From positions 62,001 through 126,000 of the forward strand of contig DASQNC010000044.1 of assembly GCA_035645145.1 (NCBI GenBank): a stretch of 64,000 bases of DNA, written 5' to 3'. Of this stretch, positions 1 to 64,000 are shown piece by piece. Source of the stretch: Azospirillaceae bacterium (lineage in GTDB: Bacteria; Pseudomonadota; Alphaproteobacteria; Azospirillales; Azospirillaceae). Position 1 is the stretch's first letter, and every line of letters starts with the position of its first letter. A program made the translations under genes and the position numbers. The notes under the pieces were generated by a model, which was given only the letters and a program-made list of their open reading frames with translations, did not search any database and was not told the DNA's origin.

Positions 1-134
1 CCGAGGTCCGTGACCTGGCCGTCGATATCGCCGTCCAGGCCAGCCGCGAAATCCTCGAGGCGAACCTCAAGGGCACAGCGGCCACCCAGTTGGTTGACGA
101 CGCCATCGCGAACCTGCCGGGCAAACTGCACTAG
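1..134 (+). CDS. atpF: F0F1 ATP synthase subunit b, C-terminal end (partial)
   Basis: The window opens inside this gene; codons run in frame from base 3 to a TAG stop. The visible 43 residues include VRDLAVDIAVQASREIL and end NLPGKLH. This matches the C-terminal delta-binding part of alphaproteobacterial ATP synthase b subunits, which form the peripheral stalk linking membrane-bound F0 to F1. The start, the membrane anchor and the rest of the atp cluster lie to the left. A strong intrinsic terminator follows 34 bases after the stop, so this is the last gene of its transcript. The call rests on a short tail, but the ending is characteristic. Confidence 0.8.
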   Translation, partial: EVRDLAVDIAVQASREILEANLKGTAATQLVDDAIANLPGKLH

Positions 135-168
135 CCGGACGGTTCCGCATCCCGCCGCGTGAAGATCA

Positions 169-200
169 CGGCGCCGGTCCCCAGGGACCGGCGCCGTTTT
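169..200 (+). terminator. Intrinsic terminator after atpF
   Basis: A perfect 12-bp GC stem (169-180 with 185-196) around the loop CCAG is followed directly by TTTT. It ends the transcript of the ATP synthase gene just upstream. Confidence 0.9.
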
Positions 201-242
201 CCATTGGAGAAGCCCCATTCCCCGGCCGGAGGCCGCACACCG

Positions 243-1022
243 TCAATCCGCCGCCCCCGAGCGCCCCTCCCCGGAACGCAACGCCTCGGAACGAGCCACC
301 GTCCGGCTCCTTTCCGCTCCGTTGTCGGCGATCTCGCGGACCAGTTTCGCCATCAACGCCCCCAGAAACTCCCGCCGGCTCTCGGCGGCCACGACGAAGG
401 CGCCGGCACCGCCGATCACGTCCTGCTCGAAATGGGTGCGCAGCGGCACGCCCTGCACCGCCAGCCGCCCCTCCGGCGGCTGCACGACAAGACCGTTGAT
501 GGTGACCCCGTGCGCCACCGCGTCGTCACGCGCCGCACGCACCGGACGCCCCCCGAAGTGCGCCCCGTCCGCGGAGACGTCGATGACCCTGCGCTCGCCT
601 TCGTAGGCATTGGCGGTCATCAGGCGCAGGCCGTAGTCGATCGCCCCGGAGATGGAATTCCAGCCCCGGGCCGCACGGGGGGCGGCCGTCAGGCGTACGC
701 CGAACGCCCGTGCATCCTCCTCGCCGCGGATCAAGGTCCAATCGGCGATCACATGCTGACTGTCCGCCCCGCCCCACTCCAGGTACACGACCGCGATGCG
801 AGCGTGCCGGCCGGACCGGACGGCATCGATGACCGGCCCGCTTGCCAGGGCCTGGGCATAGCCTTCGCGCTGGAAGCGCAACTCCTCGTCGTCGATGGAC
901 CCCGACCCGTCGGCGGCGAGGACCAGTTCGAGGTCCACCGGTTCCGCGGCGCGGGCCGGAACGTGGACACCTGGATGTTGGGAGGCGAGGAGCAGGACCG
1001 CGGCGACGGACGGCAGGCGCAT
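243..1022 (-). CDS. DUF1194 (von Willebrand A-like) secreted protein
   Basis: The 259-residue product starts with a Sec-type signal peptide ending near residue 25 (VPARAA). A VWA-like fold follows, with a DGSGS metal-site motif at residues 38-42 and the family sequences VIADWTLI and RRVIDVSADG. It should be periplasmic or secreted; its ligand is unknown. A second DUF1194 gene lies on the other strand at 5878-6639 and is clearly related, but that copy reads VIDVSGDG where this one reads VIDVSADG. The C-terminal 30 residues are Arg/Ser-rich and not conserved between the two. The gene stands alone, convergent with the ATP synthase terminator. Confidence 0.85.
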   Translation of the reverse strand: MRLPSVAAVLLLASQHPGVHVPARAAEPVDLELVLAADGSGSIDDEELRFQREGYAQALASGPVIDAVRSGRHARIAVVYLEWGGADSQHVIADWTLIRGEEDARAFGVRLTAAPRAARGWNSISGAIDYGLRLMTANAYEGERRVIDVSADGAHFGGRPVRAARDDAVAHGVTINGLVVQPPEGRLAVQGVPLRTHFEQDVIGGAGAFVVAAESRREFLGALMAKLVREIADNGAERSRTVARSEALRSGEGRSGAAD

Positions 1023-1247
1023 GGCTTGCTCCTTCCTGACGGGTGCGTCGAGCCTAACGGCAAGGGGAAACCCCGGCTATTCCCCGCAAGGCCAAGGGAC
1101 GACGCAAGTGCGCGGATGGAACACCGGCCTCTCGCCAACCACCTTGCGTATCGGCTATGGTCACGCCGCCACTTCCTTGCTGGCGTGCCACGATGGACGG
1201 AGACCGTGGGTAGCCACCCTCCCGGTCCGGACTATCCGGAACCGACG

Positions 1248-1904
1248 ATGCATGGGGCCAATGCAGCCCACGACCATACTGTTGGCGGCCAACGCGCCTC
1301 GGACATCCTCGTCCACTTCGTCACGACGTTCCCGGGCGAGGAAATCAGCATGGCGGATTTCGTGGCGGCCCTGGGGCACCGGGCATTCGGCCTGCTCCTG
1401 CTCCTGGTCAGCCTGCCCACCGCGCTGCCGATTCCGGGCATCTCGTCGGTTCTCGGCCTGCCGTTGATCCTGTTCGGCGCGCAGATGCTGCTGGGCTTTC
1501 CCCGGCCGCACATTCCGGCCCGGCTCGCCCGGGTACGGATCGAGCGGCGCAAGCTGGTCGAGGCCATGGGCCGCGCCGTCCCGTACCTGCGCCGTGCCGA
1601 GCGCCTGCTCCGCCCCCGGGCCAAGGGCCTGACCGGCACCACCGCCGAACGGGCGGTCGGGGCGATGACGCTCCTGCTCGGCTTAATCCTCATCCTGCCC
1701 ATCTGGGGCGGCAACCTGCTGCCCGCCGTCTCCATCGCCGCCATGGCATTGGGCATGGTCGAGCGCGATGGCATGTTCGTTCTGGGAGGCCTCGGCCTCG
1801 GCCTCGTCTCCACACTGCTGGTCGGCACGGTCGTCGCCTTCGGCGCGGCGGCCTTGGCCTACGGGGCCGACCTCGTTTCCCGTCTCGCCGGTCTGTTCGG
1901 CTAA
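1248..1904 (+). CDS. ExoD-family exopolysaccharide synthesis membrane protein
   Basis: The 218-residue protein belongs to the ExoD family. It has a short soluble N-terminus, then GHRAFGLLLLLVSLPTALPI and several hydrophobic segments, including one near GAMTLLLGLILILPIWGG. ExoD was named in Sinorhizobium for exopolysaccharide and alkali-tolerance phenotypes; its biochemical role is unsettled. The ATG at 1248 is chosen because the open frame to its left is only the mirror of the DUF1194 gene. The next gene begins 16 bases after the stop, and its Shine-Dalgarno AAGGAAG overlaps this stop codon, so the two are probably co-transcribed. Confidence 0.85.
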   Translation: MHGANAAHDHTVGGQRASDILVHFVTTFPGEEISMADFVAALGHRAFGLLLLLVSLPTALPIPGISSVLGLPLILFGAQMLLGFPRPHIPARLARVRIERRKLVEAMGRAVPYLRRAERLLRPRAKGLTGTTAERAVGAMTLLLGLILILPIWGGNLLPAVSIAAMALGMVERDGMFVLGGLGLGLVSTLLVGTVVAFGAAALAYGADLVSRLAGLFG

Positions 1905-1920
1905 GGAAGTGCACCGTCCG

Positions 1921-3228
1921 ATGGTCTGGGAACTGGTCATCATCGTCCTGCTGGTGCTGGTCAACGGCTTCTTCTCCATGTCGGAGATGGCCGTCGTCTC
2001 ATCGCGCCGGGTCCGTCTCCAGCAGATCGCGACCGATCGCAGGAGCACAGGGGCCAAGGCCGCGTTGAAGCTGGTCGACGATCCGTCCAACTTCCTGTCC
2101 ACAGTGCAGATCGGCATCACGCTGATCGGGATCCTGGCGGGTGCGTTCTCGGGTGCCACGATCGCCGGCCGCCTTGCCCAATGGCTGAACCAGTTTGCCT
2201 TGATCGCGCCCAATGGCGATGCGGTCGCCATCGCGCTGGTCGTCATGGGCATCACCTTCCTGTCCCTGGTTCTGGGCGAACTGGTCCCGAAGCGGATGGC
2301 GCTCGGCAATGCCGAGGCGATCGCCGCACGGGTGGCGCGGCCCATGCGGATCGTGTCGTGGGTAACCTATCCGGCCGTCTGGCTGCTGGGTGTGGCCACC
2401 AGCGGGATCCTGCGGCTGCTCGGCCAGCGGGGCAGCCGCGAGCAGACGGTGACCGAAGAGGAGGTCAAGAGCCTGATCGCCGAAGGCACGCTCCGCGGCG
2501 TCTTCGAACCCGAGGAAAAGAAGCTGATCGACGGCGTGCTTCGGCTCGCCGACCGCACCGCGCGCTCAATCATGACGCCGCGCCCGGACATCGTCTGGCT
2601 GGACCTGGGGGACGAGCCGCAGCAGATCATGCAGGAGATCCGCGCGTCGGGGCATTCCCGGTTCGTGGTCAGCCGCGGCGACATCGACGAGGTGGTGGGC
2701 ATCGTCCAGTCCAAGGACCTGCTGGACCGCATGATCCAGGGCCATCCGTTCGACCTGATGGCGGCCATGAAGAAGCCGCTGATCGTCCACGACGGCACCC
2801 CCGTCCTGCGCCTGTTGGAGTTGTTCCGGCAGTCCTCGCTGCACATGGCCGTCGTCGTGGACGAGTACGGCAGCGTCGAAGGCCTGGTCACCGTGACCGA
2901 CATCATGTCGGCCATCGCGGGGGAATTCCCCGAAGCCGGTGATGCCACCGCCGGCATCGTCCAGCGCGAGGACGGCTCCTGGCTGATCAACGGCATGACG
3001 CCGATCGACGAGGTCGAGGCGCTGATCGGCGAGCGCAGCATGCGCGGGGACGGCGATTTCCACACGATCGCAGGCTTCGTGCTGGCGGAACTGGGTCACC
3101 TGCCGCGACCGGCCGAGCATTTCGTCTGGCGCGACCACCGGTTCGAGGTCATCGACATGGACGGCCGCCGGATCGACAAGGTCCTGATCGTACCGCCGAT
3201 GCAGCGCTTCGAGGAGGACGAGGCCTGA
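1921..3228 (+). CDS. CNNM/CorC (HlyC) family membrane protein with CBS pair
   Basis: The 435-residue protein has the standard order of this family. A DUF21/CNNM transmembrane domain with about four hydrophobic segments covers residues 1-190 (VLVNGFFSMSEMAVVSSRR near the start). A CBS pair follows around 210-330 (SIMTPRPDIVWLD, AVVVDEYGSVEGLVTVTDI), then a C-terminal CorC/HlyC domain. Members are linked to Mg2+ and other divalent cation homeostasis, often called hemolysin homologues. The ATG at 1921 gives the correct membrane N-terminus; AAGGAAG lies about ten bases upstream. A shorter CorC protein without the membrane domain is at 48866-49792. Confidence 0.9.
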   Translation: MVWELVIIVLLVLVNGFFSMSEMAVVSSRRVRLQQIATDRRSTGAKAALKLVDDPSNFLSTVQIGITLIGILAGAFSGATIAGRLAQWLNQFALIAPNGDAVAIALVVMGITFLSLVLGELVPKRMALGNAEAIAARVARPMRIVSWVTYPAVWLLGVATSGILRLLGQRGSREQTVTEEEVKSLIAEGTLRGVFEPEEKKLIDGVLRLADRTARSIMTPRPDIVWLDLGDEPQQIMQEIRASGHSRFVVSRGDIDEVVGIVQSKDLLDRMIQGHPFDLMAAMKKPLIVHDGTPVLRLLELFRQSSLHMAVVVDEYGSVEGLVTVTDIMSAIAGEFPEAGDATAGIVQREDGSWLINGMTPIDEVEALIGERSMRGDGDFHTIAGFVLAELGHLPRPAEHFVWRDHRFEVIDMDGRRIDKVLIVPPMQRFEEDEA

Positions 3229-3288
3229 CCCGCTCGGCCGCGGTCCGATCCGCCGGATCGGTGCGGCGGGCCGGCTCCGCAGGTGCGG

Positions 3289-3786
3289 TCAAGCGCTCAG
3301 GGGAACGTCGTCCAGCTTCCGCACGTCCAGGACGGTGAAGCCGTCATCCGCGGGGTAACGGCGCTCCACCCGCTGGCGCGCCCGCGCGGCGGAGGACTCC
3401 CAGACCATGAAATCCAAATCGGCCCCGCCCTCACCGTGCACGACCGTGATGGCCCAGGGCACGTCGCGGCCGACGACCCGGCGTTCCGACAGGGTGACGA
3501 GCAGGCGGGTGGTCCCCTTGGCCTCTTCCAGCCGGCGCTGTGCCGCCCGCACCCTCTGTTCGGCCTCCGCGCGCCGCCGCAGCTCCTTCGTCCAATGACG
3601 CCGAATGGCAAGGGAATCCCTTGCCAGCCTGCGGACATGCCCGCTGGCCGCGCGTGCGCGCCGACGCAGGCCGTTCAAACTGTCCGGCCCCCTGTTGACC
3701 ATCCGATCAATGCTCCACGCGACCCGGCACACGGCAAGAACCAGGCAAAGCCACCCCACGGCGATGAAGGTGGCATCGTTGGTCAT
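3289..3786 (-). CDS. Membrane-anchored coiled-coil protein, second of a coupled pair
   Basis: I do not recognise this 165-residue product. It has one N-terminal hydrophobic segment (FIAVGWLCLVLAVCRVAW), a basic charged helical stretch at about residues 35-85, and a compact C-terminal domain (PWAITVVHGEGGADLDFMVW, then QRVERRYPADDGFTVLDVRK). That C-terminal layout matches the end of the upstream gene: aromatic-A-(I/V)-T followed by QRVE..P...GF.VLD. The ATG overlaps the upstream stop by four bases (ATGA), so translation is coupled and the pair may act as a complex at the inner membrane. Confidence 0.65.
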   Translation of the reverse strand: MTNDATFIAVGWLCLVLAVCRVAWSIDRMVNRGPDSLNGLRRRARAASGHVRRLARDSLAIRRHWTKELRRRAEAEQRVRAAQRRLEEAKGTTRLLVTLSERRVVGRDVPWAITVVHGEGGADLDFMVWESSAARARQRVERRYPADDGFTVLDVRKLDDVPLSA

Positions 3787-4376
3787 GCCGCAAGTCTTGA
3801 CGCGGGTTGCCGGAAGAATGGTCGGGCGGCCCGAACCGCGTCGCGCAGGACGGGATGCGCTTCGGCGAGATCGAGCACGTCGAACCCCATCGACATCGGG
3901 AACACGCTTTCGACCCGCTGCTTTGCGGTCCGCCGGTCGGCCGCCTGGACCAGAACGGTTTGGGATCGCGACCACGCGGCGTCGAACATCGAATGGTCCA
4001 TGCCGCGGCTGAGGCTGATGTTGACTTGGCGGTTGACCATCGTGACCGCCCAAATCCCCTCGCCGGTGTCCTCCCCAAACCACCCCACGACGCGTACCTG
4101 CCGCAGTCCGCTCGGCAGTTCGCGGCAGGTGCGGTCGAGGCGGACGATCTCGCGGTCGAGGCTCCGGATCTCGCGGGCCAAAGCCTCGATCTCAAAACGC
4201 CTGTCCTCGATGCGTTTGTGGAAGGCGGCGACGAACCGGGGGCAGAGCCGGAGAACCCGGTGGTCCCGGTCCACCCTCATCCGCCGCACATATGCCTGCT
4301 CGACGAACCCGGCAATGGGGCCGGTCGCACCGACCAGCACGATTGCACCGAGAATAAGGAGCAGGCCGAGGATCAT
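3783..4376 (-). CDS. Membrane-anchored coiled-coil protein, first of a coupled pair
   Basis: No family is recognised for this 197-residue product. It begins with a transmembrane helix (ILGLLLILGAIVLVG). A predicted coiled coil follows at about residues 50-90 (RIEDRRFEIEALAREIRSLD), then a C-terminal domain containing IWAVTMVNRQVNISL and QRVESVFPMSMGFDVLDLAEA. The same two blocks recur in the gene translated after it, so the two look like diverged duplicates. An ATG overlap couples them. The 109 bp upstream to rodA is relatively AT-rich and probably holds the promoter, but I could not fix the -35/-10 boxes. Confidence 0.65.
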   Translation of the reverse strand: MILGLLLILGAIVLVGATGPIAGFVEQAYVRRMRVDRDHRVLRLCPRFVAAFHKRIEDRRFEIEALAREIRSLDREIVRLDRTCRELPSGLRQVRVVGWFGEDTGEGIWAVTMVNRQVNISLSRGMDHSMFDAAWSRSQTVLVQAADRRTAKQRVESVFPMSMGFDVLDLAEAHPVLRDAVRAARPFFRQPASRLAA

Positions 4377-4485
4377 TCCCTCAGAGTGATCTCACCCATA
4401 TCGAAAGTAAACAACCCTTAACCATTCGCAGAGGTTGTAACCACTTGGTGGCTGGGCAAAGTCTGCCGCCCGGACCATCGGCGGG

Positions 4486-5637
4486 CTACTCGGAAATCCC
4501 GTTCCGAGGAATGCGGACATCCCGGTGGACCGAGGCACTGAGGAGAACCCCGCATCCCAGGAGCAGCGTCAGCATGGCCGTGCCGCCGTACGACACGAGC
4601 GGCAGCGGAATGCCCACCACCGGGATCAGGCCGGTGACCATGGCGACGTTCACGCATACGTAAAGGAAGAACGAGGTGGTGAGGCCGATCGCCACCAGCC
4701 GGGCGAACTGGGAGCGCCCCGACAGCGCGATCACGACCCCGTACACCAACAAAAGCAGGTAGAGGCCGAGCAGCGCCAAGCCTCCGACCATGCCGAATTC
4801 CTCGGACAGCACGACGAAAATGAAGTCGGTGTGCTTTTCGGGCAGGAACATGAGCTGGCTTTGGCTGCCCTGCCCGAAGCCCTTTCCGAACAGCCCGCCG
4901 GAGCCGAGCGCAATCTTCGACTGGATGATGTTGTACCCGGCACCGAGCGGATCGGCTTCCGGGTCCAGGAACGTGTAGACCCGGCGCTTCTGGTAATCGT
5001 GCATGAATTCCCAGCCGACCGGAATCGCCCCGAGCCCGCCGCAAATCACCACCGCGAACTTCCAGAGACGGACGCCGGCGGCGAAAAAGATGGCACCGCT
5101 TCCCAGCAGCAGCAGCGTCGCCGTTCCCAGGTTCGGCTGCAGCAGGACCAGACCCACCGGCACCAGCACCAGGATGAGCGGTGGAACCAGGACCAGGGGG
5201 CGGCGCACCTGCTCGAGCGTCAAACCGTGGAAATAGCGGGCCAGGACCAGAACCAGGGCGATCTTCATCAGCTCCGAGGGCTGGAGCACGAAGAAGCCCA
5301 GATCGATCCAGCGTTGGGCCCCCATGCCGATGCGCCCCATCGCCTCGACGATCACCAGCAGCACAAGGACCACGCCATAGATCGCGTAGGCCGCCCGCAT
5401 GTAGAGGCGAATGTCGATGAGCGCGGCCACCAGCATCAGGGCGAACCCTGGCAGGGACCGCACCAGCTGCCGCCCGGCCCAGGGATCCCAGGACTCGCCG
5501 CCCGCCGAATACAGCATCGCCACGCCGACCGCGGCGATGGCGCAGATCAGCAGCACCAGGCCCCAGTTCACGAGCCGGAGCTTCTGGCGGATCGTCAGGC
5601 GGGTCTCTTCGGACCGGTTGAGACCGGTGAGGGCCAT
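4486..5637 (-). CDS. rodA: Rod-shape SEDS peptidoglycan glycosyltransferase RodA
   Basis: The 383-residue, ten-helix SEDS protein is typical of RodA. It contains GAQRWIDLGFFVLQPSELMKI, the LQPNLGTA motif, HTDFIFVVLSEEFGMVGG and LPLVSYGGTAML. It polymerises lipid II into glycan strands with PBP2 during lateral wall growth. The ATG at 5637 (MALTGLNRSEE) is preferred over longer in-frame starts because it gives the usual short cytoplasmic N-terminus. In many alphaproteobacteria rodA is the last gene of mreB-mreC-mreD-mrdA-rodA. Here both sides are unrelated genes, so it has been separated from its usual partners or they lie elsewhere. Confidence 0.95.
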   Translation of the reverse strand: MALTGLNRSEETRLTIRQKLRLVNWGLVLLICAIAAVGVAMLYSAGGESWDPWAGRQLVRSLPGFALMLVAALIDIRLYMRAAYAIYGVVLVLLVIVEAMGRIGMGAQRWIDLGFFVLQPSELMKIALVLVLARYFHGLTLEQVRRPLVLVPPLILVLVPVGLVLLQPNLGTATLLLLGSGAIFFAAGVRLWKFAVVICGGLGAIPVGWEFMHDYQKRRVYTFLDPEADPLGAGYNIIQSKIALGSGGLFGKGFGQGSQSQLMFLPEKHTDFIFVVLSEEFGMVGGLALLGLYLLLLVYGVVIALSGRSQFARLVAIGLTTSFFLYVCVNVAMVTGLIPVVGIPLPLVSYGGTAMLTLLLGCGVLLSASVHRDVRIPRNGISE

Positions 5638-5877
5638 GGCAGCGCCATCATGGTTACCACAGATGTCTAGCACCTCGCCGCCTCCGCGGTCGAGTGCAAC
5701 GGATCCGACGCGGCCGCGCGGCCGTCGCGTCCCCGGTGCGCTCCATCCCCGGCGGACGGTGACCAAAGGGGTATGGCCGGCGGGATAGGGGCCATGAGGC
5801 CCGCCCGGGCGTGTTCAATGCCTGGAACCATTCCGGTCCCTCCGCCGCGATGGGGCCGGCCGCAGGAGACCCCCCCC

Positions 5878-6639
5878 ATGCGCAGCCGCTTCGTCGCCGT
5901 GGCCTTGTGTCTGCCCGTTTCCGCGATGGCCACCCTATGCGCCGATATGCCTCCGGCCATGGCCGAGGACATGTCCGTGGACGTGGAATTGGCGCTGGCG
6001 GTGGACGTGTCCGGCAGCGTGGACGAGGAAGAGGCGCGATTGCAGCGCGAAGGCTACATCGCCGCCATCACCGACCCGGAGGTGCTGGACGCGATCCGTG
6101 GCGGCACCATCGGCCGGATCGCGGTGGCGTATTTCGAGTGGTCCGGCGACTCCTACCAACGTGTCGTCGCGTCCTGGACATTGATCCAGGACGAGCAGTC
6201 GGCCGGGACCTTCGCTTCGACCCTCGCGGAGGCCCCCTACGTCACCGGCCGCTGGACATCGCTCTCCGGGGGCATCGATTTCGCCGCAACCCTGATGGAG
6301 GGCAATGGCTACGAAGGCTTGCGCCGCGTCATCGACGTTTCCGGCGACGGCTACAACAACAGTGGCCGCCCGGTCACCATGGCCCGCGACGACGCCGTGG
6401 CCCGCGGGATCACCATCAACGGGCTGCCGATCCTGAACGATCGCCCGAACCCCTGGGGTGGGCAGCCGCCCATGGACCTGGACAAATACTTCGAGGAGAA
6501 CGTGATCGGGGGGCCCGGCGCCTTCATCGTGCCCGCCCGCGATTTCCGTGACTTCGGGCGGGCGATCCGGGCGAAGCTGATTCGCGAGATCGCGAACCTC
6601 GTCCGCACCCCGGCCCCGCACCTCGCGCAGGCACCCTGA
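5878..6639 (+). CDS. DUF1194 (von Willebrand A-like) secreted protein, second copy
   Basis: The 253-residue product has a signal peptide (MRSRFVAVALCLPVSA, cleavage near AMA at 27-29), then a VWA-like fold with DVSGS at residues 43-47 and the block RRVIDVSGDGYNN. It ends with the usual KLIREIA helix. An AGGAG at 5864-5868 fixes the ATG at 5878 rather than the in-frame ATG at 5773. It is a paralogue of the gene at 243-1022, aligning through most of its length. It should be periplasmic; function unknown. It is transcribed divergently from rodA. Confidence 0.9.
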   Translation: MRSRFVAVALCLPVSAMATLCADMPPAMAEDMSVDVELALAVDVSGSVDEEEARLQREGYIAAITDPEVLDAIRGGTIGRIAVAYFEWSGDSYQRVVASWTLIQDEQSAGTFASTLAEAPYVTGRWTSLSGGIDFAATLMEGNGYEGLRRVIDVSGDGYNNSGRPVTMARDDAVARGITINGLPILNDRPNPWGGQPPMDLDKYFEENVIGGPGAFIVPARDFRDFGRAIRAKLIREIANLVRTPAPHLAQAP

Positions 6640-6702
6640 TGGGCGGTGTGCCGACGGGCAGGCCAATGGGGGGCCCATGCCGCCCGGGGCGACGCGCCCC
6701 CC

Positions 6703-7296
6703 CTAGTCCAGCACCTCGTCCGGGTAGACGCCCCAAACCTCCTGGCGGGTGAGCCAGCCACGGCGCCCCCCGGCCTCAACCTCGCACCACTCGGCCTTGC
6801 AGCGGCGCAGGCGTGCGACGACGCCCGGTTCGGCACGGGCCACGGGCGCCGCCGTCGGCGAGGCGGACGCGCGCAATGTCCGGATCTCGCCCACGACGAT
6901 CACGGTGCGCCGCTTGCCGCCGGAGAGCAGGGATTGGTGGACCCAGCCCTCGGTGCCCTCGATGTCGCGGATCCGGCGCCACGTGTCGAACTCGGCCGTG
7001 ATCTCCACCGGCAGGTCCCGGCGGCGGAACACCCATTCCACCGGATAGCGGGGTCCGGGCCCCGCCCGAAGGTTGACCTCCTCGGCCCGCAGCACGACGA
7101 AGCGCGGGATCGGCAGTCCGGTACCGGCGGGAACGCCGGGTGCCACCTGCTGGCGCCCCCCCGCGACATCCTGCGCGACCGCCGGCATGCACGCGAGCAA
7201 GACGGCGACGCCAAACCCGGCCGCAACGACCCCCCCCGCGGCAAGCCTTGCCGCGACGACCAGTCCGGCCATTCCGCTGCGCCACGCGCCCCGCAT
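6703..7296 (-). CDS. Secreted SH3-domain protein
   Basis: The 197-residue product has a long N-terminal export signal (hydrophobic core about residues 25-38, probable cleavage after AVA before QD). Two bacterial SH3-like segments follow: one with VNLRAGPGPRYPVEWVFRRR, ending GWVHQSLLSGG, and a shorter one with CKAEWCEVEAGGRRGWL. Such proteins usually act in the periplasm on or near the cell wall. The arrangement, divergent from a D-2-hydroxyacid dehydrogenase gene, recurs in many alphaproteobacteria. Two cysteines (CKAEWC) could form a disulfide. Confidence 0.85.
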   Translation of the reverse strand: MRGAWRSGMAGLVVAARLAAGGVVAAGFGVAVLLACMPAVAQDVAGGRQQVAPGVPAGTGLPIPRFVVLRAEEVNLRAGPGPRYPVEWVFRRRDLPVEITAEFDTWRRIRDIEGTEGWVHQSLLSGGKRRTVIVVGEIRTLRASASPTAAPVARAEPGVVARLRRCKAEWCEVEAGGRRGWLTRQEVWGVYPDEVLD

Positions 7297-7494
7297 CGAC
7301 CTGCCCCGAAGTAAAAGACCGAACGGAGTATCTGGGCTCAGCCGACCGGGTCAAGTCGTCGGCGTCCTGGTCTTCAAGACGTCCCAGTCCCAACAGTCCG
7401 GGATCCAGCACATTCGGGAACCGTACCCGCCCACGCCGGGCGCCCCCGAATGACAGACCGGGCCCCGCCGCCCCGCGAGCCGCACGGATCCGCC

Positions 7495-8484
7495 ATGACC
7501 GATCGCCGGAAACCCGTCGTCGTCGTCACCCGCCAGCTGCCGGACGTGATCGAGACGCGCATGATGGAGCTGTTCGACACGCGGCTGAACCACGACGACC
7601 GGCGGATGTCCGCCGCGGAGTTGGCCGAGGCGGTGCGGACGGCGGACGTGCTGGTCCCCACCGTGACCGACCGGATCGATGCTCCGCTGCTGGACCAGGC
7701 AGGCCCGCGGCTGAAACTGGTGGCGTCCTTCGGCACCGGCGTCGACCACATCGACCTGCGCGCGGCGCGGGCCCGCGGGATCGCTGTCACCAACACGCCG
7801 GGCGTGCTGACCGAGGACACGGCGGACATGACCATGGCGCTGATCCTGGCGGTCGCCCGCCGCATGGGCGAAGGCGAACGGCTGGTGCGTGCGGGCACTT
7901 GGCAGGGCTGGGGGCCGACGACGATGCTCGGCCAGCGCATCTGGGGCAAGCGGCTCGGGATCATCGGGCTGGGCCGAATCGGCCGGGCGGTGGCGCGGCG
8001 TGCGCGGGCCTTCGGCATGTCCATCCACTACCACAACCGCCGCCGCGTCCATCCCGAGGTGGAGGCCGAGCTGGAGGCAACCTATTGGGAGAGCCTGGAC
8101 CAGATGCTCGCCCGCATGGACGTGGTGTCCATCAACTGCCCCCACACCCCGGCCACCTACCACCTGCTGAACGCCCGCCGCCTCAAGCTCCTGCGGCCGC
8201 ATGTGGTGGTCGTGAACACGTCGCGCGGCGAGGTGGTGGACGAGGCGGCGCTGGCCCGCATGCTGCAGAAGGGCGAACTGGCCGGCGCCGGCCTGGACGT
8301 CTACGAGCGGGAGCCGGCCGTCAATCCGAAGCTGTTGGGGCTGGAGAACGTCATGCTGCTGCCGCACATGGGGTCGGCCACCATCGAGGGCCGCATCGGC
8401 ATGGGCGAGCGGGTGATCGTCAACATCCGCAGCTTCTGGGACGGCCACAGCCCGCCCGACCGCGTGATCGGAACGGAGTTCTAA
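7495..8484 (+). CDS. D-2-hydroxyacid dehydrogenase (glyoxylate/hydroxypyruvate reductase type)
   Basis: This 329-residue NAD(P)-dependent dehydrogenase has a Rossmann motif GLGRIGRAV near residue 158. The catalytic Arg (TSRGEV, about 243), Glu (YEREP, about 271) and His (LPHMGSAT, about 290) of the D-isomer-specific family are all present. It probably reduces glyoxylate or hydroxypyruvate to the D-hydroxyacid in the cytoplasm; exact substrate choice cannot be read from sequence. An in-frame ATG at 7450 would add 15 Pro/Arg-rich residues. The inner ATG at 7495 is chosen because MTDRRKPVVVVTRQLP starts directly before the first strand; neither has a clear Shine-Dalgarno. Confidence 0.9.
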   Translation: MTDRRKPVVVVTRQLPDVIETRMMELFDTRLNHDDRRMSAAELAEAVRTADVLVPTVTDRIDAPLLDQAGPRLKLVASFGTGVDHIDLRAARARGIAVTNTPGVLTEDTADMTMALILAVARRMGEGERLVRAGTWQGWGPTTMLGQRIWGKRLGIIGLGRIGRAVARRARAFGMSIHYHNRRRVHPEVEAELEATYWESLDQMLARMDVVSINCPHTPATYHLLNARRLKLLRPHVVVVNTSRGEVVDEAALARMLQKGELAGAGLDVYEREPAVNPKLLGLENVMLLPHMGSATIEGRIGMGERVIVNIRSFWDGHSPPDRVIGTEF

Positions 8485-8517
8485 GGCCGCCGAGCACATG
8501 TATTCATGTGCCCGGCC
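8485..8517. terminator. Hairpin between convergent dehydrogenase and TerB-like genes
   Basis: An inverted repeat GCACATG-TATT-CATGTGC (8494-8511) is flanked by GGCC at 8485-8488 and GGCC at 8514-8517, which extend the pairing. It begins immediately after the dehydrogenase stop. There is no T-run, so termination would be inefficient or rely on other factors. Confidence 0.5.
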
Positions 8518-8579
8518 AGGTTCCTCATGCGCCGGCGCTCCTGTGGAGCTTGGCCCGCGCCAGCGGCCTACGCCAAGGC

Positions 8580-8987
8580 CTACAGCGGCGCGTGCCGTGC
8601 CTGCGAACCGCGTTCGATGGCGGCGGCGATCAGCCGGTCGATGCCCAGTCCGTCCCGGATCAGTTCCAGGAACCGCAACTCCTCGCGCGTTGCCCTGGGA
8701 TCGGCAAGCACGATGTCGCACGCCAGCGCGTACGCCGTCTCGCTGAGCCTTTCGGGAAGCGCGCTGCGGATCCGGCTGATCACCGTCTTCAGGCCATCGG
8801 CATCGGCGAGGATTTCGCGGCATTCCCGGGCGATTGCCGGAAGCTGGTCCACATCGAAGCCCCGGAAGACCTGAAGCTGGCGGGCGTTCTCGCCGATCGT
8901 CCGCATTTCCGCGTCCGTCATGTTCCCGTCGGCAGCCGACACGAGAACCATGGTCCAGATCAGGGCGCGGTGGGCATCGACGATCAT
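8580..8987 (-). CDS. TerB-family (tellurite resistance protein B-like) protein
   Basis: The 135-residue all-helical protein matches the TerB-like fold. Its N-terminus ALIWTMVLVSAADGNMTDAE carries the typical acidic metal-binding loop (ADG.MTDAE), with a second helical half around YALACDIVLADPRATREE. TerB-like domains bind divalent metal and occur widely outside tellurite operons; no other ter gene is nearby, so a tellurite role is not implied. It is cytoplasmic, stands alone, and is divergent from the AEC permease over 148 bp. Confidence 0.85.
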   Translation of the reverse strand: MIVDAHRALIWTMVLVSAADGNMTDAEMRTIGENARQLQVFRGFDVDQLPAIARECREILADADGLKTVISRIRSALPERLSETAYALACDIVLADPRATREELRFLELIRDGLGIDRLIAAAIERGSQARHAPL

Positions 8988-9135
8988 CGGGCAGGCTCCA
9001 ATAGGACGGCGGGCGGAGTTGTGTGCCGGGGGCGGACGCCGGGGTCAAGCACCCGTTCGGCGGGAAAACACCCGACGGACGGGATCGGGGCCGCGCTCGA
9101 CAGGTCCGGGCGACGTCCTTAATGTCGCGCCCTCC

Positions 9136-10071
9136 ATGTCGATCGTCCTCAACGTCGTCCTCCCGGTCTTCGGGATCATCCTGGCCGGGGTCGTGATGGG
9201 CCGCACCCGCCTGCTGGGCGACGGGGCATCGGACGCGCTCAACCGCTTCGTCTACTGGGCCGCCCTTCCACCCGTCGTGTTCCTGGGGACCGCGCGCACC
9301 CCCATCGTCGAATTCCTGAACTGGCCGTTCCTGGGCACCTTCGTGGGCGGCATGCTGGCCGTCTACGCCATGGCCGCCGTGTCCGCGGCGGTGCTGCACC
9401 GCAGCCGCCCGGACGTGGCGAGCCTACAGGCGCTGAACGCCTGCTTCTCGAACACCGGCTACATGGGGATTCCCCTGTTCCTGGCGGCCTTCGGCCCCGA
9501 CCGCATCGCCCCCGCCATCCTGGCGACGGTCATGATGAGCACCCTCATGGTCGGACTGGCGGTCGTCGTGCTCGAACTGGTGGGCAGCACCGGCAAGGGT
9601 GCGATTCGGGCCCTGGCCGGTGTGGCGGCCGCGCTGGCCCGCAATCCGCTGGTGGTCCTGCCCGTCCTGGGCCTGGCCCTGTCCGCCGCCGAAATTCCGC
9701 TTCCCACCGCGCTGGTCACCTTCTGCCAGCTTTTGGGCAGCGCCGCCGGGCCATGCGCCCTGTTCGCGATCGGCTTGTTCCTGGCTGGCCGCCCGCTTTC
9801 GGGACAGGTGGGCGAAGTCGGCTGGATCACGGTCCTGAAGCTGGTGGTGCAACCGGTCCTCACCTGGGTGCTGGGCCGGCACGTGTTCGGTTTGGCCGCC
9901 GATTGGCTGGCCGCCGCGGTGGTGCTGGCCGCCCTGCCGACCGGCAGCCTGACGTTCGTGGTCGCGCAGCAGTACCGGATCTATGTCGAGCGGACCTCGA
10001 CCGTGATCCTGGTCACGACCATCCTGTCGGTCGTCACCTTGTCCGTCGTCCTGGCCCTGTTCCCGCCATGA
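9136..10071 (+). CDS. AEC (auxin efflux carrier) family permease
   Basis: The 311-residue membrane protein has about ten hydrophobic segments in two halves, a pattern typical of the AEC/PIN-like superfamily (VVLPVFGIILAGVVMGR at the start, ALNACFSNTGYMGIPLFLAAFGP in the middle, LPTGSLTFVVAQQY near the end). Bacterial members export or import small organic acids such as malate or malonate; the substrate here is unknown. The ATG at 9136 gives the standard N-terminal helix; the open frame further left is not coding. Confidence 0.9.
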   Translation: MSIVLNVVLPVFGIILAGVVMGRTRLLGDGASDALNRFVYWAALPPVVFLGTARTPIVEFLNWPFLGTFVGGMLAVYAMAAVSAAVLHRSRPDVASLQALNACFSNTGYMGIPLFLAAFGPDRIAPAILATVMMSTLMVGLAVVVLELVGSTGKGAIRALAGVAAALARNPLVVLPVLGLALSAAEIPLPTALVTFCQLLGSAAGPCALFAIGLFLAGRPLSGQVGEVGWITVLKLVVQPVLTWVLGRHVFGLAADWLAAAVVLAALPTGSLTFVVAQQYRIYVERTSTVILVTTILSVVTLSVVLALFPP

Positions 10072-10297
10072 CCGCCGCCGCACCGTCGGCGCTCCTCGGC
10101 AGGCCACCCGCCCGACGCACCATCGACGCGTTGCGCAGCGTGCGGTGGCACAGCTCGCACGGCAGCCACTCGCCGCGCTTGCCACCGGGCAGGTGTTCGG
10201 GGCACTGCGCCCGCACCGGCCGGATCGCCGCGACGGTTGCCATCGCAGCGAGGGCGAAACCGCCCCCTGCCCCGTAAAGCCGCCTTTCGGGTTCCAA
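10034..10297 (-). CDS. Possible small exported cysteine-containing protein
   Basis: This is an 87-residue reading frame with a plausible export signal: a basic start (EPERR), a hydrophobic stretch GGFALAAMATVAA, and a possible cleavage site VRA-Q. The short mature part contains CPEHLPGG and LPCELCHRTL, which includes a CxxCH sequence. Third codon positions are strongly G/C biased between about 10090 and 10270, as in neighbouring genes. A TTG start would lie one base after the helicase stop, suggesting coupling. The 3' end overlaps the convergent AEC gene by 38 bases. No family is recognised; without homologues this could be spurious. Confidence 0.35.
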   Translation of the reverse strand: MEPERRLYGAGGGFALAAMATVAAIRPVRAQCPEHLPGGKRGEWLPCELCHRTLRNASMVRRAGGLPRSADGAAAVMAGTGPGRRTR

Positions 10298-10298
10298 A

Positions 10299-13241
10299 TC
10301 AGCCGGGGAGCGGAATCCCCCCTTCAAGGGCGGTGGGATCGAGGAAGCTGCGCGTGGCCCGCACCGCCTCGGCCAACCCCACCCGCTCGATCGCCACGCC
10401 TTCGGGGAAGGCGCCGCCCAGACGGCTCGGCATCATCGGGTCCAGCAGGACGAAAACGCCCATGTCGTCGGACCGCCGGACCAAGCGGCCGAAGGCCTGC
10501 CGCAGCCGCAGGCGGGTGATCATGTCGTCGTAGCGCCTCCGCCCGAACGCCTCGCGCCGGGCACGGTGCAGGATGTCGGGCCGCGGCCAGGGCACGCGGT
10601 CGAACACGATCAGCCGCAGCGAGCGGCCGGGCACGTCCACCCCGTCGCGCACCGCGTCCGTGCCCAGAAGGCAGGCGTTCTCCTCGGCCCGGAAGATGTC
10701 CACCAGCGTCGCCACGTCCAGCCCGTCCAGGTGCTGGGCCAGCAACGGGATGCCCACCTCGTCCAGGCGGGCCGCGATCCGTTCGTGCACGGCCTTCAGG
10801 CGGCTGACCGCGGTGAACAGGCCGAGGCCCCCCCCTCCGGCGGCCAGGAACAGCTCGCGGTAGGCGGCGGCCACCTGGTCCAGGTCGTCCTTGCGCACGT
10901 CGTTCACCACGAAGACGCGGGTGCGCGACGTGTAGTCGAAGGGCGACGGAACCGCCACCCGCATGGCCCGCACCGGCAGGTGCACGGCGCCGGTGCGGAC
11001 CTCGGCCGTGCGCCAATCCTGCTCCACTTCGCCGGTCCCGTCGGTCAGCGTGGCCGACGTCACCAGCATGCCGTGCGCCTGCGCCCCCACGGTCGAGGCG
11101 AAGGGCTGCATCGGATCGACCCAGTGCCGGTACATGCCGACGTCCACGTCGCGGCCGTCCTGCCGCTCGATCCCGAACCAATCCACCACATAGCCGGGGG
11201 TCTCCGCCGTCAACGACCCCAGCATGCCCCGCCAGCCGGCCAGCACCATCTCGCCACGCAGCCGCATCCCGCGGCACACCGCCTCGATCCGGCGCCGGGT
11301 TTCGCTGTCCAGTTCGGCCGCCGCATCGTCCAGGCGGGCCGCCAGACGGCGGCCCAGGGCCTGCAACGGCTCCAGGATGCGGGCGAACGCCGCGTCGAGG
11401 GCGGCGGCGGCCTCCAGCACCTCGTCCAGCGGCGGCTTGGCCTCGGTTTCCAGGCTGTACGGGCTGTCGGGCCCCTGCGCGCGGGCCAGCACCTGCGTCC
11501 GCACCCCGGCCAGGAACTCCTCGCACGGGCCGTGGGGGCCCAGCAGCGGATCCGCCGTGGCCACCCGCTGCTGCCAGCCGTCGCCCGGCAGCACGCGCGC
11601 CGACAGCACGACGTCCTCCAGCAGGGCGAGCGCCTCGTCGTCGTCGGCCACCAGATCCTCGACCCGGCGCTTCAGCCCCCGCGCGCGGCCGGACCGCCCC
11701 TCGGCGCCCAGAAGCCAGCGGCGGAGCTCCGCCGCCTCCAGTCCGGTGAGATGGGCGGAAAAGGCGTTGTCGGCCGCATCGAAGAGGTGGTGTCCCTCGT
11801 CGAACACATAGCGGGTCGGCAGCCGCCCGTCGTCCTCGCCCCCGCCCAGCGCCGCCTGCACCATCACAAGGGCGTGGTTCGCGATGACGATGCGGGCGCG
11901 CCGGGCCCGGCGGACGCTGCGTTCGATGAAGCAGCGGTCGTAATGCGGGCAGGCACTGTGGATGCACTCGCCCCGGCGGTCCGCCAGGCCCAGTGTCCGA
12001 CCGCGGCCCAACAGGTCCACCAGCCAGCCCGGGAAGTCCCCGCCCTGCATGTCGCCGTCGCGGGTGGCCGCCGCCCAGCGCGCGACCAGGCCCAGCGCGG
12101 TGGCGTACTGGGGTGCGGTCTGCGCCAGCCGCACCGCATCCTCGAAATTCAGCAGGCACAGGTAGTTCTCGCGCCCCTTGCGCACCACCACGTGCCGTTC
12201 CTTGACGACGGGATCCGGATACAGCCGGTCGAGTTCGCCATCGATCTGGTGCTGGAGGTTGCGCGTGTACGTGGAGACCCAGACGGCGCCGCCGTTCTTC
12301 TCGGCCCACAGGGTGGCCGGGGCCAAATAGCCCAAGGTTTTGCCCACGCCCGTCCCGGCCTCGGCCAGGACCAGGTTCGGGGTCCCGGGGGCGTTGCGCG
12401 GGACGAAGGCGGCGCTTGCGGCGCTGGCGTAGTCCGCCTGCTGGGGCCGGGGCTCCGCCCGCTTGCCGGGGACGTGGGCACCGACGAGGTCGGCAAGCCG
12501 CCGGCGGGACTCGTTGGGCCCGACCGGGACTTGGCCGGGCGGTGGTTCGGGCGCGTGCTCCGACCACTCCGGCAGCCGCTCCCACACGTGCAGAGCACCG
12601 CGCGGCCGGGCCGTGGGGCCGTCCGGGGCGCCGAGGGCCGCCAGCACCATCGGTGCCCACGGCCAACCGGGGATGGCCGGGGCGGGGATGGCCGGGGCGG
12701 GGATGGCCGGGGCGATCCCGGACTCCGGATGCGGCGCACCCAGGCCACGGCCCATCACCCAGGCGATGGCGACGGGATCGGATTTCTCCTCCGGTGCCGG
12801 GGCCGCAAGATCGGCCAGAAGCCGCTCGGCCGCCTCGACCAGGACCGTGGCGGCCGACTCCAGGTCCGCCGGGGGAACGAGGCCCAGCGCGTCGGCGAGG
12901 CCCCGGGGGGTTGGAACGCAGAATCGGGCGGGATGGACGAAGGCGAACAGCTCCAGCACATCCCAGGCGCGCAGGGTTTCGCGCTCCAGCCCTAAGCGGC
13001 GCGCCACGGCACGGGCGTGGCAGACGATGGCCCCCCGCCGGGCGACCACCTCGGCGGCCGTGTCCAGATCCAGCGTTTCGAGCTCGCCGTCGGGATGGAA
13101 CAGGACCGCACGCCGGGTCGCCAGGACCAGCGCGGGCGCATCGGGCAGCACCAGCCGCGGCGCGACGGGACGGTCGGCGAAGCGGTGGGCGGCGGACCGG
13201 GGAGCGCCGGGCTCGTGGATGGCGGGTGGGTGGACAGCCAT
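10299..13241 (-). CDS. DinG/Rad3-type ATP-dependent DNA helicase
   Basis: The 980-residue superfamily 2 helicase resembles the DinG/XPD group. It has Walker A AEAGTGVGKTLGYLAPA, a cysteine set fitting a 4Fe-4S cluster (CLLNF, ECIHSACPHYDRC), motif II DEGHHL, and C-terminal motifs DGVDVPGRSLRLIVFDRVPW and RLRQAFGRLVRRSDD. A nuclease-like or alphaproteobacteria-specific N-terminal region of about 300 residues precedes the helicase core. It probably unwinds damaged or structured DNA. The ATG at 13241 (MAVHPPAIHEP) is chosen over a longer frame. Residues about 177-191 contain a three-fold PAIPA repeat encoded by a 15-bp tandem repeat. Confidence 0.9.
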   Translation of the reverse strand: MAVHPPAIHEPGAPRSAAHRFADRPVAPRLVLPDAPALVLATRRAVLFHPDGELETLDLDTAAEVVARRGAIVCHARAVARRLGLERETLRAWDVLELFAFVHPARFCVPTPRGLADALGLVPPADLESAATVLVEAAERLLADLAAPAPEEKSDPVAIAWVMGRGLGAPHPESGIAPAIPAPAIPAPAIPGWPWAPMVLAALGAPDGPTARPRGALHVWERLPEWSEHAPEPPPGQVPVGPNESRRRLADLVGAHVPGKRAEPRPQQADYASAASAAFVPRNAPGTPNLVLAEAGTGVGKTLGYLAPATLWAEKNGGAVWVSTYTRNLQHQIDGELDRLYPDPVVKERHVVVRKGRENYLCLLNFEDAVRLAQTAPQYATALGLVARWAAATRDGDMQGGDFPGWLVDLLGRGRTLGLADRRGECIHSACPHYDRCFIERSVRRARRARIVIANHALVMVQAALGGGEDDGRLPTRYVFDEGHHLFDAADNAFSAHLTGLEAAELRRWLLGAEGRSGRARGLKRRVEDLVADDDEALALLEDVVLSARVLPGDGWQQRVATADPLLGPHGPCEEFLAGVRTQVLARAQGPDSPYSLETEAKPPLDEVLEAAAALDAAFARILEPLQALGRRLAARLDDAAAELDSETRRRIEAVCRGMRLRGEMVLAGWRGMLGSLTAETPGYVVDWFGIERQDGRDVDVGMYRHWVDPMQPFASTVGAQAHGMLVTSATLTDGTGEVEQDWRTAEVRTGAVHLPVRAMRVAVPSPFDYTSRTRVFVVNDVRKDDLDQVAAAYRELFLAAGGGGLGLFTAVSRLKAVHERIAARLDEVGIPLLAQHLDGLDVATLVDIFRAEENACLLGTDAVRDGVDVPGRSLRLIVFDRVPWPRPDILHRARREAFGRRRYDDMITRLRLRQAFGRLVRRSDDMGVFVLLDPMMPSRLGGAFPEGVAIERVGLAEAVRATRSFLDPTALEGGIPLPG
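12669..12713. repeat. Three tandem 15-bp repeats inside the helicase gene
   Basis: Three perfect copies of GGGGATGGCCGGGGC lie head to tail. On the coding (minus) strand they encode PAIPA units in a low-complexity linker. The unit is a multiple of three, so copy-number change would not break the frame. Confidence 0.9.
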
Positions 13242-13316
13242 GGTCCCGCCACTGTAGCCGGTCGCCAACCTGTACGGAACGCGAACAAGCGCCGCGAGCC
13301 CGCGGACGCCTGCCAA

Positions 13317-13396
13317 CCGTCAGGAAAGGCGGCCGTCAGGAAAGCGGGCCGTCAGGAAAGCGGGCCGTCAGGAAAGGCGGCCGTCAGGAAAGCGGG
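13317..13396. repeat. Five tandem 16-bp repeats at the 3' end of the HNH nuclease gene
   Basis: Five units run head to tail: CCGTCAGGAAAGCGGG three times and the variant CCGTCAGGAAAGGCGG twice, in the order variant, main, main, variant, main. Each unit contains TCA, a TGA stop on the minus strand. The nuclease stop (13384-13386) is the one in the last unit, so the array is a serial duplication of that gene's final codons and stop. Confidence 0.95.
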
Positions 13397-14223
13397 CGGC
13401 GCTCCGGGGCTTGGCCGGGCAGCGTCTGCCGGCACGCCTCCAGAATGTTGCCCACGGCAACCCGTTCGCTTTCGTCCATGGTCAACCCCCAGCGCGCCTT
13501 GATCAGCACCCAGTCCGCCACATAGGGGCAGCGGTGGGCGGGATTGGGGGGCAGCCACTCCTCCGGCCCTTTGGCCCCCTTCGAACGGTTCTGCTCCGCC
13601 GAGACGGCCCGCAGCGTGCGCCAGTCGGACAGGTCGTTGGCATAGGCGGTGCGGCGGTCGCGGTCCCACGCGTACCCGCCGCTCTGGTGCGCCTCCTCCA
13701 ACGGGACCATGTGGTCCACGTCGAGGTCCTCGGGGCTGGTGAAGACGTCGCCGGTGTACGGGTCGGGCCACCGGCCGGAGACGATGCGGCAGCGGTCCCG
13801 CGACCGCCGGGTCAGTTCGGCGGAGTCGCGGATCAACACCGCCTCGCGGACGTTCAGGCAGCCCTCCACGTCCTGCCAGTGGGGCCAGTCGCTGCGGTTG
13901 TAATCGGCATCCCGCTCGCGCGCGACCTTGATGCGGGCCAGCGCCGCATCCACGGCGGCGAAGTCGACCCGCTCGGCACCGGCGACGGGCGGGAGGGGCG
14001 GGCCGAACAGCTCGCTGTACACCCGCTGGATCAGCAGGCTCGCCTCGGTCGGGAGCCACCCGGCCCGATCCAGCGCGCTGCCGACCAGGACGAGGGCCAG
14101 GACGGCCAGCGTCGACAGGCGCGCGGCGCCGTTCAACCGGCCTCCGGTGCGGACCCGGCGGGATGGGCCGCCGTACCCCCGCCCCGGGGACCGGCCAGAA
14201 CGACGAGGACGTCTTGATGCCAT
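13384..14223 (-). CDS. HNH/DUF1524-like endonuclease with N-terminal membrane segment
   Basis: The 279-residue protein has a basic N-terminus and one hydrophobic segment (STLAVLALVLVGSAL, about 35-50), so it is exported or membrane anchored. The nuclease domain follows: LDVDHMVPLEEAHQSGG, RTAYANDLSDWRTLRAVS, QNRSKGAKGPEEWLPP and a final CPYVADWVLIKARWGL. This matches HNH proteins of the DUF1524/GmrSD C-terminal type, with DH as the catalytic pair. It could degrade DNA outside the cytoplasm; no cognate immunity or restriction partner is adjacent. Its stop lies in the last unit of a 16-bp repeat array. Confidence 0.85.
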   Translation of the reverse strand: MASRRPRRSGRSPGRGYGGPSRRVRTGGRLNGAARLSTLAVLALVLVGSALDRAGWLPTEASLLIQRVYSELFGPPLPPVAGAERVDFAAVDAALARIKVARERDADYNRSDWPHWQDVEGCLNVREAVLIRDSAELTRRSRDRCRIVSGRWPDPYTGDVFTSPEDLDVDHMVPLEEAHQSGGYAWDRDRRTAYANDLSDWRTLRAVSAEQNRSKGAKGPEEWLPPNPAHRCPYVADWVLIKARWGLTMDESERVAVGNILEACRQTLPGQAPERRPLS

Positions 14224-14282
14224 GCGGCCACCTTATCGACGACGTCATCCCAACCGGTCAACGCGCAGGACGGATGTTCGGC

Positions 14283-14921
14283 CTAGAAAATGGGAGGTTG
14301 CAGGCCTTCGGCGGCGATCACCGCCTGCACCGCCGGACGCGCGGCGATCCGCTCGGCATGCCTGGCGATCTGGGGACGCGACCGGGGCGGCCGCGGCAGG
14401 TTGCGCCCCCAGCGGGTGAGCATGAACAGTTGCAGGTCGGCGGGGGAGAACGTGTCGCCCAGCAGATAGGGGCCGTCACCCAATTCGGCCGCGACGCGGT
14501 CGAACACGCCCTCCATGCGCTCCGCCAGGGCCGCCTTCACCATCGGCCCGCCGTCCGGATCCTTGGTCACGCGCTCCGGCCGGACCATGTACACGAAGTC
14601 CACCTGGGGCGCGGTCGCCAGATAGAACATCCACTTGTACATATGCGCGCGCTTGGCCGACCCCGGCGGCGGTGCCAAACCCGACTCCGGATGCGCATCG
14701 CACAAATGCAGGACGATGGCGCCGCTTTCGTACAGAACGCCGCCGTCACCGTCCACCAGTGCCGGCACCCGGCCATGCGGGTTCAACTTCAGGTATTCGG
14801 GATCCCAGTGCTCGCCCTTCGCCAGGTCCACGCGGCGCAGCTCGAACGGCACGGCGAGTTCGCGCAGCACCATGTGCGGCAGCATGCTGGTTGCGCCGGG
14901 CATGTAGTAAAGCGTGTACAT
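14283..14921 (-). CDS. Glutathione S-transferase family protein
   Basis: The 212-residue protein has a thioredoxin-like N-terminal half ([38 protein letters not shown]) and an all-helical C-terminal half, the layout of cytosolic GSTs. ATSM sits where the active-site Ser/Cys is usually found. It may conjugate glutathione to electrophiles or reduce peroxides; the substrate is unknown. GGGAGG lies just upstream of the ATG at 14921, which rules out the longer in-frame open region. It is divergent from lysK. Confidence 0.9.
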
Positions 14922-15025
14922 GGGCCTCCCTCCCCTGGGGGTGCGTCTGGTTGAATGGCACACCCCATAACAAACGAGAGGTTGGGCGGCCACCCGTATC
15001 GGTGCCCGCGGCCACCGGCCTCCGG

Positions 15026-15054
15026 TTGACGCTGCCCCGGTCGGGCCGTAACGT
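15026..15054 (+). promoter_or_regulatory. Probable sigma-70 promoter of lysK
   Basis: TTGACG and TAACGT are separated by exactly 17 bp. The predicted start of transcription near 15061 leaves a short leader that includes the Shine-Dalgarno AAGGAGGA of lysK. Confidence 0.65.
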
Positions 15055-15082
15055 CCGCGGCCTTCGAAGGAGGATCCGAGAG

Positions 15083-16672
15083 ATGACGAGCGAGCGGGAA
15101 CTGGCGCTCCAGGCGAAGGCATGGCCGTTCGAGGAGGCGCGCAAGCTGGTGGCGCGCTTTGCCAAAGCGCCGCCCGCCAAGGGCTATGTCCTGTTCGAGA
15201 CCGGCTACGGCCCCTCGGGCCTGCCGCACATCGGCACCTTCGGCGAAGTGGCGCGCACCACCATGGTCCGCCAGGCGTTCCAGCGCATGTCGGACCTGCC
15301 GACCCGGCTGTTCGCCTTCTCCGACGACATGGACGGGTTGCGCAAGGTCCCGGACAACATCCCCAACCCGGACATGGTGCGCCAGCACCTGGGCAAGCCG
15401 CTGACCAAGGTGCCCGACCCGTTCGGCACCCATGAAAGCTTCGGCCACCACAACAATGCGCGCCTGCGCGCCTTCCTGGACCAGTTCGGTTTCGACTACG
15501 AGTTCCAGTCGGCGACCGACTGGTACACGTCCGGCCGCTTCGACCCCGTGCTGCGGCGGGTGCTGGAGCGCTACGACGAGGTGATGGCGGTGATGCTGCC
15601 GACCCTCGGGGCGGAGCGCCAGCAGACCTACAGCCCGTTCCTGCCGGTGTCGCCGAAGACGGGCCGGGTGCTGCAGGTGCCGATCCTGGAGCGCGACGTC
15701 GATGCCGGCACCATCGTCTTCGAGGACGAGGACGGCACCAAGGTCGAGGTGCCGGTCACGGGCGGCCACTGCAAGCTGCAATGGAAGCCGGACTGGGGCA
15801 TGCGCTGGGCGGCGCTGGGTGTGGACTACGAGATGTCGGGCAAGGACCTGATCCCGTCGGTCGATCTCGCGTCCAAGATCTGCCGGATCCTCGGCTGCCA
15901 GCCACCCGAAGGGTTCAACTACGAACTGTTCCTGGACGAGGACGGCCAGAAGATCTCCAAGTCCAAGGGCAACGGCCTGACCATGGAGGACTGGCTGCGC
16001 TACGGCCCGCCGGACAGTCTGGCGCTGTACATGTTCCAGAAGCCGCGGGCGGCCAAGCGGCTGTTCTTCGACGTGATCCCGCGCGCGGTGGACGAGTACC
16101 TGACCTTCGCGGAGAAGTTCCCGCAGGAGGCCGAGGACAAGCGCCTGGAAAACCCGGTCTGGCACATCCACAACGGCCGGCTGCCGAACAGCCTGGGCCA
16201 GCGGGACGGGCTGACCTACGGGATCCTTCTGAACCTGGCCGGGGTCGCGGCCGCCGAGACCAAGCAGGCCATGTGGGGCTTCATCACCCGGTACGCGCCG
16301 GGCCTGACGCCGGAAACGGCCCCCTATCTGGACCGGCTGGTGGGCTATGCCCTGAACTACTACCAGGACTTCGTGAAACCCGCGAAGACCTACCGGGCGC
16401 CCACCGACATGGAACGGGCGGCGCTGGAGGAGCTGTCGGCCGAGCTGTCGAAGATGCCGGACGCCGACGCCGAGACCCTGCAAACCCTGGTCTACGAGAT
16501 CGGCAAGCGCCACCCGTTCCCCGAACTGCGGGCGTGGTTCCAGTCGCTGTACGAGACGCTTCTGGGCCAGTCGACCGGGCCGCGCATGGGCTCGTTCATC
16601 GCCCTGTACGGGGTCGGGGAGACGCGGGCCCTGATCACACGGGCGCTGGCGGGTGAGTTGGCGGCGGCCTAG
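15083..16672 (+). CDS. lysK: Class I lysyl-tRNA synthetase
   Basis: The 529-residue enzyme is the archaeal-type class I LysRS used by most alphaproteobacteria instead of the class II enzyme. It charges tRNA-Lys with lysine in the cytoplasm. The class I signatures are visible: the HIGH-like HIGT near residues 49-52 ([13 protein letters not shown]) and the KMSKS-like KISKSKGN near 290-297. Length is normal. The ATG at 15083 has an ideal AAGGAGGA eight bases upstream and a good promoter before that. A long palindrome follows the stop. Confidence 0.97.
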
Positions 16673-16699
16673 AGCACGGCTCGATCCGCTTGTTTGATT

Positions 16700-16743
16700 G
16701 AGACAGTCCCACTCAGGTGGAACCGCCTGAGTGGGACTGTCTC
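16700..16743. terminator. 18-bp perfect palindrome between convergent genes
   Basis: The arms at 16700-16717 and 16726-16743 (GAGACAGTCCCACTCAGG and its complement) pair perfectly around an 8-base loop. The element lies between lysK and a convergent gene, so it can end transcription from both sides. It has no T-run, and its length and the flanking GATCCGCTTGTTTGATT suggest it may also be a copy of a dispersed palindromic repeat. Confidence 0.7.
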
Positions 16744-16767
16744 TAGGGCCGCCGCTCCTTGGGGCCG

Positions 16768-17139
16768 TCAGCCGACCACGCGCATCAGCAGGAAGGCCAC
16801 CGCCGCCGCCATCGCGGCGAGGTCGAAGCCGTTGGGGAACTGGCCCCAGAACACCGCCGGGTCCAGGCGCGGGAACCATTCCTCGTCGCCCAACAGGTCG
16901 TCGCTGTCGGTGATCTGCGCCAGACCGCGGGCGAATTCCACCGCGGCCAGGCAGACGTAGCAGAACTTGATGCAGTCCACGAACAGGCTGTGGACGCCGC
17001 CCATGGCGACGACAAGCTCCGGATCCGCGGTGAGCCAGACGCCGAGCCCCGCGGCCAAGCCGGCGAGACCGGGCGGAACGAGCGCCACCGCAAGGCGGCG
17101 AAGGTCGATGGGGTGGTGGGTGTGGCTGGGCGTTCGCAT
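16768..17139 (-). CDS. Small uncharacterised membrane protein
   Basis: This 123-residue product of unknown function has an N-terminal hydrophobic helix (LAVALVPPGLAGLAAGLGVW), a central helix with two cysteines (DCIKFCYVCLAAVEFARG), an acidic stretch (ITDSDDLLGDEEW) and a final helix (AAMAAAVAFLLMRVVG). The ATG at 17139 (MRTPSHTHH) fits a short cytoplasmic start better than a longer in-frame option. It shares the palindrome at 16700-16743 with lysK as its downstream boundary. Confidence 0.65.
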   Translation of the reverse strand: MRTPSHTHHPIDLRRLAVALVPPGLAGLAAGLGVWLTADPELVVAMGGVHSLFVDCIKFCYVCLAAVEFARGLAQITDSDDLLGDEEWFPRLDPAVFWGQFPNGFDLAAMAAAVAFLLMRVVG

Positions 17140-17250
17140 GCCCCCAGATGCCGCCACCCCGGTTAATGCTTGGTTGCCCGGGCTGAGACCATTCGTGGCC
17201 GAAGCATGTCCGGGCGGGCAGGACGACACTGGACCAAACGGCGGGCTGCC

Positions 17251-18099
17251 CTACCGCAGGGGCGGCTCCTCCAGGAATTGCCGGACGGCGGCGATCTGGT
17301 CGGGCACGTTCAACGCCGGGGCGTGGCCGCAGCCGGGCACCTCGATCAACTCCGCCCGCGTGTTTTCCTGCAACATGCGCTCGGCGATGTCGGGCAGCAG
17401 CAGGTCGCTGTCCACCCCGCGCAGCACCAGCGTCTTGCAGTCGACCGCATGCCAAGCGTCCCAGAACCGGGTGTCCTCGGGGAAGTTGATGAGCTGGCGC
17501 ACGATGCGCGGGTCGTAGTGGGGCGTAAGACGGCCATCGGGCAGCCGCCGGGCCGAGGTGACGGTCAGCCGCTTCCACTGGGTGTCGGGCAGGTAGCCGT
17601 AGGGCCGGTAGACCGCCCGGAAGAAGGCCTCCAGCTCCGCCATGGTGTCGAGGACCGGCGGCGACGCGGCATAGGACAGGATCCGCTCGATGGCCGCCTG
17701 CGGCACCTCCGGCCCGATGTCGTTGACCACCAGGTGGGTGATCCGGCCCTTGAACCGGCCGCCGGCCAGCCGGATGCCAAGGGCGCCGCCCATGGACGTG
17801 CCGACCCACATCATGGCGTTGACGCCGAAGGTGGCGCACATCGCCTCGGCGATGTCGGCGTAGGTGTCGTAGCGGTACGCCTGCTCGTCGGCCGCCCACG
17901 ACGACAGGCCGCGGCCGATGGTGTCGGGCACCAGCAGGCGCCAGGTGCGCGACAGGTCACGGGCCAAGGGCTCGAAGTCCGCCCCGGTCCGGGCCAACCC
18001 GTGCCAGAGCACGACGGTCTCCAGATTGCCGGCCCCCCACTCGGCAACGTGGATCTCGTGCCCGCCGGCCTTGATGAAGTGGGTCAGCGGTTCGGTCAT
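17251..18099 (-). CDS. Alpha/beta hydrolase at the end of the liv-type operon
   Basis: The 282-residue alpha/beta-hydrolase has the nucleophile elbow GTSMGG (Ser), the oxyanion strand VVLWHGLARTG and a C-terminal GCGHAP His. The acid residue is probably in RGVDSDLL. It is cytoplasmic and hydrolyses an ester, amide or lactone that cannot be named from sequence. Its ATG overlaps the stop of the upstream permease gene by four bases, so it is made with the transporter and probably acts on the imported compound or a derivative. The sequence resembles the 3-oxoadipate enol-lactonase/epoxide-hydrolase-like group. Confidence 0.85.
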   Translation of the reverse strand: MTEPLTHFIKAGGHEIHVAEWGAGNLETVVLWHGLARTGADFEPLARDLSRTWRLLVPDTIGRGLSSWAADEQAYRYDTYADIAEAMCATFGVNAMMWVGTSMGGALGIRLAGGRFKGRITHLVVNDIGPEVPQAAIERILSYAASPPVLDTMAELEAFFRAVYRPYGYLPDTQWKRLTVTSARRLPDGRLTPHYDPRIVRQLINFPEDTRFWDAWHAVDCKTLVLRGVDSDLLLPDIAERMLQENTRAELIEVPGCGHAPALNVPDQIAAVRQFLEEPPLR

Positions 18100-19163
18100 G
18101 CGGCCCTCCCCTGGCGTAGACGCCCAACGATCCCCGTCGGAAAGAAGTAGACGGACAGGATGAACAGGATCCCGAGCCACAGCAGCCAGCGTTCGGGGTT
18201 GAACAGCTCCGGCACGACGGGCACGGCCTGCAGCGCGCCCTGCACACCGCCCATCAGCGGTTGCAGGTAGGATTGGGCCAGGATGAAGACGACCGCCCCC
18301 AGGACCGCGCCGTACATCGTTCCCATGCCGCCGATCACCACCATCAACAGGATGTTGATCATGATGGACGAGGCCAGGGTGTTGGCCGGGCCGACATAGG
18401 CGGTGGATATCGCCAGCAGCGCCCCGGCCAGGGCCGCGAACTTGGCGGCTGCGACGTTCGCGAGGGTGCGGTAGACCACGGTGCGGAAGCCGATCGCCTC
18501 GGCCCGGAAATCGTTCTCGCGGATGGCCTGGAGCACCCGGCCGAAGGGCGAATTCACGATCCGCAGCAGGACCAGGAAGCCCACCAGCGCCACCGCGAAC
18601 ACCAGGTAATAGGCCAGGGTGCGGCCGGTGATGCGGATGCCGAGGACCGGCTCGTTCCCGAACGGCCGGAAGGCGGGGCCCAGTTCGAACGGCAGGCGGA
18701 AACTCATCCCGTCCTCGCCGCCGGTGATGTGGAAAAGCTGGCTGACCAGGACCTCGAATGCGCTGGCCACCGCCAGCGTCACCATGGCGAAGAAGATCGC
18801 CCGCACCCGCAGGCTGAACAGCCCGACCACCAGCGCCAGGAGCCCGGCCGCCGCGATCCCCGCCACCGCCCCGATGCCGAGCCACACCCAGCTCCCCGGG
18901 TACGCTCTCAGCGCGATGGCAACGCCGTAGGCGCCGAGGCCGAAGAACATCGTGTGCGCGAACGACACGATGCCCGTGTAGCCCAACAGCAGGTCGTAGC
19001 TCGCCACCAGCAGGACGTAGCACAGGATCTGGGTTGCCACCTGATACGGCTTGGCACCCGGGAACAGGAAGGGGGCCGCGGCCAGGCACACGAAGGTTGC
19101 GACCAGCAGCAGCACCAGAAGGCGCGAGCGCGGCGTGTCGCCGGACAGGATCCAGGTCAGCAC
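18096..19163 (-). CDS. livM: Liv-type ABC transporter permease (LivM family)
   Basis: The 355-residue inner-membrane permease has the LivM pattern: about eight to ten hydrophobic segments, YDLLLGYTGIVSFAHTMFFG near the start, the coupling region LQAIRENDFRAEAIGF, and VVIGGMGTMYGAVLGA. It pairs with LivH to form the membrane channel of a branched-chain amino acid/amide-type importer. Translation starts at GTG (19163), ten bases after livH ends, and overlaps the hydrolase start. The substrate is inferred to be a small amide or related nitrogen compound rather than leucine. Confidence 0.9.
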   Translation of the reverse strand: MLTWILSGDTPRSRLLVLLLVATFVCLAAAPFLFPGAKPYQVATQILCYVLLVASYDLLLGYTGIVSFAHTMFFGLGAYGVAIALRAYPGSWVWLGIGAVAGIAAAGLLALVVGLFSLRVRAIFFAMVTLAVASAFEVLVSQLFHITGGEDGMSFRLPFELGPAFRPFGNEPVLGIRITGRTLAYYLVFAVALVGFLVLLRIVNSPFGRVLQAIRENDFRAEAIGFRTVVYRTLANVAAAKFAALAGALLAISTAYVGPANTLASSIMINILLMVVIGGMGTMYGAVLGAVVFILAQSYLQPLMGGVQGALQAVPVVPELFNPERWLLWLGILFILSVYFFPTGIVGRLRQGRAA

Positions 19164-19173
19164 GGCGGTTCCC

Positions 19174-20205
19174 TCACTTCACCTTGACCACGGGGAACAG
19201 CCCCTGGGGTCGCCACAGCAGGACCGCGACCATCAGCAGGATGCTCGAGACCAGCGCCACCCGGGGTGCCAGGTAGCCCGTGTAGTTCATCATCAACCCG
19301 ATCAGCAGCGCCCCGATGAAGCAGCCGCCGATCGAGCCCAGGCCGCCGATGATGACGACGATGAACACCAGGATCATCACGCCGCCGCCGATGTGCGGCG
19401 TGATCACCTCCTGGTACACCGCCCACATCACGCCGCCGAAGCCGGCCAACGCCGACCCGGCGACGAACACCGCGACGAAGAGGAGGCGGATGCGGTAGCC
19501 CAGCGCCTCCACCATCTCGCCGTTCTCGACCCCGGCCCGGATCAGCAGGCCGATGCGCGTCCGGGTGAGCACGAGCACCATGGCGGCGAAAATCACCAGC
19601 CCGATGCCCGCCGCGTAGACGCGGTAGCGCTCGACCGCGAAGTCGCCCAGCGGAATGACCCCTTTGAAGGTGCTGGGCATGGAGAGCGGAAGGGGCAGCG
19701 GGCCCCACACGGCATGGACGATCTGCTCGGCCACGATCAGCCCGCCCATGGTGATCAGGATCTGCTTCAGGTGCGCGCCGTAGACGGGCATGACGATCAC
19801 GCGCTCGAAGAACCAGCCCGCGATGGATGCGACCACCACGGCCGCCGACATGGCCAGCGCCATCGCCGCCCAGTTCAGCCACGCGCTCGGCGCGCCGGTC
19901 CAGCCGGCCAGGGCCAGGAGGACGCTGACGCCGACATAGGCGCCGATGGTGATGAACGCGCCATGGCCGAAGTTCAGGACGTCCATCAGGCCGAAGACCA
20001 ACGTCAGGCCCGAGGCCATGACGAAGATCATCATCCCCATGGCCAGCCCGGCGACCGTCAGGGTCAGCCAAGTGGCCGGATTGCCGATTGCCAGCAGTGC
20101 CGCGAGCACCAGCACGGGAACGATCAGGTAGGGGGCGTTGGCATCCAGCCAATCCCGGGGGCTGGTGCGTCGGGGACGCGGTGGGGCGATGGTTTCGGCC
20201 GTCAT
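19174..20205 (-). CDS. livH: Liv-type ABC transporter permease (LivH family)
   Basis: The 343-residue permease belongs to the LivH family: LVFGLMDVLNFGHGAFITIG, the coupling helix RAGVENGEMVEALGYRI, and VVIIGGLGSIGGCFIGA. A hydrophilic N-terminal extension (AETIAPPRPRRTSPRDW) is longer than in E. coli LivH. It forms half of the membrane channel with LivM. It lies 27 bp after livF, inside the operon driven by the sigma-54 promoter at 23086-23100. Confidence 0.9.
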   Translation of the reverse strand: MTAETIAPPRPRRTSPRDWLDANAPYLIVPVLVLAALLAIGNPATWLTLTVAGLAMGMMIFVMASGLTLVFGLMDVLNFGHGAFITIGAYVGVSVLLALAGWTGAPSAWLNWAAMALAMSAAVVVASIAGWFFERVIVMPVYGAHLKQILITMGGLIVAEQIVHAVWGPLPLPLSMPSTFKGVIPLGDFAVERYRVYAAGIGLVIFAAMVLVLTRTRIGLLIRAGVENGEMVEALGYRIRLLFVAVFVAGSALAGFGGVMWAVYQEVITPHIGGGVMILVFIVVIIGGLGSIGGCFIGALLIGLMMNYTGYLAPRVALVSSILLMVAVLLWRPQGLFPVVKVK

Positions 20206-20232
20206 GGCTTGCCCTTCCTTCCTGGTACCGGC

Positions 20233-20958
20233 CTATTGGTGCTGGTCGAGGCTGAGGCCCAGCAGGCGCTGCTGCAGTGCCCGGTCCTCCGCCAGTTCGG
20301 CCATGGGGCCGCTGTGCACCACCCGACCGTCGTCCATCACGGCGACGGTGTCGCCAAGCATTCGGGCCATCTGGAAATTCTGCTCCACCAGCAGGATCGT
20401 GGTGGACATGGCCTTGAGCTGCTGGAACGCCTCGGTCAGCGCGCCGACGATCGCGGGGGCCAACCCCTTGGACGGCTCGTCCACCAGCAGCAGTTCGCGC
20501 GGCTCGACCACGGCGCGGCTGATGGCCAGCATCTGCTTCTGTCCGCCCGACAGGTTGCCGGCCGGCAGATTCCAGAACTTCCGCATGGCCGGGAACAGGT
20601 CGAAGATCCAGTCGAGCCGCTTCTCGTCCATGGGGCCGTTGCGGGCGGCCAGGACCATGTTCTCCTTCACGGTCAGGCCGGTGAAGATGCCCATGTTCTC
20701 GGGCACATAGGCGATGCCGCGGGTGCTGATCTCGGGCGTGGACAGGGTGTGGATGGCGTCGCCCTTGAAACGGAGGTCGCCCCGGCTGGCCTTCCACAGC
20801 CCCATGATGGTGCGCATGGTGGTGGTCTTGCCGGCCCCGTTCCGACCCAGCAGCATGGTCACACCGCCGCGCGGCACGTCCAGGTCCACGCCTTGCAGGA
20901 TGTGGTAGCGCCCGATGTGGGTGTGGACGCCCGACAGTTGCAGCAGGGGCTCAGACAT
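20233..20958 (-). CDS. livF: Liv-type ABC transporter ATP-binding protein (LivF family)
   Basis: The 241-residue ATPase carries Walker A LGRNGAGKTT, signature LSGGQKQM, Walker B LLLVDEPSKGL, and the switch His shortly after (VEQNF region). Length and the opening SGVHTHIGRYHILQGVDL match LivF. It energises transport from the cytoplasmic face with LivG. Its start overlaps the livG end by eight bases, so the two ATPases are translationally coupled. Confidence 0.92.
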   Translation of the reverse strand: MSEPLLQLSGVHTHIGRYHILQGVDLDVPRGGVTMLLGRNGAGKTTTMRTIMGLWKASRGDLRFKGDAIHTLSTPEISTRGIAYVPENMGIFTGLTVKENMVLAARNGPMDEKRLDWIFDLFPAMRKFWNLPAGNLSGGQKQMLAISRAVVEPRELLLVDEPSKGLAPAIVGALTEAFQQLKAMSTTILLVEQNFQMARMLGDTVAVMDDGRVVHSGPMAELAEDRALQQRLLGLSLDQHQ

Positions 20959-21727
20959 TGGCGCTCGCCCCCATGCCCAGATAGGCCTCCTGCACGATGG
21001 GCGACTGCATGACCGTGGCGGGATCGCCGTCGGCCACCAGATAGCCGTTGTGCAGCACGACGATGCGGTCGGCCAGCGAGCGCACCACGTCCATCTTGTG
21101 CTCCACCAGCAGCACGGTCCGGGTGCGGTCCTGCTTGATGGCGGTGATCAGGTCCAGGATCACCGGCACCTCGTCCACGCTCATGCCGGCCGTCGGCTCG
21201 TCGAACATGAGCACGTCCTTCTCCAGCGCGAGCATGATGGCGACCTCCAGCCGCCGCTGCCCGCCGTGGGACAGGGACGAGGCCGGCTCGTGCGCACGCG
21301 CCAGCAGGCCGACGCGGTCCAGGTAGCGTTCCGCCTCCTCCACGATCGACCGCCGGGTCGCGGCGAGGCCGAACAGGTCGAGCCCGATGCGCGAGCGGCC
21401 CTGGACGGCCAGGCGCACATTCTCGATCACGGTGAGGTTCGGGAACAGGTTGGTGAGTTGGAACGCCCGGCCGATCCCGCGGGCCGTGCGCGCCGCCGGG
21501 CCGAGGGCGGTCACGTCCTGGCCGAACAGGAGGACGGTCCCCGAGGTGGCCTTCAACTGGCCCGAGATCAGGTTGAAATAGGTGGTCTTGCCAGCGCCGT
21601 TCGGCCCCACGATGGCGGTCAGCGTGCCGCGGTGGAATCCGCACGACACGCTGTTGACCGCCACATGCCCGCCGAACCGGATGGTCAGATCCCGCGTCTC
21701 GAGGACGGGTGCGTCGCTTCCGGTCAT
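20951..21727 (-). CDS. livG: Liv-type ABC transporter ATP-binding protein (LivG family)
   Basis: The 258-residue ATPase has Walker A GPNGAGKTTYFN, Walker B LMFDEPTAGM and an ABC signature that reads LSHGGQRRLE instead of LSGGQ. The histidine variant is common in LivG-like urea and amide transporters. The ATG at 21727 (MTGSDAPVLETRDLTIRFGG) is preferred because upstream in-frame residues are low complexity. It lies 96 bp after the binding-protein gene. Confidence 0.92.
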   Translation of the reverse strand: MTGSDAPVLETRDLTIRFGGHVAVNSVSCGFHRGTLTAIVGPNGAGKTTYFNLISGQLKATSGTVLLFGQDVTALGPAARTARGIGRAFQLTNLFPNLTVIENVRLAVQGRSRIGLDLFGLAATRRSIVEEAERYLDRVGLLARAHEPASSLSHGGQRRLEVAIMLALEKDVLMFDEPTAGMSVDEVPVILDLITAIKQDRTRTVLLVEHKMDVVRSLADRIVVLHNGYLVADGDPATVMQSPIVQEAYLGMGASANV

Positions 21728-21823
21728 GGCCTCGTCCGGTTGGTCCGGGTCCGTCGTATGCGTTGCGGGTTGCGTGCGGCGCGGCCGTTCCGGGCGATGC
21801 ACGGGACGGCCGCGCGGTCCGCC

Positions 21824-23032
21824 TTACCGCGGCTTGCCCTGGTTGCGGATCGGGATCTGCATGTCCTCGATCTTCAGCTCCCGGATCAGTTCCGGAATGC
21901 CCCACTCCACGGCCGGATCGACCTTGATGCGGAAGTGGTACATGGACTGCAGCGCCTGGTGGTCCTCGGCGCGGAAGACCATCCGCCCCTTCGGCGTCTG
22001 GAACTCCATGCCGCGCATGGCCGCGATCAGCTTTTCGGTGTCGGTGCTTTGCGCCTTTTCAAGGCCGGTCACGATGGCCATGGCCGCCGAAAAGCCACCC
22101 GCGGTGAAGAAGTCGGGCGGGCTGTTGAAACGCTCGCGGTGGGTCTTCACCAGCCAGTCGTTCACCGGGTTCTTGGGGATTTCATAATAGTAGTAGGCGG
22201 CCCCTTCCAATCCGGGGCTCTCCTTGTAGGCGACCATCGCGGGCAGGATGTTGCCACCCGACGCCAGCTTGATGCCGTGGCGGCCGGGATCAAGCGCCTG
22301 CAGGCGGCCCATGGGCGATTGGCCAGCCCAGTTCACGAACAGGTACTTCTCGCCCTGCACGTTCTTCATGGCGTCCACGATGCGCTGGAACGACGCCGTG
22401 AAGTCGGTGGTGTTCTGCGGCGCGTATTCCTCGTGGATGATCTTGGCACCGGTGTTGGCGAGCGCCTCCTTGAAGGCGGCGACGCCGTCGCGGCCGAAGG
22501 CATAGTCCTGGGCCAGCGTGGCGATGAACACGCCCGGACGGCCGACCGCGACCGCGTTCGAAACCGCGTCCTGCGAACTGTTGCGGGCGGTACGGAAGAT
22601 GTAACGGTTCCAGCGGTCGCCGGTGATGCTGTCGGCCACGGCGGGCTCGACGATCAGGATCTTCTGGAACTCCTCGGCGACCGGCAGCATGGCCAACGCC
22701 GTGCCCGACGAGGTCGGGCCGATGGCGATGTCGGCGTCCTCGTCACCGAACGCCTGGGCAAGCAGGGACTTACCGAGCTCCGGCCGGCCCTGGGTGTCCT
22801 TTTCGATCACCTGGATCGGGCGCCCAAGCACCTTCATGGTGCCCTTGGTCGCGTACTCGAACCCCAGCATCAGGCCCTGCTGGGTCTGCTTGGCGTACGC
22901 CTCCAGCGGACCCGTGCGGTCGTACACGTGGGCGATCTTGATGGGTTGCTGCGCGACGGCGGGCCCGGCGGCAAGCCAGGCCGCGGTCGCCGCGAGGGTA
23001 AGCAGCGTGCGGCGCTTCATGGTCGCTTTCAT
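21824..23032 (-). CDS. ABC transporter substrate-binding protein, Liv/amide type
   Basis: The 402-residue periplasmic binding protein has a signal peptide (MKRRTLLTLAATAAWLAAGP, cleavage after AVA). The mature protein follows the type I periplasmic-binding fold of LivJ/AmiC/UrtA relatives: IKIAHVYDRTGPLEAYAKQT, IGPTSSGTALA, FIATLAQDYAFGRDG. It captures the substrate for the LivGFHM importer. The ATG at 23032 is used; an ATG at 23020 (MKRRT) is nearly as good because neither has ideal Shine-Dalgarno spacing. It is the first gene after a consensus sigma-54 promoter. Ligand class (amide, urea-like or amino acid) is inferred from the acetamidase nearby. Confidence 0.9.
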   Translation of the reverse strand: MKATMKRRTLLTLAATAAWLAAGPAVAQQPIKIAHVYDRTGPLEAYAKQTQQGLMLGFEYATKGTMKVLGRPIQVIEKDTQGRPELGKSLLAQAFGDEDADIAIGPTSSGTALAMLPVAEEFQKILIVEPAVADSITGDRWNRYIFRTARNSSQDAVSNAVAVGRPGVFIATLAQDYAFGRDGVAAFKEALANTGAKIIHEEYAPQNTTDFTASFQRIVDAMKNVQGEKYLFVNWAGQSPMGRLQALDPGRHGIKLASGGNILPAMVAYKESPGLEGAAYYYYEIPKNPVNDWLVKTHRERFNSPPDFFTAGGFSAAMAIVTGLEKAQSTDTEKLIAAMRGMEFQTPKGRMVFRAEDHQALQSMYHFRIKVDPAVEWGIPELIRELKIEDMQIPIRNQGKPR

Positions 23033-23085
23033 CTCCCTGCACATAACCGCCGCATTCCTTACCGGCGGCTTCGCGCGGAAGAGCA

Positions 23086-23100
23086 GCAAAACCCGTGCCA
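23086..23100 (-). promoter_or_regulatory. Sigma-54 (RpoN) promoter of the liv-type operon
   Basis: Read on the minus strand, the site is TGGCACG-GGTT-TTGC, matching the sigma-54 consensus TGGCACG-N4-TTGC at every fixed position. Transcription should begin near 23074, about 42 bases before the first start codon. Three palindromes lie 80-190 bp further upstream and the gene of a sigma-54 activator is adjacent. Confidence 0.88.
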
Positions 23101-23152
23101 CATCCGGGCGCAGGCATTCCAACGCCTTGCGGATCCGGCAGCAGCACCCGAC

Positions 23153-23170
23153 TGTCCGCCCAGCCGGACA
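23153..23170. promoter_or_regulatory. Candidate activator site 1 (TGTCCG-N6-CGGACA)
   Basis: TGTCCGCCCAGCCGGACA has the same six-base arms and spacing as the two sites upstream but a different core. Its centre is about 87 bp upstream of the predicted sigma-54 start. Confidence 0.7.
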
Positions 23171-23222
23171 CGGACCCGCCGCGAGGAAAAATTTTCCTTC
23201 CACTTCAGAGGCTTGGGAAGCG

Positions 23223-23240
23223 TGTCCGGGTTCCCGGACA
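23223..23240. promoter_or_regulatory. Candidate activator site 2 (18-bp palindrome)
   Basis: TGTCCGGGTTCCCGGACA has eight-base inverted arms around TT and is identical to site 3. Its centre is about 157 bp upstream of the predicted sigma-54 start, a normal enhancer distance. Confidence 0.8.
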
Positions 23241-23251
23241 GAATGCCGCCA

Positions 23252-23269
23252 TGTCCGGGTTCCCGGACA
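23252..23269. promoter_or_regulatory. Candidate activator site 3 (18-bp palindrome)
   Basis: This is an exact second copy of TGTCCGGGTTCCCGGACA, 29 bp centre to centre from site 2 and only 10 bp from the stop of the activator gene. Confidence 0.8.
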
Positions 23270-23279
23270 TGGGACAGCC

Positions 23280-24725
<1,446 letters not shown>

Positions 24726-24803
24726 GCCTACCCCCTGTCCCCGCAAGGCTAAGGGAGCGGGCAGGCCGCCCGCAAGCGGCGAGGGGTGCGTACCGACGAA
24801 CGG

Positions 24804-25739
24804 TCAGCCGTGCAGGGCGGCCTTGGGCAGCATCGCGTGCACGCCCTTGTTCTGGTTGACCACCTGCGTGATCCGGAGATCACAGGCCAGACTGCACAGC
24901 ATGTAGGCTTGCGCCGCCGACAGGTTGGACCGGCCGCGGATCAGCGCGATCATGTCGCGCAGGGCGGCCACCATGGCGTTGTCCAGGTCCGGGTCGAAGG
25001 CCATGGTGATGAAGTGGGTGCGCGTCTCCGCCCGCGGCCAGTCCAGGGGCTGGCCCTTGCGGACATGGAATTCGAAGGTGCCGACCAGGCCGGTTTCGAT
25101 GGCCGTCAGGTTCACCTCGCCGTCCCCCTGCACCGCATGGCCGTCCCCGGCGGAGAACAGCGCGCCGGGGACGTGGACCGGCAGGTAAAGCGTGGCCCCC
25201 GGCCCCAGTTCCTTGTTGTCCAGGTTGCCGCCGTGCCGACGGGGGGCGATGGACGTGATTTCACGCCAGGCCGGCGGTGGCGCCACCCCCATGACGCCGA
25301 AAAAAGGCCGCAGCGGCAGGTCGACACCCCAGGGCATGCGCGATGTCATGTTTGCGCGGTCGATGGGGAGATGGACCTGGTGCCATTCGTCGAAGTCGTC
25401 CGGCAGCGCCCCGCCCAGCGGCCGCGATGCGTTGTACCCCCAGTCCCAGGCCAATTGGACGTCCAGGATGCGGACCTCCAGCGTATCGCCCGGCTCCGCC
25501 CCCTCGATCGCGACCGGGCCGGTCAGGATGTGGCCGGGACCGGGCGGCAGCTCGGCATGAATCCGGCGCAATGCCTCCGGCACCTCGAACGGTGGGCCCG
25601 GCATGTTCGCCGGTGTCCCCGAAACGCTGTCGAGTGTGACCTGGTCGCCCGGACGGACGGTCAGGACGGGCTTGTGGCGGGCATCGAAGGTGCCCCAATG
25701 GACCGTTGCCGGTCCGGCCTCGAGCCGATGTGCCACCAT
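24804..25739 (-). CDS. Acetamidase/formamidase family protein
   Basis: The 311-residue protein matches the acetamidase/formamidase family: VLTVRPGDQVTLDSVSG, HILTGPVAIEGAEPGDTLEV, GNLDNKELGPGATLYLPVHV and the metal/active-site region FSAGDGHAVQGDGEVN. Members hydrolyse short amides such as formamide or acetamide to ammonia and the acid. It lies 78 bp before the sigma-54 activator and 16 bp after the DedA gene, all on the same strand. With a Liv-type importer downstream this suggests use of amides as nitrogen source; no TGTCCG palindrome is seen at its own 5' end. Confidence 0.9.
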   Translation of the reverse strand: MVAHRLEAGPATVHWGTFDARHKPVLTVRPGDQVTLDSVSGTPANMPGPPFEVPEALRRIHAELPPGPGHILTGPVAIEGAEPGDTLEVRILDVQLAWDWGYNASRPLGGALPDDFDEWHQVHLPIDRANMTSRMPWGVDLPLRPFFGVMGVAPPPAWREITSIAPRRHGGNLDNKELGPGATLYLPVHVPGALFSAGDGHAVQGDGEVNLTAIETGLVGTFEFHVRKGQPLDWPRAETRTHFITMAFDPDLDNAMVAALRDMIALIRGRSNLSAAQAYMLCSLACDLRITQVVNQNKGVHAMLPKAALHG

Positions 25740-25755
25740 GGGGTTCCGCTCCCGT

Positions 25756-26340
25756 TCAGCCCACCGCGGCCGGAGCCGCCCGGCGCGACAGGAAGCGGGC
25801 GAGCAACAGGCTGCACCCGACCAGCGCCAGGATGCCCAACAGCATGACCTGGACCGACTTGGCGACGCTGCCGAACATCGCCTCCATCGCCTCGCCGAAC
25901 AGATACCCGACCCCGACGAAGGTCCAGGCCCAGACGCCGGCGGCGACGAAGTTCAGGAGAGCGAAACGCGCCCAGCCGATGCCGGTCATGCCCAGCGCGA
26001 ACGAGGCCACGGTGCGGATGCCGTACAGGAACCGGAAGCCCAGGATGAACGGGGTGTGCCAGCGGTGCAGCGCCAGGATCGCGGTCTCCACCCCCGCCTT
26101 CAGCCGCGGCCGCCGCGCCACCAGCCGGAAACCGTATCGCCGACCGATGGCGAAGTAGAGTTGGTCGCCGAGGAAACTGCCGGCCCAGGCGGTCAAGGCC
26201 AGGTAGATGGGGTCGAGGAGGTCCTGCGCGGCGGCGAAGCCGCCCACTAGGATCAGGGTTTCGCCTTCGAAGAACGTGTTTATGAACGCACCCAGGTAGA
26301 CCCAGTCACCGTACTGTTCCAAGAGTGCGTAGACGTCCAT
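25756..26340 (-). CDS. DedA-family membrane protein
   Basis: The 194-residue inner-membrane protein carries the DedA/SNARE-associated signature: an acidic FFEGETLILVGGFAA near the start, GDQLYFAIGRRYG, and FRFLYGIRTVASFALGM. DedA proteins act as proton-dependent lipid carriers, with undecaprenyl-phosphate recycling shown for some. The ATG at 26340 (MDVYALLEQYGDWVY) gives the usual short start. Only 16 bp separate it from the acetamidase gene, so they may be co-transcribed. The 238 bp upstream to the next gene contains a hairpin and a short tandem duplication. Confidence 0.88.
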   Translation of the reverse strand: MDVYALLEQYGDWVYLGAFINTFFEGETLILVGGFAAAQDLLDPIYLALTAWAGSFLGDQLYFAIGRRYGFRLVARRPRLKAGVETAILALHRWHTPFILGFRFLYGIRTVASFALGMTGIGWARFALLNFVAAGVWAWTFVGVGYLFGEAMEAMFGSVAKSVQVMLLGILALVGCSLLLARFLSRRAAPAAVG

Positions 26341-26530
26341 CCCGGCCCCCGCGCATCGCCCCATGTGGTCCCCGGACCGCACGATGCCCGGCCCCGCGGA
26401 TCGCCATTCCGCGATCCGGTGCCGCAGGCGGCAAAGCCGCCGTGCCATCCGATCGACCAATGCCCCGTACATACTGTCGTACGGATGCGGGTCGGATGCT
26501 ATTGAGCCTTGTAGGTAGATGCAGGAACGG

Positions 26531-26561
26531 CGGGCCCGCACGCACGTGGCGGGCGGGCCCG
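26531..26561 (-). terminator. Hairpin downstream of the nitronate-monooxygenase-like gene
   Basis: The 9-bp arms CGGGCCCGC (26531-26539) and GCGGGCCCG (26553-26561) pair around a 13-base loop, beginning 18 bases after the gene's stop. The T-run is weak, so it may stabilise the mRNA end rather than terminate efficiently. Confidence 0.5.
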
Positions 26562-26563
26562 GT

Positions 26564-26588
26564 GGTCAGTCACCCCGGTCAGTCACCC
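26564..26588. repeat. Tandem 13-bp duplication covering a stop codon
   Basis: GGTCAGTCACCCC is followed directly by GGTCAGTCACCC, with G at the final position. On the minus strand each copy contains a TGA; the gene ends at the TGA of the first copy encountered (26579-26581). Confidence 0.85.
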
Positions 26589-27976
26589 GAGCAGATCCGA
26601 TCCACGAGCTGCTTCACCGTGGGGATGAAGCCATTGGCGTAGAACGGATCCTGCGCGAACCGGTAGGCATTGTGCCCGGCGAACATCAGCTGGTTCTCGA
26701 CATCGTCGGAGTGGCTGATGGCCTGGAGGGTCTTCTGGATGCAGAAGGACCGCGGATCGGCCTTCTTGCCGGTGGTCCCATGCTCGTTCTGCGCCCAGTT
26801 CGAGAAGTTGCAGGCCGACAGACAGCCCATGCATTCGATCTGGTCGATCCGGATCTGTTCGGACTCCTGCGGCGTCAGGAAGATGACCGTGCTGTCCGGT
26901 GTCTTCATCCCGACCGTATAGCCTTCGGCCATCCATCCCCTGGCCCGCTCGGCGTCGGAGACGGTGACGTAAATGGGCCGGCCGCGCGGACCGATCTGCA
27001 GTTCCGTCGAGTGTTCGCCGAGCGCATGGGGCGTGAAGGCAACCTGGCGTTCGGAACGGCGCTGCAGATTGAGCAGGAATTCGTTCTTCACCGCCGAGGA
27101 ATAGAAGCCCGTCGGTGAAAAGCGGTTCAGGTACACGTCGCCCGGCTTCAGCGTCAGCAGCTTCCGCTTCCAGGCATGGCTGATGGGGCTTTCCTGGGTC
27201 AGCAACGGCCGGGTGCCGAACTGGAAGGCGACCGGCCCGAGTTCCGGGTTGTCGATCCAATCCGCCCATTCGCGCAGGAACCAGACGCCACCGGCCATGA
27301 CGATCGGCGTGTCGTACAGGCCGAAGCTGTTCATCATCTCGCGGAGTGCCCGGACGCGGGGGAACGGGTCCTCCGGCCGGGTCGGATCCTCGCTGTTGGA
27401 CAGGCCATTGTGGCCGCCGGCCAGCCAGGGATCCTCGTAGACGACACCGCCCAGGCCGTCGCGGAACTTGTGGTAGGCGCGCAGCCACAGGGCACGGAAG
27501 GCACGGGCGGACGACACGATGGGATAGTAGTGGATGCCGTAGCGGGCCGAGATCTCGGCCACCTTGTAGGGCATGCCGGCCCCGCAGGTGACGCCGTGGA
27601 CCAGCCCCTTCGCCCCCTCCAGCACGCCGTGCAGGATGGTCTCCGCGGCCCCCATCTCCCACAGGACGTTCATGTGGATGCGGCCCTGCCCGTTCGACCG
27701 CTCATGGGCGATGCGGGCCTGGGTGATGCCGCCCTGGATGGAGTAGCGGATCAACTCGTCGTGCCGCTCGCGCCGGGTCTTGCCGTGGTAGACCTGCGGA
27801 ATCGGGTTGCCGTTCTCGTCGTAGCTGTCGGCATTGACGCCCGAAAACGTCCCCACGCCCCCGGCGGCTGCCCAAGCCCCACAGCTTTCGCCGTTGGAAA
27901 CGGAGATACCCTTACCGCCTTCGACAATCGGCAGGACCTCGCGGCCGGAGATCACCAAAGGCTTCAGTGGACGCAA
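26579..27976 (-). CDS. Nitronate monooxygenase-like flavin oxidoreductase with C-terminal cysteine motif
   Basis: The 465-residue protein belongs to the 2-nitropropane dioxygenase/nitronate monooxygenase TIM-barrel flavoenzymes. It shows HGVTCGAGMPYKVAEI in the core and VMAGGVWFLREWADWI, a glycine-rich FMN-phosphate loop. It is about 100 residues longer than classic members. The extension contains ECMGCLSACNFSNW, that is C382, C385 and C389, which could bind a metal or Fe-S cluster. Translation starts at TTG (27976): AGGAGG lies exactly six bases upstream, while the alternative upstream start has no such site. Substrate unknown. Confidence 0.82.
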   Translation of the reverse strand: MRPLKPLVISGREVLPIVEGGKGISVSNGESCGAWAAAGGVGTFSGVNADSYDENGNPIPQVYHGKTRRERHDELIRYSIQGGITQARIAHERSNGQGRIHMNVLWEMGAAETILHGVLEGAKGLVHGVTCGAGMPYKVAEISARYGIHYYPIVSSARAFRALWLRAYHKFRDGLGGVVYEDPWLAGGHNGLSNSEDPTRPEDPFPRVRALREMMNSFGLYDTPIVMAGGVWFLREWADWIDNPELGPVAFQFGTRPLLTQESPISHAWKRKLLTLKPGDVYLNRFSPTGFYSSAVKNEFLLNLQRRSERQVAFTPHALGEHSTELQIGPRGRPIYVTVSDAERARGWMAEGYTVGMKTPDSTVIFLTPQESEQIRIDQIECMGCLSACNFSNWAQNEHGTTGKKADPRSFCIQKTLQAISHSDDVENQLMFAGHNAYRFAQDPFYANGFIPTVKQLVDRICSGD

Positions 27977-28087
27977 ACCAACCTCCTGACATGCAGACAA
28001 GCCCGGATGCAATGCAGCCGGCATCCTCGGACACTCACTGTCTCTCAACGAGCCATATATGAAGCCGTTTCGGCCGCGGACAGTCCT

Positions 28088-28834
28088 TTAACGCCGCAGG
28101 CGCCGGATCTCCGCCAGGACCTCCGCCGGCCGGTCGGAAAACACCCCGGCGACCCCCCAGTCCAGCAGCTCCACCGCACGCGCCGGATCGTTCACGGTAT
28201 AGGCCAGGACCGGCCGGCCCGTGGCACGGATCTCGCGCACGCTGGCGGGGCTTTCCTTGCGGTGGTTGATGTTCACGGTTGCCGCATCCAGCCGGTCGGC
28301 AATGTCCCGCCAATCGCGCGGCAGCCCGTCGACGAGATACCCCCGCGGCCAGTCGCCCCGTAGCTGCCGCGCCGTCTCCAGCGCCTCGACGGAGAAGCTG
28401 GACACGAGCGGCACCGGGCGATCGGACGGCCAGATCCGGCCGGCGATGGCCAGCGCCACCTCGGCCGTTTCCCGCGCCCGGCCGCGGCAGGGCTTGATCT
28501 CCAGATTGATGCCGAGGCCGAGCGACAGCACGAGATCGAGGCATTCCTCGAGGGTCGGCACACGTTCGCCCTTGAAGTCCGGCCCGAACCAGGCGCCCGC
28601 ATCCCGGCGACGGAGGTCGGCCAGGTCCGTTTCGGCCACGGCCCCGCGACCATCGGTCGTGCGGTCGAGCGTGTCGTCGTGCAGGAGGACGGGCACGCCG
28701 TCGCGGGTCAACTTGACATCAACCTCGACCCAGGCAGCGCCCTGCCGGGCGGCTTCGCGGATGGAGGCGAGCGTGTTCTCGGGCGCGAAATCCTTTGCGC
28801 CCCGGTGTCCGATGACGTGCGGAATAGTCAGCAT
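28088..28834 (-). CDS. Glycerophosphodiester phosphodiesterase
   Basis: The 248-residue protein is a GDPD-family enzyme. HRGAKDFAPENTLASIREA carries the first catalytic His and metal-binding Glu, WVEVDVKLTRDGVPVLLHDD the acidic and second His residues, and LEIKPCRG a further metal ligand. It hydrolyses glycerophosphodiesters to sn-glycerol 3-phosphate plus alcohol. It has no signal peptide, so it is cytoplasmic (UgpQ-like). The ATG at 28834 begins right before the barrel. A thioesterase gene lies 53 bp upstream on the same strand. Confidence 0.92.
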   Translation of the reverse strand: MLTIPHVIGHRGAKDFAPENTLASIREAARQGAAWVEVDVKLTRDGVPVLLHDDTLDRTTDGRGAVAETDLADLRRRDAGAWFGPDFKGERVPTLEECLDLVLSLGLGINLEIKPCRGRARETAEVALAIAGRIWPSDRPVPLVSSFSVEALETARQLRGDWPRGYLVDGLPRDWRDIADRLDAATVNINHRKESPASVREIRATGRPVLAYTVNDPARAVELLDWGVAGVFSDRPAEVLAEIRRLRR

Positions 28835-28887
28835 TGGTCGGGTGTACAGGAAGTTCCGGCCTGTCGCCACGGGAATGCGTGTGCGCC

Positions 28888-29325
28888 TCAGACCGCGGCA
28901 CCCATCTGTTCGTACCGTTCGATCCGTGTGCGCAGATCGTTCGGAACCGGCGCCGGTTTGTGGGAGGTCTGGTCCGTGTTGACCCAAACGACCTCGCCGG
29001 TCGCAAGCACCCGGTCCCGGCCCTTGGGATGAACCTCCAGGGCGAAGGTCAGGCTGGAATTGCCCAGCCGCGCCGTGCGCACGGCCACCTCGAACTCGTC
29101 GTCGAAGCGCAGCGGGCCTTTGTACTCGACCAACCCCTTCACGATGTGGAAGTCCACACCCGTGCCGATGTGCGCCTTGTAGTCCCAACCGATCACCCGA
29201 AGATATTCGGTGATCGCCACGTCGTAATACGTCAGGTAGTTGGCATTGAAGACCACGCCCTGTGCGTCCGTTTCGGCGTAGCGGACACGGAACGGATGGG
29301 CGAAACGGAAATCCGCACGGGCCAT
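28888..29325 (-). CDS. Hotdog-fold acyl-CoA thioesterase
   Basis: The 145-residue protein has the 4-hydroxybenzoyl-CoA thioesterase/YbgC hotdog pattern: RVRYAETDAQGVVFNANYLTYYD, in which the Asp is the probable catalytic residue, and a C-terminal TGEVVWVNTD strand. It likely cleaves short or aromatic acyl-CoA in the cytoplasm. The ATG at 29325 begins MARADFRFAHPFRVRY. It is probably co-transcribed with the GDPD gene. Confidence 0.88.
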   Translation of the reverse strand: MARADFRFAHPFRVRYAETDAQGVVFNANYLTYYDVAITEYLRVIGWDYKAHIGTGVDFHIVKGLVEYKGPLRFDDEFEVAVRTARLGNSSLTFALEVHPKGRDRVLATGEVVWVNTDQTSHKPAPVPNDLRTRIERYEQMGAAV

Positions 29326-29446
29326 GAGCGGGGCTCCCCGGTTTTCGTCCTGGTCCCGGGAGGTTAGCCGCCCCCCGGCCGGGATGAAAGCCGCGCTGGG
29401 ACCGGAGGTGGTCGCCCGCCTTGGATCCGGGAACCAGCCGCAATGC

Positions 29447-29815
29447 TCAGGCTGCCGCGCCCAACGCCTCCACGATGGCCTGTTCGATCTGGTGCGCACC
29501 GAAAGGCTTGCCGACCACACGCACGGGCGGGTTGCCGCCAAGCATGTTCATCAGCGGGTCCGAAACGTTGCCGGTGACCAGTACATACGGGGTGCCCGAG
29601 CGCCGCCGAAGGTGGTCCGCCACCTCGACGCCCGTCGAGCCCGACGCCAGGAACAGGTCCAGCAGGACCAGATCGGGTTCATGCCGGTCGATGGCGTCCA
29701 CGGCCTGCGCCGACGTGCCGGCCAAGGCGCAGACGGTGTGGCCCAGCCTTTTGGCAATGAACTGGAGGTGGAGGGCGATGATCGCCTCATCCTCAACGAT
29801 TAGAACACGCGCCAT
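29447..29815 (-). CDS. Single-domain response regulator
   Basis: The 122-residue protein is a lone receiver domain. The acidic pocket is VEDE, phosphoacceptor D53 (LLDLF), switch T81 (VTGN) and K103 (GKPF), so it is competent for phosphorylation. There is no output domain, so it should act through protein contacts. No histidine kinase is nearby. It is divergent from another receiver-only gene across 280 bp. Confidence 0.9.
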   Translation of the reverse strand: MARVLIVEDEAIIALHLQFIAKRLGHTVCALAGTSAQAVDAIDRHEPDLVLLDLFLASGSTGVEVADHLRRRSGTPYVLVTGNVSDPLMNMLGGNPPVRVVGKPFGAHQIEQAIVEALGAAA

Positions 29816-30095
29816 CACACCTCGAATGATGCCAGCCGGGTTCACCCGTGCGTCGGGTTCGGGAAACGAGCCGCCCGGTGGCGGTTGGTAGACCACGGAG
29901 ATGATTGCCCAAAAGCGGTTAACCATATTTGAACAGCGCCACGCAAGAGGAGGATCGTTGCCGGACATCTTTCCGGCCGATACACGCCCGATGGAGGCGG
30001 TGACCGGACGGGTGACCCGGATCGAACGGTGCGGACCGGTGAACAATCCGCCCGCCAATGGTTTTCCCATTCCGAATAGGAGGTGGGGCTTCGCC

Positions 30096-30449
30096 ATGCG
30101 CATTCTGGTCGTGGAAGACGAAGGCCTTGTGGCGATGGCGCTGGCGGCGGCCCTGACCCATGCCGGTCACGATGTGGTGGGGTGCTGCGCCACGCTGAAC
30201 GCCGCGCTACGAGCGGCCGCCTCTCACCGTCCGGACCTGGCGCTTGTGGATGTGGACCTGCATGGCCGGCCCTGCGGTCTCGCGGCGGTGGGTATGCTGC
30301 GGGAGGCCGGTGTGCCCTGCATCCTGGTCACCGCGCGCGAGGTCGTGCCGGCGGCCGATGTGCTGGGCGTCATCCGCAAGCCGTACAGCTACACAACCGT
30401 CAGCGAGACCGTCCGCCGCCTCGCCGAGCGGGTGCACGCCGGGACATGA
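30096..30449 (+). CDS. Single-domain response regulator
   Basis: The 117-residue lone receiver domain has VEDE, phosphoacceptor D52 (LVDVD), T79 (VTA) and K95 (RKPY), all the residues needed for phosphorylation. The sequence is rather divergent from the receiver gene at 29447-29815, so this is not a recent duplication. TAGGAGGTGG lies upstream of the ATG at 30096 and supports that start. The 280-bp divergent region should hold both promoters. Confidence 0.88.
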   Translation: MRILVVEDEGLVAMALAAALTHAGHDVVGCCATLNAALRAAASHRPDLALVDVDLHGRPCGLAAVGMLREAGVPCILVTAREVVPAADVLGVIRKPYSYTTVSETVRRLAERVHAGT

Positions 30450-30474
30450 TCCCCCGCCGACAGCGGAATTGAAA

Positions 30475-30506
30475 AGGGGCGTGCCGCTTCCGGGCAGCAC
30501 GCCCCT
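30475..30506 (-). terminator. Second hairpin downstream of pnp, with T-run
   Basis: The arms AGGGGCGTGC (30475-30484) and GCACGCCCCT (30497-30506) pair; read on the minus strand the stem is followed by TTTC and AATT. It would be the final terminator of the translation operon. It also lies just after the convergent response-regulator gene and can serve that gene. Confidence 0.75.
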
Positions 30507-30640
30507 GGACTCGATTACCCTGGTTGCGAGGGGCGACTCGGGCCGACGAAGGTTTCGACCTCCGTATGCCGAAGGGCATGCCTCCCCGCCCACTGGCCCG
30601 CCGGCCAAACCCCACAGGAGCCGCGGGCGTCCGGGGAACA

Positions 30641-30674
30641 CCGGCCGGGCGCATGAAGCCATGCGCCCGGCCGG
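30641..30674 (-). terminator. First hairpin downstream of pnp
   Basis: A perfect 14-bp stem (30641-30654 with 30661-30674, CCGGCCGGGCGCAT) has a six-base loop and starts 11 bases past the pnp stop. It lacks a T-run, so it is likely a stabilising or partial terminator ahead of the stronger signal at 30475-30506. Confidence 0.65.
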
Positions 30675-30685
30675 TTGTCAGACCG

Positions 30686-32800
<2,115 letters not shown>

Positions 32801-32890
32801 TCGTCTTTCCTTCCATCCTACCCGCCCGCCCCGGATTGGGCGTCGCGGGTCAGGACCGGCCCATGCCAGCCCTGCGGGCAAATGCCGTTA

Positions 32891-32918
32891 GCCGGTCGGG
32901 CACCATTGCCCGACCGGC
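32891..32918 (-). promoter_or_regulatory. rpsO-pnp intergenic hairpin
   Basis: A perfect 12-bp stem (32891-32902 with 32907-32918) with a four-base loop lies midway in the 194-bp gap between rpsO and pnp. In E. coli the equivalent interval holds a partial terminator and an RNase III processing site that lets PNPase autoregulate. This one has no T-run and may play the same part. Confidence 0.6.
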
Positions 32919-32994
32919 GCGAACGGCGAATTCTAGATGTACCCCGCGCCGATACATAAGGCAGAAAACGCGGGGAGGGGGCGAGCGTTGCGCG

Positions 32995-33264
32995 TCAGCG
33001 ACGGAGACCCAGTCGCTCGATCAGCGACGCGTAGCGGTCCCGGTCCTTGCCCTTGAGATAGTCCAGCAGCGAACGGCGCTGCCCGACGAGCATCAGAAGG
33101 CCACGGCGGGAGTGGAAATCCTTGCTGTGGGTCTTCAGGTGCTCGGTGAGGTTGCTGATGCGCTCCGACAGGATCGCCACCTGCACCTCGGGGGAACCCG
33201 TGTCGCTGGGATTCGTACGGTACTGGTCGATGAGCGCCTGCTTGCGCTCGGCAGTGATCGACAT
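32995..33264 (-). CDS. rpsO: 30S ribosomal protein S15
   Basis: The 89-residue protein is full-length S15: [20 protein letters not shown] at the start, then [18 protein letters not shown] and [19 protein letters not shown]. It binds 16S rRNA helices early in small-subunit assembly. It follows truB by 14 bp and precedes pnp, the classic order. Confidence 0.98.
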
Positions 33265-33278
33265 CGTATGCTCCATTT

Positions 33279-34220
33279 TTAGAGGTTGAGGACGCGCACC
33301 GGGCGAACCTCGCCCCCTTCGACCACGGCCAGCGCCACCGGCTGACCGTCGCACAGGGTCAGGATGGTCGGCCGCTCCGCGGACAGGTCGACGCGAAGGC
33401 CCTTGAGCCGTTCCGCATCCTGCCGCCGCATGAGCGAGACCGCCTGCCCTTGTCGAAGGCGTTGCGCTTCCGCCGGGCTCAAGGCCAGTGCCGGGATGTC
33501 GTCCAGCGCGGTCTCGATGCCAAGCAGATGTCTTGCGACGGCGGGTGTCTGCGCTTCTTCCTCAAGCTCGTCAAGGGAAATTGCCTGATCGACGGTGAAC
33601 CGCCCCACCGCCAAGCGCCGAAGCGCGGTCACGTGACCGACCGTTCCCAGCGCCACGGCCAGGTCGCGGGCAAGCGAGCGCACATAGGTGCCCTTGCCGC
33701 AGTCGACCTCGAACGCCGCGTGGTCGGCATCGGGAACATCGACCAGCTCGAACCGGTCGATCCGCACCACCCGCGGCTGCAGGTCCACCTCCACCCCGTC
33801 GCGGGCCAACGCATAGGCCCGCTCGCCATCCACCTTGATGGCGGAATAGCGGGGCGGCAACTGGTCGATCTCGCCGAGGAACCGCGGCAGCGCCGCACGC
33901 ACGGCGTCCACGCCGGGGCGCACGTCGCTGGTAGCCGTCACCTGGCCTTCGGCGTCGTCGGTATCCCGGGCCTCGCCCCACCGCACCGTGAAGCTGTAGG
34001 TCTTGGCGCTGCCCATGACGTAATCGACCGTCTTGGTGGCCTCGCCAAAGGCGATCGGCAGGACACCGGTGGCCAGCGGGTCCAGCGTGCCGCCGTGCCC
34101 CGCCTTCTGCGCGTCCAGGAAGCGCCGGGCGCGCGCCATCGCCTGCGTGGATGTCAGCCCCTGGGGCTTGTCCAGCACCAGCCAGCCGTTGACCGGCTGC
34201 CCCTTACGACGCCGCGCCAT
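33279..34220 (-). CDS. truB: tRNA pseudouridine(55) synthase
   Basis: The 313-residue TruB shows [17 protein letters not shown], the catalytic-Asp motif [34 protein letters not shown] and [13 protein letters not shown], plus a C-terminal PUA-like part. It makes pseudouridine 55 in the T-loop of tRNAs. The ATG at 34220 (MARRRKG) sits 50 bp after rbfA. Confidence 0.97.
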
Positions 34221-34270
34221 GGGCGACCTCCAACACGCCCCCGGCGGGCCTGCCGTCAGGGATGTCCGCC

Positions 34271-34747
34271 TCACTCATCGTCGTCGTCCCGGGCATCGTC
34301 GTCGTCCCGGGCATCGTCCCCGTCCCCACGCGCCCGATCGTCCTCCTCCCCCAAGTCCCGCACCACCCGCGGGTCGTGCAGAAGGCGGTCGATACGGTTG
34401 GCGTAGTCGAACGAGGTATCGGCCTCGAAGCTGAGGGTGGGCGCGAATTTCAGATTGACCGCATGCGCGACCTGCGAACGCAGGAACGGTGCGGCCCGCC
34501 GCAGAACCTGCAGCGCGTGGTCCGCGTCGCCACCGCCCAGGGGGGTGACAAAGGCGGTCGCGTTGCGCAGGTCCGGGCTGGCCCGGACCTCGGTCACGGT
34601 GACCTTGAGATCCACGAGTTCGGGATCGCGGAAATCGCCGCGCGCCAGCAACTCCGCCAGGGCATGCCGGATCTCTTCGCCGACCCGAAGCTGCCGCTGC
34701 GAACGTTCCATACCGGACGGATTATTGTGTCCGCGTCGAGAGCCCAT
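34271..34747 (-). CDS. rbfA: Ribosome-binding factor A with acidic repeat tail
   Basis: The 158-residue protein is RbfA: SQRQLRVGEEIRHALAELL, then VTVTEVRASPDLRNATAFVT and a KH-like fold to the region DYANRIDRLLHDPRV. It helps mature the 16S 5' end. The C-terminus is extended by an Asp-rich tail (DDARDDDDARDDDDE) encoded by an 18-bp tandem duplication at 34276-34311. The ATG at 34747 is chosen; an internal ATG (MERSQRQL) 13 codons later is possible. Confidence 0.95.
   Translation of the reverse strand: MGSRRGHNNPSGMERSQRQLRVGEEIRHALAELLARGDFRDPELVDLKVTVTEVRASPDLRNATAFVTPLGGGDADHALQVLRRAAPFLRSQVAHAVNLKFAPTLSFEADTSFDYANRIDRLLHDPRVVRDLGEEDDRARGDGDDARDDDDARDDDDE
34276..34311. repeat. Two tandem 18-bp repeats coding the RbfA acidic tail
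   Basis: CATCGTCGTCGTCCCGGG occurs twice head to tail and a partial third copy follows. On the coding strand it encodes PGTTTM-like reverse complement DDDDAR units, so the tail can vary in whole codons. Confidence 0.85.
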
Positions 34748-35068
34748 CTGGAAACGTATCCTCACCAAATCGCCGGTGTGCCCCTTGGCGGCGGTGCCGC
34801 CCGCCTGCAAGCGTAGCGCCGCAAAGCCGCCGGCGCGAACGGCCAAGCGGATCGGCAGCCTGGGGACGGCGTGGGTGTCCGGCCTTCCCCCTCACACCCC
34901 TGGAAACAGGGCCGCGGGGTTGAATGCGTTGAAATTCTGACCCGAGATCGCAAACGCCCGGCGCCGGTCCGTCCGGGCGAATGCCGTTCACGAGGAAGGG
35001 CGTTCGCCGCGGACAGACCACAGGCCGGGATCGTTGCGGGCCGCGAGACGAGCCGGGGACGGGGCGCC
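34748..35068 (-). other. 321-bp gap between infB and rbfA
   Basis: No credible gene is seen here on either strand. The gap holds a seven-bp GC stem (CGCCCGG at 34955-34961 with CCGGGCG at 34973-34979). No T-run follows, so the operon probably reads through. Confidence 0.5.
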
Positions 35069-37786
35069 TTACAGCGCCCGCGCCACCTGCTCCATCTCGT
35101 AGCACTCGATCTGGTCGCCCTCGCGGATGTCGTCGTAGTTCTCGAACGCCATGCCGCACTCGTAGCCCTCGCGGACTTCGCGGACTTCGTCCTTGAAGCG
35201 GCGGAGCGTCTTGAGGGTGCCGGTGTGGATGACGACGTTGTCGCGCAGCAGACGGACGCCGGCCCCACGCTTGACCAGACCCTCGGTGACCCGGCAGCCC
35301 GCCACCTTGCCGACCTTCGACACTTCGAAGACCTGCAGGATGTTGGCGTAGCCCAGGAACACTTCCTTGAAGGTCGGGGCAAGCAGACCCGAGAGCGCCT
35401 GCTTCACCTCGTCGATCACGTTGTAGATGATCGAGTAGTAGCGGATCTCCACCCCGTCGCGGCGCGCCATGTCGCGAGCCAGCGGGTTGGCGCGCACGTT
35501 GAAGCCGATGATCATCGCCTTCGACGCGTTGGCCAGCGTGATGTCGCTTTCCGTGATGGCGCCGACCGCCTGGTGCAGCACCCGGACCTTCACCTCGCTC
35601 TGGTCGCCGCCCAGCTTCTCCAGCGCCGATGCGATGGCTTCCACCGACCCCTGGACGTCGCCCTTGATGACGACGGCAAGCTCGCGAACCTCGCCAGCCT
35701 TGATGCTGTCGAACATCTGCTCCAGCGTGCCGCGGCCGGCCCGGGCCAACTGCTGCTCGCGCTTCTTGCGCTGCCGGAACTCGGTGATGTCGCGGGCGCG
35801 TGCCTCGCTCTCGACGACGATGAATTCGTCGCCGGCCATCGGCGTGCCGTCCCAGCCCAGCACTTCCACCGGCGTTGCCGGCGCGGCGCTGGTCAGGGTG
35901 GCGCCACGCTCGTTGATGAGGGCGCGGACACGGCCCCACTCGGTGCCGGCGACGAAGATGTCGCCCACCTTCAACGTGCCGTTCTGGACCAGCACGGTCG
36001 CGACCGAACCGCGGCCGCGCTCCAGCTTGGCCTCGACCACGGTGCCACGGGCCGGCCGGTCCGGGTTGGCCCGCAACTCCAGCACCTCGGCCTGCAGGAG
36101 GATGGCCTCCTCGAGCTTGTCGAGGCCGAGCCGGGTCTTGGCCGACACCTCGACCGTCAGGATGTCGCCGCCCAACTCCTCGACCACCAGGCCGTGCTGA
36201 AGCAGGTCCTGGCGCACCCGGTCCGGCTTGGCGTCCGGCAGGTCCACCTTATTGATGGCGACGATCAGCGGGACCTTGGCGGCCTGAGCGTGATTGATCG
36301 CCTCGACCGTCTGCGGCATGACGCTGTCGTTGGCAGCGACCACCAGCACGACGATGTCGGTGACGTTGGCGCCGCGGGCACGCATGGCCGTGAACGCCGC
36401 GTGGCCCGGGGTGTCGATGAAGGTGATGCGACCACCGGACCGCGCCTGCACCTGGTAGGCGCCGATGTGCTGGGTGATGCCGCCGGCCTCGTGCGCGACG
36501 ACGTCGGTCTTCCGCATGGCATCCAGCAGCGAGGTCTTGCCATGGTCGACGTGGCCCATGATGGTGACCACCGGCGGCCGCGGCTGAAGATCCTCGGGGG
36601 CATCGGGCTGATCGTCGAGACCCAGTTCGACGTCCGCTTCCGAGACGCGCCGGACGCGGTGGCCGAACTCCTCGGCGATGAGCTGGGCGGTGTCGCCGTC
36701 GATGGCCTGGGTGATGGTCGCCATCACCCCCATGCGCATCAGTGCCTTGATCACGTCGGCACCGCGCTCCGCCATGCGGTTCGCCAGCTCCTGGACCGTG
36801 ATGACTTCGGGAATGATCACGTCGCGGGCGACCTTCTGCTGCTCGGCACGGCCCATCATGCGCAGACGTTCGCGCTCACGGGCACGGCGGAACGCGGCCA
36901 GACTGCGGGTCCGCTCGCCGCCGCCGTCGTCCAGGGCCTGGGTGACCGTCAGCTTGCCCGAACGGCGCTTGTCCATCGCGCCCTTCTTGGGCGACGGAGC
37001 AGGCACCTTCGCCGGTGCGCGGGTCCCACCACCACCAGGGCGACGGGCACGCCCGCTGTCCTCCTCCTCGTCCGCCGGCGCCGGGATGGCCGGACCGGCG
37101 GCGCCGGCAGGCCCACGCACTTGCGGACGCGCAGCGCCGGCATCGGCGCCACGGGTGGCGTCGGAACGGCGCGGTTCCTCGACGCCACGACGGGCAGCCT
37201 CGGCCTCCTTGCGGCGGGCTTCTTCCTCCAGCCGGCGACGCTCGGCCTCGGCAGCAGCCTGGCGCTCCTGCTCCTGGATGCTGTGCAGCTCTTCCAGCTC
37301 GCGCCGGCGCAGCGTATCGGCATCCAACGGCTCGGGCGGACCTTCCGGCACCGCCTCGGGCGCCGGCCGCTCCTCGACGAAGGCCTCCGCCGTCCCGACA
37401 ACCGCGTCGTCCGGCTCGGCCGTGGTGCGGCGCTCGCTCTCCTCGCGGGCGGACAGGAGCGCACGCAGGCGTGCCTCCTTCTCCTCGCGGCTCAGCTCGC
37501 GCGGCAGCGGACCGCCGCGGATGGCGCCTTGGCGCTGTCCGCTGGTCCCCCCTTCGGCGGCGCGGCGCGCGGCCGCGCCTCCATCGGCGACGCCAGGGAC
37601 TGCGCCCTTTTCCAGCGTGCGCTTGCGTTTGACCTCAACCGTGACCTGCTTGGAGCGGCCATGGGAGAAGCTCTGCCGGACCGATCCGGTCTCGGAGCCC
37701 GCCGGAGCGGGCTTTTTCGGCAGCTCGAGTTTTCCTCGGCCGGACAGGCTCAAAACTTTCTTTTCCTGATCCTTGGTGTCAGTCAT
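35069..37786 (-). CDS. infB: Translation initiation factor IF-2
   Basis: The 905-residue IF-2 has a long charged N-terminal region with many Glu/Arg/Ala repeats (about residues 60-300) and an IF2-N helical domain. Its GTPase core has G1 GHVDHGKTS near residue 410, G3 DTPGHAAF and G4 [11 protein letters not shown]. Domains II to IV end EQVARAL. It delivers initiator tRNA to the 30S subunit. The ATG at 37786 follows the ylxR stop after a few bases, with no room for independent control. Confidence 0.98.
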
Positions 37787-38491
37787 CTAGACGCCCGACT
37801 CAGTCCCTGTTCCTTGCGGCCGGGATGCGCCGGCCAAGACACCTTCGAGCCGCGTAAGCTCGCGGGCGAAACGAACGGCGAAACCGCCTTCGGCGATCGC
37901 AACATGCACCACATGGGCACGCCCGAGCGCCGCAGCCAGTTCCCCCGCCGAAAAACTCGTCACCATCGGCAGATCGCGCCGAATGGCCGTTAGTTTGCTC
38001 CGCCCCTCCGCCGCCCCATCGGATGCTTCAACGCGGAACGCCACCTTACCCCCGATCAGGGCTTCGCGCACCTGTTCGAATCCGGCGACGACCTGCCCTG
38101 CGCGGCGCGCAAGCCCCAGAATGTCCATGCAGCGGCGCCGCAGCCCCTCCGCCACCACCCCGCGCAGGTCCGGGGCGACCTCGACGGGGCGGCGGGCGGC
38201 GCGCGCGAAGGCGCGCTTTTTCACGGCAAGTTCGAGCGCATCCTTGTCCGCCGTGACCCAATAGCCACGCCCCGGCAATTTTTCGTCCAGGTCCGGCAGG
38301 AGCCGCCCGTCGGGGCCCACGACGAAGCGGATCATCCCGTCCTTGGGCGCCACCGCCATGGTGGCGACGCAACGCCGCAGCGGGCTGCGCCGCCCCCCGA
38401 CCTCCTCACGCTCGTCGGGATCCGGCCCGGGCTCGAGCCCGGGCGCCCCTTCGAACGAGGGATCCGGCAGCAAAGGGTCTGGCTGCTCCAC
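37787..38491 (-). CDS. YlxR/DUF448 RNA-binding protein with L7Ae-like domain
   Basis: The 234-residue protein has an N-terminal DUF448 (YlxR) domain (RRCVATMAVAPKDGMIRFVV, LPGRGYWVTADK). An L7Ae/L30e-like domain follows at about 115-200 (DILGLARRAGQVVAGFEQVREAL). This fusion is usual in alphaproteobacteria. It is expected to bind RNA and act with the nusA-infB machinery; the exact role is unproven. It begins at GTG (38491) with GGGAGGGCCAGG upstream. Confidence 0.93.
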   Translation of the reverse strand: MEQPDPLLPDPSFEGAPGLEPGPDPDEREEVGGRRSPLRRCVATMAVAPKDGMIRFVVGPDGRLLPDLDEKLPGRGYWVTADKDALELAVKKRAFARAARRPVEVAPDLRGVVAEGLRRRCMDILGLARRAGQVVAGFEQVREALIGGKVAFRVEASDGAAEGRSKLTAIRRDLPMVTSFSAGELAAALGRAHVVHVAIAEGGFAVRFARELTRLEGVLAGASRPQGTGTESGV

Positions 38492-38520
38492 CGTAACCTG
38501 GCCCTCCCCCGGCCCGCGGC

Positions 38521-40020
38521 TCAGCCCGCGGCCTCGCCTTCGAACCAGTGGGCACGGGCCGCCATGATCAGGGTGTTGGCCTCGTCCTCACCGAGCTGGT
38601 CCTTGCCCAGGATCTCGCGCAGCTCGTCGCCGGCGAGATCACCCAGGTCGTCCAGCGTCTTCACGCCGTTCTCCCCGAGCTTGACCAGCATGGCGGGCGA
38701 GAGACCGTCGAGCGCCGCCACCTCGTCCGTCACGCCCAGGTCGCGCCGCTTCTGGTCGTAGATCTGGTCGCGCTGCGACAGCCAGGTCTGGGCGCGGGCC
38801 TTCAGCTCCTCGGCCACGTCCTCGTCGAAGCCCTCGATGCCGGCCAGTTCCTCGGTTTCGACCAGCGCGATCTCCTCGACCGTGGTGAAACCTTCGGTCA
38901 CCAGCAGGTGCGCGATGACGTCGTCGACGTCCAGCGCCTCGATGAACAGGTTGGAGCGGGTCCGGAATTCCTCCTGGCGCCGCTCGGACTCCTCGTTCTC
39001 GGTCAGGATGTCGATGTCCCAGCCGGTCAGCATCGAAGCCAAGCGCACGTTCTGTCCGCGTCGGCCGATCGCCAGCGACAACTGGTCGTCGGGGACCACG
39101 ACCTCGATGCGCTGGTTCTCGTCGTCCAGCACCACCTTGGCCACCTCGGCCGGGGCCAGGGCGTTGACGACGAACGTCGCCGCGTCGGACGACCACGGGA
39201 TGATGTCGATCTTCTCGCCCTGCAACTCGCCGACCACGGCCTGCACGCGGCTGCCGCGCATGCCGACGCAGGCGCCGACCGGGTCGATGGAGCTGTCGTG
39301 GCTGACCACGGCGATCTTGGCGCGGCTGCCCGGGTCGCGGGCCACGGCCTTGATCTCGATGATGCCGTCGTAGATTTCGGGCACCTCCTGCGCGAACAGG
39401 CGGGCCATGAACATCGGATGGGTCCGCGACAGGAAGATCTGCGGGCCGCGCTGTTCCCGGCGGACGTCGAAGATGTAGGCGCGGACGCGGTCGCCGGTCT
39501 TGAAGTGCTCACGCGGGAGGCACTCGTCCCGGCGCAGCACGGCCTCGGCACGGCCGAGGTCGACCGTGACATTGCCGTACTCCACCCGCTTGACGATGCC
39601 GTTGACGACCTCGCCGACGCGGTCCTTGTACTCGTTGAACTGGCGGTCGCGCTCGGCGTCCCGGACCTTCTGGACGATCACCTGTTTGGCGGTCTGGGCC
39701 GCGATGCGCCCGAGTTCGGCCAGATCGATCCGGGGGAACCGTTCGATCAGGAACTCGCCGGCCGTGGCGCCCGGACGGTACCGCTGGGCGTGCTGGACCG
39801 AAATCTGGGTGGCGTCGTTCTCGACGGTGTCGACGATCTCGCGGTAGCGGGCGAGCTCGACGTCACCCGTCTTGCGGTCGATCACCGCGCGGATGTCGTG
39901 CTCGTGCCCGTACTTCGCCCGGCCGGCCTTCTGGATGGCCTGCTCCATGGCCTCCAGAACCTGATCCCGTTCGATGTTCTTTTCGCGGGCGACCGCGTCG
40001 GCGACTTGAAGGAGTTCCAT
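38521..40020 (-). CDS. nusA: Transcription termination/antitermination protein NusA
   Basis: The 499-residue NusA has an N-terminal polymerase-binding domain ([20 protein letters not shown]), an S1 domain ([19 protein letters not shown]) and two KH domains ([39 protein letters not shown]). Two C-terminal acidic repeats, each with a helix-hairpin-helix-like [17 protein letters not shown] pattern, complete it. The ATG at 40020 is chosen; a TTG five codons upstream lacks better support. rimP ends 45 bp upstream. Confidence 0.98.
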
Positions 40021-40065
40021 ACCAGACGTTCCCAACCGTGAGTCCTTGCCGTGGGCCCCGCGCCC

Positions 40066-40581
40066 TCAGCCCTGCGCCGCGCCCCCGCCGGAGCGTTCCT
40101 GCTCGGCCTGGGCGGCGGCGATCAGTTCGTCCGTCAGGACGAGCTTCGCGCGCTGGATGTCTTCGACCGGGATGCGCGCGGCCCCCTGGTCCGTGTCGAT
40201 CATGACGGCACCGTCGGCGACCCCCCGCAACACGCCGCGGAAGCGTTTGCGGCCGTCGACCGGCAGTTTTGTCTCCACCCTGGCTTCAAAACCGGCGAAG
40301 CGTTCGAAATGCTCCAACCGGGTCAGCGGCCGATCGAGGCCGGGCGAACTGACCTCCAGCCGATAAGCGTCACCGATCGGGTCCTCGACGTCGAGCACCG
40401 CCGAAACGGCGTGGCTGACATCGGCGCAATCCTCGACGGTGATCGGTGCACGGTCCGTCCGCTCGATCATGATCTGCAGCGTCGGATTCTGCGTGCCCTG
40501 CAACTGGACGCGCACGACCTCGTACCCCATCGATTCGATGGTGGGGGTGATCATGCGTTCGACTTTCGACGTGTCCTGCAC
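40066..40581 (-). CDS. rimP: Ribosome maturation factor RimP
   Basis: The 171-residue RimP contains IESMGYEVVRVQLQG, LDVEDPIGDAYRLEVSSPGLDRPL and a C-terminal Sm-like half. It acts in 30S assembly and is the first gene of the translation operon. The start is uncertain: GTG at 40581 (QDTSKVERMI) is preferred because GGTGGGGA lies at a normal distance upstream; a TTG at 40590 is too close to it. A hairpin with a T-run lies 40 bp upstream. Confidence 0.93.
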   Translation of the reverse strand: MQDTSKVERMITPTIESMGYEVVRVQLQGTQNPTLQIMIERTDRAPITVEDCADVSHAVSAVLDVEDPIGDAYRLEVSSPGLDRPLTRLEHFERFAGFEARVETKLPVDGRKRFRGVLRGVADGAVMIDTDQGAARIPVEDIQRAKLVLTDELIAAAQAEQERSGGGAAQG

Positions 40582-40620
40582 GGCCTGCAATCCCCACCCA
40601 GGGTGGCGGGGTCCCAATAA

Positions 40621-40694
40621 AGAAAAAGGTGGGCCGCCGGCCCACCCGAACAGCAGCCTCGAACCGACAGATCCGAAACCGTATGGGGTCTACA
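40621..40694 (-). ncRNA. Candidate leader RNA/attenuator upstream of rimP
   Basis: From a predicted start near 40694, a transcript of about 72 bases would run to a hairpin (GGTGGGCC 40628-40635 with GGCCCACC 40639-40646) followed by TTTTTC. A small stem GGGT/ACCC opens the RNA. The hairpin looks like an intrinsic terminator placed before the first operon gene, so this is either an attenuated leader or a short stable RNA. It does not fold as a tRNA; initiator tRNA, which precedes rimP in E. coli, is absent. Confidence 0.5.
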
Positions 40695-40700
40695 CCCTTT

Positions 40701-40728
40701 AAGATAGCCATTGCGGTCGGTGCTGCAA
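40701..40728 (-). promoter_or_regulatory. Probable sigma-70 promoter of the rimP-to-pnp operon
   Basis: Read on the minus strand, TTGCAG and TATCTT are separated by 16 bp. The start of transcription would be near 40694, ahead of the leader hairpin. The divergent gene at 40888-41400 lies on the other side. Confidence 0.6.
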
Positions 40729-40887
40729 GAGATTCCGTTCGGAAAAGTGGCGCGTGCCCGCGGCATTCGCCCTTCGGCACACGCGCCGGGACAAGGAATG
40801 GCGCCCCCGATGCACCCGTTGCGCGCGCCGACGCCGCACGCGCAGTATGCCGCCCTCTCCACGAACGCCGAGGCCGAGAGGCGATCC

Positions 40888-41400
40888 GTGCCGTCCAGAA
40901 TAGGAAAATCCGCCGCCCTGGCCCCCGTCGCGGCGGTGTTGGCCCTTGCCGCGTGCCAGCCGGCCGAGCCGGTCCAGGTCGCCCAGGTCGTGGCGCCCCC
41001 CGCCGTGGCCGCGCCGCCCCCGCGCACGGTGGAGGGCGACCTCACCTACAACGACACTCCCGGCTTCGACCGTGCCTTGTCGGGCGAGCTGGCGGCCAGC
41101 ACCACCCCGGTGAACGTGAACGTGAACGGCGCGGCCGATCTGGACCATCTGCCCGAGCGGATCGAGCGGTGGTTGAGCGCCGTCCGCCAGTCCGGCGGGC
41201 GGGTGCGTGCCCGCCCCCTGTCCGAGCCCGGAAACCCACGCCCCGGCCTGACCGTCGACATGCAGGTGCGCCTGGTCGATACCCGCCCCGACCGGGACCT
41301 GTTCGACATCGCCCGCGAGTACAACACCGTGGTGCATTATGTCCGCGGGTCTGGCCGTGTGGACCGGCTGGAGTTCACACGACGGCAGCCCCTACGCTGA
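40888..41400 (+). CDS. Small predicted lipoprotein
   Basis: The 170-residue product starts at GTG (40888) with GAGAGG upstream and has a lipoprotein signal: the hydrophobic core PVAAVLALAAC ends in a lipobox cysteine. A Pro/Ala-rich linker (VVAPPAVAAPPPRT) precedes a small domain (IERWLSAVRQSGGRVRARPL, VRLVDTRPDRDLFDIAREY). It should be anchored to a membrane by lipid. Function unknown; its stop is 21 bp from the convergent CHAT-like gene. Confidence 0.72.
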   Translation: MPSRIGKSAALAPVAAVLALAACQPAEPVQVAQVVAPPAVAAPPPRTVEGDLTYNDTPGFDRALSGELAASTTPVNVNVNGAADLDHLPERIERWLSAVRQSGGRVRARPLSEPGNPRPGLTVDMQVRLVDTRPDRDLFDIAREYNTVVHYVRGSGRVDRLEFTRRQPLR

Positions 41401-41420
41401 ACCGCCCCCGGCAATCCCGC

Positions 41421-44400
41421 CTACGACCCGCTGCGGCCCACCCGGGTCCGCGACGGCCGGCCATATCCCCGGCCGTCCCCATAGAGCGCCAGCGGCGCCC
41501 AAATCCGGGGCGTGCCGCGCGCCGCTTCCCGGGCTTGGGCCTCGCGCAGGGCTTCCGCCCCCGCCCCGCGCGACAGGAACGTTTCCAGTTGGCGCGCGGC
41601 GGATGCCCCATCCATCCGCCAATGGGCGGCAACGACCAGGTCCGCGCCGGCGACGATGAGGGCATCGGCAAGAGCGGCAATCGATTCCCCGCCGGCAGCG
41701 CCCTCCGCTGGCCCCCCATCCGCGAACGGCAACAGCACGGCCCTTGCCAAGCCGTCGGCCCGGGCGATCTCGCCGATCCCGAGCAGGCCACCGGCCGTCG
41801 CAAGCGCCGGTTCCGTGCGACAACGGAGGCGGTCCGGCAGCAACGCGTGCCCCCCGACCACCACCGTGCCCGTCCGGCGGAGTCCGGCCAGCAGCGCACC
41901 GGGGTTGGCGGCTTCGACGGACGTTGCAACATCCAATTCCTGCCGGAGCTCGGCCGTCGGCAAACGGGGCAGGCCCGACAGATGGGATCCCGGCATCCCG
42001 CCCCCATCGGACGCCCGAACACAGAGACCCGCCAAACCGGACAGCGCCCGTCGCCCCCCGGCCCCCGTCATCCCCCGGGCCGCTTCGACCAACGTCACCG
42101 GCGATGACGACATGGCTTGCGGTGGCCGGCGGCGCAGGGTCGCGAAGCTGGCGGCGGTCGGAACAACACTGATGGCGGGTCCGCGGCCAGAGCCCAGCAA
42201 TGCCGGCGGCAGGTCGAACAGCGGGCCGGACGGAACGAGCACCAAGTGCCGCACCCCGTCCAGTGCCGGTCCGAGCGGGGCAAAAAGACCGTTGCGAAGG
42301 GCCCCCAACGTCTGCGGATCCGGTAGGCCTCCGGTCTGGGCGGCACGGCGGACCGCCGCGACCCCGGCGGCGAACGCAGCCGCCCCCGGCCCCCGGCGGT
42401 GGCCGGCAAGTGCGCCGTCGGCACGCAGGACGATGACGGTGCTGCGGTCCGGGGCGACGTGGACCAAGGCCAATGCCTCGTCCGACGACAGGAGCCGGGC
42501 CATTGCGGCGGCTTCGACCGGCTGTGGCCGCCGCAGGCCGTCGTAGCGCGGCGACCGGGCCGCGATGCGGCGATCGGCCTCGGCCAGCTGGGCCTCGGCG
42601 TTGGACAGCATCGCGGTGGCGGCCGTCTGGCGCCGTTCGGTTCCCGTCCCACCGCGCGACCGCTCGCGCGCCAATGCCTGCCGGGCGACCGCGGCCTCCC
42701 GCTCCAGTTCGGTCCGCACCAGCAACAGGTTGGCAAGTCCGGGATCGGCCCCGGCCAGCGCCCGGGCCATCCGTCCGCGGGCCTGCCACACCAGCGAGGG
42801 CTGCGGGCCCTGGACGGCAACGAATGCGGCCTCCAGATGCGGCCGGCGGGCATCCCCCATCGCGGCGGTGCGGGTTCCGTCACCGGCGCCGAGGAGCAGG
42901 TCAAGATAGGCCCCGACCGCCTCCGCCGGCATGCCGGCCTCGGCCGAAGCCCCGTGCAGGAGAATGGGAAACGCCTCGGCCCACGCGGCCAGCGCCGCCC
43001 CGGTGTCACCCCGCGCCGCATCCAGGCGTGCCCGGCGGATCAGCAGGTCGGCCAACCTGGCATCGGCCCCGAACAGGCGCCGGTGCCGATCCACCGCTTC
43101 GGCCAGGATCGTGCGCGCGGCCCCGGCCTCGCCCTGCCGCTCGGCGATGGCGGCGGCCCGCGCGGCCATATCGCCGCCCCAGAACATGTCTCCGCCCGGT
43201 GTCCCCGACGCGATCCGCCGTGCGGCCTCCAACCGGTCGGCCGCGGGGCGGATCAGGCCGGCCTGCACAAGCAGATCCACCTCGGCCAGAACCGACGCCA
43301 TCTCTTCGGCCCCCCCGTCCGGGGCGGCCCCGGTCGCCGCATCCAGCAGTGCCGCAACATCCGCCGTCCGCCCGACCGAGAGGGCGTGGCGGGCCCTGGC
43401 AACCGACAGCCGGCGGCGGTCCCGTGGAACAGCCGAGCGGGCGACCAGGGGCGCGGCAGCCTCCAGGGCGGCGCCGACTTCCCGGGTACGACCGTCCGCG
43501 TCGAGGAGCTGGGCTTCCTCGACCAGCAGGGCGCCCTGCCCCGGTGCCTCGGCACCAAGTGCCGAGGCATGCAGCGACCGCATCTCGCGCCGAACCAGAA
43601 GAGCGCCCTGACGATCGCCTTCCGCGGCATAGGCGCGGGCTTCGCGGTCGAGATCGCCGAACGCCATCACGGTCGCCAGCGGAAGATCCCGGGCGCCGAG
43701 CCGGGCCAGCCGGTCGGCCATGCGCGACGCCAATGTCGGGGTACCGGCGGGTGCGGGGCTGGTCGGCGTCAGGCCCGGGTCGACCATGGCCGCGACGACG
43801 GCCTCCATCACCGGCGCAGTCTGTGCCGCGCCGTGGAACAGGACGACCCAGCGTCCGACCTCCGCCGCCCCCAGGTACATCGGGAACTGGCCCGGGTCGG
43901 AAACGCAGGACCGGACGAAGGCCAGACGGGCCGTCGCGCCGCTCCCCGGGAGGGCCGCCGGCTCCGCTCCGCCGCAGGCACCTTCCCGGGCCCTCGCTTC
44001 CGCCCACGGGTGCTCGACGACGGCATCCTCCGGGCCGAAGTCGGCATTCAACGTCCGCAGCACCGACGCGCTGGGCGTGTCGGCACCCCCGCAACGAATG
44101 ATGAATTCGTCGGTCAGGGACGGCCCGGTTGGAACCAGACGACGAATTTCGCACGCCTCGCCGGACGAGGCCGACGGGAGGCGCAGCGATTGACGGCCAC
44201 CGGGTGCATCGGGCGCCTGGGCGGCACCTCCGGCCGGAGGTGCCGCCCCCCACTGGGGGGCCGGCGGTTGGGTCAGAAAGGCGAGCAGCTCATTGCCGGT
44301 CTGGCAGCCGGCCAGCATCAACAGGGCCAGCGCCAGGAGCGGGGCCCGCCGCCCCGGCGGCCGGCGACGACCGCATCCACGTACCTCAGGTCCGGGGTCG

Positions 44401-44435
44401 GCGGCGGCAGACGAAGTAGAACGGCGCCCGTCCAT
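41421..44435 (-). CDS. CHAT-domain lipoprotein lacking the catalytic cysteine
   Basis: The 1004-residue protein has a lipoprotein signal (LLALALLMLAGC) and a long alpha-helical repeat-like middle (about 200-650). Near the C-terminus is a CHAT-type caspase-like domain: HLVLVPSGPLFDLPPALLG, VVVGGHALLPD with His near 863, and DLVVAAHWRMDGASAARQLETFL. Active CHAT proteases carry a Cys in a SAC-like motif after the His; here that position reads RAVLLPFADGG, with no Cys, so proteolysis is doubtful. The ATG at 44435 overlaps the end of trmB by 50 bp, and no later start would keep the signal intact. Confidence 0.75.
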   Translation of the reverse strand: MDGRRSTSSAAADPGPEVRGCGRRRPPGRRAPLLALALLMLAGCQTGNELLAFLTQPPAPQWGAAPPAGGAAQAPDAPGGRQSLRLPSASSGEACEIRRLVPTGPSLTDEFIIRCGGADTPSASVLRTLNADFGPEDAVVEHPWAEARAREGACGGAEPAALPGSGATARLAFVRSCVSDPGQFPMYLGAAEVGRWVVLFHGAAQTAPVMEAVVAAMVDPGLTPTSPAPAGTPTLASRMADRLARLGARDLPLATVMAFGDLDREARAYAAEGDRQGALLVRREMRSLHASALGAEAPGQGALLVEEAQLLDADGRTREVGAALEAAAPLVARSAVPRDRRRLSVARARHALSVGRTADVAALLDAATGAAPDGGAEEMASVLAEVDLLVQAGLIRPAADRLEAARRIASGTPGGDMFWGGDMAARAAAIAERQGEAGAARTILAEAVDRHRRLFGADARLADLLIRRARLDAARGDTGAALAAWAEAFPILLHGASAEAGMPAEAVGAYLDLLLGAGDGTRTAAMGDARRPHLEAAFVAVQGPQPSLVWQARGRMARALAGADPGLANLLLVRTELEREAAVARQALARERSRGGTGTERRQTAATAMLSNAEAQLAEADRRIAARSPRYDGLRRPQPVEAAAMARLLSSDEALALVHVAPDRSTVIVLRADGALAGHRRGPGAAAFAAGVAAVRRAAQTGGLPDPQTLGALRNGLFAPLGPALDGVRHLVLVPSGPLFDLPPALLGSGRGPAISVVPTAASFATLRRRPPQAMSSSPVTLVEAARGMTGAGGRRALSGLAGLCVRASDGGGMPGSHLSGLPRLPTAELRQELDVATSVEAANPGALLAGLRRTGTVVVGGHALLPDRLRCRTEPALATAGGLLGIGEIARADGLARAVLLPFADGGPAEGAAGGESIAALADALIVAGADLVVAAHWRMDGASAARQLETFLSRGAGAEALREAQAREAARGTPRIWAPLALYGDGRGYGRPSRTRVGRSGS

Positions 44436-45084
44436 TGGCGATGCCCTTCTGCTCGTAGCGGGTCTGCACCCAGTCGGGGGGCGGTGTCCGCCAGCTCCCC
44501 TCGTCCCCGAGGTGCCCCTCGAATGCGGGATGGGCCTGCACATGCTCGGCCATCCAGGCGGCCAAGTCGGGCACATCGCTGGCCAGCCGAAGCTCCGCCC
44601 CGTCGCGCATCACCCGGGCAAGACGGTCCAGGTTGGCCGGACCGATGAACCGCCGCTCGTGATGGCGCTTCTTCGGCCAAGGGTCCGGGAACAGCACGAA
44701 GCACCGCCCGATGGAGGCGTCGGCCAGCGCATCCAGAAGCGGACGCGCGTCATCCGCCAGAATGCGGACATTTGCCCCCAGGCCCCGGCTGTCGAGGATG
44801 TCCAGGAGCGATGCCACACCGTTGAGGAAGGGCTCGCAACCGATGAAGCCGACATCCGGGAGCCGCGCCGATTGCTCGGCCAGATGCTCGCCGCCGCCGA
44901 AGCCGACTTCGAGCCAGACATCGCGGACGCCATCGAACAGCGTGACGGGATCCAGGGATGCCCCCGGCTCCGGCACGGTGGCGGCGAGCCGGGGCAGCAT
45001 CGTTTGGATGAGGCCGGACTTGCGGACGCGGATCTTCCGCCCCAGGCGTCGGCCGTACAGTTTGGGTTTGTGGAGTTCGAGCAT
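44386..45084 (-). CDS. trmB: tRNA (guanine-N7-)-methyltransferase
   Basis: The 232-residue SAM-dependent enzyme has the SAM-binding EVGFGGGEHLAEQ and the diagnostic FPDPWPKKRHHERRF. It makes m7G46 in tRNA. The ATG at 45084 (MLELHKPKLYGRRLG) is the normal alphaproteobacterial start. The metK terminator at 45115-45154 lies just upstream, so trmB depends on read-through or its own promoter. The 3' end overlaps the start of the CHAT-like gene. Confidence 0.96.
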   Translation of the reverse strand: MLELHKPKLYGRRLGRKIRVRKSGLIQTMLPRLAATVPEPGASLDPVTLFDGVRDVWLEVGFGGGEHLAEQSARLPDVGFIGCEPFLNGVASLLDILDSRGLGANVRILADDARPLLDALADASIGRCFVLFPDPWPKKRHHERRFIGPANLDRLARVMRDGAELRLASDVPDLAAWMAEHVQAHPAFEGHLGDEGSWRTPPPDWVQTRYEQKGIANGRAPFYFVCRRRPRT

Positions 45085-45114
45085 CCGGCGCGCACACCAT
45101 CCGCCATGGAACGG

Positions 45115-45154
45115 TACAAAAGAAACGAGCCCGGCGCCAACGAAGGCGCCGGGC
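45115..45154 (-). terminator. Intrinsic terminator of metK
   Basis: The ten-bp arms GCCCGGCGCC (45129-45138) and GGCGCCGGGC (45145-45154) pair around a six-base loop. On the minus strand the stem is followed by TCGTTTCTTTTG. It starts 17 bases beyond the metK stop. Confidence 0.85.
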
Positions 45155-45170
45155 CCAGGACAGACAAGGT

Positions 45171-46334
45171 TCAGAAAGAGGAGCGGAGCTTTTCGACCAG
45201 ATCCGTCCGCTCCCACGAGAAGCCGCCATCGGCGTCCGGGTTGCGGCCGAAGTGGCCGTAGGCCGCCGTGCGGGCGTAGATCGGGCGGTTGAGGCCCAGA
45301 TGCTCGCGGATGCCGCGGGGCGACAGGTTCACCAGTTCCTGGAGCACCTTGGCCAGCTTGTCTTCGTCGACGCGGCCGGTGCCGTAGGTGTCGATGTACA
45401 GCGACAGCGGCTTGGAGACACCGATGGCGTAGGAAACCTGGATGGTGCAGCGGTCGGCGAGTTCGGCCGCGACGACGTTCTTGGCCAGGTAGCGGCAGGC
45501 GTAGGCAGCCGAACGGTCCACCTTGGTCGGGTCCTTGCCCGAGAACGCGCCACCGCCATGCGGTGCCGCGCCACCGTACGTGTCAACGATGATCTTACGG
45601 CCGGTCAGGCCGCAGTCGCCGTCCGGGCCCCCGATCACGAATCGGCCCGTCGGGTTCACGTAGAAGGTATCCTCCGGGCACATCCACCCTTCGGGAAGAA
45701 CCTTGAGGACGTGCGGGCGCACGATCTCGCGGATTTCCTCCTGGGACACGCCCTCGGCATGCTGGGTGGAGACGACGACCGAGGTCGCCCGCACCGGCTT
45801 GCCGTCCCGATACTCCAGGGTCACCTGGCTCTTGGCATCGGGGCCCAGGGCCTTCATGCCGCCGTGGCGGGCTTCCGCCAGCGACTTCAGAATGTTGTGG
45901 GAGAAGTAGATCGGCGCGGGCATCAGCGACGGCGTCTCGCGGCACGCATAGCCGAACATGATGCCCTGGTCGCCGGCGCCCTCGTCCTTATCGGCGGCGG
46001 CATCGACGCCGACCGCAATGTCGGCCGACTGCTGGTGCAGGCGGACGTCGATCTTGCACGACTGCCAATGGAAGCCGTCCTGCTCGTAGCCGATGTCCTT
46101 GATGGCCTCGCGCGCGGTCTGCTCGATCAGTTCGGGGGTGATCGAGGACGGGCCACGCACCTCGCCGGCGATGCAGACGTAGTTTGTCGTCGCAAGCGTC
46201 TCACACGCCACGCGGGCGTACGGATCACGGCTCAGATACAGGTCGACAACCGCGTCGGAGATGCGGTCGCAAACCTTATCCGGGTGCCCTTCGGAGACGG
46301 ACTCGCTGGTGAAGACGTAATTGAGCTTGGCCAC
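45171..46334 (-). CDS. metK: S-adenosylmethionine synthetase
   Basis: The 387-residue MetK has [20 protein letters not shown] at the start, [39 protein letters not shown] and [19 protein letters not shown], covering the ATP, methionine and Mg2+/K+ sites. It makes SAM from methionine and ATP. Translation begins at GTG (46334), which gives the family's usual start [11 protein letters not shown]. The 141-bp leader to the HTH gene holds a nested hairpin. Confidence 0.98.
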
Positions 46335-46360
46335 GGGCGTTCTCGGAGAGTGGCAGGATC

Positions 46361-46424
46361 GGGGGGCGCCCGGTCGCCGGAGACCAGAAGACGCTGTGAT
46401 TTTTCTGGCAACCTTGCGCCCCCC
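46361..46424 (-). promoter_or_regulatory. Nested hairpin in the metK leader
   Basis: The nine-base arms GGGGGGCGC (46361-46369) and GCGCCCCCC (46416-46424) pair across an inner stem CCAGAA/TTCTGG (46384-46389 with 46403-46408). The outer arm ends 26 bases before the metK GTG. There is no T-run. It could control translation of metK; no known SAM riboswitch core is recognised. Confidence 0.45.
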
Positions 46425-46475
46425 GGTCAAGGACAAACCCCGAGGCACACCCGTGGCGCGCACCCCACTTGCGGA

Positions 46476-47021
46476 TTACGACGCGCGCTGCTCGCCGGAT
46501 TCGCCCAGCCCGCGGGCCTGGGCGTCGGGCAACCCGGCCTCCGGCGCCGCGGCCGGTCCACCCATCATGGCGCCGGTCGCAACCGCCTTGGTCAGTTCGA
46601 AAATCCGCTTGCGCACTTGTGGATCCTGGATTCGGTAATACGCCCGAACCAGCTCCAGCGTCTCGCGCTTGGCCATCGGATCGGGCTCGAATCCACCGGT
46701 GCCCGCGTCGGCGGAGACCGGCTGCTCGGCCGGTGGGGGTCCGCCCAACTCGTTGGGCATGTCGTCGAAGAAAAACGAGACCGGAACGTCCAGCACCCGG
46801 CTGAGATCGTACAGACGCGACGCCCCGATGCGGTTCGCACCGCGCTCGTACTTCTGGACCTGCTGGAACGTCAGGCCGATCGCCTCACCCAGCTTTTCCT
46901 GGCTCATGCCCAGAAGGGTACGGCGCAAACGGACCCGCGATCCGACATGCACGTCGATGGGATTGGGTTTCCCGGTTTTCGGACGGCCGCCGCCACGACG
47001 GCCCCGAGGCGATGGTTGCAT
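46476..47021 (-). CDS. XRE-family regulator of the PhrR/PraR type
   Basis: The 181-residue regulator has a helix-turn-helix at about residues 28-85 (VRLRRTLLGMSQEKLGEAIG, LTFQQVQKYERGANRIGASR). An FFDD patch and a helical tail (LELVRAYYRIQDPQVRKRIFELTKAV) follow. This matches the alphaproteobacterial PhrR/PraR group, which is usually next to metK and linked to acid response and surface/biofilm traits in rhizobia. It lies immediately upstream of metK on the same strand, but a long leader separates them. Confidence 0.88.
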   Translation of the reverse strand: MQPSPRGRRGGGRPKTGKPNPIDVHVGSRVRLRRTLLGMSQEKLGEAIGLTFQQVQKYERGANRIGASRLYDLSRVLDVPVSFFFDDMPNELGGPPPAEQPVSADAGTGGFEPDPMAKRETLELVRAYYRIQDPQVRKRIFELTKAVATGAMMGGPAAAPEAGLPDAQARGLGESGEQRAS

Positions 47022-47137
47022 GGCTCAGCCCCTTCGATACGGCAGGCATCCACCCGGAAACCCGGCTCCGGGTCCTGTGCAGCCTGTGGTAGTTCGCCCG
47101 TTGAGCCCTGCAAGCGGGCCCTAACTATGCGTCTCGG

Positions 47138-48736
47138 TTAACAATGAAGTCGAGCAAACGGAACGCACGAGGCGAGAATCATCAGCAGTACCACCAAGCT
47201 CCAGTCGCCATACCGGGCATAGGGCGTCAAACTGGGAAGGGCGGCCGGCAGCGGGGTATCCAAAACACCTGTTTCGCCCAGTCCCAAACGGACAGGGACA
47301 CGCCCATAGGGGTCAACCATGCCGGAGATGCCGGTCAGGGCGGCCCGCACAAGGGGCACCCCTTCTTCGACGGCCCGCGTACGGGCAATCGCGAAATGCT
47401 GGTACGGCCCGGCCGTCCTGCCGAACCAGGCGTCGTTGGTGACGTTCACCAGCCATGCCGGCCGGTCGGCCCGATCCACCACCGCCGCGGGGAAGACGAC
47501 CTCGTAGCAGACGAGCGGCGACACGGGCGGAACCCCCGGCAGGTGCCAAGCCCGCGGTCCCGGTCCGGGCGTGAACTCCGAGGTCCCGGCGGCCACGGCC
47601 GCCACTCCGGGGAACAACCAGCGCAGCGGGATGTATTCGCCGAACGGAACCAAGTGGAACTTGTCGAAGACGTCGGCGGCATCGCCGTCCGGTGTGACGA
47701 CGAAGAGGCTGTTGCGGAAAACGCGTTCGGCATTGCCCCCCTCCCCCGCGGGTTGCGGGCCTTCGAGCACGCGGACCGAAGCCGCGAACGTGTATCCGTC
47801 GGGCGGCGTCAACTCGCCGATGGCGCGCAGGATGGAGGGATCGCGGTTGATCGAGAACGGCACCGCCGTCTCGGGCCAGACCACGATGGTGCGGGCCGGC
47901 GGCGGCGGTTCGGTATGCAGGCGGGCAACCTGCCGGAAGGCCGTGGCGGCGGCATCGGGTCCGCGCGCGAGGGAGTTGTTGATGTTCGGCTGGATGATGC
48001 GGATGTTCAGGTCCGGGACCACGCTCCCATCGGCCGCGGCGAGACGGGCCGCCCCGGCGGCGCCGATGCCGGCGAACAGCAGCAGGCCGATCCCCGCCGC
48101 CGCCGCCGCCCGCCTGCGGGGGACATCGGGCCGGCCGAGCAGATAGGGCGTGGCGGCCGCCAACACGGTCAGCAGGCTGAGCCCGTAGATCCCGATCCAG
48201 GACACGGCCTGGAGCACCGGGGTCCATTCGACCCACGCGTATCCGGCCAAATTCCAGGGGAAGCCGGTGAACACATGGCCGCGCAGCCATTCCGCGGCGG
48301 ACCAGGCCATGGCGAAAACAATCACCCTGGCCGCCCCCCGCAACCCCGATGCGTGGACCGCCAGCGTCGCCGCGCCGACGAACAGGGCCAGCCCCATGGG
48401 CAGCCCCCCCACCGCCAAGGGAAGCACCCACCAGAACGAAGCGATGTCCACGAACAGGGCGGCGGCCACCCAGTAAAGGCCGAACAGGAAGTGGCCGAAG
48501 GCGAACCACCACCCGATCCCGAACGCCTGGGCCCGGGTCCGCGCTCCATCCAGCAGCCAGAGCAGGGCCGGGAACGCAACCCAGAACAGGGGCGCCAAGT
48601 ACCCCGGCGGAAGGGCGAACGCCGCCGCCGCGCCGAATGCGGCCGCTGCCGTGCAACGGCGCCATCCCGACAAGGAGGCGAGCCGATGGGCGATGCCGGT
48701 CAGCGCGGGGCGCGGGACGTCTTGCACAAGTGTCAT
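47138..48736 (-). CDS. lnt: Apolipoprotein N-acyltransferase
   Basis: The 532-residue protein has an N-terminal set of about six to seven transmembrane segments and a periplasmic nitrilase domain with the triad Glu in VVWPETAVPF, Lys in FDKFHLVPFGEYIPL and Cys in SPLVCYEVVFP. It adds the third acyl chain to lipoproteins at the inner membrane. The ATG at 48736 (MTLVQDVPRP) is used. It lies 129 bp after the corC-like gene in the same direction. Confidence 0.97.
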   Translation of the reverse strand: MTLVQDVPRPALTGIAHRLASLSGWRRCTAAAAFGAAAAFALPPGYLAPLFWVAFPALLWLLDGARTRAQAFGIGWWFAFGHFLFGLYWVAAALFVDIASFWWVLPLAVGGLPMGLALFVGAATLAVHASGLRGAARVIVFAMAWSAAEWLRGHVFTGFPWNLAGYAWVEWTPVLQAVSWIGIYGLSLLTVLAAATPYLLGRPDVPRRRAAAAAGIGLLLFAGIGAAGAARLAAADGSVVPDLNIRIIQPNINNSLARGPDAAATAFRQVARLHTEPPPPARTIVVWPETAVPFSINRDPSILRAIGELTPPDGYTFAASVRVLEGPQPAGEGGNAERVFRNSLFVVTPDGDAADVFDKFHLVPFGEYIPLRWLFPGVAAVAAGTSEFTPGPGPRAWHLPGVPPVSPLVCYEVVFPAAVVDRADRPAWLVNVTNDAWFGRTAGPYQHFAIARTRAVEEGVPLVRAALTGISGMVDPYGRVPVRLGLGETGVLDTPLPAALPSLTPYARYGDWSLVVLLMILASCVPFARLHC

Positions 48737-48865
48737 CGGGGACCGGGAATCATAAGGGACCGGAAAGCCATGGGCCGCCGGTGACATGGGCGGCCACCCC
48801 GGCAAGACGGAATACGACCGCGCCGTGCACCGGGTGGAGAGGGGGACCGGAGGCCGGCAGGCCCT

Positions 48866-49792
48866 TCAGCCACGGACCTCCACCTGCGACGCCGGAGCGG
48901 GCGGCAGATTGCGGACCCGGACGCGCTTCACGCGGCGGGGATCGGCGTCGATGATTTCGAACTCAAGACCGGACTGGTGGGTCAACGTCTCGCCCCGCGC
49001 AGGCACCCGCCCGGCCAACGAGAAAGCCAGACCGCCGAGCGTGTCGATCTCGTCGCGCTCCTCGTCGGTCAGGACCGGGCCGACCTTCGCCTCGAAATCC
49101 TCGATGGGCAGGCGCGCGTCGGCGATCAACGACCCGTCCGGACGCATCACGACGCGGTGGCTGTTCTCCTCGTCGAACTCGTCCTCGATCTCACCGACGA
49201 TTTCCTCCAGCAGGTCCTCGATCGTGACCAGCCCGTCGATGCCGCCGAACTCGTCCACGACGAGCGCCATATGGTGGCGTGTCTGGCGCATCTGCACCAG
49301 CAGCGCCAGAACCGGCATGCTCGGCGCCACGATCAGCACCTCGCGCAGCATGTCCTTGAGCGGCGTGGACGTCCCGCGCACCACGGACGCCATGATGTCC
49401 TTGATGTGGACCATGCCCACGACGTCGTCCAGCGTCTCGCGGAAGACGGGCACGCGCGAGTGCGCCTCCTCGGCCAAACGGCGGACGACCTCGTCGGTGG
49501 GGGTGTCGATCTCGATGGCGAAGATGTCGGCGCGCGGCACCATGATGTCGGAGGCGGTGCGCTTGCGCAGCTTGAGGATGTTGCCGAGGAGCCGGCGCTC
49601 CTCGTCGCTCATGGCGTCGGGGGAGCCCCGGTCGTCAACCAGTTCCTCCAGCGCCTCGCGCAGCCCGCTCTCGGCGCGCCCTCCGAACACGGTCCGCAGC
49701 CAGCCTTTGAACTGCTGCGGGAAGCCACCTTGGTGCGATTGGTCGTCGGCCCCGTCTGCACGGGGCGATCTTGGGCCGGAAAGGTCGGTCAT
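48866..49792 (-). CDS. corC: CorC-type CBS-domain protein
   Basis: The 308-residue soluble protein has a CBS pair (TASDIMVPRADIFAIEI; MALVVDEFGGIDGLVTIEDLLEEIVGEI) and a C-terminal CorC/HlyC domain. It lacks the DUF21 membrane domain found in the CNNM protein at 1921-3228. It is linked to magnesium/cobalt efflux or membrane integrity. The ATG overlaps the ybeY stop by four bases. Confidence 0.94.
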   Translation of the reverse strand: MTDLSGPRSPRADGADDQSHQGGFPQQFKGWLRTVFGGRAESGLREALEELVDDRGSPDAMSDEERRLLGNILKLRKRTASDIMVPRADIFAIEIDTPTDEVVRRLAEEAHSRVPVFRETLDDVVGMVHIKDIMASVVRGTSTPLKDMLREVLIVAPSMPVLALLVQMRQTRHHMALVVDEFGGIDGLVTIEDLLEEIVGEIEDEFDEENSHRVVMRPDGSLIADARLPIEDFEAKVGPVLTDEERDEIDTLGGLAFSLAGRVPARGETLTHQSGLEFEIIDADPRRVKRVRVRNLPPAPASQVEVRG

Positions 49793-50331
49793 CTCTCTTC
49801 GGGGGTGTGGGCGGCACCGGCGGCATAGGGATCCGCGATGCCAAGGGTGGCAAGCACGGCCGTCTCCAAGGCCTCCATGCGGGAGGCCTCATCCTCTTCG
49901 TCGTGGGTGAACCCCAGCAGATGAAGCACGCCGTGCACCACAAGGTGTGCGACATGGTCCGACAATGCCTTGCCTTGCTCCCGCGCCTCACGGTCCACGG
50001 TTTCAAAGGCAAGCACCACGTCGCCAAGCAATATGGGAAATCCTGCGCCCGATGTCACGGACTCTTCCGTCTCGTCGGCAAGCGCGAAGGAGAGCACGTT
50101 GGTCGGCTTGTCCTTGCCGCGGTAGTCGCGGTTCAGCACGCGGACGGATTCGTCGTCGGACAGGGTGACGGACATCTCGGCCCCTTCGGGCGGAATCCGG
50201 TGGGCCGCCCCGGCCCGGACCGCCCCCGCCACCGCGGCACGGGCGGCGCGCTCCGCCAACCCCTCCGGGTCCTCCAGCGCATCCCATCCACCGGCATCGC
50301 GACCGACGTCGATCTCCACCTGTCCCGTCAT
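49789..50331 (-). CDS. ybeY: Endoribonuclease YbeY, rRNA maturation factor
   Basis: The 180-residue protein carries the zinc site HGVLHLLGFTHDEEDEA, with three His ligands, and the RDYRGKDKPTNVLSFAL block. YbeY helps process 16S rRNA 3' ends and in rhizobia affects sRNA control. Its ATG overlaps the phoH stop by four bases and its stop overlaps the corC start by four bases. Confidence 0.97.
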   Translation of the reverse strand: MTGQVEIDVGRDAGGWDALEDPEGLAERAARAAVAGAVRAGAAHRIPPEGAEMSVTLSDDESVRVLNRDYRGKDKPTNVLSFALADETEESVTSGAGFPILLGDVVLAFETVDREAREQGKALSDHVAHLVVHGVLHLLGFTHDEEDEASRMEALETAVLATLGIADPYAAGAAHTPEER

Positions 50332-51355
50332 ATCCGTCCCGTCACGCCGATCCGGTCACTCCCCGGCGCCCCCTGGGCCGCGCCCGGGTTCGACTGCGTC
50401 CTGTCGTGGGCGTCGTAGGCCCGCACGATGCGGGCAACCAGGGGGTGCCGCACCACATCCGCCTCGGTGAAACGGACGAAGGCGATTCCATTGACATGCT
50501 GGAGGATGTCCAGCGCGTCCTGAAGTCCCGACCGCTGCCCCTTGGGCAGATCGGTCTGGGACAGGTCCCCCGTGATCACCATGCGGGACCGGTCCCCCAG
50601 CCGGGTCAGCAGCATCTTCATCTGCATCGGCGTGGTGTTCTGCGCCTCGTCCAGAATGACGAAGGCGTTGGCCAGGGTCCGCCCGCGCATGAAGGCCAGC
50701 GGCGCGATCTCGATCTCGCCGTTGCCCATGCGGCGCACCACCTGGTCCGCCGGCATCATGTCGTACAGCGCGTCGTAGAGCGGGCGCAGGTAGGGGTCGA
50801 CCTTCTCCTTCATGTCGCCCGGGAGGAAGCCGAGGCGCTCGCCCGCCTCCACCGCCGGCCGCGACAGGATGATGCGGTCAACCTCGCCGCCCAGCAGCAG
50901 CGTGACGGCCTGCGCGACCGCGAGATAGGTCTTGCCCGTGCCGGCGGGCCCGAGACCGAACACCATCTCGTTTTCGGTCAGGGCCTTCAGGTAGACGGCC
51001 TGGGCCGGGCTGCGAGGGGTGATGGTGCGCCGCTTCGTGCGCAGATGCAGGTCCTGGGCCGGGGCATGGCCGTCCGCCTCGCCGGCCGCGCCGGCCAGCC
51101 GCACCGCGCCGTCCACGTCGCCGGCATCGACCGACAAACCCTTCTTCAGGCGCTGCCACAGTGCATCCAGCGCGGACCGCGCCACCTCAACCGAGGCCGC
51201 CGGCCCGGCGATGGTCAAACGGTTGCCCCGGGACACAAGCTGCACGCCCAGTTGGCTCTCGACCCGCGCCAAATGGCTGTCATGGGGCCCGTAGAGCATC
51301 GGGACGAGCGCATTGTCGTCGAACTGCAACTCAATCCGCCGGTCCACGACCGAAT

Positions 51356-51359
<4 letters not shown>
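50328..51359 (-). CDS. PhoH-like ATPase
   Basis: The 343-residue protein has an N-terminal KH-like part and a PhoH P-loop domain: [16 protein letters not shown], a [19 protein letters not shown] Walker B/sensor, and GDLSQTDLP. It probably acts on RNA with YbeY and MiaB-linked functions. Translation starts at TTG (51359), which overlaps the miaB stop (TTGA); GGAGGGG lies seven bases upstream and supports that rare start. Confidence 0.95.
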
Positions 51360-52813
<1,454 letters not shown>

Positions 52814-52877
52814 TGCCCCCTTGGCGCCAGTCGCTTCCGGACGCGGCAGGTCCGGGCCCCCACATCGGACGGCCGTA

Positions 52878-53732
52878 TCAGGCCGTCAGCGCGGCATCGG
52901 CAGGCGTGCCCGGACCGGACGCCCGGGCGGCGGACGGGCCGGGCTCCGGCTCCGGGGCCCGGCCGGCAATGGCACGCGAAACGCCGGCCGCCACCCGGGC
53001 CCAGCAATGCTCCGCCAGTGCCTTGCGGCTGGACACCTCGTCCAATGTCACGGGGGGATGGAACTCCACCTGCACGACCATCCGGCCGAGACGGACGAAA
53101 TTCCAAAGGTGCGGGGCGAGGCTCATATCGCCGTACCAGGCGTAGAGCGTGCGGTGGGTGTAGCCGAGCGGGATGCCGTCGAGGCGGGTGGGTGTGACGG
53201 AAACCGGCTGGACCACCAGGGGCCGGCCGCCGGGCCGCAACGAAGCGACGGCGAACAGGGCGGATTTGAAGGGCAGGACGCGATTGCCGTCCGACGAGGT
53301 GCCTTCGGCGAAGAGAACCAGGTTGCCGCCGCCTTCGAGACGCGTGGCGATGTCGTCCCGGCTCTTGCCGGTCCGGCCCCGGCGGCGCTCGATGAAGACG
53401 GTCTGCTGCAGCTTCGCCAGCCAGCCGAACATCGGCCACCCGCTGACCTCGGACTTGGCAACGAAGGACGCGGGCAGGAGGGCGCCCAGCACCTCGATGT
53501 CCAGGTAGGAGGAGTGGTTGGATACGAACAGCGTCGGCTTGGCCGCGGAGGGCGATCCGATGACCACCAGGCGGATGCCGACGATGCGCAACACCTGCCG
53601 GTGGTACCAGACCGGGAAGCGCGTCCGTTCCGGCCGACGGAGCAGCAGCAGCGCCATCTGCACCGGCATGCCGCAGACGGTGAGCCCCAGGTACAGGGCC
53701 AGGCGCCAGAGGCCGAGGATTGTCGATCCCAT
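52878..53732 (-). CDS. PlsC-type 1-acyl-sn-glycerol-3-phosphate/lyso-ornithine lipid acyltransferase
   Basis: The 284-residue membrane-bound acyltransferase has the HX4D motif NHSSYLD, the block [10 protein letters not shown] and [20 protein letters not shown]. It adds a second acyl chain to a lysolipid. Because an OlsB-like gene lies 15 bp upstream, it could be OlsA, which completes ornithine lipids, rather than the phosphatidic-acid enzyme. Sequence alone does not decide. Confidence 0.88.
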
Positions 53733-53747
53733 GGCGGCAGCCCGGGC

Positions 53748-54569
53748 TTAGACCAGCGTACCGTCGCGGCTTCGCCGCTCGTAGTGGCGGTAGTATTTGT
53801 CGGTCACCAGATCGGTCTTCACCACGATGCAAACGTCCGTGGTGTTGAATTGGTGATCCACCACCGCGCCGTCGCCGACGAACCCGCCGAGACGCAGGTA
53901 ACCCTTGACCAGAGGGGGCAGCATGTTCAGCGCCGCCCGCGGATCCACCGCATCCTGCGGAATCAGGTTCATATCCACATGGCGCTCCGGCAACGCCCGT
54001 GGGCGCAGGGCCGGCGGCGCCAGATGGTGGTGGTGCAGGTAGGACAGGGGCAGCGCCAGGGCCTGGGCATCCGTACCCGGAAGGCTGGCGCAACCGAACA
54101 TCAGGGCAATGTCGAACTGGAAGACATAGGCCGCGATACCCCGCCACAGCAGTTGCATGGTCGGACGGGTCCGGTGCTGCGCATCGACGCAGGACCGGCC
54201 GAGTTCCAAAATCTCGCCCGGGTAGTTGACCAGCCGCTCGACGTCGTACTCGCTGGCGGAATAGAAGCCGCCGGCCCGTTCCGCGGCGGAACGCCGGATC
54301 AGCCGGTAGGTGCCGACCACCGACTCCGGACCAGGCCCGCGGGCATGGTCGATCACCAGCAGGTGGTCGCAGACCTCGTCGTAATCGTCGAAATCACGCC
54401 GGTGCCGCTCCATCTCGGGCGTCGGCTGCGCGGACATCTCCTCGTAGAACACCCGGTAACGGAGGGCCTGCGCCGCGTCGATGTCGGCCGGACTGTCCGC
54501 TAGCCGGATTTCAAGGTTGCCCTGCCTGATCTCGCCTTCGCCAAGTGGTTCAGCGATGGTTTCGGCCAT
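53748..54569 (-). CDS. OlsB-like ornithine N-acyltransferase (GNAT fold)
   Basis: The 273-residue protein resembles OlsB, which transfers a 3-hydroxyacyl chain from ACP to ornithine. It has AAQALRYRVFYEEMSAQP, CDHLLVIDHARG, GTYRLIRRSAAERAGGFYSA, LELGRSCVDAQHRTR and VDHQFNTTDVCIVV. The ATG at 54569 (MAETIAEPLGE) is preferred. In S. meliloti olsB lies in the same miaB-metK neighbourhood, which supports the call. Confidence 0.85.
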   Translation of the reverse strand: MAETIAEPLGEGEIRQGNLEIRLADSPADIDAAQALRYRVFYEEMSAQPTPEMERHRRDFDDYDEVCDHLLVIDHARGPGPESVVGTYRLIRRSAAERAGGFYSASEYDVERLVNYPGEILELGRSCVDAQHRTRPTMQLLWRGIAAYVFQFDIALMFGCASLPGTDAQALALPLSYLHHHHLAPPALRPRALPERHVDMNLIPQDAVDPRAALNMLPPLVKGYLRLGGFVGDGAVVDHQFNTTDVCIVVKTDLVTDKYYRHYERRSRDGTLV

Positions 54570-54746
54570 GTCTGGGTATGCACCGTTCCTGAAACCGGCC
54601 TGCGCGACGGCACAGGCTGCCGGATGCCCTACGGGCGCAACAGGCATAGCACGAATGGCCGACCCGCGGTCAACCCGTCCATCGCCCCACCGATGGCGGC
54701 CCGTCCGGCGCCGGCCTGCCGCTCCGGCGCACGAACGTTGGCGGGA

Positions 54747-55178
54747 TCAATCGTCGCCGGCGCCGGCTCCAACCCCTCGGCGCGCCCGCGTGCCCAGCCC
54801 GATCTGCTTGGCAAGGCGGCTGCGTTGGGTGGCATAGTTCGGTGCCACCATCGGATAGTCGGGCGGCAGCCCCCAACGTTCGCGGTACTCTTCGGGCGTC
54901 ATGCCGTAGGCGGTCTTGAGATGCCGCTTCAGCATCTTGAGCTTCTTCCCATCCTCCAGGCACACGATGTACTCGGGCGTGACCGACTTTTTAATCGGAA
55001 CGGCCGGAACCGGACGCTCGGGCGTGGGGGCAGCATTGGCACCGACCGAAGCAAGGCTCCGGTAAACCTGCTGGATCAGAATCGGCAGATCGGCTGGCGC
55101 AACCATATTGTTCGAGACGTGGGCGGCCACGATTTCGGCCGTCAAAGACAACAGCTCGTTCGATGGCGTCTCGTTCAT
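54747..55178 (-). CDS. mucR: Ros/MucR-family zinc-finger regulator
   Basis: The 143-residue protein has an acidic helical N-terminus that mediates oligomers and a C-terminal Ros-like finger: C73, D76 and H86 in CLEDGKKLKMLKRHLKTAYG. The usual fourth ligand His is Ala at 90. It then reads GLPPDYPMVAPNYA. MucR proteins are H-NS-like repressors binding AT-rich promoters and their own genes. The 85-bp upstream region is AT-rich and holds a good promoter, fitting autoregulation. Confidence 0.93.
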   Translation of the reverse strand: MNETPSNELLSLTAEIVAAHVSNNMVAPADLPILIQQVYRSLASVGANAAPTPERPVPAVPIKKSVTPEYIVCLEDGKKLKMLKRHLKTAYGMTPEEYRERWGLPPDYPMVAPNYATQRSRLAKQIGLGTRARRGVGAGAGDD

Positions 55179-55208
55179 ATCAACCGGTCTCCACTCGATG
55201 TTTCTTCT

Positions 55209-55237
55209 TGTATAAGTTGACCATCACAGGAATGCAA
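55209..55237 (-). promoter_or_regulatory. Probable promoter of mucR
   Basis: On the minus strand TTGCAT and TATACA are separated by 17 bp, in a locally AT-rich region between mucR and the divergent tusA gene. MucR itself may bind here. Confidence 0.65.
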
Positions 55238-55263
55238 TATCCAACCGACAAGCAGAAAAGAAA

Positions 55264-55521
55264 ATGACCCAGAACACAGTGCACACCACGCACTTCATCG
55301 ACGTAACATCCGAGGTTTGCCCGCTCACCTTCGTGCGGACCAAACTGGCGTTGCAGCGCCTGCACGTGGGAGAGGTGCTGGAAATCAGGCTCAATCCTGG
55401 CGAGCCTCTGGAAAACGTGCCACGGTCATTGACCGAACACGGGCACACCGTCCTATCGGTCGCCCCGGAAGACCCCGCCGCCCCGAACGGGCCGCACCGT
55501 CTGGCGGTCCGCAAACGCTGA
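55264..55521 (+). CDS. TusA-family sulfur-carrier protein
   Basis: The 85-residue protein matches the TusA/SirA fold. The active cysteine is in SEVCPLTFVRTKLALQRLHVGE; this CPLTFVRTK form replaces the CPxP of E. coli TusA and is common in alphaproteobacteria. It may carry persulfide sulfur in the cytoplasm; its partner is unknown. It is divergent from mucR and convergent with rimI. Confidence 0.88.
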   Translation: MTQNTVHTTHFIDVTSEVCPLTFVRTKLALQRLHVGEVLEIRLNPGEPLENVPRSLTEHGHTVLSVAPEDPAAPNGPHRLAVRKR

Positions 55522-55535
55522 TGTGGTCCGGACGG

Positions 55536-55985
55536 TCACAGCAGGCCGAGAAGCGGCCCGCGCATGACAATGGCGTCGCGTCCGTCGCGGTAGTAGGCGC
55601 GGCGGCGCCCGACTTCGAGAAAACCCACGCCGCGGTACAGCCCCAGGGCAGGCGCATTGTCGTGCGCGACTTCCAAAAACAGGTCCACCGCCCCGCGCGA
55701 GCGCAGCCCTGCGGCGGCGGCCCGCAACAGGTCGCGGCCAATGCCGCGCCGCCGCCAACCGGGCCGCACGCAGATGGTGAGGATCTCGGCCTCGTCGGCC
55801 ACGCTCCGCGCCAGGAGAAAACCCGCGGGCTCCGCCCCGTCCACCGCGATGAGGCCCATGGCGCCCGGATCGGCCGCAAGCCCGGCGATGGCCGCCTCGT
55901 CCCAGGGATCGGCGGGAAAACATTCGCCGTGCATCGCCGCCGCCACGCCCAGATGCGCAAGGGTCAGGGCCGCGATACCGGTCAT
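55536..55985 (-). CDS. rimI: Ribosomal-protein-alanine N-acetyltransferase RimI
   Basis: The 149-residue GNAT enzyme has ILTICVRPGWRRRGIGRDLL, the acetyl-CoA pyrophosphate loop, and the C-terminal NAPALGLYRGVGFLEVGRRRAYY. It acetylates the N-terminal Ala of S18 and other targets. Its ATG overlaps the tsaB stop by four bases, the normal tsaB-rimI coupling. Confidence 0.95.
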   Translation of the reverse strand: MTGIAALTLAHLGVAAAMHGECFPADPWDEAAIAGLAADPGAMGLIAVDGAEPAGFLLARSVADEAEILTICVRPGWRRRGIGRDLLRAAAAGLRSRGAVDLFLEVAHDNAPALGLYRGVGFLEVGRRRAYYRDGRDAIVMRGPLLGLL

Positions 55986-56656
55986 CCCGGTGGCCGGGGA
56001 AGGGGCGGCAGCGTCACATCCGGCGGACGCAGATAGAGGGGCGACGGTGGAACGGCCGCGGCACTGCGGCCGGCAGCGATGCGGGCCACGACCTCGGCGT
56101 CCGGCACCGACGACGGCGCAACCGGGACGCCACCGAGGCCGGGTGAGGCCGCCAAAAGCGATGCCCCGTCACCCGCCAGCACGGCGTCCCCCGGTCGGTT
56201 GGCCACGTCCGCGGCCACCTCCGCCACCGTGGCGACCCGGGAGGGGCCGATGGGGGCAAGATCCGCCCCGAACGCCTGCACGAACAGGTCGCCCCGACGG
56301 CTGTCGATGGCGACCCACACGTGCCGGCCGGCCCGCAGCGTGGCAGGCACCGCATGTGCAATGGCGTCGAACGTGGTGACCGGCACGCAGTCGAGCCCGG
56401 TGGCCAGCACCAGCCCGCGGGCCGCCGCCAGTCCGACCCGGATGCCCGTGAACGACCCCGGCCCCACGGTCACCGCCAGGCGGTCGAGATCACCGTAGTC
56501 CAGACCGGCCTGCGCCAGTGCCGCCTCGATGACCGGGATCAGGCGCTCGGCCTGCCCGCGCGGTCCGTCCGCCCGGGCGGCCCCTGCCGTCCGGCCATCC
56601 ACCAGCACGGCTGCGGTGGCGCCGGTCACCGCGCAATCGAAGGCGAGGATACGCAC
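55982..56656 (-). CDS. tsaB: tRNA threonylcarbamoyladenosine biosynthesis protein TsaB
   Basis: The 224-residue ASKHA-fold protein begins RILAFDCAVTGATAAVLVD and has LAVTVGPGSFTGIRVGLAAARGLVLA. It forms the t6A complex with TsaD, TsaE and TsaC. GTG at 56656 is chosen because it gives the family N-terminus; a few in-frame GTGs upstream exist. It follows the nitroreductase gene by eight bases. Confidence 0.95.
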   Translation of the reverse strand: MRILAFDCAVTGATAAVLVDGRTAGAARADGPRGQAERLIPVIEAALAQAGLDYGDLDRLAVTVGPGSFTGIRVGLAAARGLVLATGLDCVPVTTFDAIAHAVPATLRAGRHVWVAIDSRRGDLFVQAFGADLAPIGPSRVATVAEVAADVANRPGDAVLAGDGASLLAASPGLGGVPVAPSSVPDAEVVARIAAGRSAAAVPPSPLYLRPPDVTLPPLPRPPG

Positions 56657-56664
56657 CACTGACC

Positions 56665-57255
56665 TCACACGATCCGGCAAGCCTCGTCGAACGGCAGACG
56701 GGGCAAGCGCGGGAGCAGCTTCTCGTCAACGCCGTGGCCCAGGTTGCATAGGAGATTGGATTTGATCCGCTCGTCCGGAAAGAATTCCCGGTCCAGCTTC
56801 GCGTTGTCGAAGCCCCCCATGGGACCGCAATCCAGGCCCAGCGCCCGCGCCGCGATCATGAAGTACGCGGCCTGGAGGGTTGCGTTCTGCATTGCGTCCC
56901 GTTCGGCCGTGGGCTTGCCCTCGAACCACGAGCGTGCGGCCGGGTTGTGCGGGAACAGGTGGTCCATCCGTTCGTAGAAGCGCAGGTCGTAGGCCAGGAT
57001 CGCACAGACCGGCGCCGCCATGGTCTTGTCCACGTTGCCGGGGGACAGGCAGGGGCGCAGCCGCTCCTTCGCCTCCTTCGACTTCACGAACACCACCCGC
57101 ATGGGCGAGCTGTTGGCCCCGGTCGGGCCGAGTTTCGCCAATTCGTAGATTTGGCGAAGCAGTGCGTCCTCCACCGGAATGTCGGCCCACGCGTTATGGG
57201 TGCGGGCCTTGCGGAAGATAAGATCCAAACCGGCATCGTCGAGCATCGGTCGCAC
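56665..57255 (-). CDS. RutE/malonic-semialdehyde-reductase-like nitroreductase
   Basis: The 196-residue flavoprotein belongs to the nitroreductase family in the RutE/YdfG-like group: FRKARTHNAWADIPVEDALL, LGPTGANSSPMRVVFVKS, AMQNATLQAAYFMIAARALG and CGPMGGFDNAKLD. It probably reduces a small aldehyde or nitro compound with FMN. The GTG at 57255 has AAGGGA eight bases upstream, better than the TTG at 57261 or the ATG at 57246. No rut genes are nearby. Confidence 0.85.
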   Translation of the reverse strand: MRPMLDDAGLDLIFRKARTHNAWADIPVEDALLRQIYELAKLGPTGANSSPMRVVFVKSKEAKERLRPCLSPGNVDKTMAAPVCAILAYDLRFYERMDHLFPHNPAARSWFEGKPTAERDAMQNATLQAAYFMIAARALGLDCGPMGGFDNAKLDREFFPDERIKSNLLCNLGHGVDEKLLPRLPRLPFDEACRIV

Positions 57256-57400
57256 GGACAACGTCCCTTGCTGTCAATCCACGCAATGGCTCCGGGCAAT
57301 CCGGGCCGATCCGGTCGCGACACTGGCGGCAAGGACGCGTCGACGCAAGCCCGGGCGACCGTGCTTGCAATATTCGAAAATTTTATGAGACCTTCGAACC

Positions 57401-58483
57401 ATGCGTCCCGGTCCCAGACGGCGCCCCCCGCCGATACGCCTTTTCGCCGCGGCCCTGGTGTTGTCCGCGCTGGCCGTGTTTGCCGTGGGTGAGACACGGG
57501 CCCAACCCATTGCACGCAGGGGTGGCTCCGTCGGAACGGACGGCGGAGCGGTCGTGCTGGCCTATAGCCGGTTCGGCGACGACGAGTTGGGAGCCAACGG
57601 CATCCGGATCGACCAGTTCGAAGAGCACTTGAGCGAACTCCGGACCGGCAACTACACGGTGCTGCCGCTTGCCAGGATCGTGCGCGCCCTGTCGGCCGGC
57701 GATCCCCTGCCCGACCGAACCGTTGCCATCACCATCGACGAGGCGTCGCGCTCGTTCCACCAGCTCGCCCTGCCGCGGCTGCGGGCAGCGGGACTGCCCT
57801 TCACCCTGTTCGTGTCGCCGGACCCGTTGGACCGCGGGGCGCCGACGCACATGAGCTGGGCGGAGTTGCGCGACACGGTCTCGGCGGGTGCCGAGTTCGG
57901 GGCCCTGCCCACCTCGCCCGTTCCGATGCCGGCCCGCAGCCACGCGGAAAACCGGGCAGCCATCCTGCGCAGCATCGAGCGCCTGAAGGCCGAGCTGGGC
58001 ATGGCGCCGACGTTGCTGGCCTATCCCTACGGCGAGCATGGCGCGTCGCACCGCGCGCTGGCCGAGGCATTGGGGCTGGAGGCGGCATTCGGCCAACAGT
58101 CCGGTGTCGCTTGGCGCGGCACGGACCGGTTCGCCCTGCCCCGTTTCGTGATGAACGACACCTTCGGCGGGCTGGAGCGCTTCGTGCTGGCGGCCAATGC
58201 CTTGCCATTGCCGGTCGCCGACGTGGTCCCGGCGGATCCGCTGTTACGTCAGAACCCGCCCGCGGTCGGCTTCACCATCGGACCGGTGGCGGAAAGCCTG
58301 GACAGGTTGGCCTGCTTTGCCACCGGGATCGGACGGACCGCTTTGGAGCGCCTGGAGCCCGACCGGATCGAAATCCGACTGGCGGAACCGCTCCCGCCCG
58401 GCCGCACCCGCATCAATTGCACCCTGCCCGCCGGCGAAGGCCGGTGGCGCTGGTTCGGGATGCAATTCTTCGTCCCGGGGTAA
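57401..58483 (+). CDS. Polysaccharide deacetylase-fold protein, probably inactive
   Basis: The 360-residue secreted protein has a signal peptide (FAAALVLSALAVFAVG) and an NodB/polysaccharide-deacetylase fold: VVLAYSRFGDDE, AITIDEASRSFHQLALPRLR and LPFTLFVSPDPLDRG. Active members have TFDD and an SHTxxH-type pair. Here the first motif is D113-E114 and the second region reads GALPTSPVPMPARS (167-180), with no His ligands, so metal-dependent deacetylation is unlikely. A periplasmic carbohydrate-binding or regulatory role is possible. Confidence 0.82.
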   Translation: MRPGPRRRPPPIRLFAAALVLSALAVFAVGETRAQPIARRGGSVGTDGGAVVLAYSRFGDDELGANGIRIDQFEEHLSELRTGNYTVLPLARIVRALSAGDPLPDRTVAITIDEASRSFHQLALPRLRAAGLPFTLFVSPDPLDRGAPTHMSWAELRDTVSAGAEFGALPTSPVPMPARSHAENRAAILRSIERLKAELGMAPTLLAYPYGEHGASHRALAEALGLEAAFGQQSGVAWRGTDRFALPRFVMNDTFGGLERFVLAANALPLPVADVVPADPLLRQNPPAVGFTIGPVAESLDRLACFATGIGRTALERLEPDRIEIRLAEPLPPGRTRINCTLPAGEGRWRWFGMQFFVPG

Positions 58484-58504
58484 GGGGCGCCACCGGAATG
58501 CAAC

Positions 58505-58534
58505 CCCGTCGTTTTACTGCCCGTCGTTCTACTG
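58505..58534. repeat. Tandem 15-bp duplication covering a stop codon
   Basis: CCCGTCGTTTTACTG and CCCGTCGTTCTACTG lie head to tail, one base different. On the minus strand they read CAG-TAA and CAG-TAG; the HD-GYP gene ends at the TAG (58529-58531). Confidence 0.85.
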
Positions 58535-59755
58535 TTTGAGTGCTTCCCAGACGTCGGCGAAGTCGCCGTGGTGGCGCTCGAACAGGGCCAGCAGCCCGGG
58601 ATCGAAATGGGCGGCCGGATCCAGCCGGTCATCGCCCGTCAGCATGATCTCCACCGTGCGCGCGTGGTCGATGCCGGCCTTGTAGGGCCGCGTGCTGCGC
58701 AGCGCATCGTAGACGTCGGCGATGGCGACCAGCCGGGCGGACACCGGGATGTCCGTGCCGGCAAGGCCGCGCGGATATCCGCCGCCCCGCCACCGTTCAT
58801 GGTGGGACAGGGCGATCTCGGCCGCCATCTGCAGGCGGTCGGAGACGCGCAGAATCTCGTAGCCGTATTCGGCGTGCCGCTGCATCTCGGCGAATTCCTC
58901 CGCCGTCAGCCGCCCCGGTTTCTTCAGGATGGCCTGATCCACGCTCATCTTGCCGACATCGTGCAGCTGCGCCGAATACCGGATCTCCTCGCAAAAGGCG
59001 TCCGGTAACCCGGCCCGCCGGGCCAGCGCGTAGCTGTACTCGCTGACGCGCTGGATGTGCTGGCCGGTGTTCTCGTCATGCAGTTCGGCGGCACGGGCGA
59101 GCAGGCGGACGGAGACCTGGAAGGCGGCTTCCGTTTCCGCCCGCAACGCCTCGACCTGGGCCTGTTCCTCGCGGAGCCTTCGGTTGCCGGCCCGCAGCTT
59201 GGCATTCGCCTCGGCGATCCGATCCATTGCCTCTGCCTGTTCCAGGACCCGGCCGAGAACCGCATTCACAGGGGCGATCAGGGCCTCGTGGGCAGGCTCG
59301 AAGGGGGCGACCTCGCCCGTCACGGGATCCAGGCGGTTGACCAGTTGGACCACGCCGATGTGCTCGCCCCTGAAATTGCCCAGGGGGAAGCACAGGATCG
59401 ACCGTGTCCGGTACCCGGTCGCGACATCGACGCCGGGATTGAAGCGGTATTCCGAATCAGGCGGCAACGCGTAGGCGTCGTCGATCAGCGCCGTCCGGCC
59501 CGTCACCGCAACGTGGCCGGCGATGGACCGGCTGTCGTACGGCACCGTGAACGAACGGTCCTTCATGCGGATCCGGTCGTTCTGGACGCTCATCGCCTCC
59601 AACACCCGCCGGCGGCCGGCCCGCCGCACCAGGAAGATGGTTCCCGCCTCCGCCCCCGTCGCCTGACGGCAGCCGGCGAGGATCCGGTGGCTGATGGCGC
59701 GCACCGAGCCGCCACCCGCCGTCTGTTCCAAAAGTGCGAGAAGCGTGTCGATCAT
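58529..59755 (-). CDS. GAF and HD-GYP domain protein (cyclic-di-GMP phosphodiesterase type)
   Basis: The 408-residue protein has an N-terminal GAF domain (about 20-160, AISHRILAGCRQATGAEAGTIFLV) and a coiled coil (about 180-230). An HD-GYP domain follows: HDENTGQHIQRVSEYSYALA, QLHDVGKMSVDQAIL, SHHERWRGGGYPRGL and DVYDALRSTRPYK. Metal ligands are complete, so it is likely to cleave cyclic-di-GMP in response to a ligand or light/redox cue in GAF. The ATG at 59755 is used. Confidence 0.92.
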   Translation of the reverse strand: MIDTLLALLEQTAGGGSVRAISHRILAGCRQATGAEAGTIFLVRRAGRRRVLEAMSVQNDRIRMKDRSFTVPYDSRSIAGHVAVTGRTALIDDAYALPPDSEYRFNPGVDVATGYRTRSILCFPLGNFRGEHIGVVQLVNRLDPVTGEVAPFEPAHEALIAPVNAVLGRVLEQAEAMDRIAEANAKLRAGNRRLREEQAQVEALRAETEAAFQVSVRLLARAAELHDENTGQHIQRVSEYSYALARRAGLPDAFCEEIRYSAQLHDVGKMSVDQAILKKPGRLTAEEFAEMQRHAEYGYEILRVSDRLQMAAEIALSHHERWRGGGYPRGLAGTDIPVSARLVAIADVYDALRSTRPYKAGIDHARTVEIMLTGDDRLDPAAHFDPGLLALFERHHGDFADVWEALKQ

Positions 59756-59800
59756 CGTGCCGGCGGTACAGGGAAGCGGCGCACCCGCCACCGGCAGGTG

Positions 59801-61048
59801 CTACCAGTTGATGATCCCCCAAATATACAACCATCCACCCGCAAGCACCAAGGAGGCGATTGTGATCGGCACGCCGGCGCGGGCATGGTCCATGAAACCC
59901 AGGCGCACGCCGACCTGGGCCGCCCGCTCCGCCACGATGAGATTGGCAAGGCTGCCGACCAGCAGGAGATTGCCGGCCAGCGTGGAAAGGAGCGCCAGTG
60001 CGGTCAGGGCACCCGCGGGCGGATCGGGCCACACCGACAGCAGCATGACCACGGTCGGCACGTTGCCGATGGTGTTGCTTGCAAGCAGCGATAAGGGCGC
60101 CAGAACGGACAGGCGGTCGGGAAGGAGCCCGGACTCGGCCAATCCGGCAAGGGCCCGCGCCGGCAGCCCGGTCGCGGCGAACGCGCCGTTGAGCGCGAAC
60201 AGGCAGGCGAAGAGGACCAGAAGCCCCCAATCGACCGAGCCCAACAGGTCGCGGCTCCGCCGTCTGCGACTTGTGAGCATCGCCGCGGCGATCGCCAGGA
60301 CGCCGGCCTCGTGGGGGACCGGCGCGGCGAACAGGGCCAGCAGCGCGACCATGCCCGCCAGCCCCTTTGCCACGGCGGGACGGTCAAGGGCGGAAAGGGA
60401 CACACCGGCCGCAACCGCCGGCACGGTCACGGGCGCCTCCACGACCATGCGTCCGCGCCACTGCCAACCGACGACCACCAGGACGAGCCCCATCGCCGCA
60501 AGGGCCGGCGGACCGCAGACGGCCACGAACGGCCAGAAGGCGAGATCGCCGGCCTGCCCGATCACGATGTTCTGCGGATTGCCGATGATGGTGGCCGCCG
60601 ATCCCGCATTCGCGGACGCGGCCAACGCGATCAGATAGGGCCGCGGGTCCAGACCACGCGCGGCGATGCCCTGACATAGCAGGGGCGTCATCGCATAGAC
60701 CACGATGTCGTTGGCGAGCAGCGCGGACAGGCCCCCCGACACACCGACCGTCAAGGCCAGGAGTGCCAGGGGCGACCGCCGCGCGGACGCGATGCGGAGC
60801 GCGCAGGCGTCGTAAAATCCGGAAACGGCGAACTGGCCGGACAGCAGCATCAGGCCGAACAGGATCAGCAGCGTCGGGGCATCGATGGCCCCCGTCAACG
60901 CAGCCGTGTCCGCCGCACCGGCCGCCAGCAGGATGGCGACGGCGACCAGGGCCAGGCCGGCCCGGTCGAGGCCGAATCCGGGGACACGACCGGCGGCCAT
61001 GCCGGCATAGGTCAGGGCGAAGACGGCAACGACGAGCCAACCCGTCAT
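59801..61048 (-). CDS. SLC13/ArsB-like anion permease
   Basis: The 415-residue membrane protein has about eleven helices and the internal repeats of the ion-transporter superfamily (GLSALLANDIVVYAMTPLL; NPQNIVIGQAGDLAFWPF; LASNTIGNVPTVVMLLSV). It may carry a dicarboxylate, arsenite or sodium-coupled anion; no ars or dicarboxylate gene is near. The ATG at 61048 (MTGWLVVAVF) gives the correct start. Confidence 0.86.
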   Translation of the reverse strand: MTGWLVVAVFALTYAGMAAGRVPGFGLDRAGLALVAVAILLAAGAADTAALTGAIDAPTLLILFGLMLLSGQFAVSGFYDACALRIASARRSPLALLALTVGVSGGLSALLANDIVVYAMTPLLCQGIAARGLDPRPYLIALAASANAGSAATIIGNPQNIVIGQAGDLAFWPFVAVCGPPALAAMGLVLVVVGWQWRGRMVVEAPVTVPAVAAGVSLSALDRPAVAKGLAGMVALLALFAAPVPHEAGVLAIAAAMLTSRRRRSRDLLGSVDWGLLVLFACLFALNGAFAATGLPARALAGLAESGLLPDRLSVLAPLSLLASNTIGNVPTVVMLLSVWPDPPAGALTALALLSTLAGNLLLVGSLANLIVAERAAQVGVRLGFMDHARAGVPITIASLVLAGGWLYIWGIINW

Positions 61049-61196
61049 AGGGCCGCCGGCCCTTCGGCAATCCGCCGTGTCAGACCGCCGAACGCATGTC
61101 TCCACGCACTCGGCTTGTTCCTCAAGCGCCGGCGCACCGCTTGGCTTGCGTGCCCTCTATTTGGAATGTGGGGGGCGCGGGACGCGGTCGCGTCCG

Positions 61197-61230
61197 CCGC
61201 CGAGCGAAAGTCCAAACTTCCGCTCGGCGG
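61197..61230 (-). terminator. Hairpin at the 3' end of the chemotaxis-receptor gene
   Basis: The ten-bp arms CCGCCGAGCG (61197-61206) and CGCTCGGCGG (61221-61230) pair, starting two bases after the receptor stop. The loop carries further AAGT/ACTT pairing. There is no T-run. The 150 bp beyond this, to 61049, holds nothing I recognise. Confidence 0.6.
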
Positions 61231-61232
61231 TA

Positions 61233-62624
61233 TCAGGCCCTGTAGGCCTGTCGGACGGCACCCCAGTGGCGGCCCTGCACGCGGATCGGCGCCGACACGT
61301 CCTTCATCAGCACGAACCGTCCGCCGCCCATGTCGCGGCGGTAGGCCTGCAGCAGGAACGGCTGTTGGTTCCGCCCTGCGGCGAGACCGACCCGGTCGTC
61401 GAAGATCCGGCGGTTGCGGCAGTTGGCCATGTTCCATGCGGGGTCCGGTCCCTGCGGCTGCGAGAACTTCCGATTGTGTGTCGGAAGGTAGCCGTTCCGG
61501 TCCACCGCCGCACAGAAAACGATGCGGTCGTTCGTCCCGAGCACGGGTTCCTGCAACGCCGGCAGCACCCGGTCCGCAAGCGCGGTGAACCGGGTCGTGA
61601 ACTGTTCGGGGTTCGTGCCCGGGATCGGCACGTACCGGGTGTCGAACAGATCGGCGAGGGCGATGTCGCCCTGGGCGACCGCATCCTCGAACAGTGCCTG
61701 GGCACGGGCCGCGACGTCCTGGACCTGACGGATGAACGGCGTGTCCACCGTATCGACCCCCAGCCCCGCGGTCCCGCCGACCAGCCGCTCGCCCAGCCCG
61801 ATCAGTTTGTTCAACCGGTCACGGGCGCTCGCCAGGCTCTGGTCCGATTGGGCGACACCGGCCGCCAGTTCGGCCACGTTGTGCGCCACGCCGCCGATCT
61901 CGGCACCGATGCCGCCGACCGCGGCATCGATGTTGGCGATCTGGGCATCAACCTCGCCCATGGCAGCGGCGACCGTGTCGAAAACCCGGCCGATGGCGAC
62001 CGTGCCCTCCTCGGCGGCACCGGCCTGCGCGGCGCTCGCCCCGCTTTCCGCAATCACGGCCTGTGCCTGCCCGGCCAGGGCCCGCAGGGTGGCATGGATC
62101 TCGGTGGTCGCCTCGGTGGTCTTGCGGGCCAACGCCTTCACCTCGCCCGCCACGACGGCGAAGCCGCGGCCGGCTTCGCCCGCGCGGGCGGCTTCGATCG
62201 TGGCGTTCAAGGCCAGCAGGTTGGTTTGCGATGCGATCCCGTTGATCTCCCGGGCCACCCGGTCGACCCGCGCCAACGCCTCCTGCAGGCCGGACAGGCG
62301 CTGTTCGATGGCAACGGCCGAACGCGCCAGCATGCGGACATCGTCCAGGGACCGGTCCAACCGCCCGCGGGAGGTGGCAAGTTCGGTCCGTGCGGCGGCA
62401 GCAACGTTCCCGGCCGTGCGGGCGGCCTCGACCGCCCGGTCACCGTTCTCGCCCATGGCCTGGATGGACTGGTGAATGGTTTTGAAAACGCGCGCCTGAT
62501 CGGCGATCCGGCCACTGACGTCCTCGACGTGGCCGGCGACATCGGCGATTTCGACGACGAGCGAGCCGGCGTCCTCGGCGATCAAGGATGCGACGGCCTG
62601 ATATGCGGTTCCGTTTCCAGACAT
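61233..62624 (-). CDS. Soluble methyl-accepting chemotaxis protein with C-terminal sensor
   Basis: The 463-residue protein has no signal peptide or transmembrane segment. The signalling hairpin tip is at about residues 130-165 ([20 protein letters not shown], then [20 protein letters not shown]). After a coiled coil, a C-terminal domain (about 310-463) contains [33 protein letters not shown] and HWGAVRQAY. So the input domain follows the signalling part, unlike classical receptors. It should be cytoplasmic and couple to CheA/CheW encoded elsewhere. The ATG at 62624 is used. Confidence 0.88.
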
Positions 62625-62759
62625 GGACTTCCCCGTCGGCACAAAAACCTTTGCCGACTCAGGAACCAAATCGAGGTATATGCAACCATAAACAGCAGAA
62701 GAGCGTGGACATTCCCGCCGCCGGCCCCGCCCATGGCCTTGCTCCAGCGCCTTGTGCCC

Positions 62760-63707
62760 TTAGGGTCCGCGCTTGCGGATTTCCCTGGACCGCCGGATCA
62801 GATGATCCAGACGTTCGTCGTCCAGACCTTCCGGCTCCTGGTGGATCAGGATCTCGGCCCCTGGGAATGCGGCCCGCAGACGCGCCTCCACTGCGTCGGT
62901 GATGTCGTGCGCTTCGGCCAGGGTCAGACCGCTGTCCAACTCCAGGTGCAGTTCCATGAAGACCCGGTCCCCGCTGCGGCGGGTCCGCAAATCGTGCATG
63001 CCACGCGTGGCCTCGTGCGCCAGGACGATATGCGCGATCCGGTCCCGGTCCACCGCCGGCAACTCGCGGTCCATCAATACGTCCAGCGCCCCCACCGCGA
63101 TGCGCCAGGCCCCGCGGACCAGGACGGCGGCAATGACCAGCGCAAACACCGAATCGATCAACGGCAGGCCCGTGGCCTGGGTCAGCAGGATGGCGGCGAT
63201 GACCGCCAGGTTCGCCAGCAAATCGCCACGGTAATGCAGGCTGTCGGCGTCGATGGCCATCGACCCGGTGCGGGCGATGACACGGTGCTGGAACAGGACG
63301 AGTGCGGTCGTCAGGACGATCGACAGCCCCATGACGGCAAGGCCGACGGTGGACTCGCCGATCGGCTGCGGCGTCACGATGCGCTGCACCGCCTCGACCG
63401 AAAGGAAGACGGCGGATCCGGTGACGAACGCCGCCTGCGCCAGGGCCGCCAGGGGTTCCGCCTTTCCGTGGCCGTAGCGGTGCGACCGGTCGGCCGGCCG
63501 CTGCGCGTGCATGACCCCGTACAAGGTCACGGCGGACGCCATCAGATCCACGCAGGAGTCGATCAGCGAGGACAGGATGCTGACCGACGCCGTGACGAGA
63601 TAGGCCGCCAGCTTGGCCACGATCAGCACCAGCGCGACGCCGACGCTGGCGTATGTGGCCTGGGTCCGCATCCGTTGGGCGTCCCGGTCGCCGACCGTGC
63701 CCGTCAT
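62760..63707 (-). CDS. Cation diffusion facilitator (FieF/CDF) transporter
   Basis: The 315-residue protein has six transmembrane helices with the metal sites of CDF exporters: SSLIDSCVDLMASAVTLYG, HRYGHGKAEPLAALAQ, DADSLHYRGDLLANLAV and a C-terminal domain ending DVLMDRELP through HIVLAHEATRGMHDLR. It exports Zn2+, Fe2+ or Mn2+ in exchange for protons. The ATG at 63707 begins 17 bp after the pdxH stop. Confidence 0.93.
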   Translation of the reverse strand: MTGTVGDRDAQRMRTQATYASVGVALVLIVAKLAAYLVTASVSILSSLIDSCVDLMASAVTLYGVMHAQRPADRSHRYGHGKAEPLAALAQAAFVTGSAVFLSVEAVQRIVTPQPIGESTVGLAVMGLSIVLTTALVLFQHRVIARTGSMAIDADSLHYRGDLLANLAVIAAILLTQATGLPLIDSVFALVIAAVLVRGAWRIAVGALDVLMDRELPAVDRDRIAHIVLAHEATRGMHDLRTRRSGDRVFMELHLELDSGLTLAEAHDITDAVEARLRAAFPGAEILIHQEPEGLDDERLDHLIRRSREIRKRGP

Positions 63708-63724
63708 GGAGGGATCCGGCCGGG

Positions 63725-64000
63725 TCACGGGAACAGGCGTTCGACGCGCCACGGCACCCCATTGCCCGTGCGTTCGTACAGGAAGCGGTCGTGCAGGCGG
63801 AACGGGCGGTCGATCCAGAATTCCATCCGGTGCGGCAGGACGCGGAAGCCGGACCAGTGCGGCGGGCGAGGAATATCCTCGCCCGGAAAGCGCGCTTCCA
63901 CCTCGGCCACCGCACGTTCCAAATCGCCCCGTTCCGCGAGGGGGCTGGATTGCCGGGACGCCCAGGCCCCGATTCGGCTGCCCCGCGGCCGGGATGCATA
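63725..64000 (-). CDS. pdxH: Pyridoxamine 5'-phosphate oxidase, C-terminal end (partial)
   Basis: The gene runs off the right edge; 91 codons plus stop are visible in frame from base 64000. They contain [39 protein letters not shown] and [10 protein letters not shown], the C-terminal FMN/PLP-binding signature of PdxH. The enzyme makes pyridoxal phosphate from the pyridoxine or pyridoxamine phosphate. It is upstream of the CDF gene on the same strand. Confidence 0.92.

Follow-up and report, generated by a model that had tools for sequence, protein, structure and literature searches.

A probable sigma-54 control module with three palindromic enhancer sites upstream of a Liv-type transporter operon in an Azospirillaceae bacterium

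Layout of the predicted control module

Within the window, the stretch of 64,000 nucleotides of Azospirillaceae DNA analysed here, an activator gene, a three-site enhancer, a sigma-54 promoter and a transporter-hydrolase operon very probably make up a self-contained sigma-54 control module. Because distant bacteria show this arrangement again, with the same site, we regard it as a real regulator-and-switch pair. The module is ordinary in kind; its interest lies in the geometry of the three sites, in a site absent from the literature searched, and in a half-site that switches together with the recognition helix of the regulator. To our knowledge, few PAS-type sigma-54 activators have a known DNA site.

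On the minus strand, the order is an acetamidase/formamidase-family gene, the activator gene, the three sites, the promoter and the genes for a Liv-type periplasmic binding protein (SBP), LivG, LivF, LivH, LivM and an alpha/beta-hydrolase. The activator (23280–24746, minus strand) is an enhancer-binding protein of the PAS/AAA+/Fis-HTH type, placed by its domains and by a phylogenetic tree in an HbcR-like clade. Its domain matches (PF00158, 219 bits; HTH_8, 45 bits; a PAS sensor) and the GAYTGA motif at residue 241 bear out the first-pass annotation, which had read the upstream neighbour of the operon as a PAS/AAA+/Fis activator with GAYTGA. The recognition helix reads ISRAQFYEKL, and the start codon is uncertain (TTG is the one shown). 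The operon, also on the minus strand, comprises the SBP (21824–23020), a close relative of PDB 3n0x/3nnd, the LivG-type ATPase (20951–21802), the LivF-type ATPase (20233–20958), the LivH-type permease (19174–20205), the LivM-type permease (18096–19163) and the alpha/beta-hydrolase (17251–18099), which is the last conserved operon gene. The transporter subunits score under the cut-offs that NCBIfam sets for leucine and urea transporters, so the substrate is not fixed as either. Elsewhere in the window lie a class I lysyl-tRNA synthetase-type ORF (14672–16672, plus strand) and a match to the GmrSD_C domain (13384–14223, minus strand; 29.5 bits, gathering cut-off 23).

Reading the sequence directly, we found an exact sigma-54 (−24/−12) promoter, TGGCACGGGTTTTGC (TGGCACG-N4-TTGC), at 23086–23100 on the minus strand, as had been proposed; in relatives, too, the promoter lies between sites and operon. 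The motif by itself is not decisive, since about 1.8 chance matches per window are expected at up to one mismatch. The genome holds one rpoN above the model cut-off, and the operon is predicted to be RpoN-dependent. Either ATG 23032 or ATG 23020 could start the SBP gene. The distance of 53 bp from promoter to first codon given earlier holds for ATG 23032, but ATG 23020 is the more likely start, judging by the signal peptide and by relatives.

Exact copies of TGTCCG-N6-CGGACA lie at 23153–23170 (site 1, proximal, TGTCCGCCCAGCCGGACA), 23223–23240 (site 2) and 23252–23269 (site 3, distal, TGTCCGGGTTCCCGGACA), the last directly 3' of the activator stop codon. Counted from the +1 position placed by the −24 GG, these putative enhancer sites are centred at −87.5, −157.5 and −186.5, with 70 bp between sites 1 and 2 and 29 bp between sites 2 and 3. 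These centres agree with the 87, 157 and 186 bp of the first-pass annotation, and sites 2 and 3 are indeed the same 18-mer. Column counts over 50 sites gave the consensus TGTCCGGAATTCCGGACA, a full 18-bp palindrome that differs from the NtrC site, as had also been asserted. The consensus 18-mer was not found in the literature searched, which did not settle whether an HbcR site is published; the site is apparently new to description. The spacer between sites 2 and 1 (23171–23222) is AT-richer than its surroundings, as it is in L159, L160 and L005 (four of four operons compared). No IHF-type consensus was found between sites 2 and 1 in these four operons, and the AT-richer spacer may harbour a DNA bend.

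In the whole genome of 3,889,522 bases, the exact pattern occurs three times, always in this intergenic region, and a reversed control pattern does not occur. The sole other relaxed match in the genome (C45:15029) lies beside a phage-repressor-like gene and has no sigma-54 promoter, so a wider regulon was not found there. Could the palindromes be accidents of high-GC DNA? Matches with two mismatches do occur in the window at chance level. Against this, three exact copies fall within 117 bp, with none in the rest of the 3.9 Mb, and the sites are conserved in further families, which already refutes the idea; its probability is vanishingly small. A chance origin was rejected on the genome copy number and on a search of 385 alphaproteobacterial genomes drawn across the class, in which a tandem TGTCC-N8-GGACA pair (gap of at most 32 bp) was found in this genome only (1/385) and was absent from the other 384.

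The palindromes might also be GC-rich hairpins that serve as terminators of the activator gene or belong to a family of repetitive extragenic elements. Site 3 begins about 10 nt past the stop codon, and a short hairpin is possible from each 18-mer. We nevertheless consider this very improbable: no T-run follows the sites, a search of the minus strand gave no terminator-like site, and the genome has only three copies. Moreover, a site falls within the activator coding sequence or overlaps its end in six other loci (L004, L005, L159, L160, L018 and L021), and both the conserved spacing and the correlation of helix and site argue against hairpins of either sort. Terminators and repetitive elements were rejected on the terminator search and the genome copy number.

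Under the preferred reading, a sigma-54 control module, activator dimers would bind the three TGTCCGG-N4-CCGGACA-type sites through the Fis-type HTH. The sites are arranged between the 3' end of the activator gene and the operon as a close pair (29 bp) and a promoter-proximal site. The PAS domain would sense a metabolite, upon which the activator would form an ATPase ring on the site array. This ring would open the RpoN-RNA polymerase waiting at TGGCACGGGTTTTGC and so switch on the SBP-LivG-LivF-LivH-LivM-hydrolase operon, whose own hydrolase possibly releases the inducer. Direct binding of the activator to the sites is what we infer from sequence comparison.

Recurrence and spacing of the sites in other genomes

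Activator orthologues were gathered by protein sequence. Those of Rhodocyclaceae and Sulfuritalea are 62% identical to the window protein, those of Marinobacter and Halomonadaceae 51–54%, and in all four groups a like palindrome lies at or just past the activator stop codon. Where the contig continues, a sigma-54 promoter comes next in nearly all of these loci, and in most of them a transporter or catabolic operon follows. Matches to TGTCY-N8-RGACA are about 37-fold denser beside the activator gene than in the rest of these loci, and it is this gene which 16 of the 21 sites in these loci adjoin, a count drawn from related sequences and hence from events that are not independent.

The reverse comparison is independent of this and carries more weight. 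Starting from the transporter, we found an SBP orthologue in 17 other alphaproteobacterial genomes among 241 searched. In five of the 17, representing three families, an activator 53–63% identical to that of the window is encoded directly upstream, and all five carry palindromes and a sigma-54 promoter (three of them, from one genus, with one-mismatch sites). A further 11 scorable genomes have no activator within 1.5 kb, and none of the 11 has the sites or a sigma-54 promoter. The co-occurrence of activator with sites and promoter gave a Fisher p of 2e-4 by genome and 0.003 by family. This phylogenetic footprinting supports the activator-site pair put forward as a candidate in the first-pass annotation.

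Three further alphaproteobacterial families have the whole arrangement, as does a Sulfuritalea MAG to the extent that its short contig shows. Gene order is kept through the hydrolase in L158, L159 and L160 and through LivM on the Sulfuritalea contig. Upstream of these orthologous operons, where lack of the 18-mer had been named as one possible refutation of the proposal, the same palindrome was found: each copy has three sites of the consensus TGTCCGGAATTCCGGACA ahead of a sigma-54 promoter. The recognition helix LLGISRAQFYEKL is common to the window, L158, L159 and L160.

Spacing is constant within each group of relatives. From the distal pair to the third site, the distances are 28–29 and 67–72 bp in the window, L159 (centres −226.5, −198.5 and −130.5), L160 (−186.5, −158.5 and −86.5) and L005 (−206.5, −178.5 and −111.5, the third site being imperfect). 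They are 28 and 24 bp in L158, L142 and L143. In Marinobacter and Halomonas, TGTCC sites at about −162, −142 and −99 are spaced by 20 and 43/44 bp. Of the shuffled regions, 1.7% contained at least two such site windows.

Such sites are missing beside most of the Azospirillum activators in the clade, which have a Y-E helix and are about 55% identical. Six Azospirillum genomes with Y-E activators were searched and gave scattered single matches only, with no site clusters; the pairing of activator and site can therefore not be claimed for this group.

Five loci that have the transporter without a sigma-54 activator (L148, L149, L151, L154 and L155) carry another palindrome, ACATGA..TCATGT-like, upstream of the SBP gene and, by eye, an apparent divergent TetR-type gene before it. 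This suggests a switch in the control of the transporter, either from repression to sigma-54 activation or in the opposite direction.

Recognition helix and half-site

Proteins with a Y-E (or Y-T) recognition helix, such as SRAQFYEKL and SRSVLYEKL, adjoin TGTCC-type sites, whereas those with a Y-K helix, such as GRATLYKKM and SRAAFYKKL, adjoin sites of the TGTCTC-N6-GAGACA type. The TGTCTC-type sites come in threes in Pseudomonas (spacing 20 and 116) and in Paraburkholderia (21 and 79). Two Y-K-related loci depart from this pattern: L006 has neither site type near the activator, and in L127 a Y-K-type site lies 5.4 kb from it, upstream of a permease resembling that beside the Pseudomonas and Cupriavidus activators. 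In the Azospirillum locus L125, the sole adjoining site, TGTCTG-N6-CAGACA, scores equally for both types. As the Y-K proteins form one clade, the change of helix and half-site counts as one evolutionary switch, and a Fisher test on the association of helix with half-site exaggerates its weight.

Paralogues from the Azospirillum family with Y-A in the recognition helix (L126, L128 and L129) form a separate observation. Their loci encode a binding protein, a BKACE-type cleavage enzyme and a 3-hydroxyacyl-CoA dehydrogenase-like frame upstream of the activator, and the TGT(C/T)C..TGAC-like sequences close to the start of the activator are possibly a third half-site variant.

These data bear on whether the palindromes serve another regulator, for instance a GntR, TetR or MarR repressor encoded elsewhere, with the activator using other sites. 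Dyad symmetry does not by itself identify the binder, and the different palindrome and divergent frame of other genomes hint, by eye, at TetR-type control of the same transporter. The sites of the window type, however, track the presence of the adjoining activator gene, and their half-site shifts with its recognition helix. They also come as three with fixed spacing at classical enhancer distances (−87 to −227), and exact copies are found nowhere else in the genome. We therefore judge control by another regulator improbable and retain the adjoining activator as the likely binder.

A broader proposal can be made, tentatively and at somewhat less than even confidence: PAS-type sigma-54 activators of one clade would govern the uptake and catabolism of short hydroxy or keto acids through a three-dimer enhancer with lineage-specific spacing, and a single Tyr-Glu to Tyr-Lys switch would have changed TGTCC half-sites into TGTCTC. 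In the window, the module may drive an importer and a hydrolase for hydroxy-acid oligomers or esters. If the proposal is true, the Tyr-Glu/Tyr-Lys switch gives enhancer-binding proteins a specificity code that can be read, and a natural half-site switch that goes with one helix residue makes such a code directly testable for this class of regulator. The module further means that regulator, site, promoter and operon are assignable together by sequence in alpha-, beta- and gammaproteobacteria, and it offers a handle on the substrate of a crystallised but uncharacterised binding-protein family.

Candidate inducer and comparison with known systems

In a maximum-likelihood tree, the window activator groups with Rhodocyclaceae proteins, and a neighbouring group of 26 rows holds proteins from Marinobacter, Azospirillum and Burkholderiales/Pseudomonas. 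A clade of 29 rows (96/94) includes both the window activator and a Pseudomonas homologue (L123, 47–49% identical), in separate subclades. Downstream of the gene for this homologue come a sigma-54 promoter, a permease, 3-hydroxybutyrate dehydrogenase and acetoacetate-CoA ligase, and this neighbourhood makes the homologue a candidate for HbcR. In Pseudomonas, HbcR (PA2005 of PAO1) is the sigma-54 activator that controls the catabolism of (R)-3-hydroxybutyrate; it was reportedly the subject of a 2015 study by Lundgren et al. HbcR is described as an RpoN-dependent activator responding to R-3-hydroxybutyrate (PMC10482368).

Several other clade members adjoin 3-hydroxybutyrate dehydrogenase, acetoacetate-CoA ligase or 3-hydroxybutyryl-CoA dehydrogenase, so the clade seems to be dedicated to short hydroxy and keto acids; TRAP transporters were seen by eye beside some members. 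Clade membership weakly suggests that the inducer in the window is 3-hydroxybutyrate-like or another short hydroxy or keto acid. Since the window group does not fall within the Pseudomonas HbcR-like group of the tree, 3-hydroxybutyrate itself is no more than a lead. The window operon has none of these enzymes, the 3-hydroxybutyrate dehydrogenase gene of the genome is unlinked, with neither site nor sigma-54 promoter in its 3.8-kb locus, and a search of the genome gave no acetoacetate-CoA ligase that passed the family cut-off.

There is an even chance that the module is right and that its inducer or substrate is something other than a 3-hydroxybutyrate-like compound, such as an imported amide, aromatic compound or amino acid. 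The acetamidase/formamidase-family gene (24804–25739, minus strand) directly precedes the activator gene on the same strand, an amidase-like frame lies, by eye, beside the SBP gene in L162, and the names of the closest solved relatives of the SBP (3n0x/3nnd) give no ligand. Neither amidase-type gene, however, was seen beside other activator-bearing operons (the acetamidase/formamidase-family gene is not next to the activator in L158–L160), and the enzymes that adjoin several clade members speak for hydroxy acids.

The predicted module shares with NtrC and other enhancer-binding proteins the placing of sites about 90–230 bp upstream of a −24/−12 promoter, the Fis-type HTH and the AAA+ domain with a GA(F/Y)TGA loop. 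It differs from NtrC in that the activator has a PAS sensor instead of a receiver domain (it scores 271.5 bits against the ntrC model, far short of the cut-off of 558.6), and in its palindrome TGTCCGGAATTCCGGACA, present at three sites with a fixed, lineage-specific spacing. Liv/HAAT-type ABC importers have the same complete set of SBP, LivG, LivF, LivH and LivM, whereas here an alpha/beta-hydrolase accompanies the set, joined in some lineages by a sigma-54 activator. There is also a likeness to HbcR: both proteins have a single PAS, AAA+ and Fis-HTH layout, and the L123 locus also has three palindromic sites. The L123 half-site is TGTCTC and goes with a Y-K helix, whereas the window pairs TGTCC with Y-E; the target genes differ as well, and the window protein stands outside the Pseudomonas/Burkholderiales subclade.
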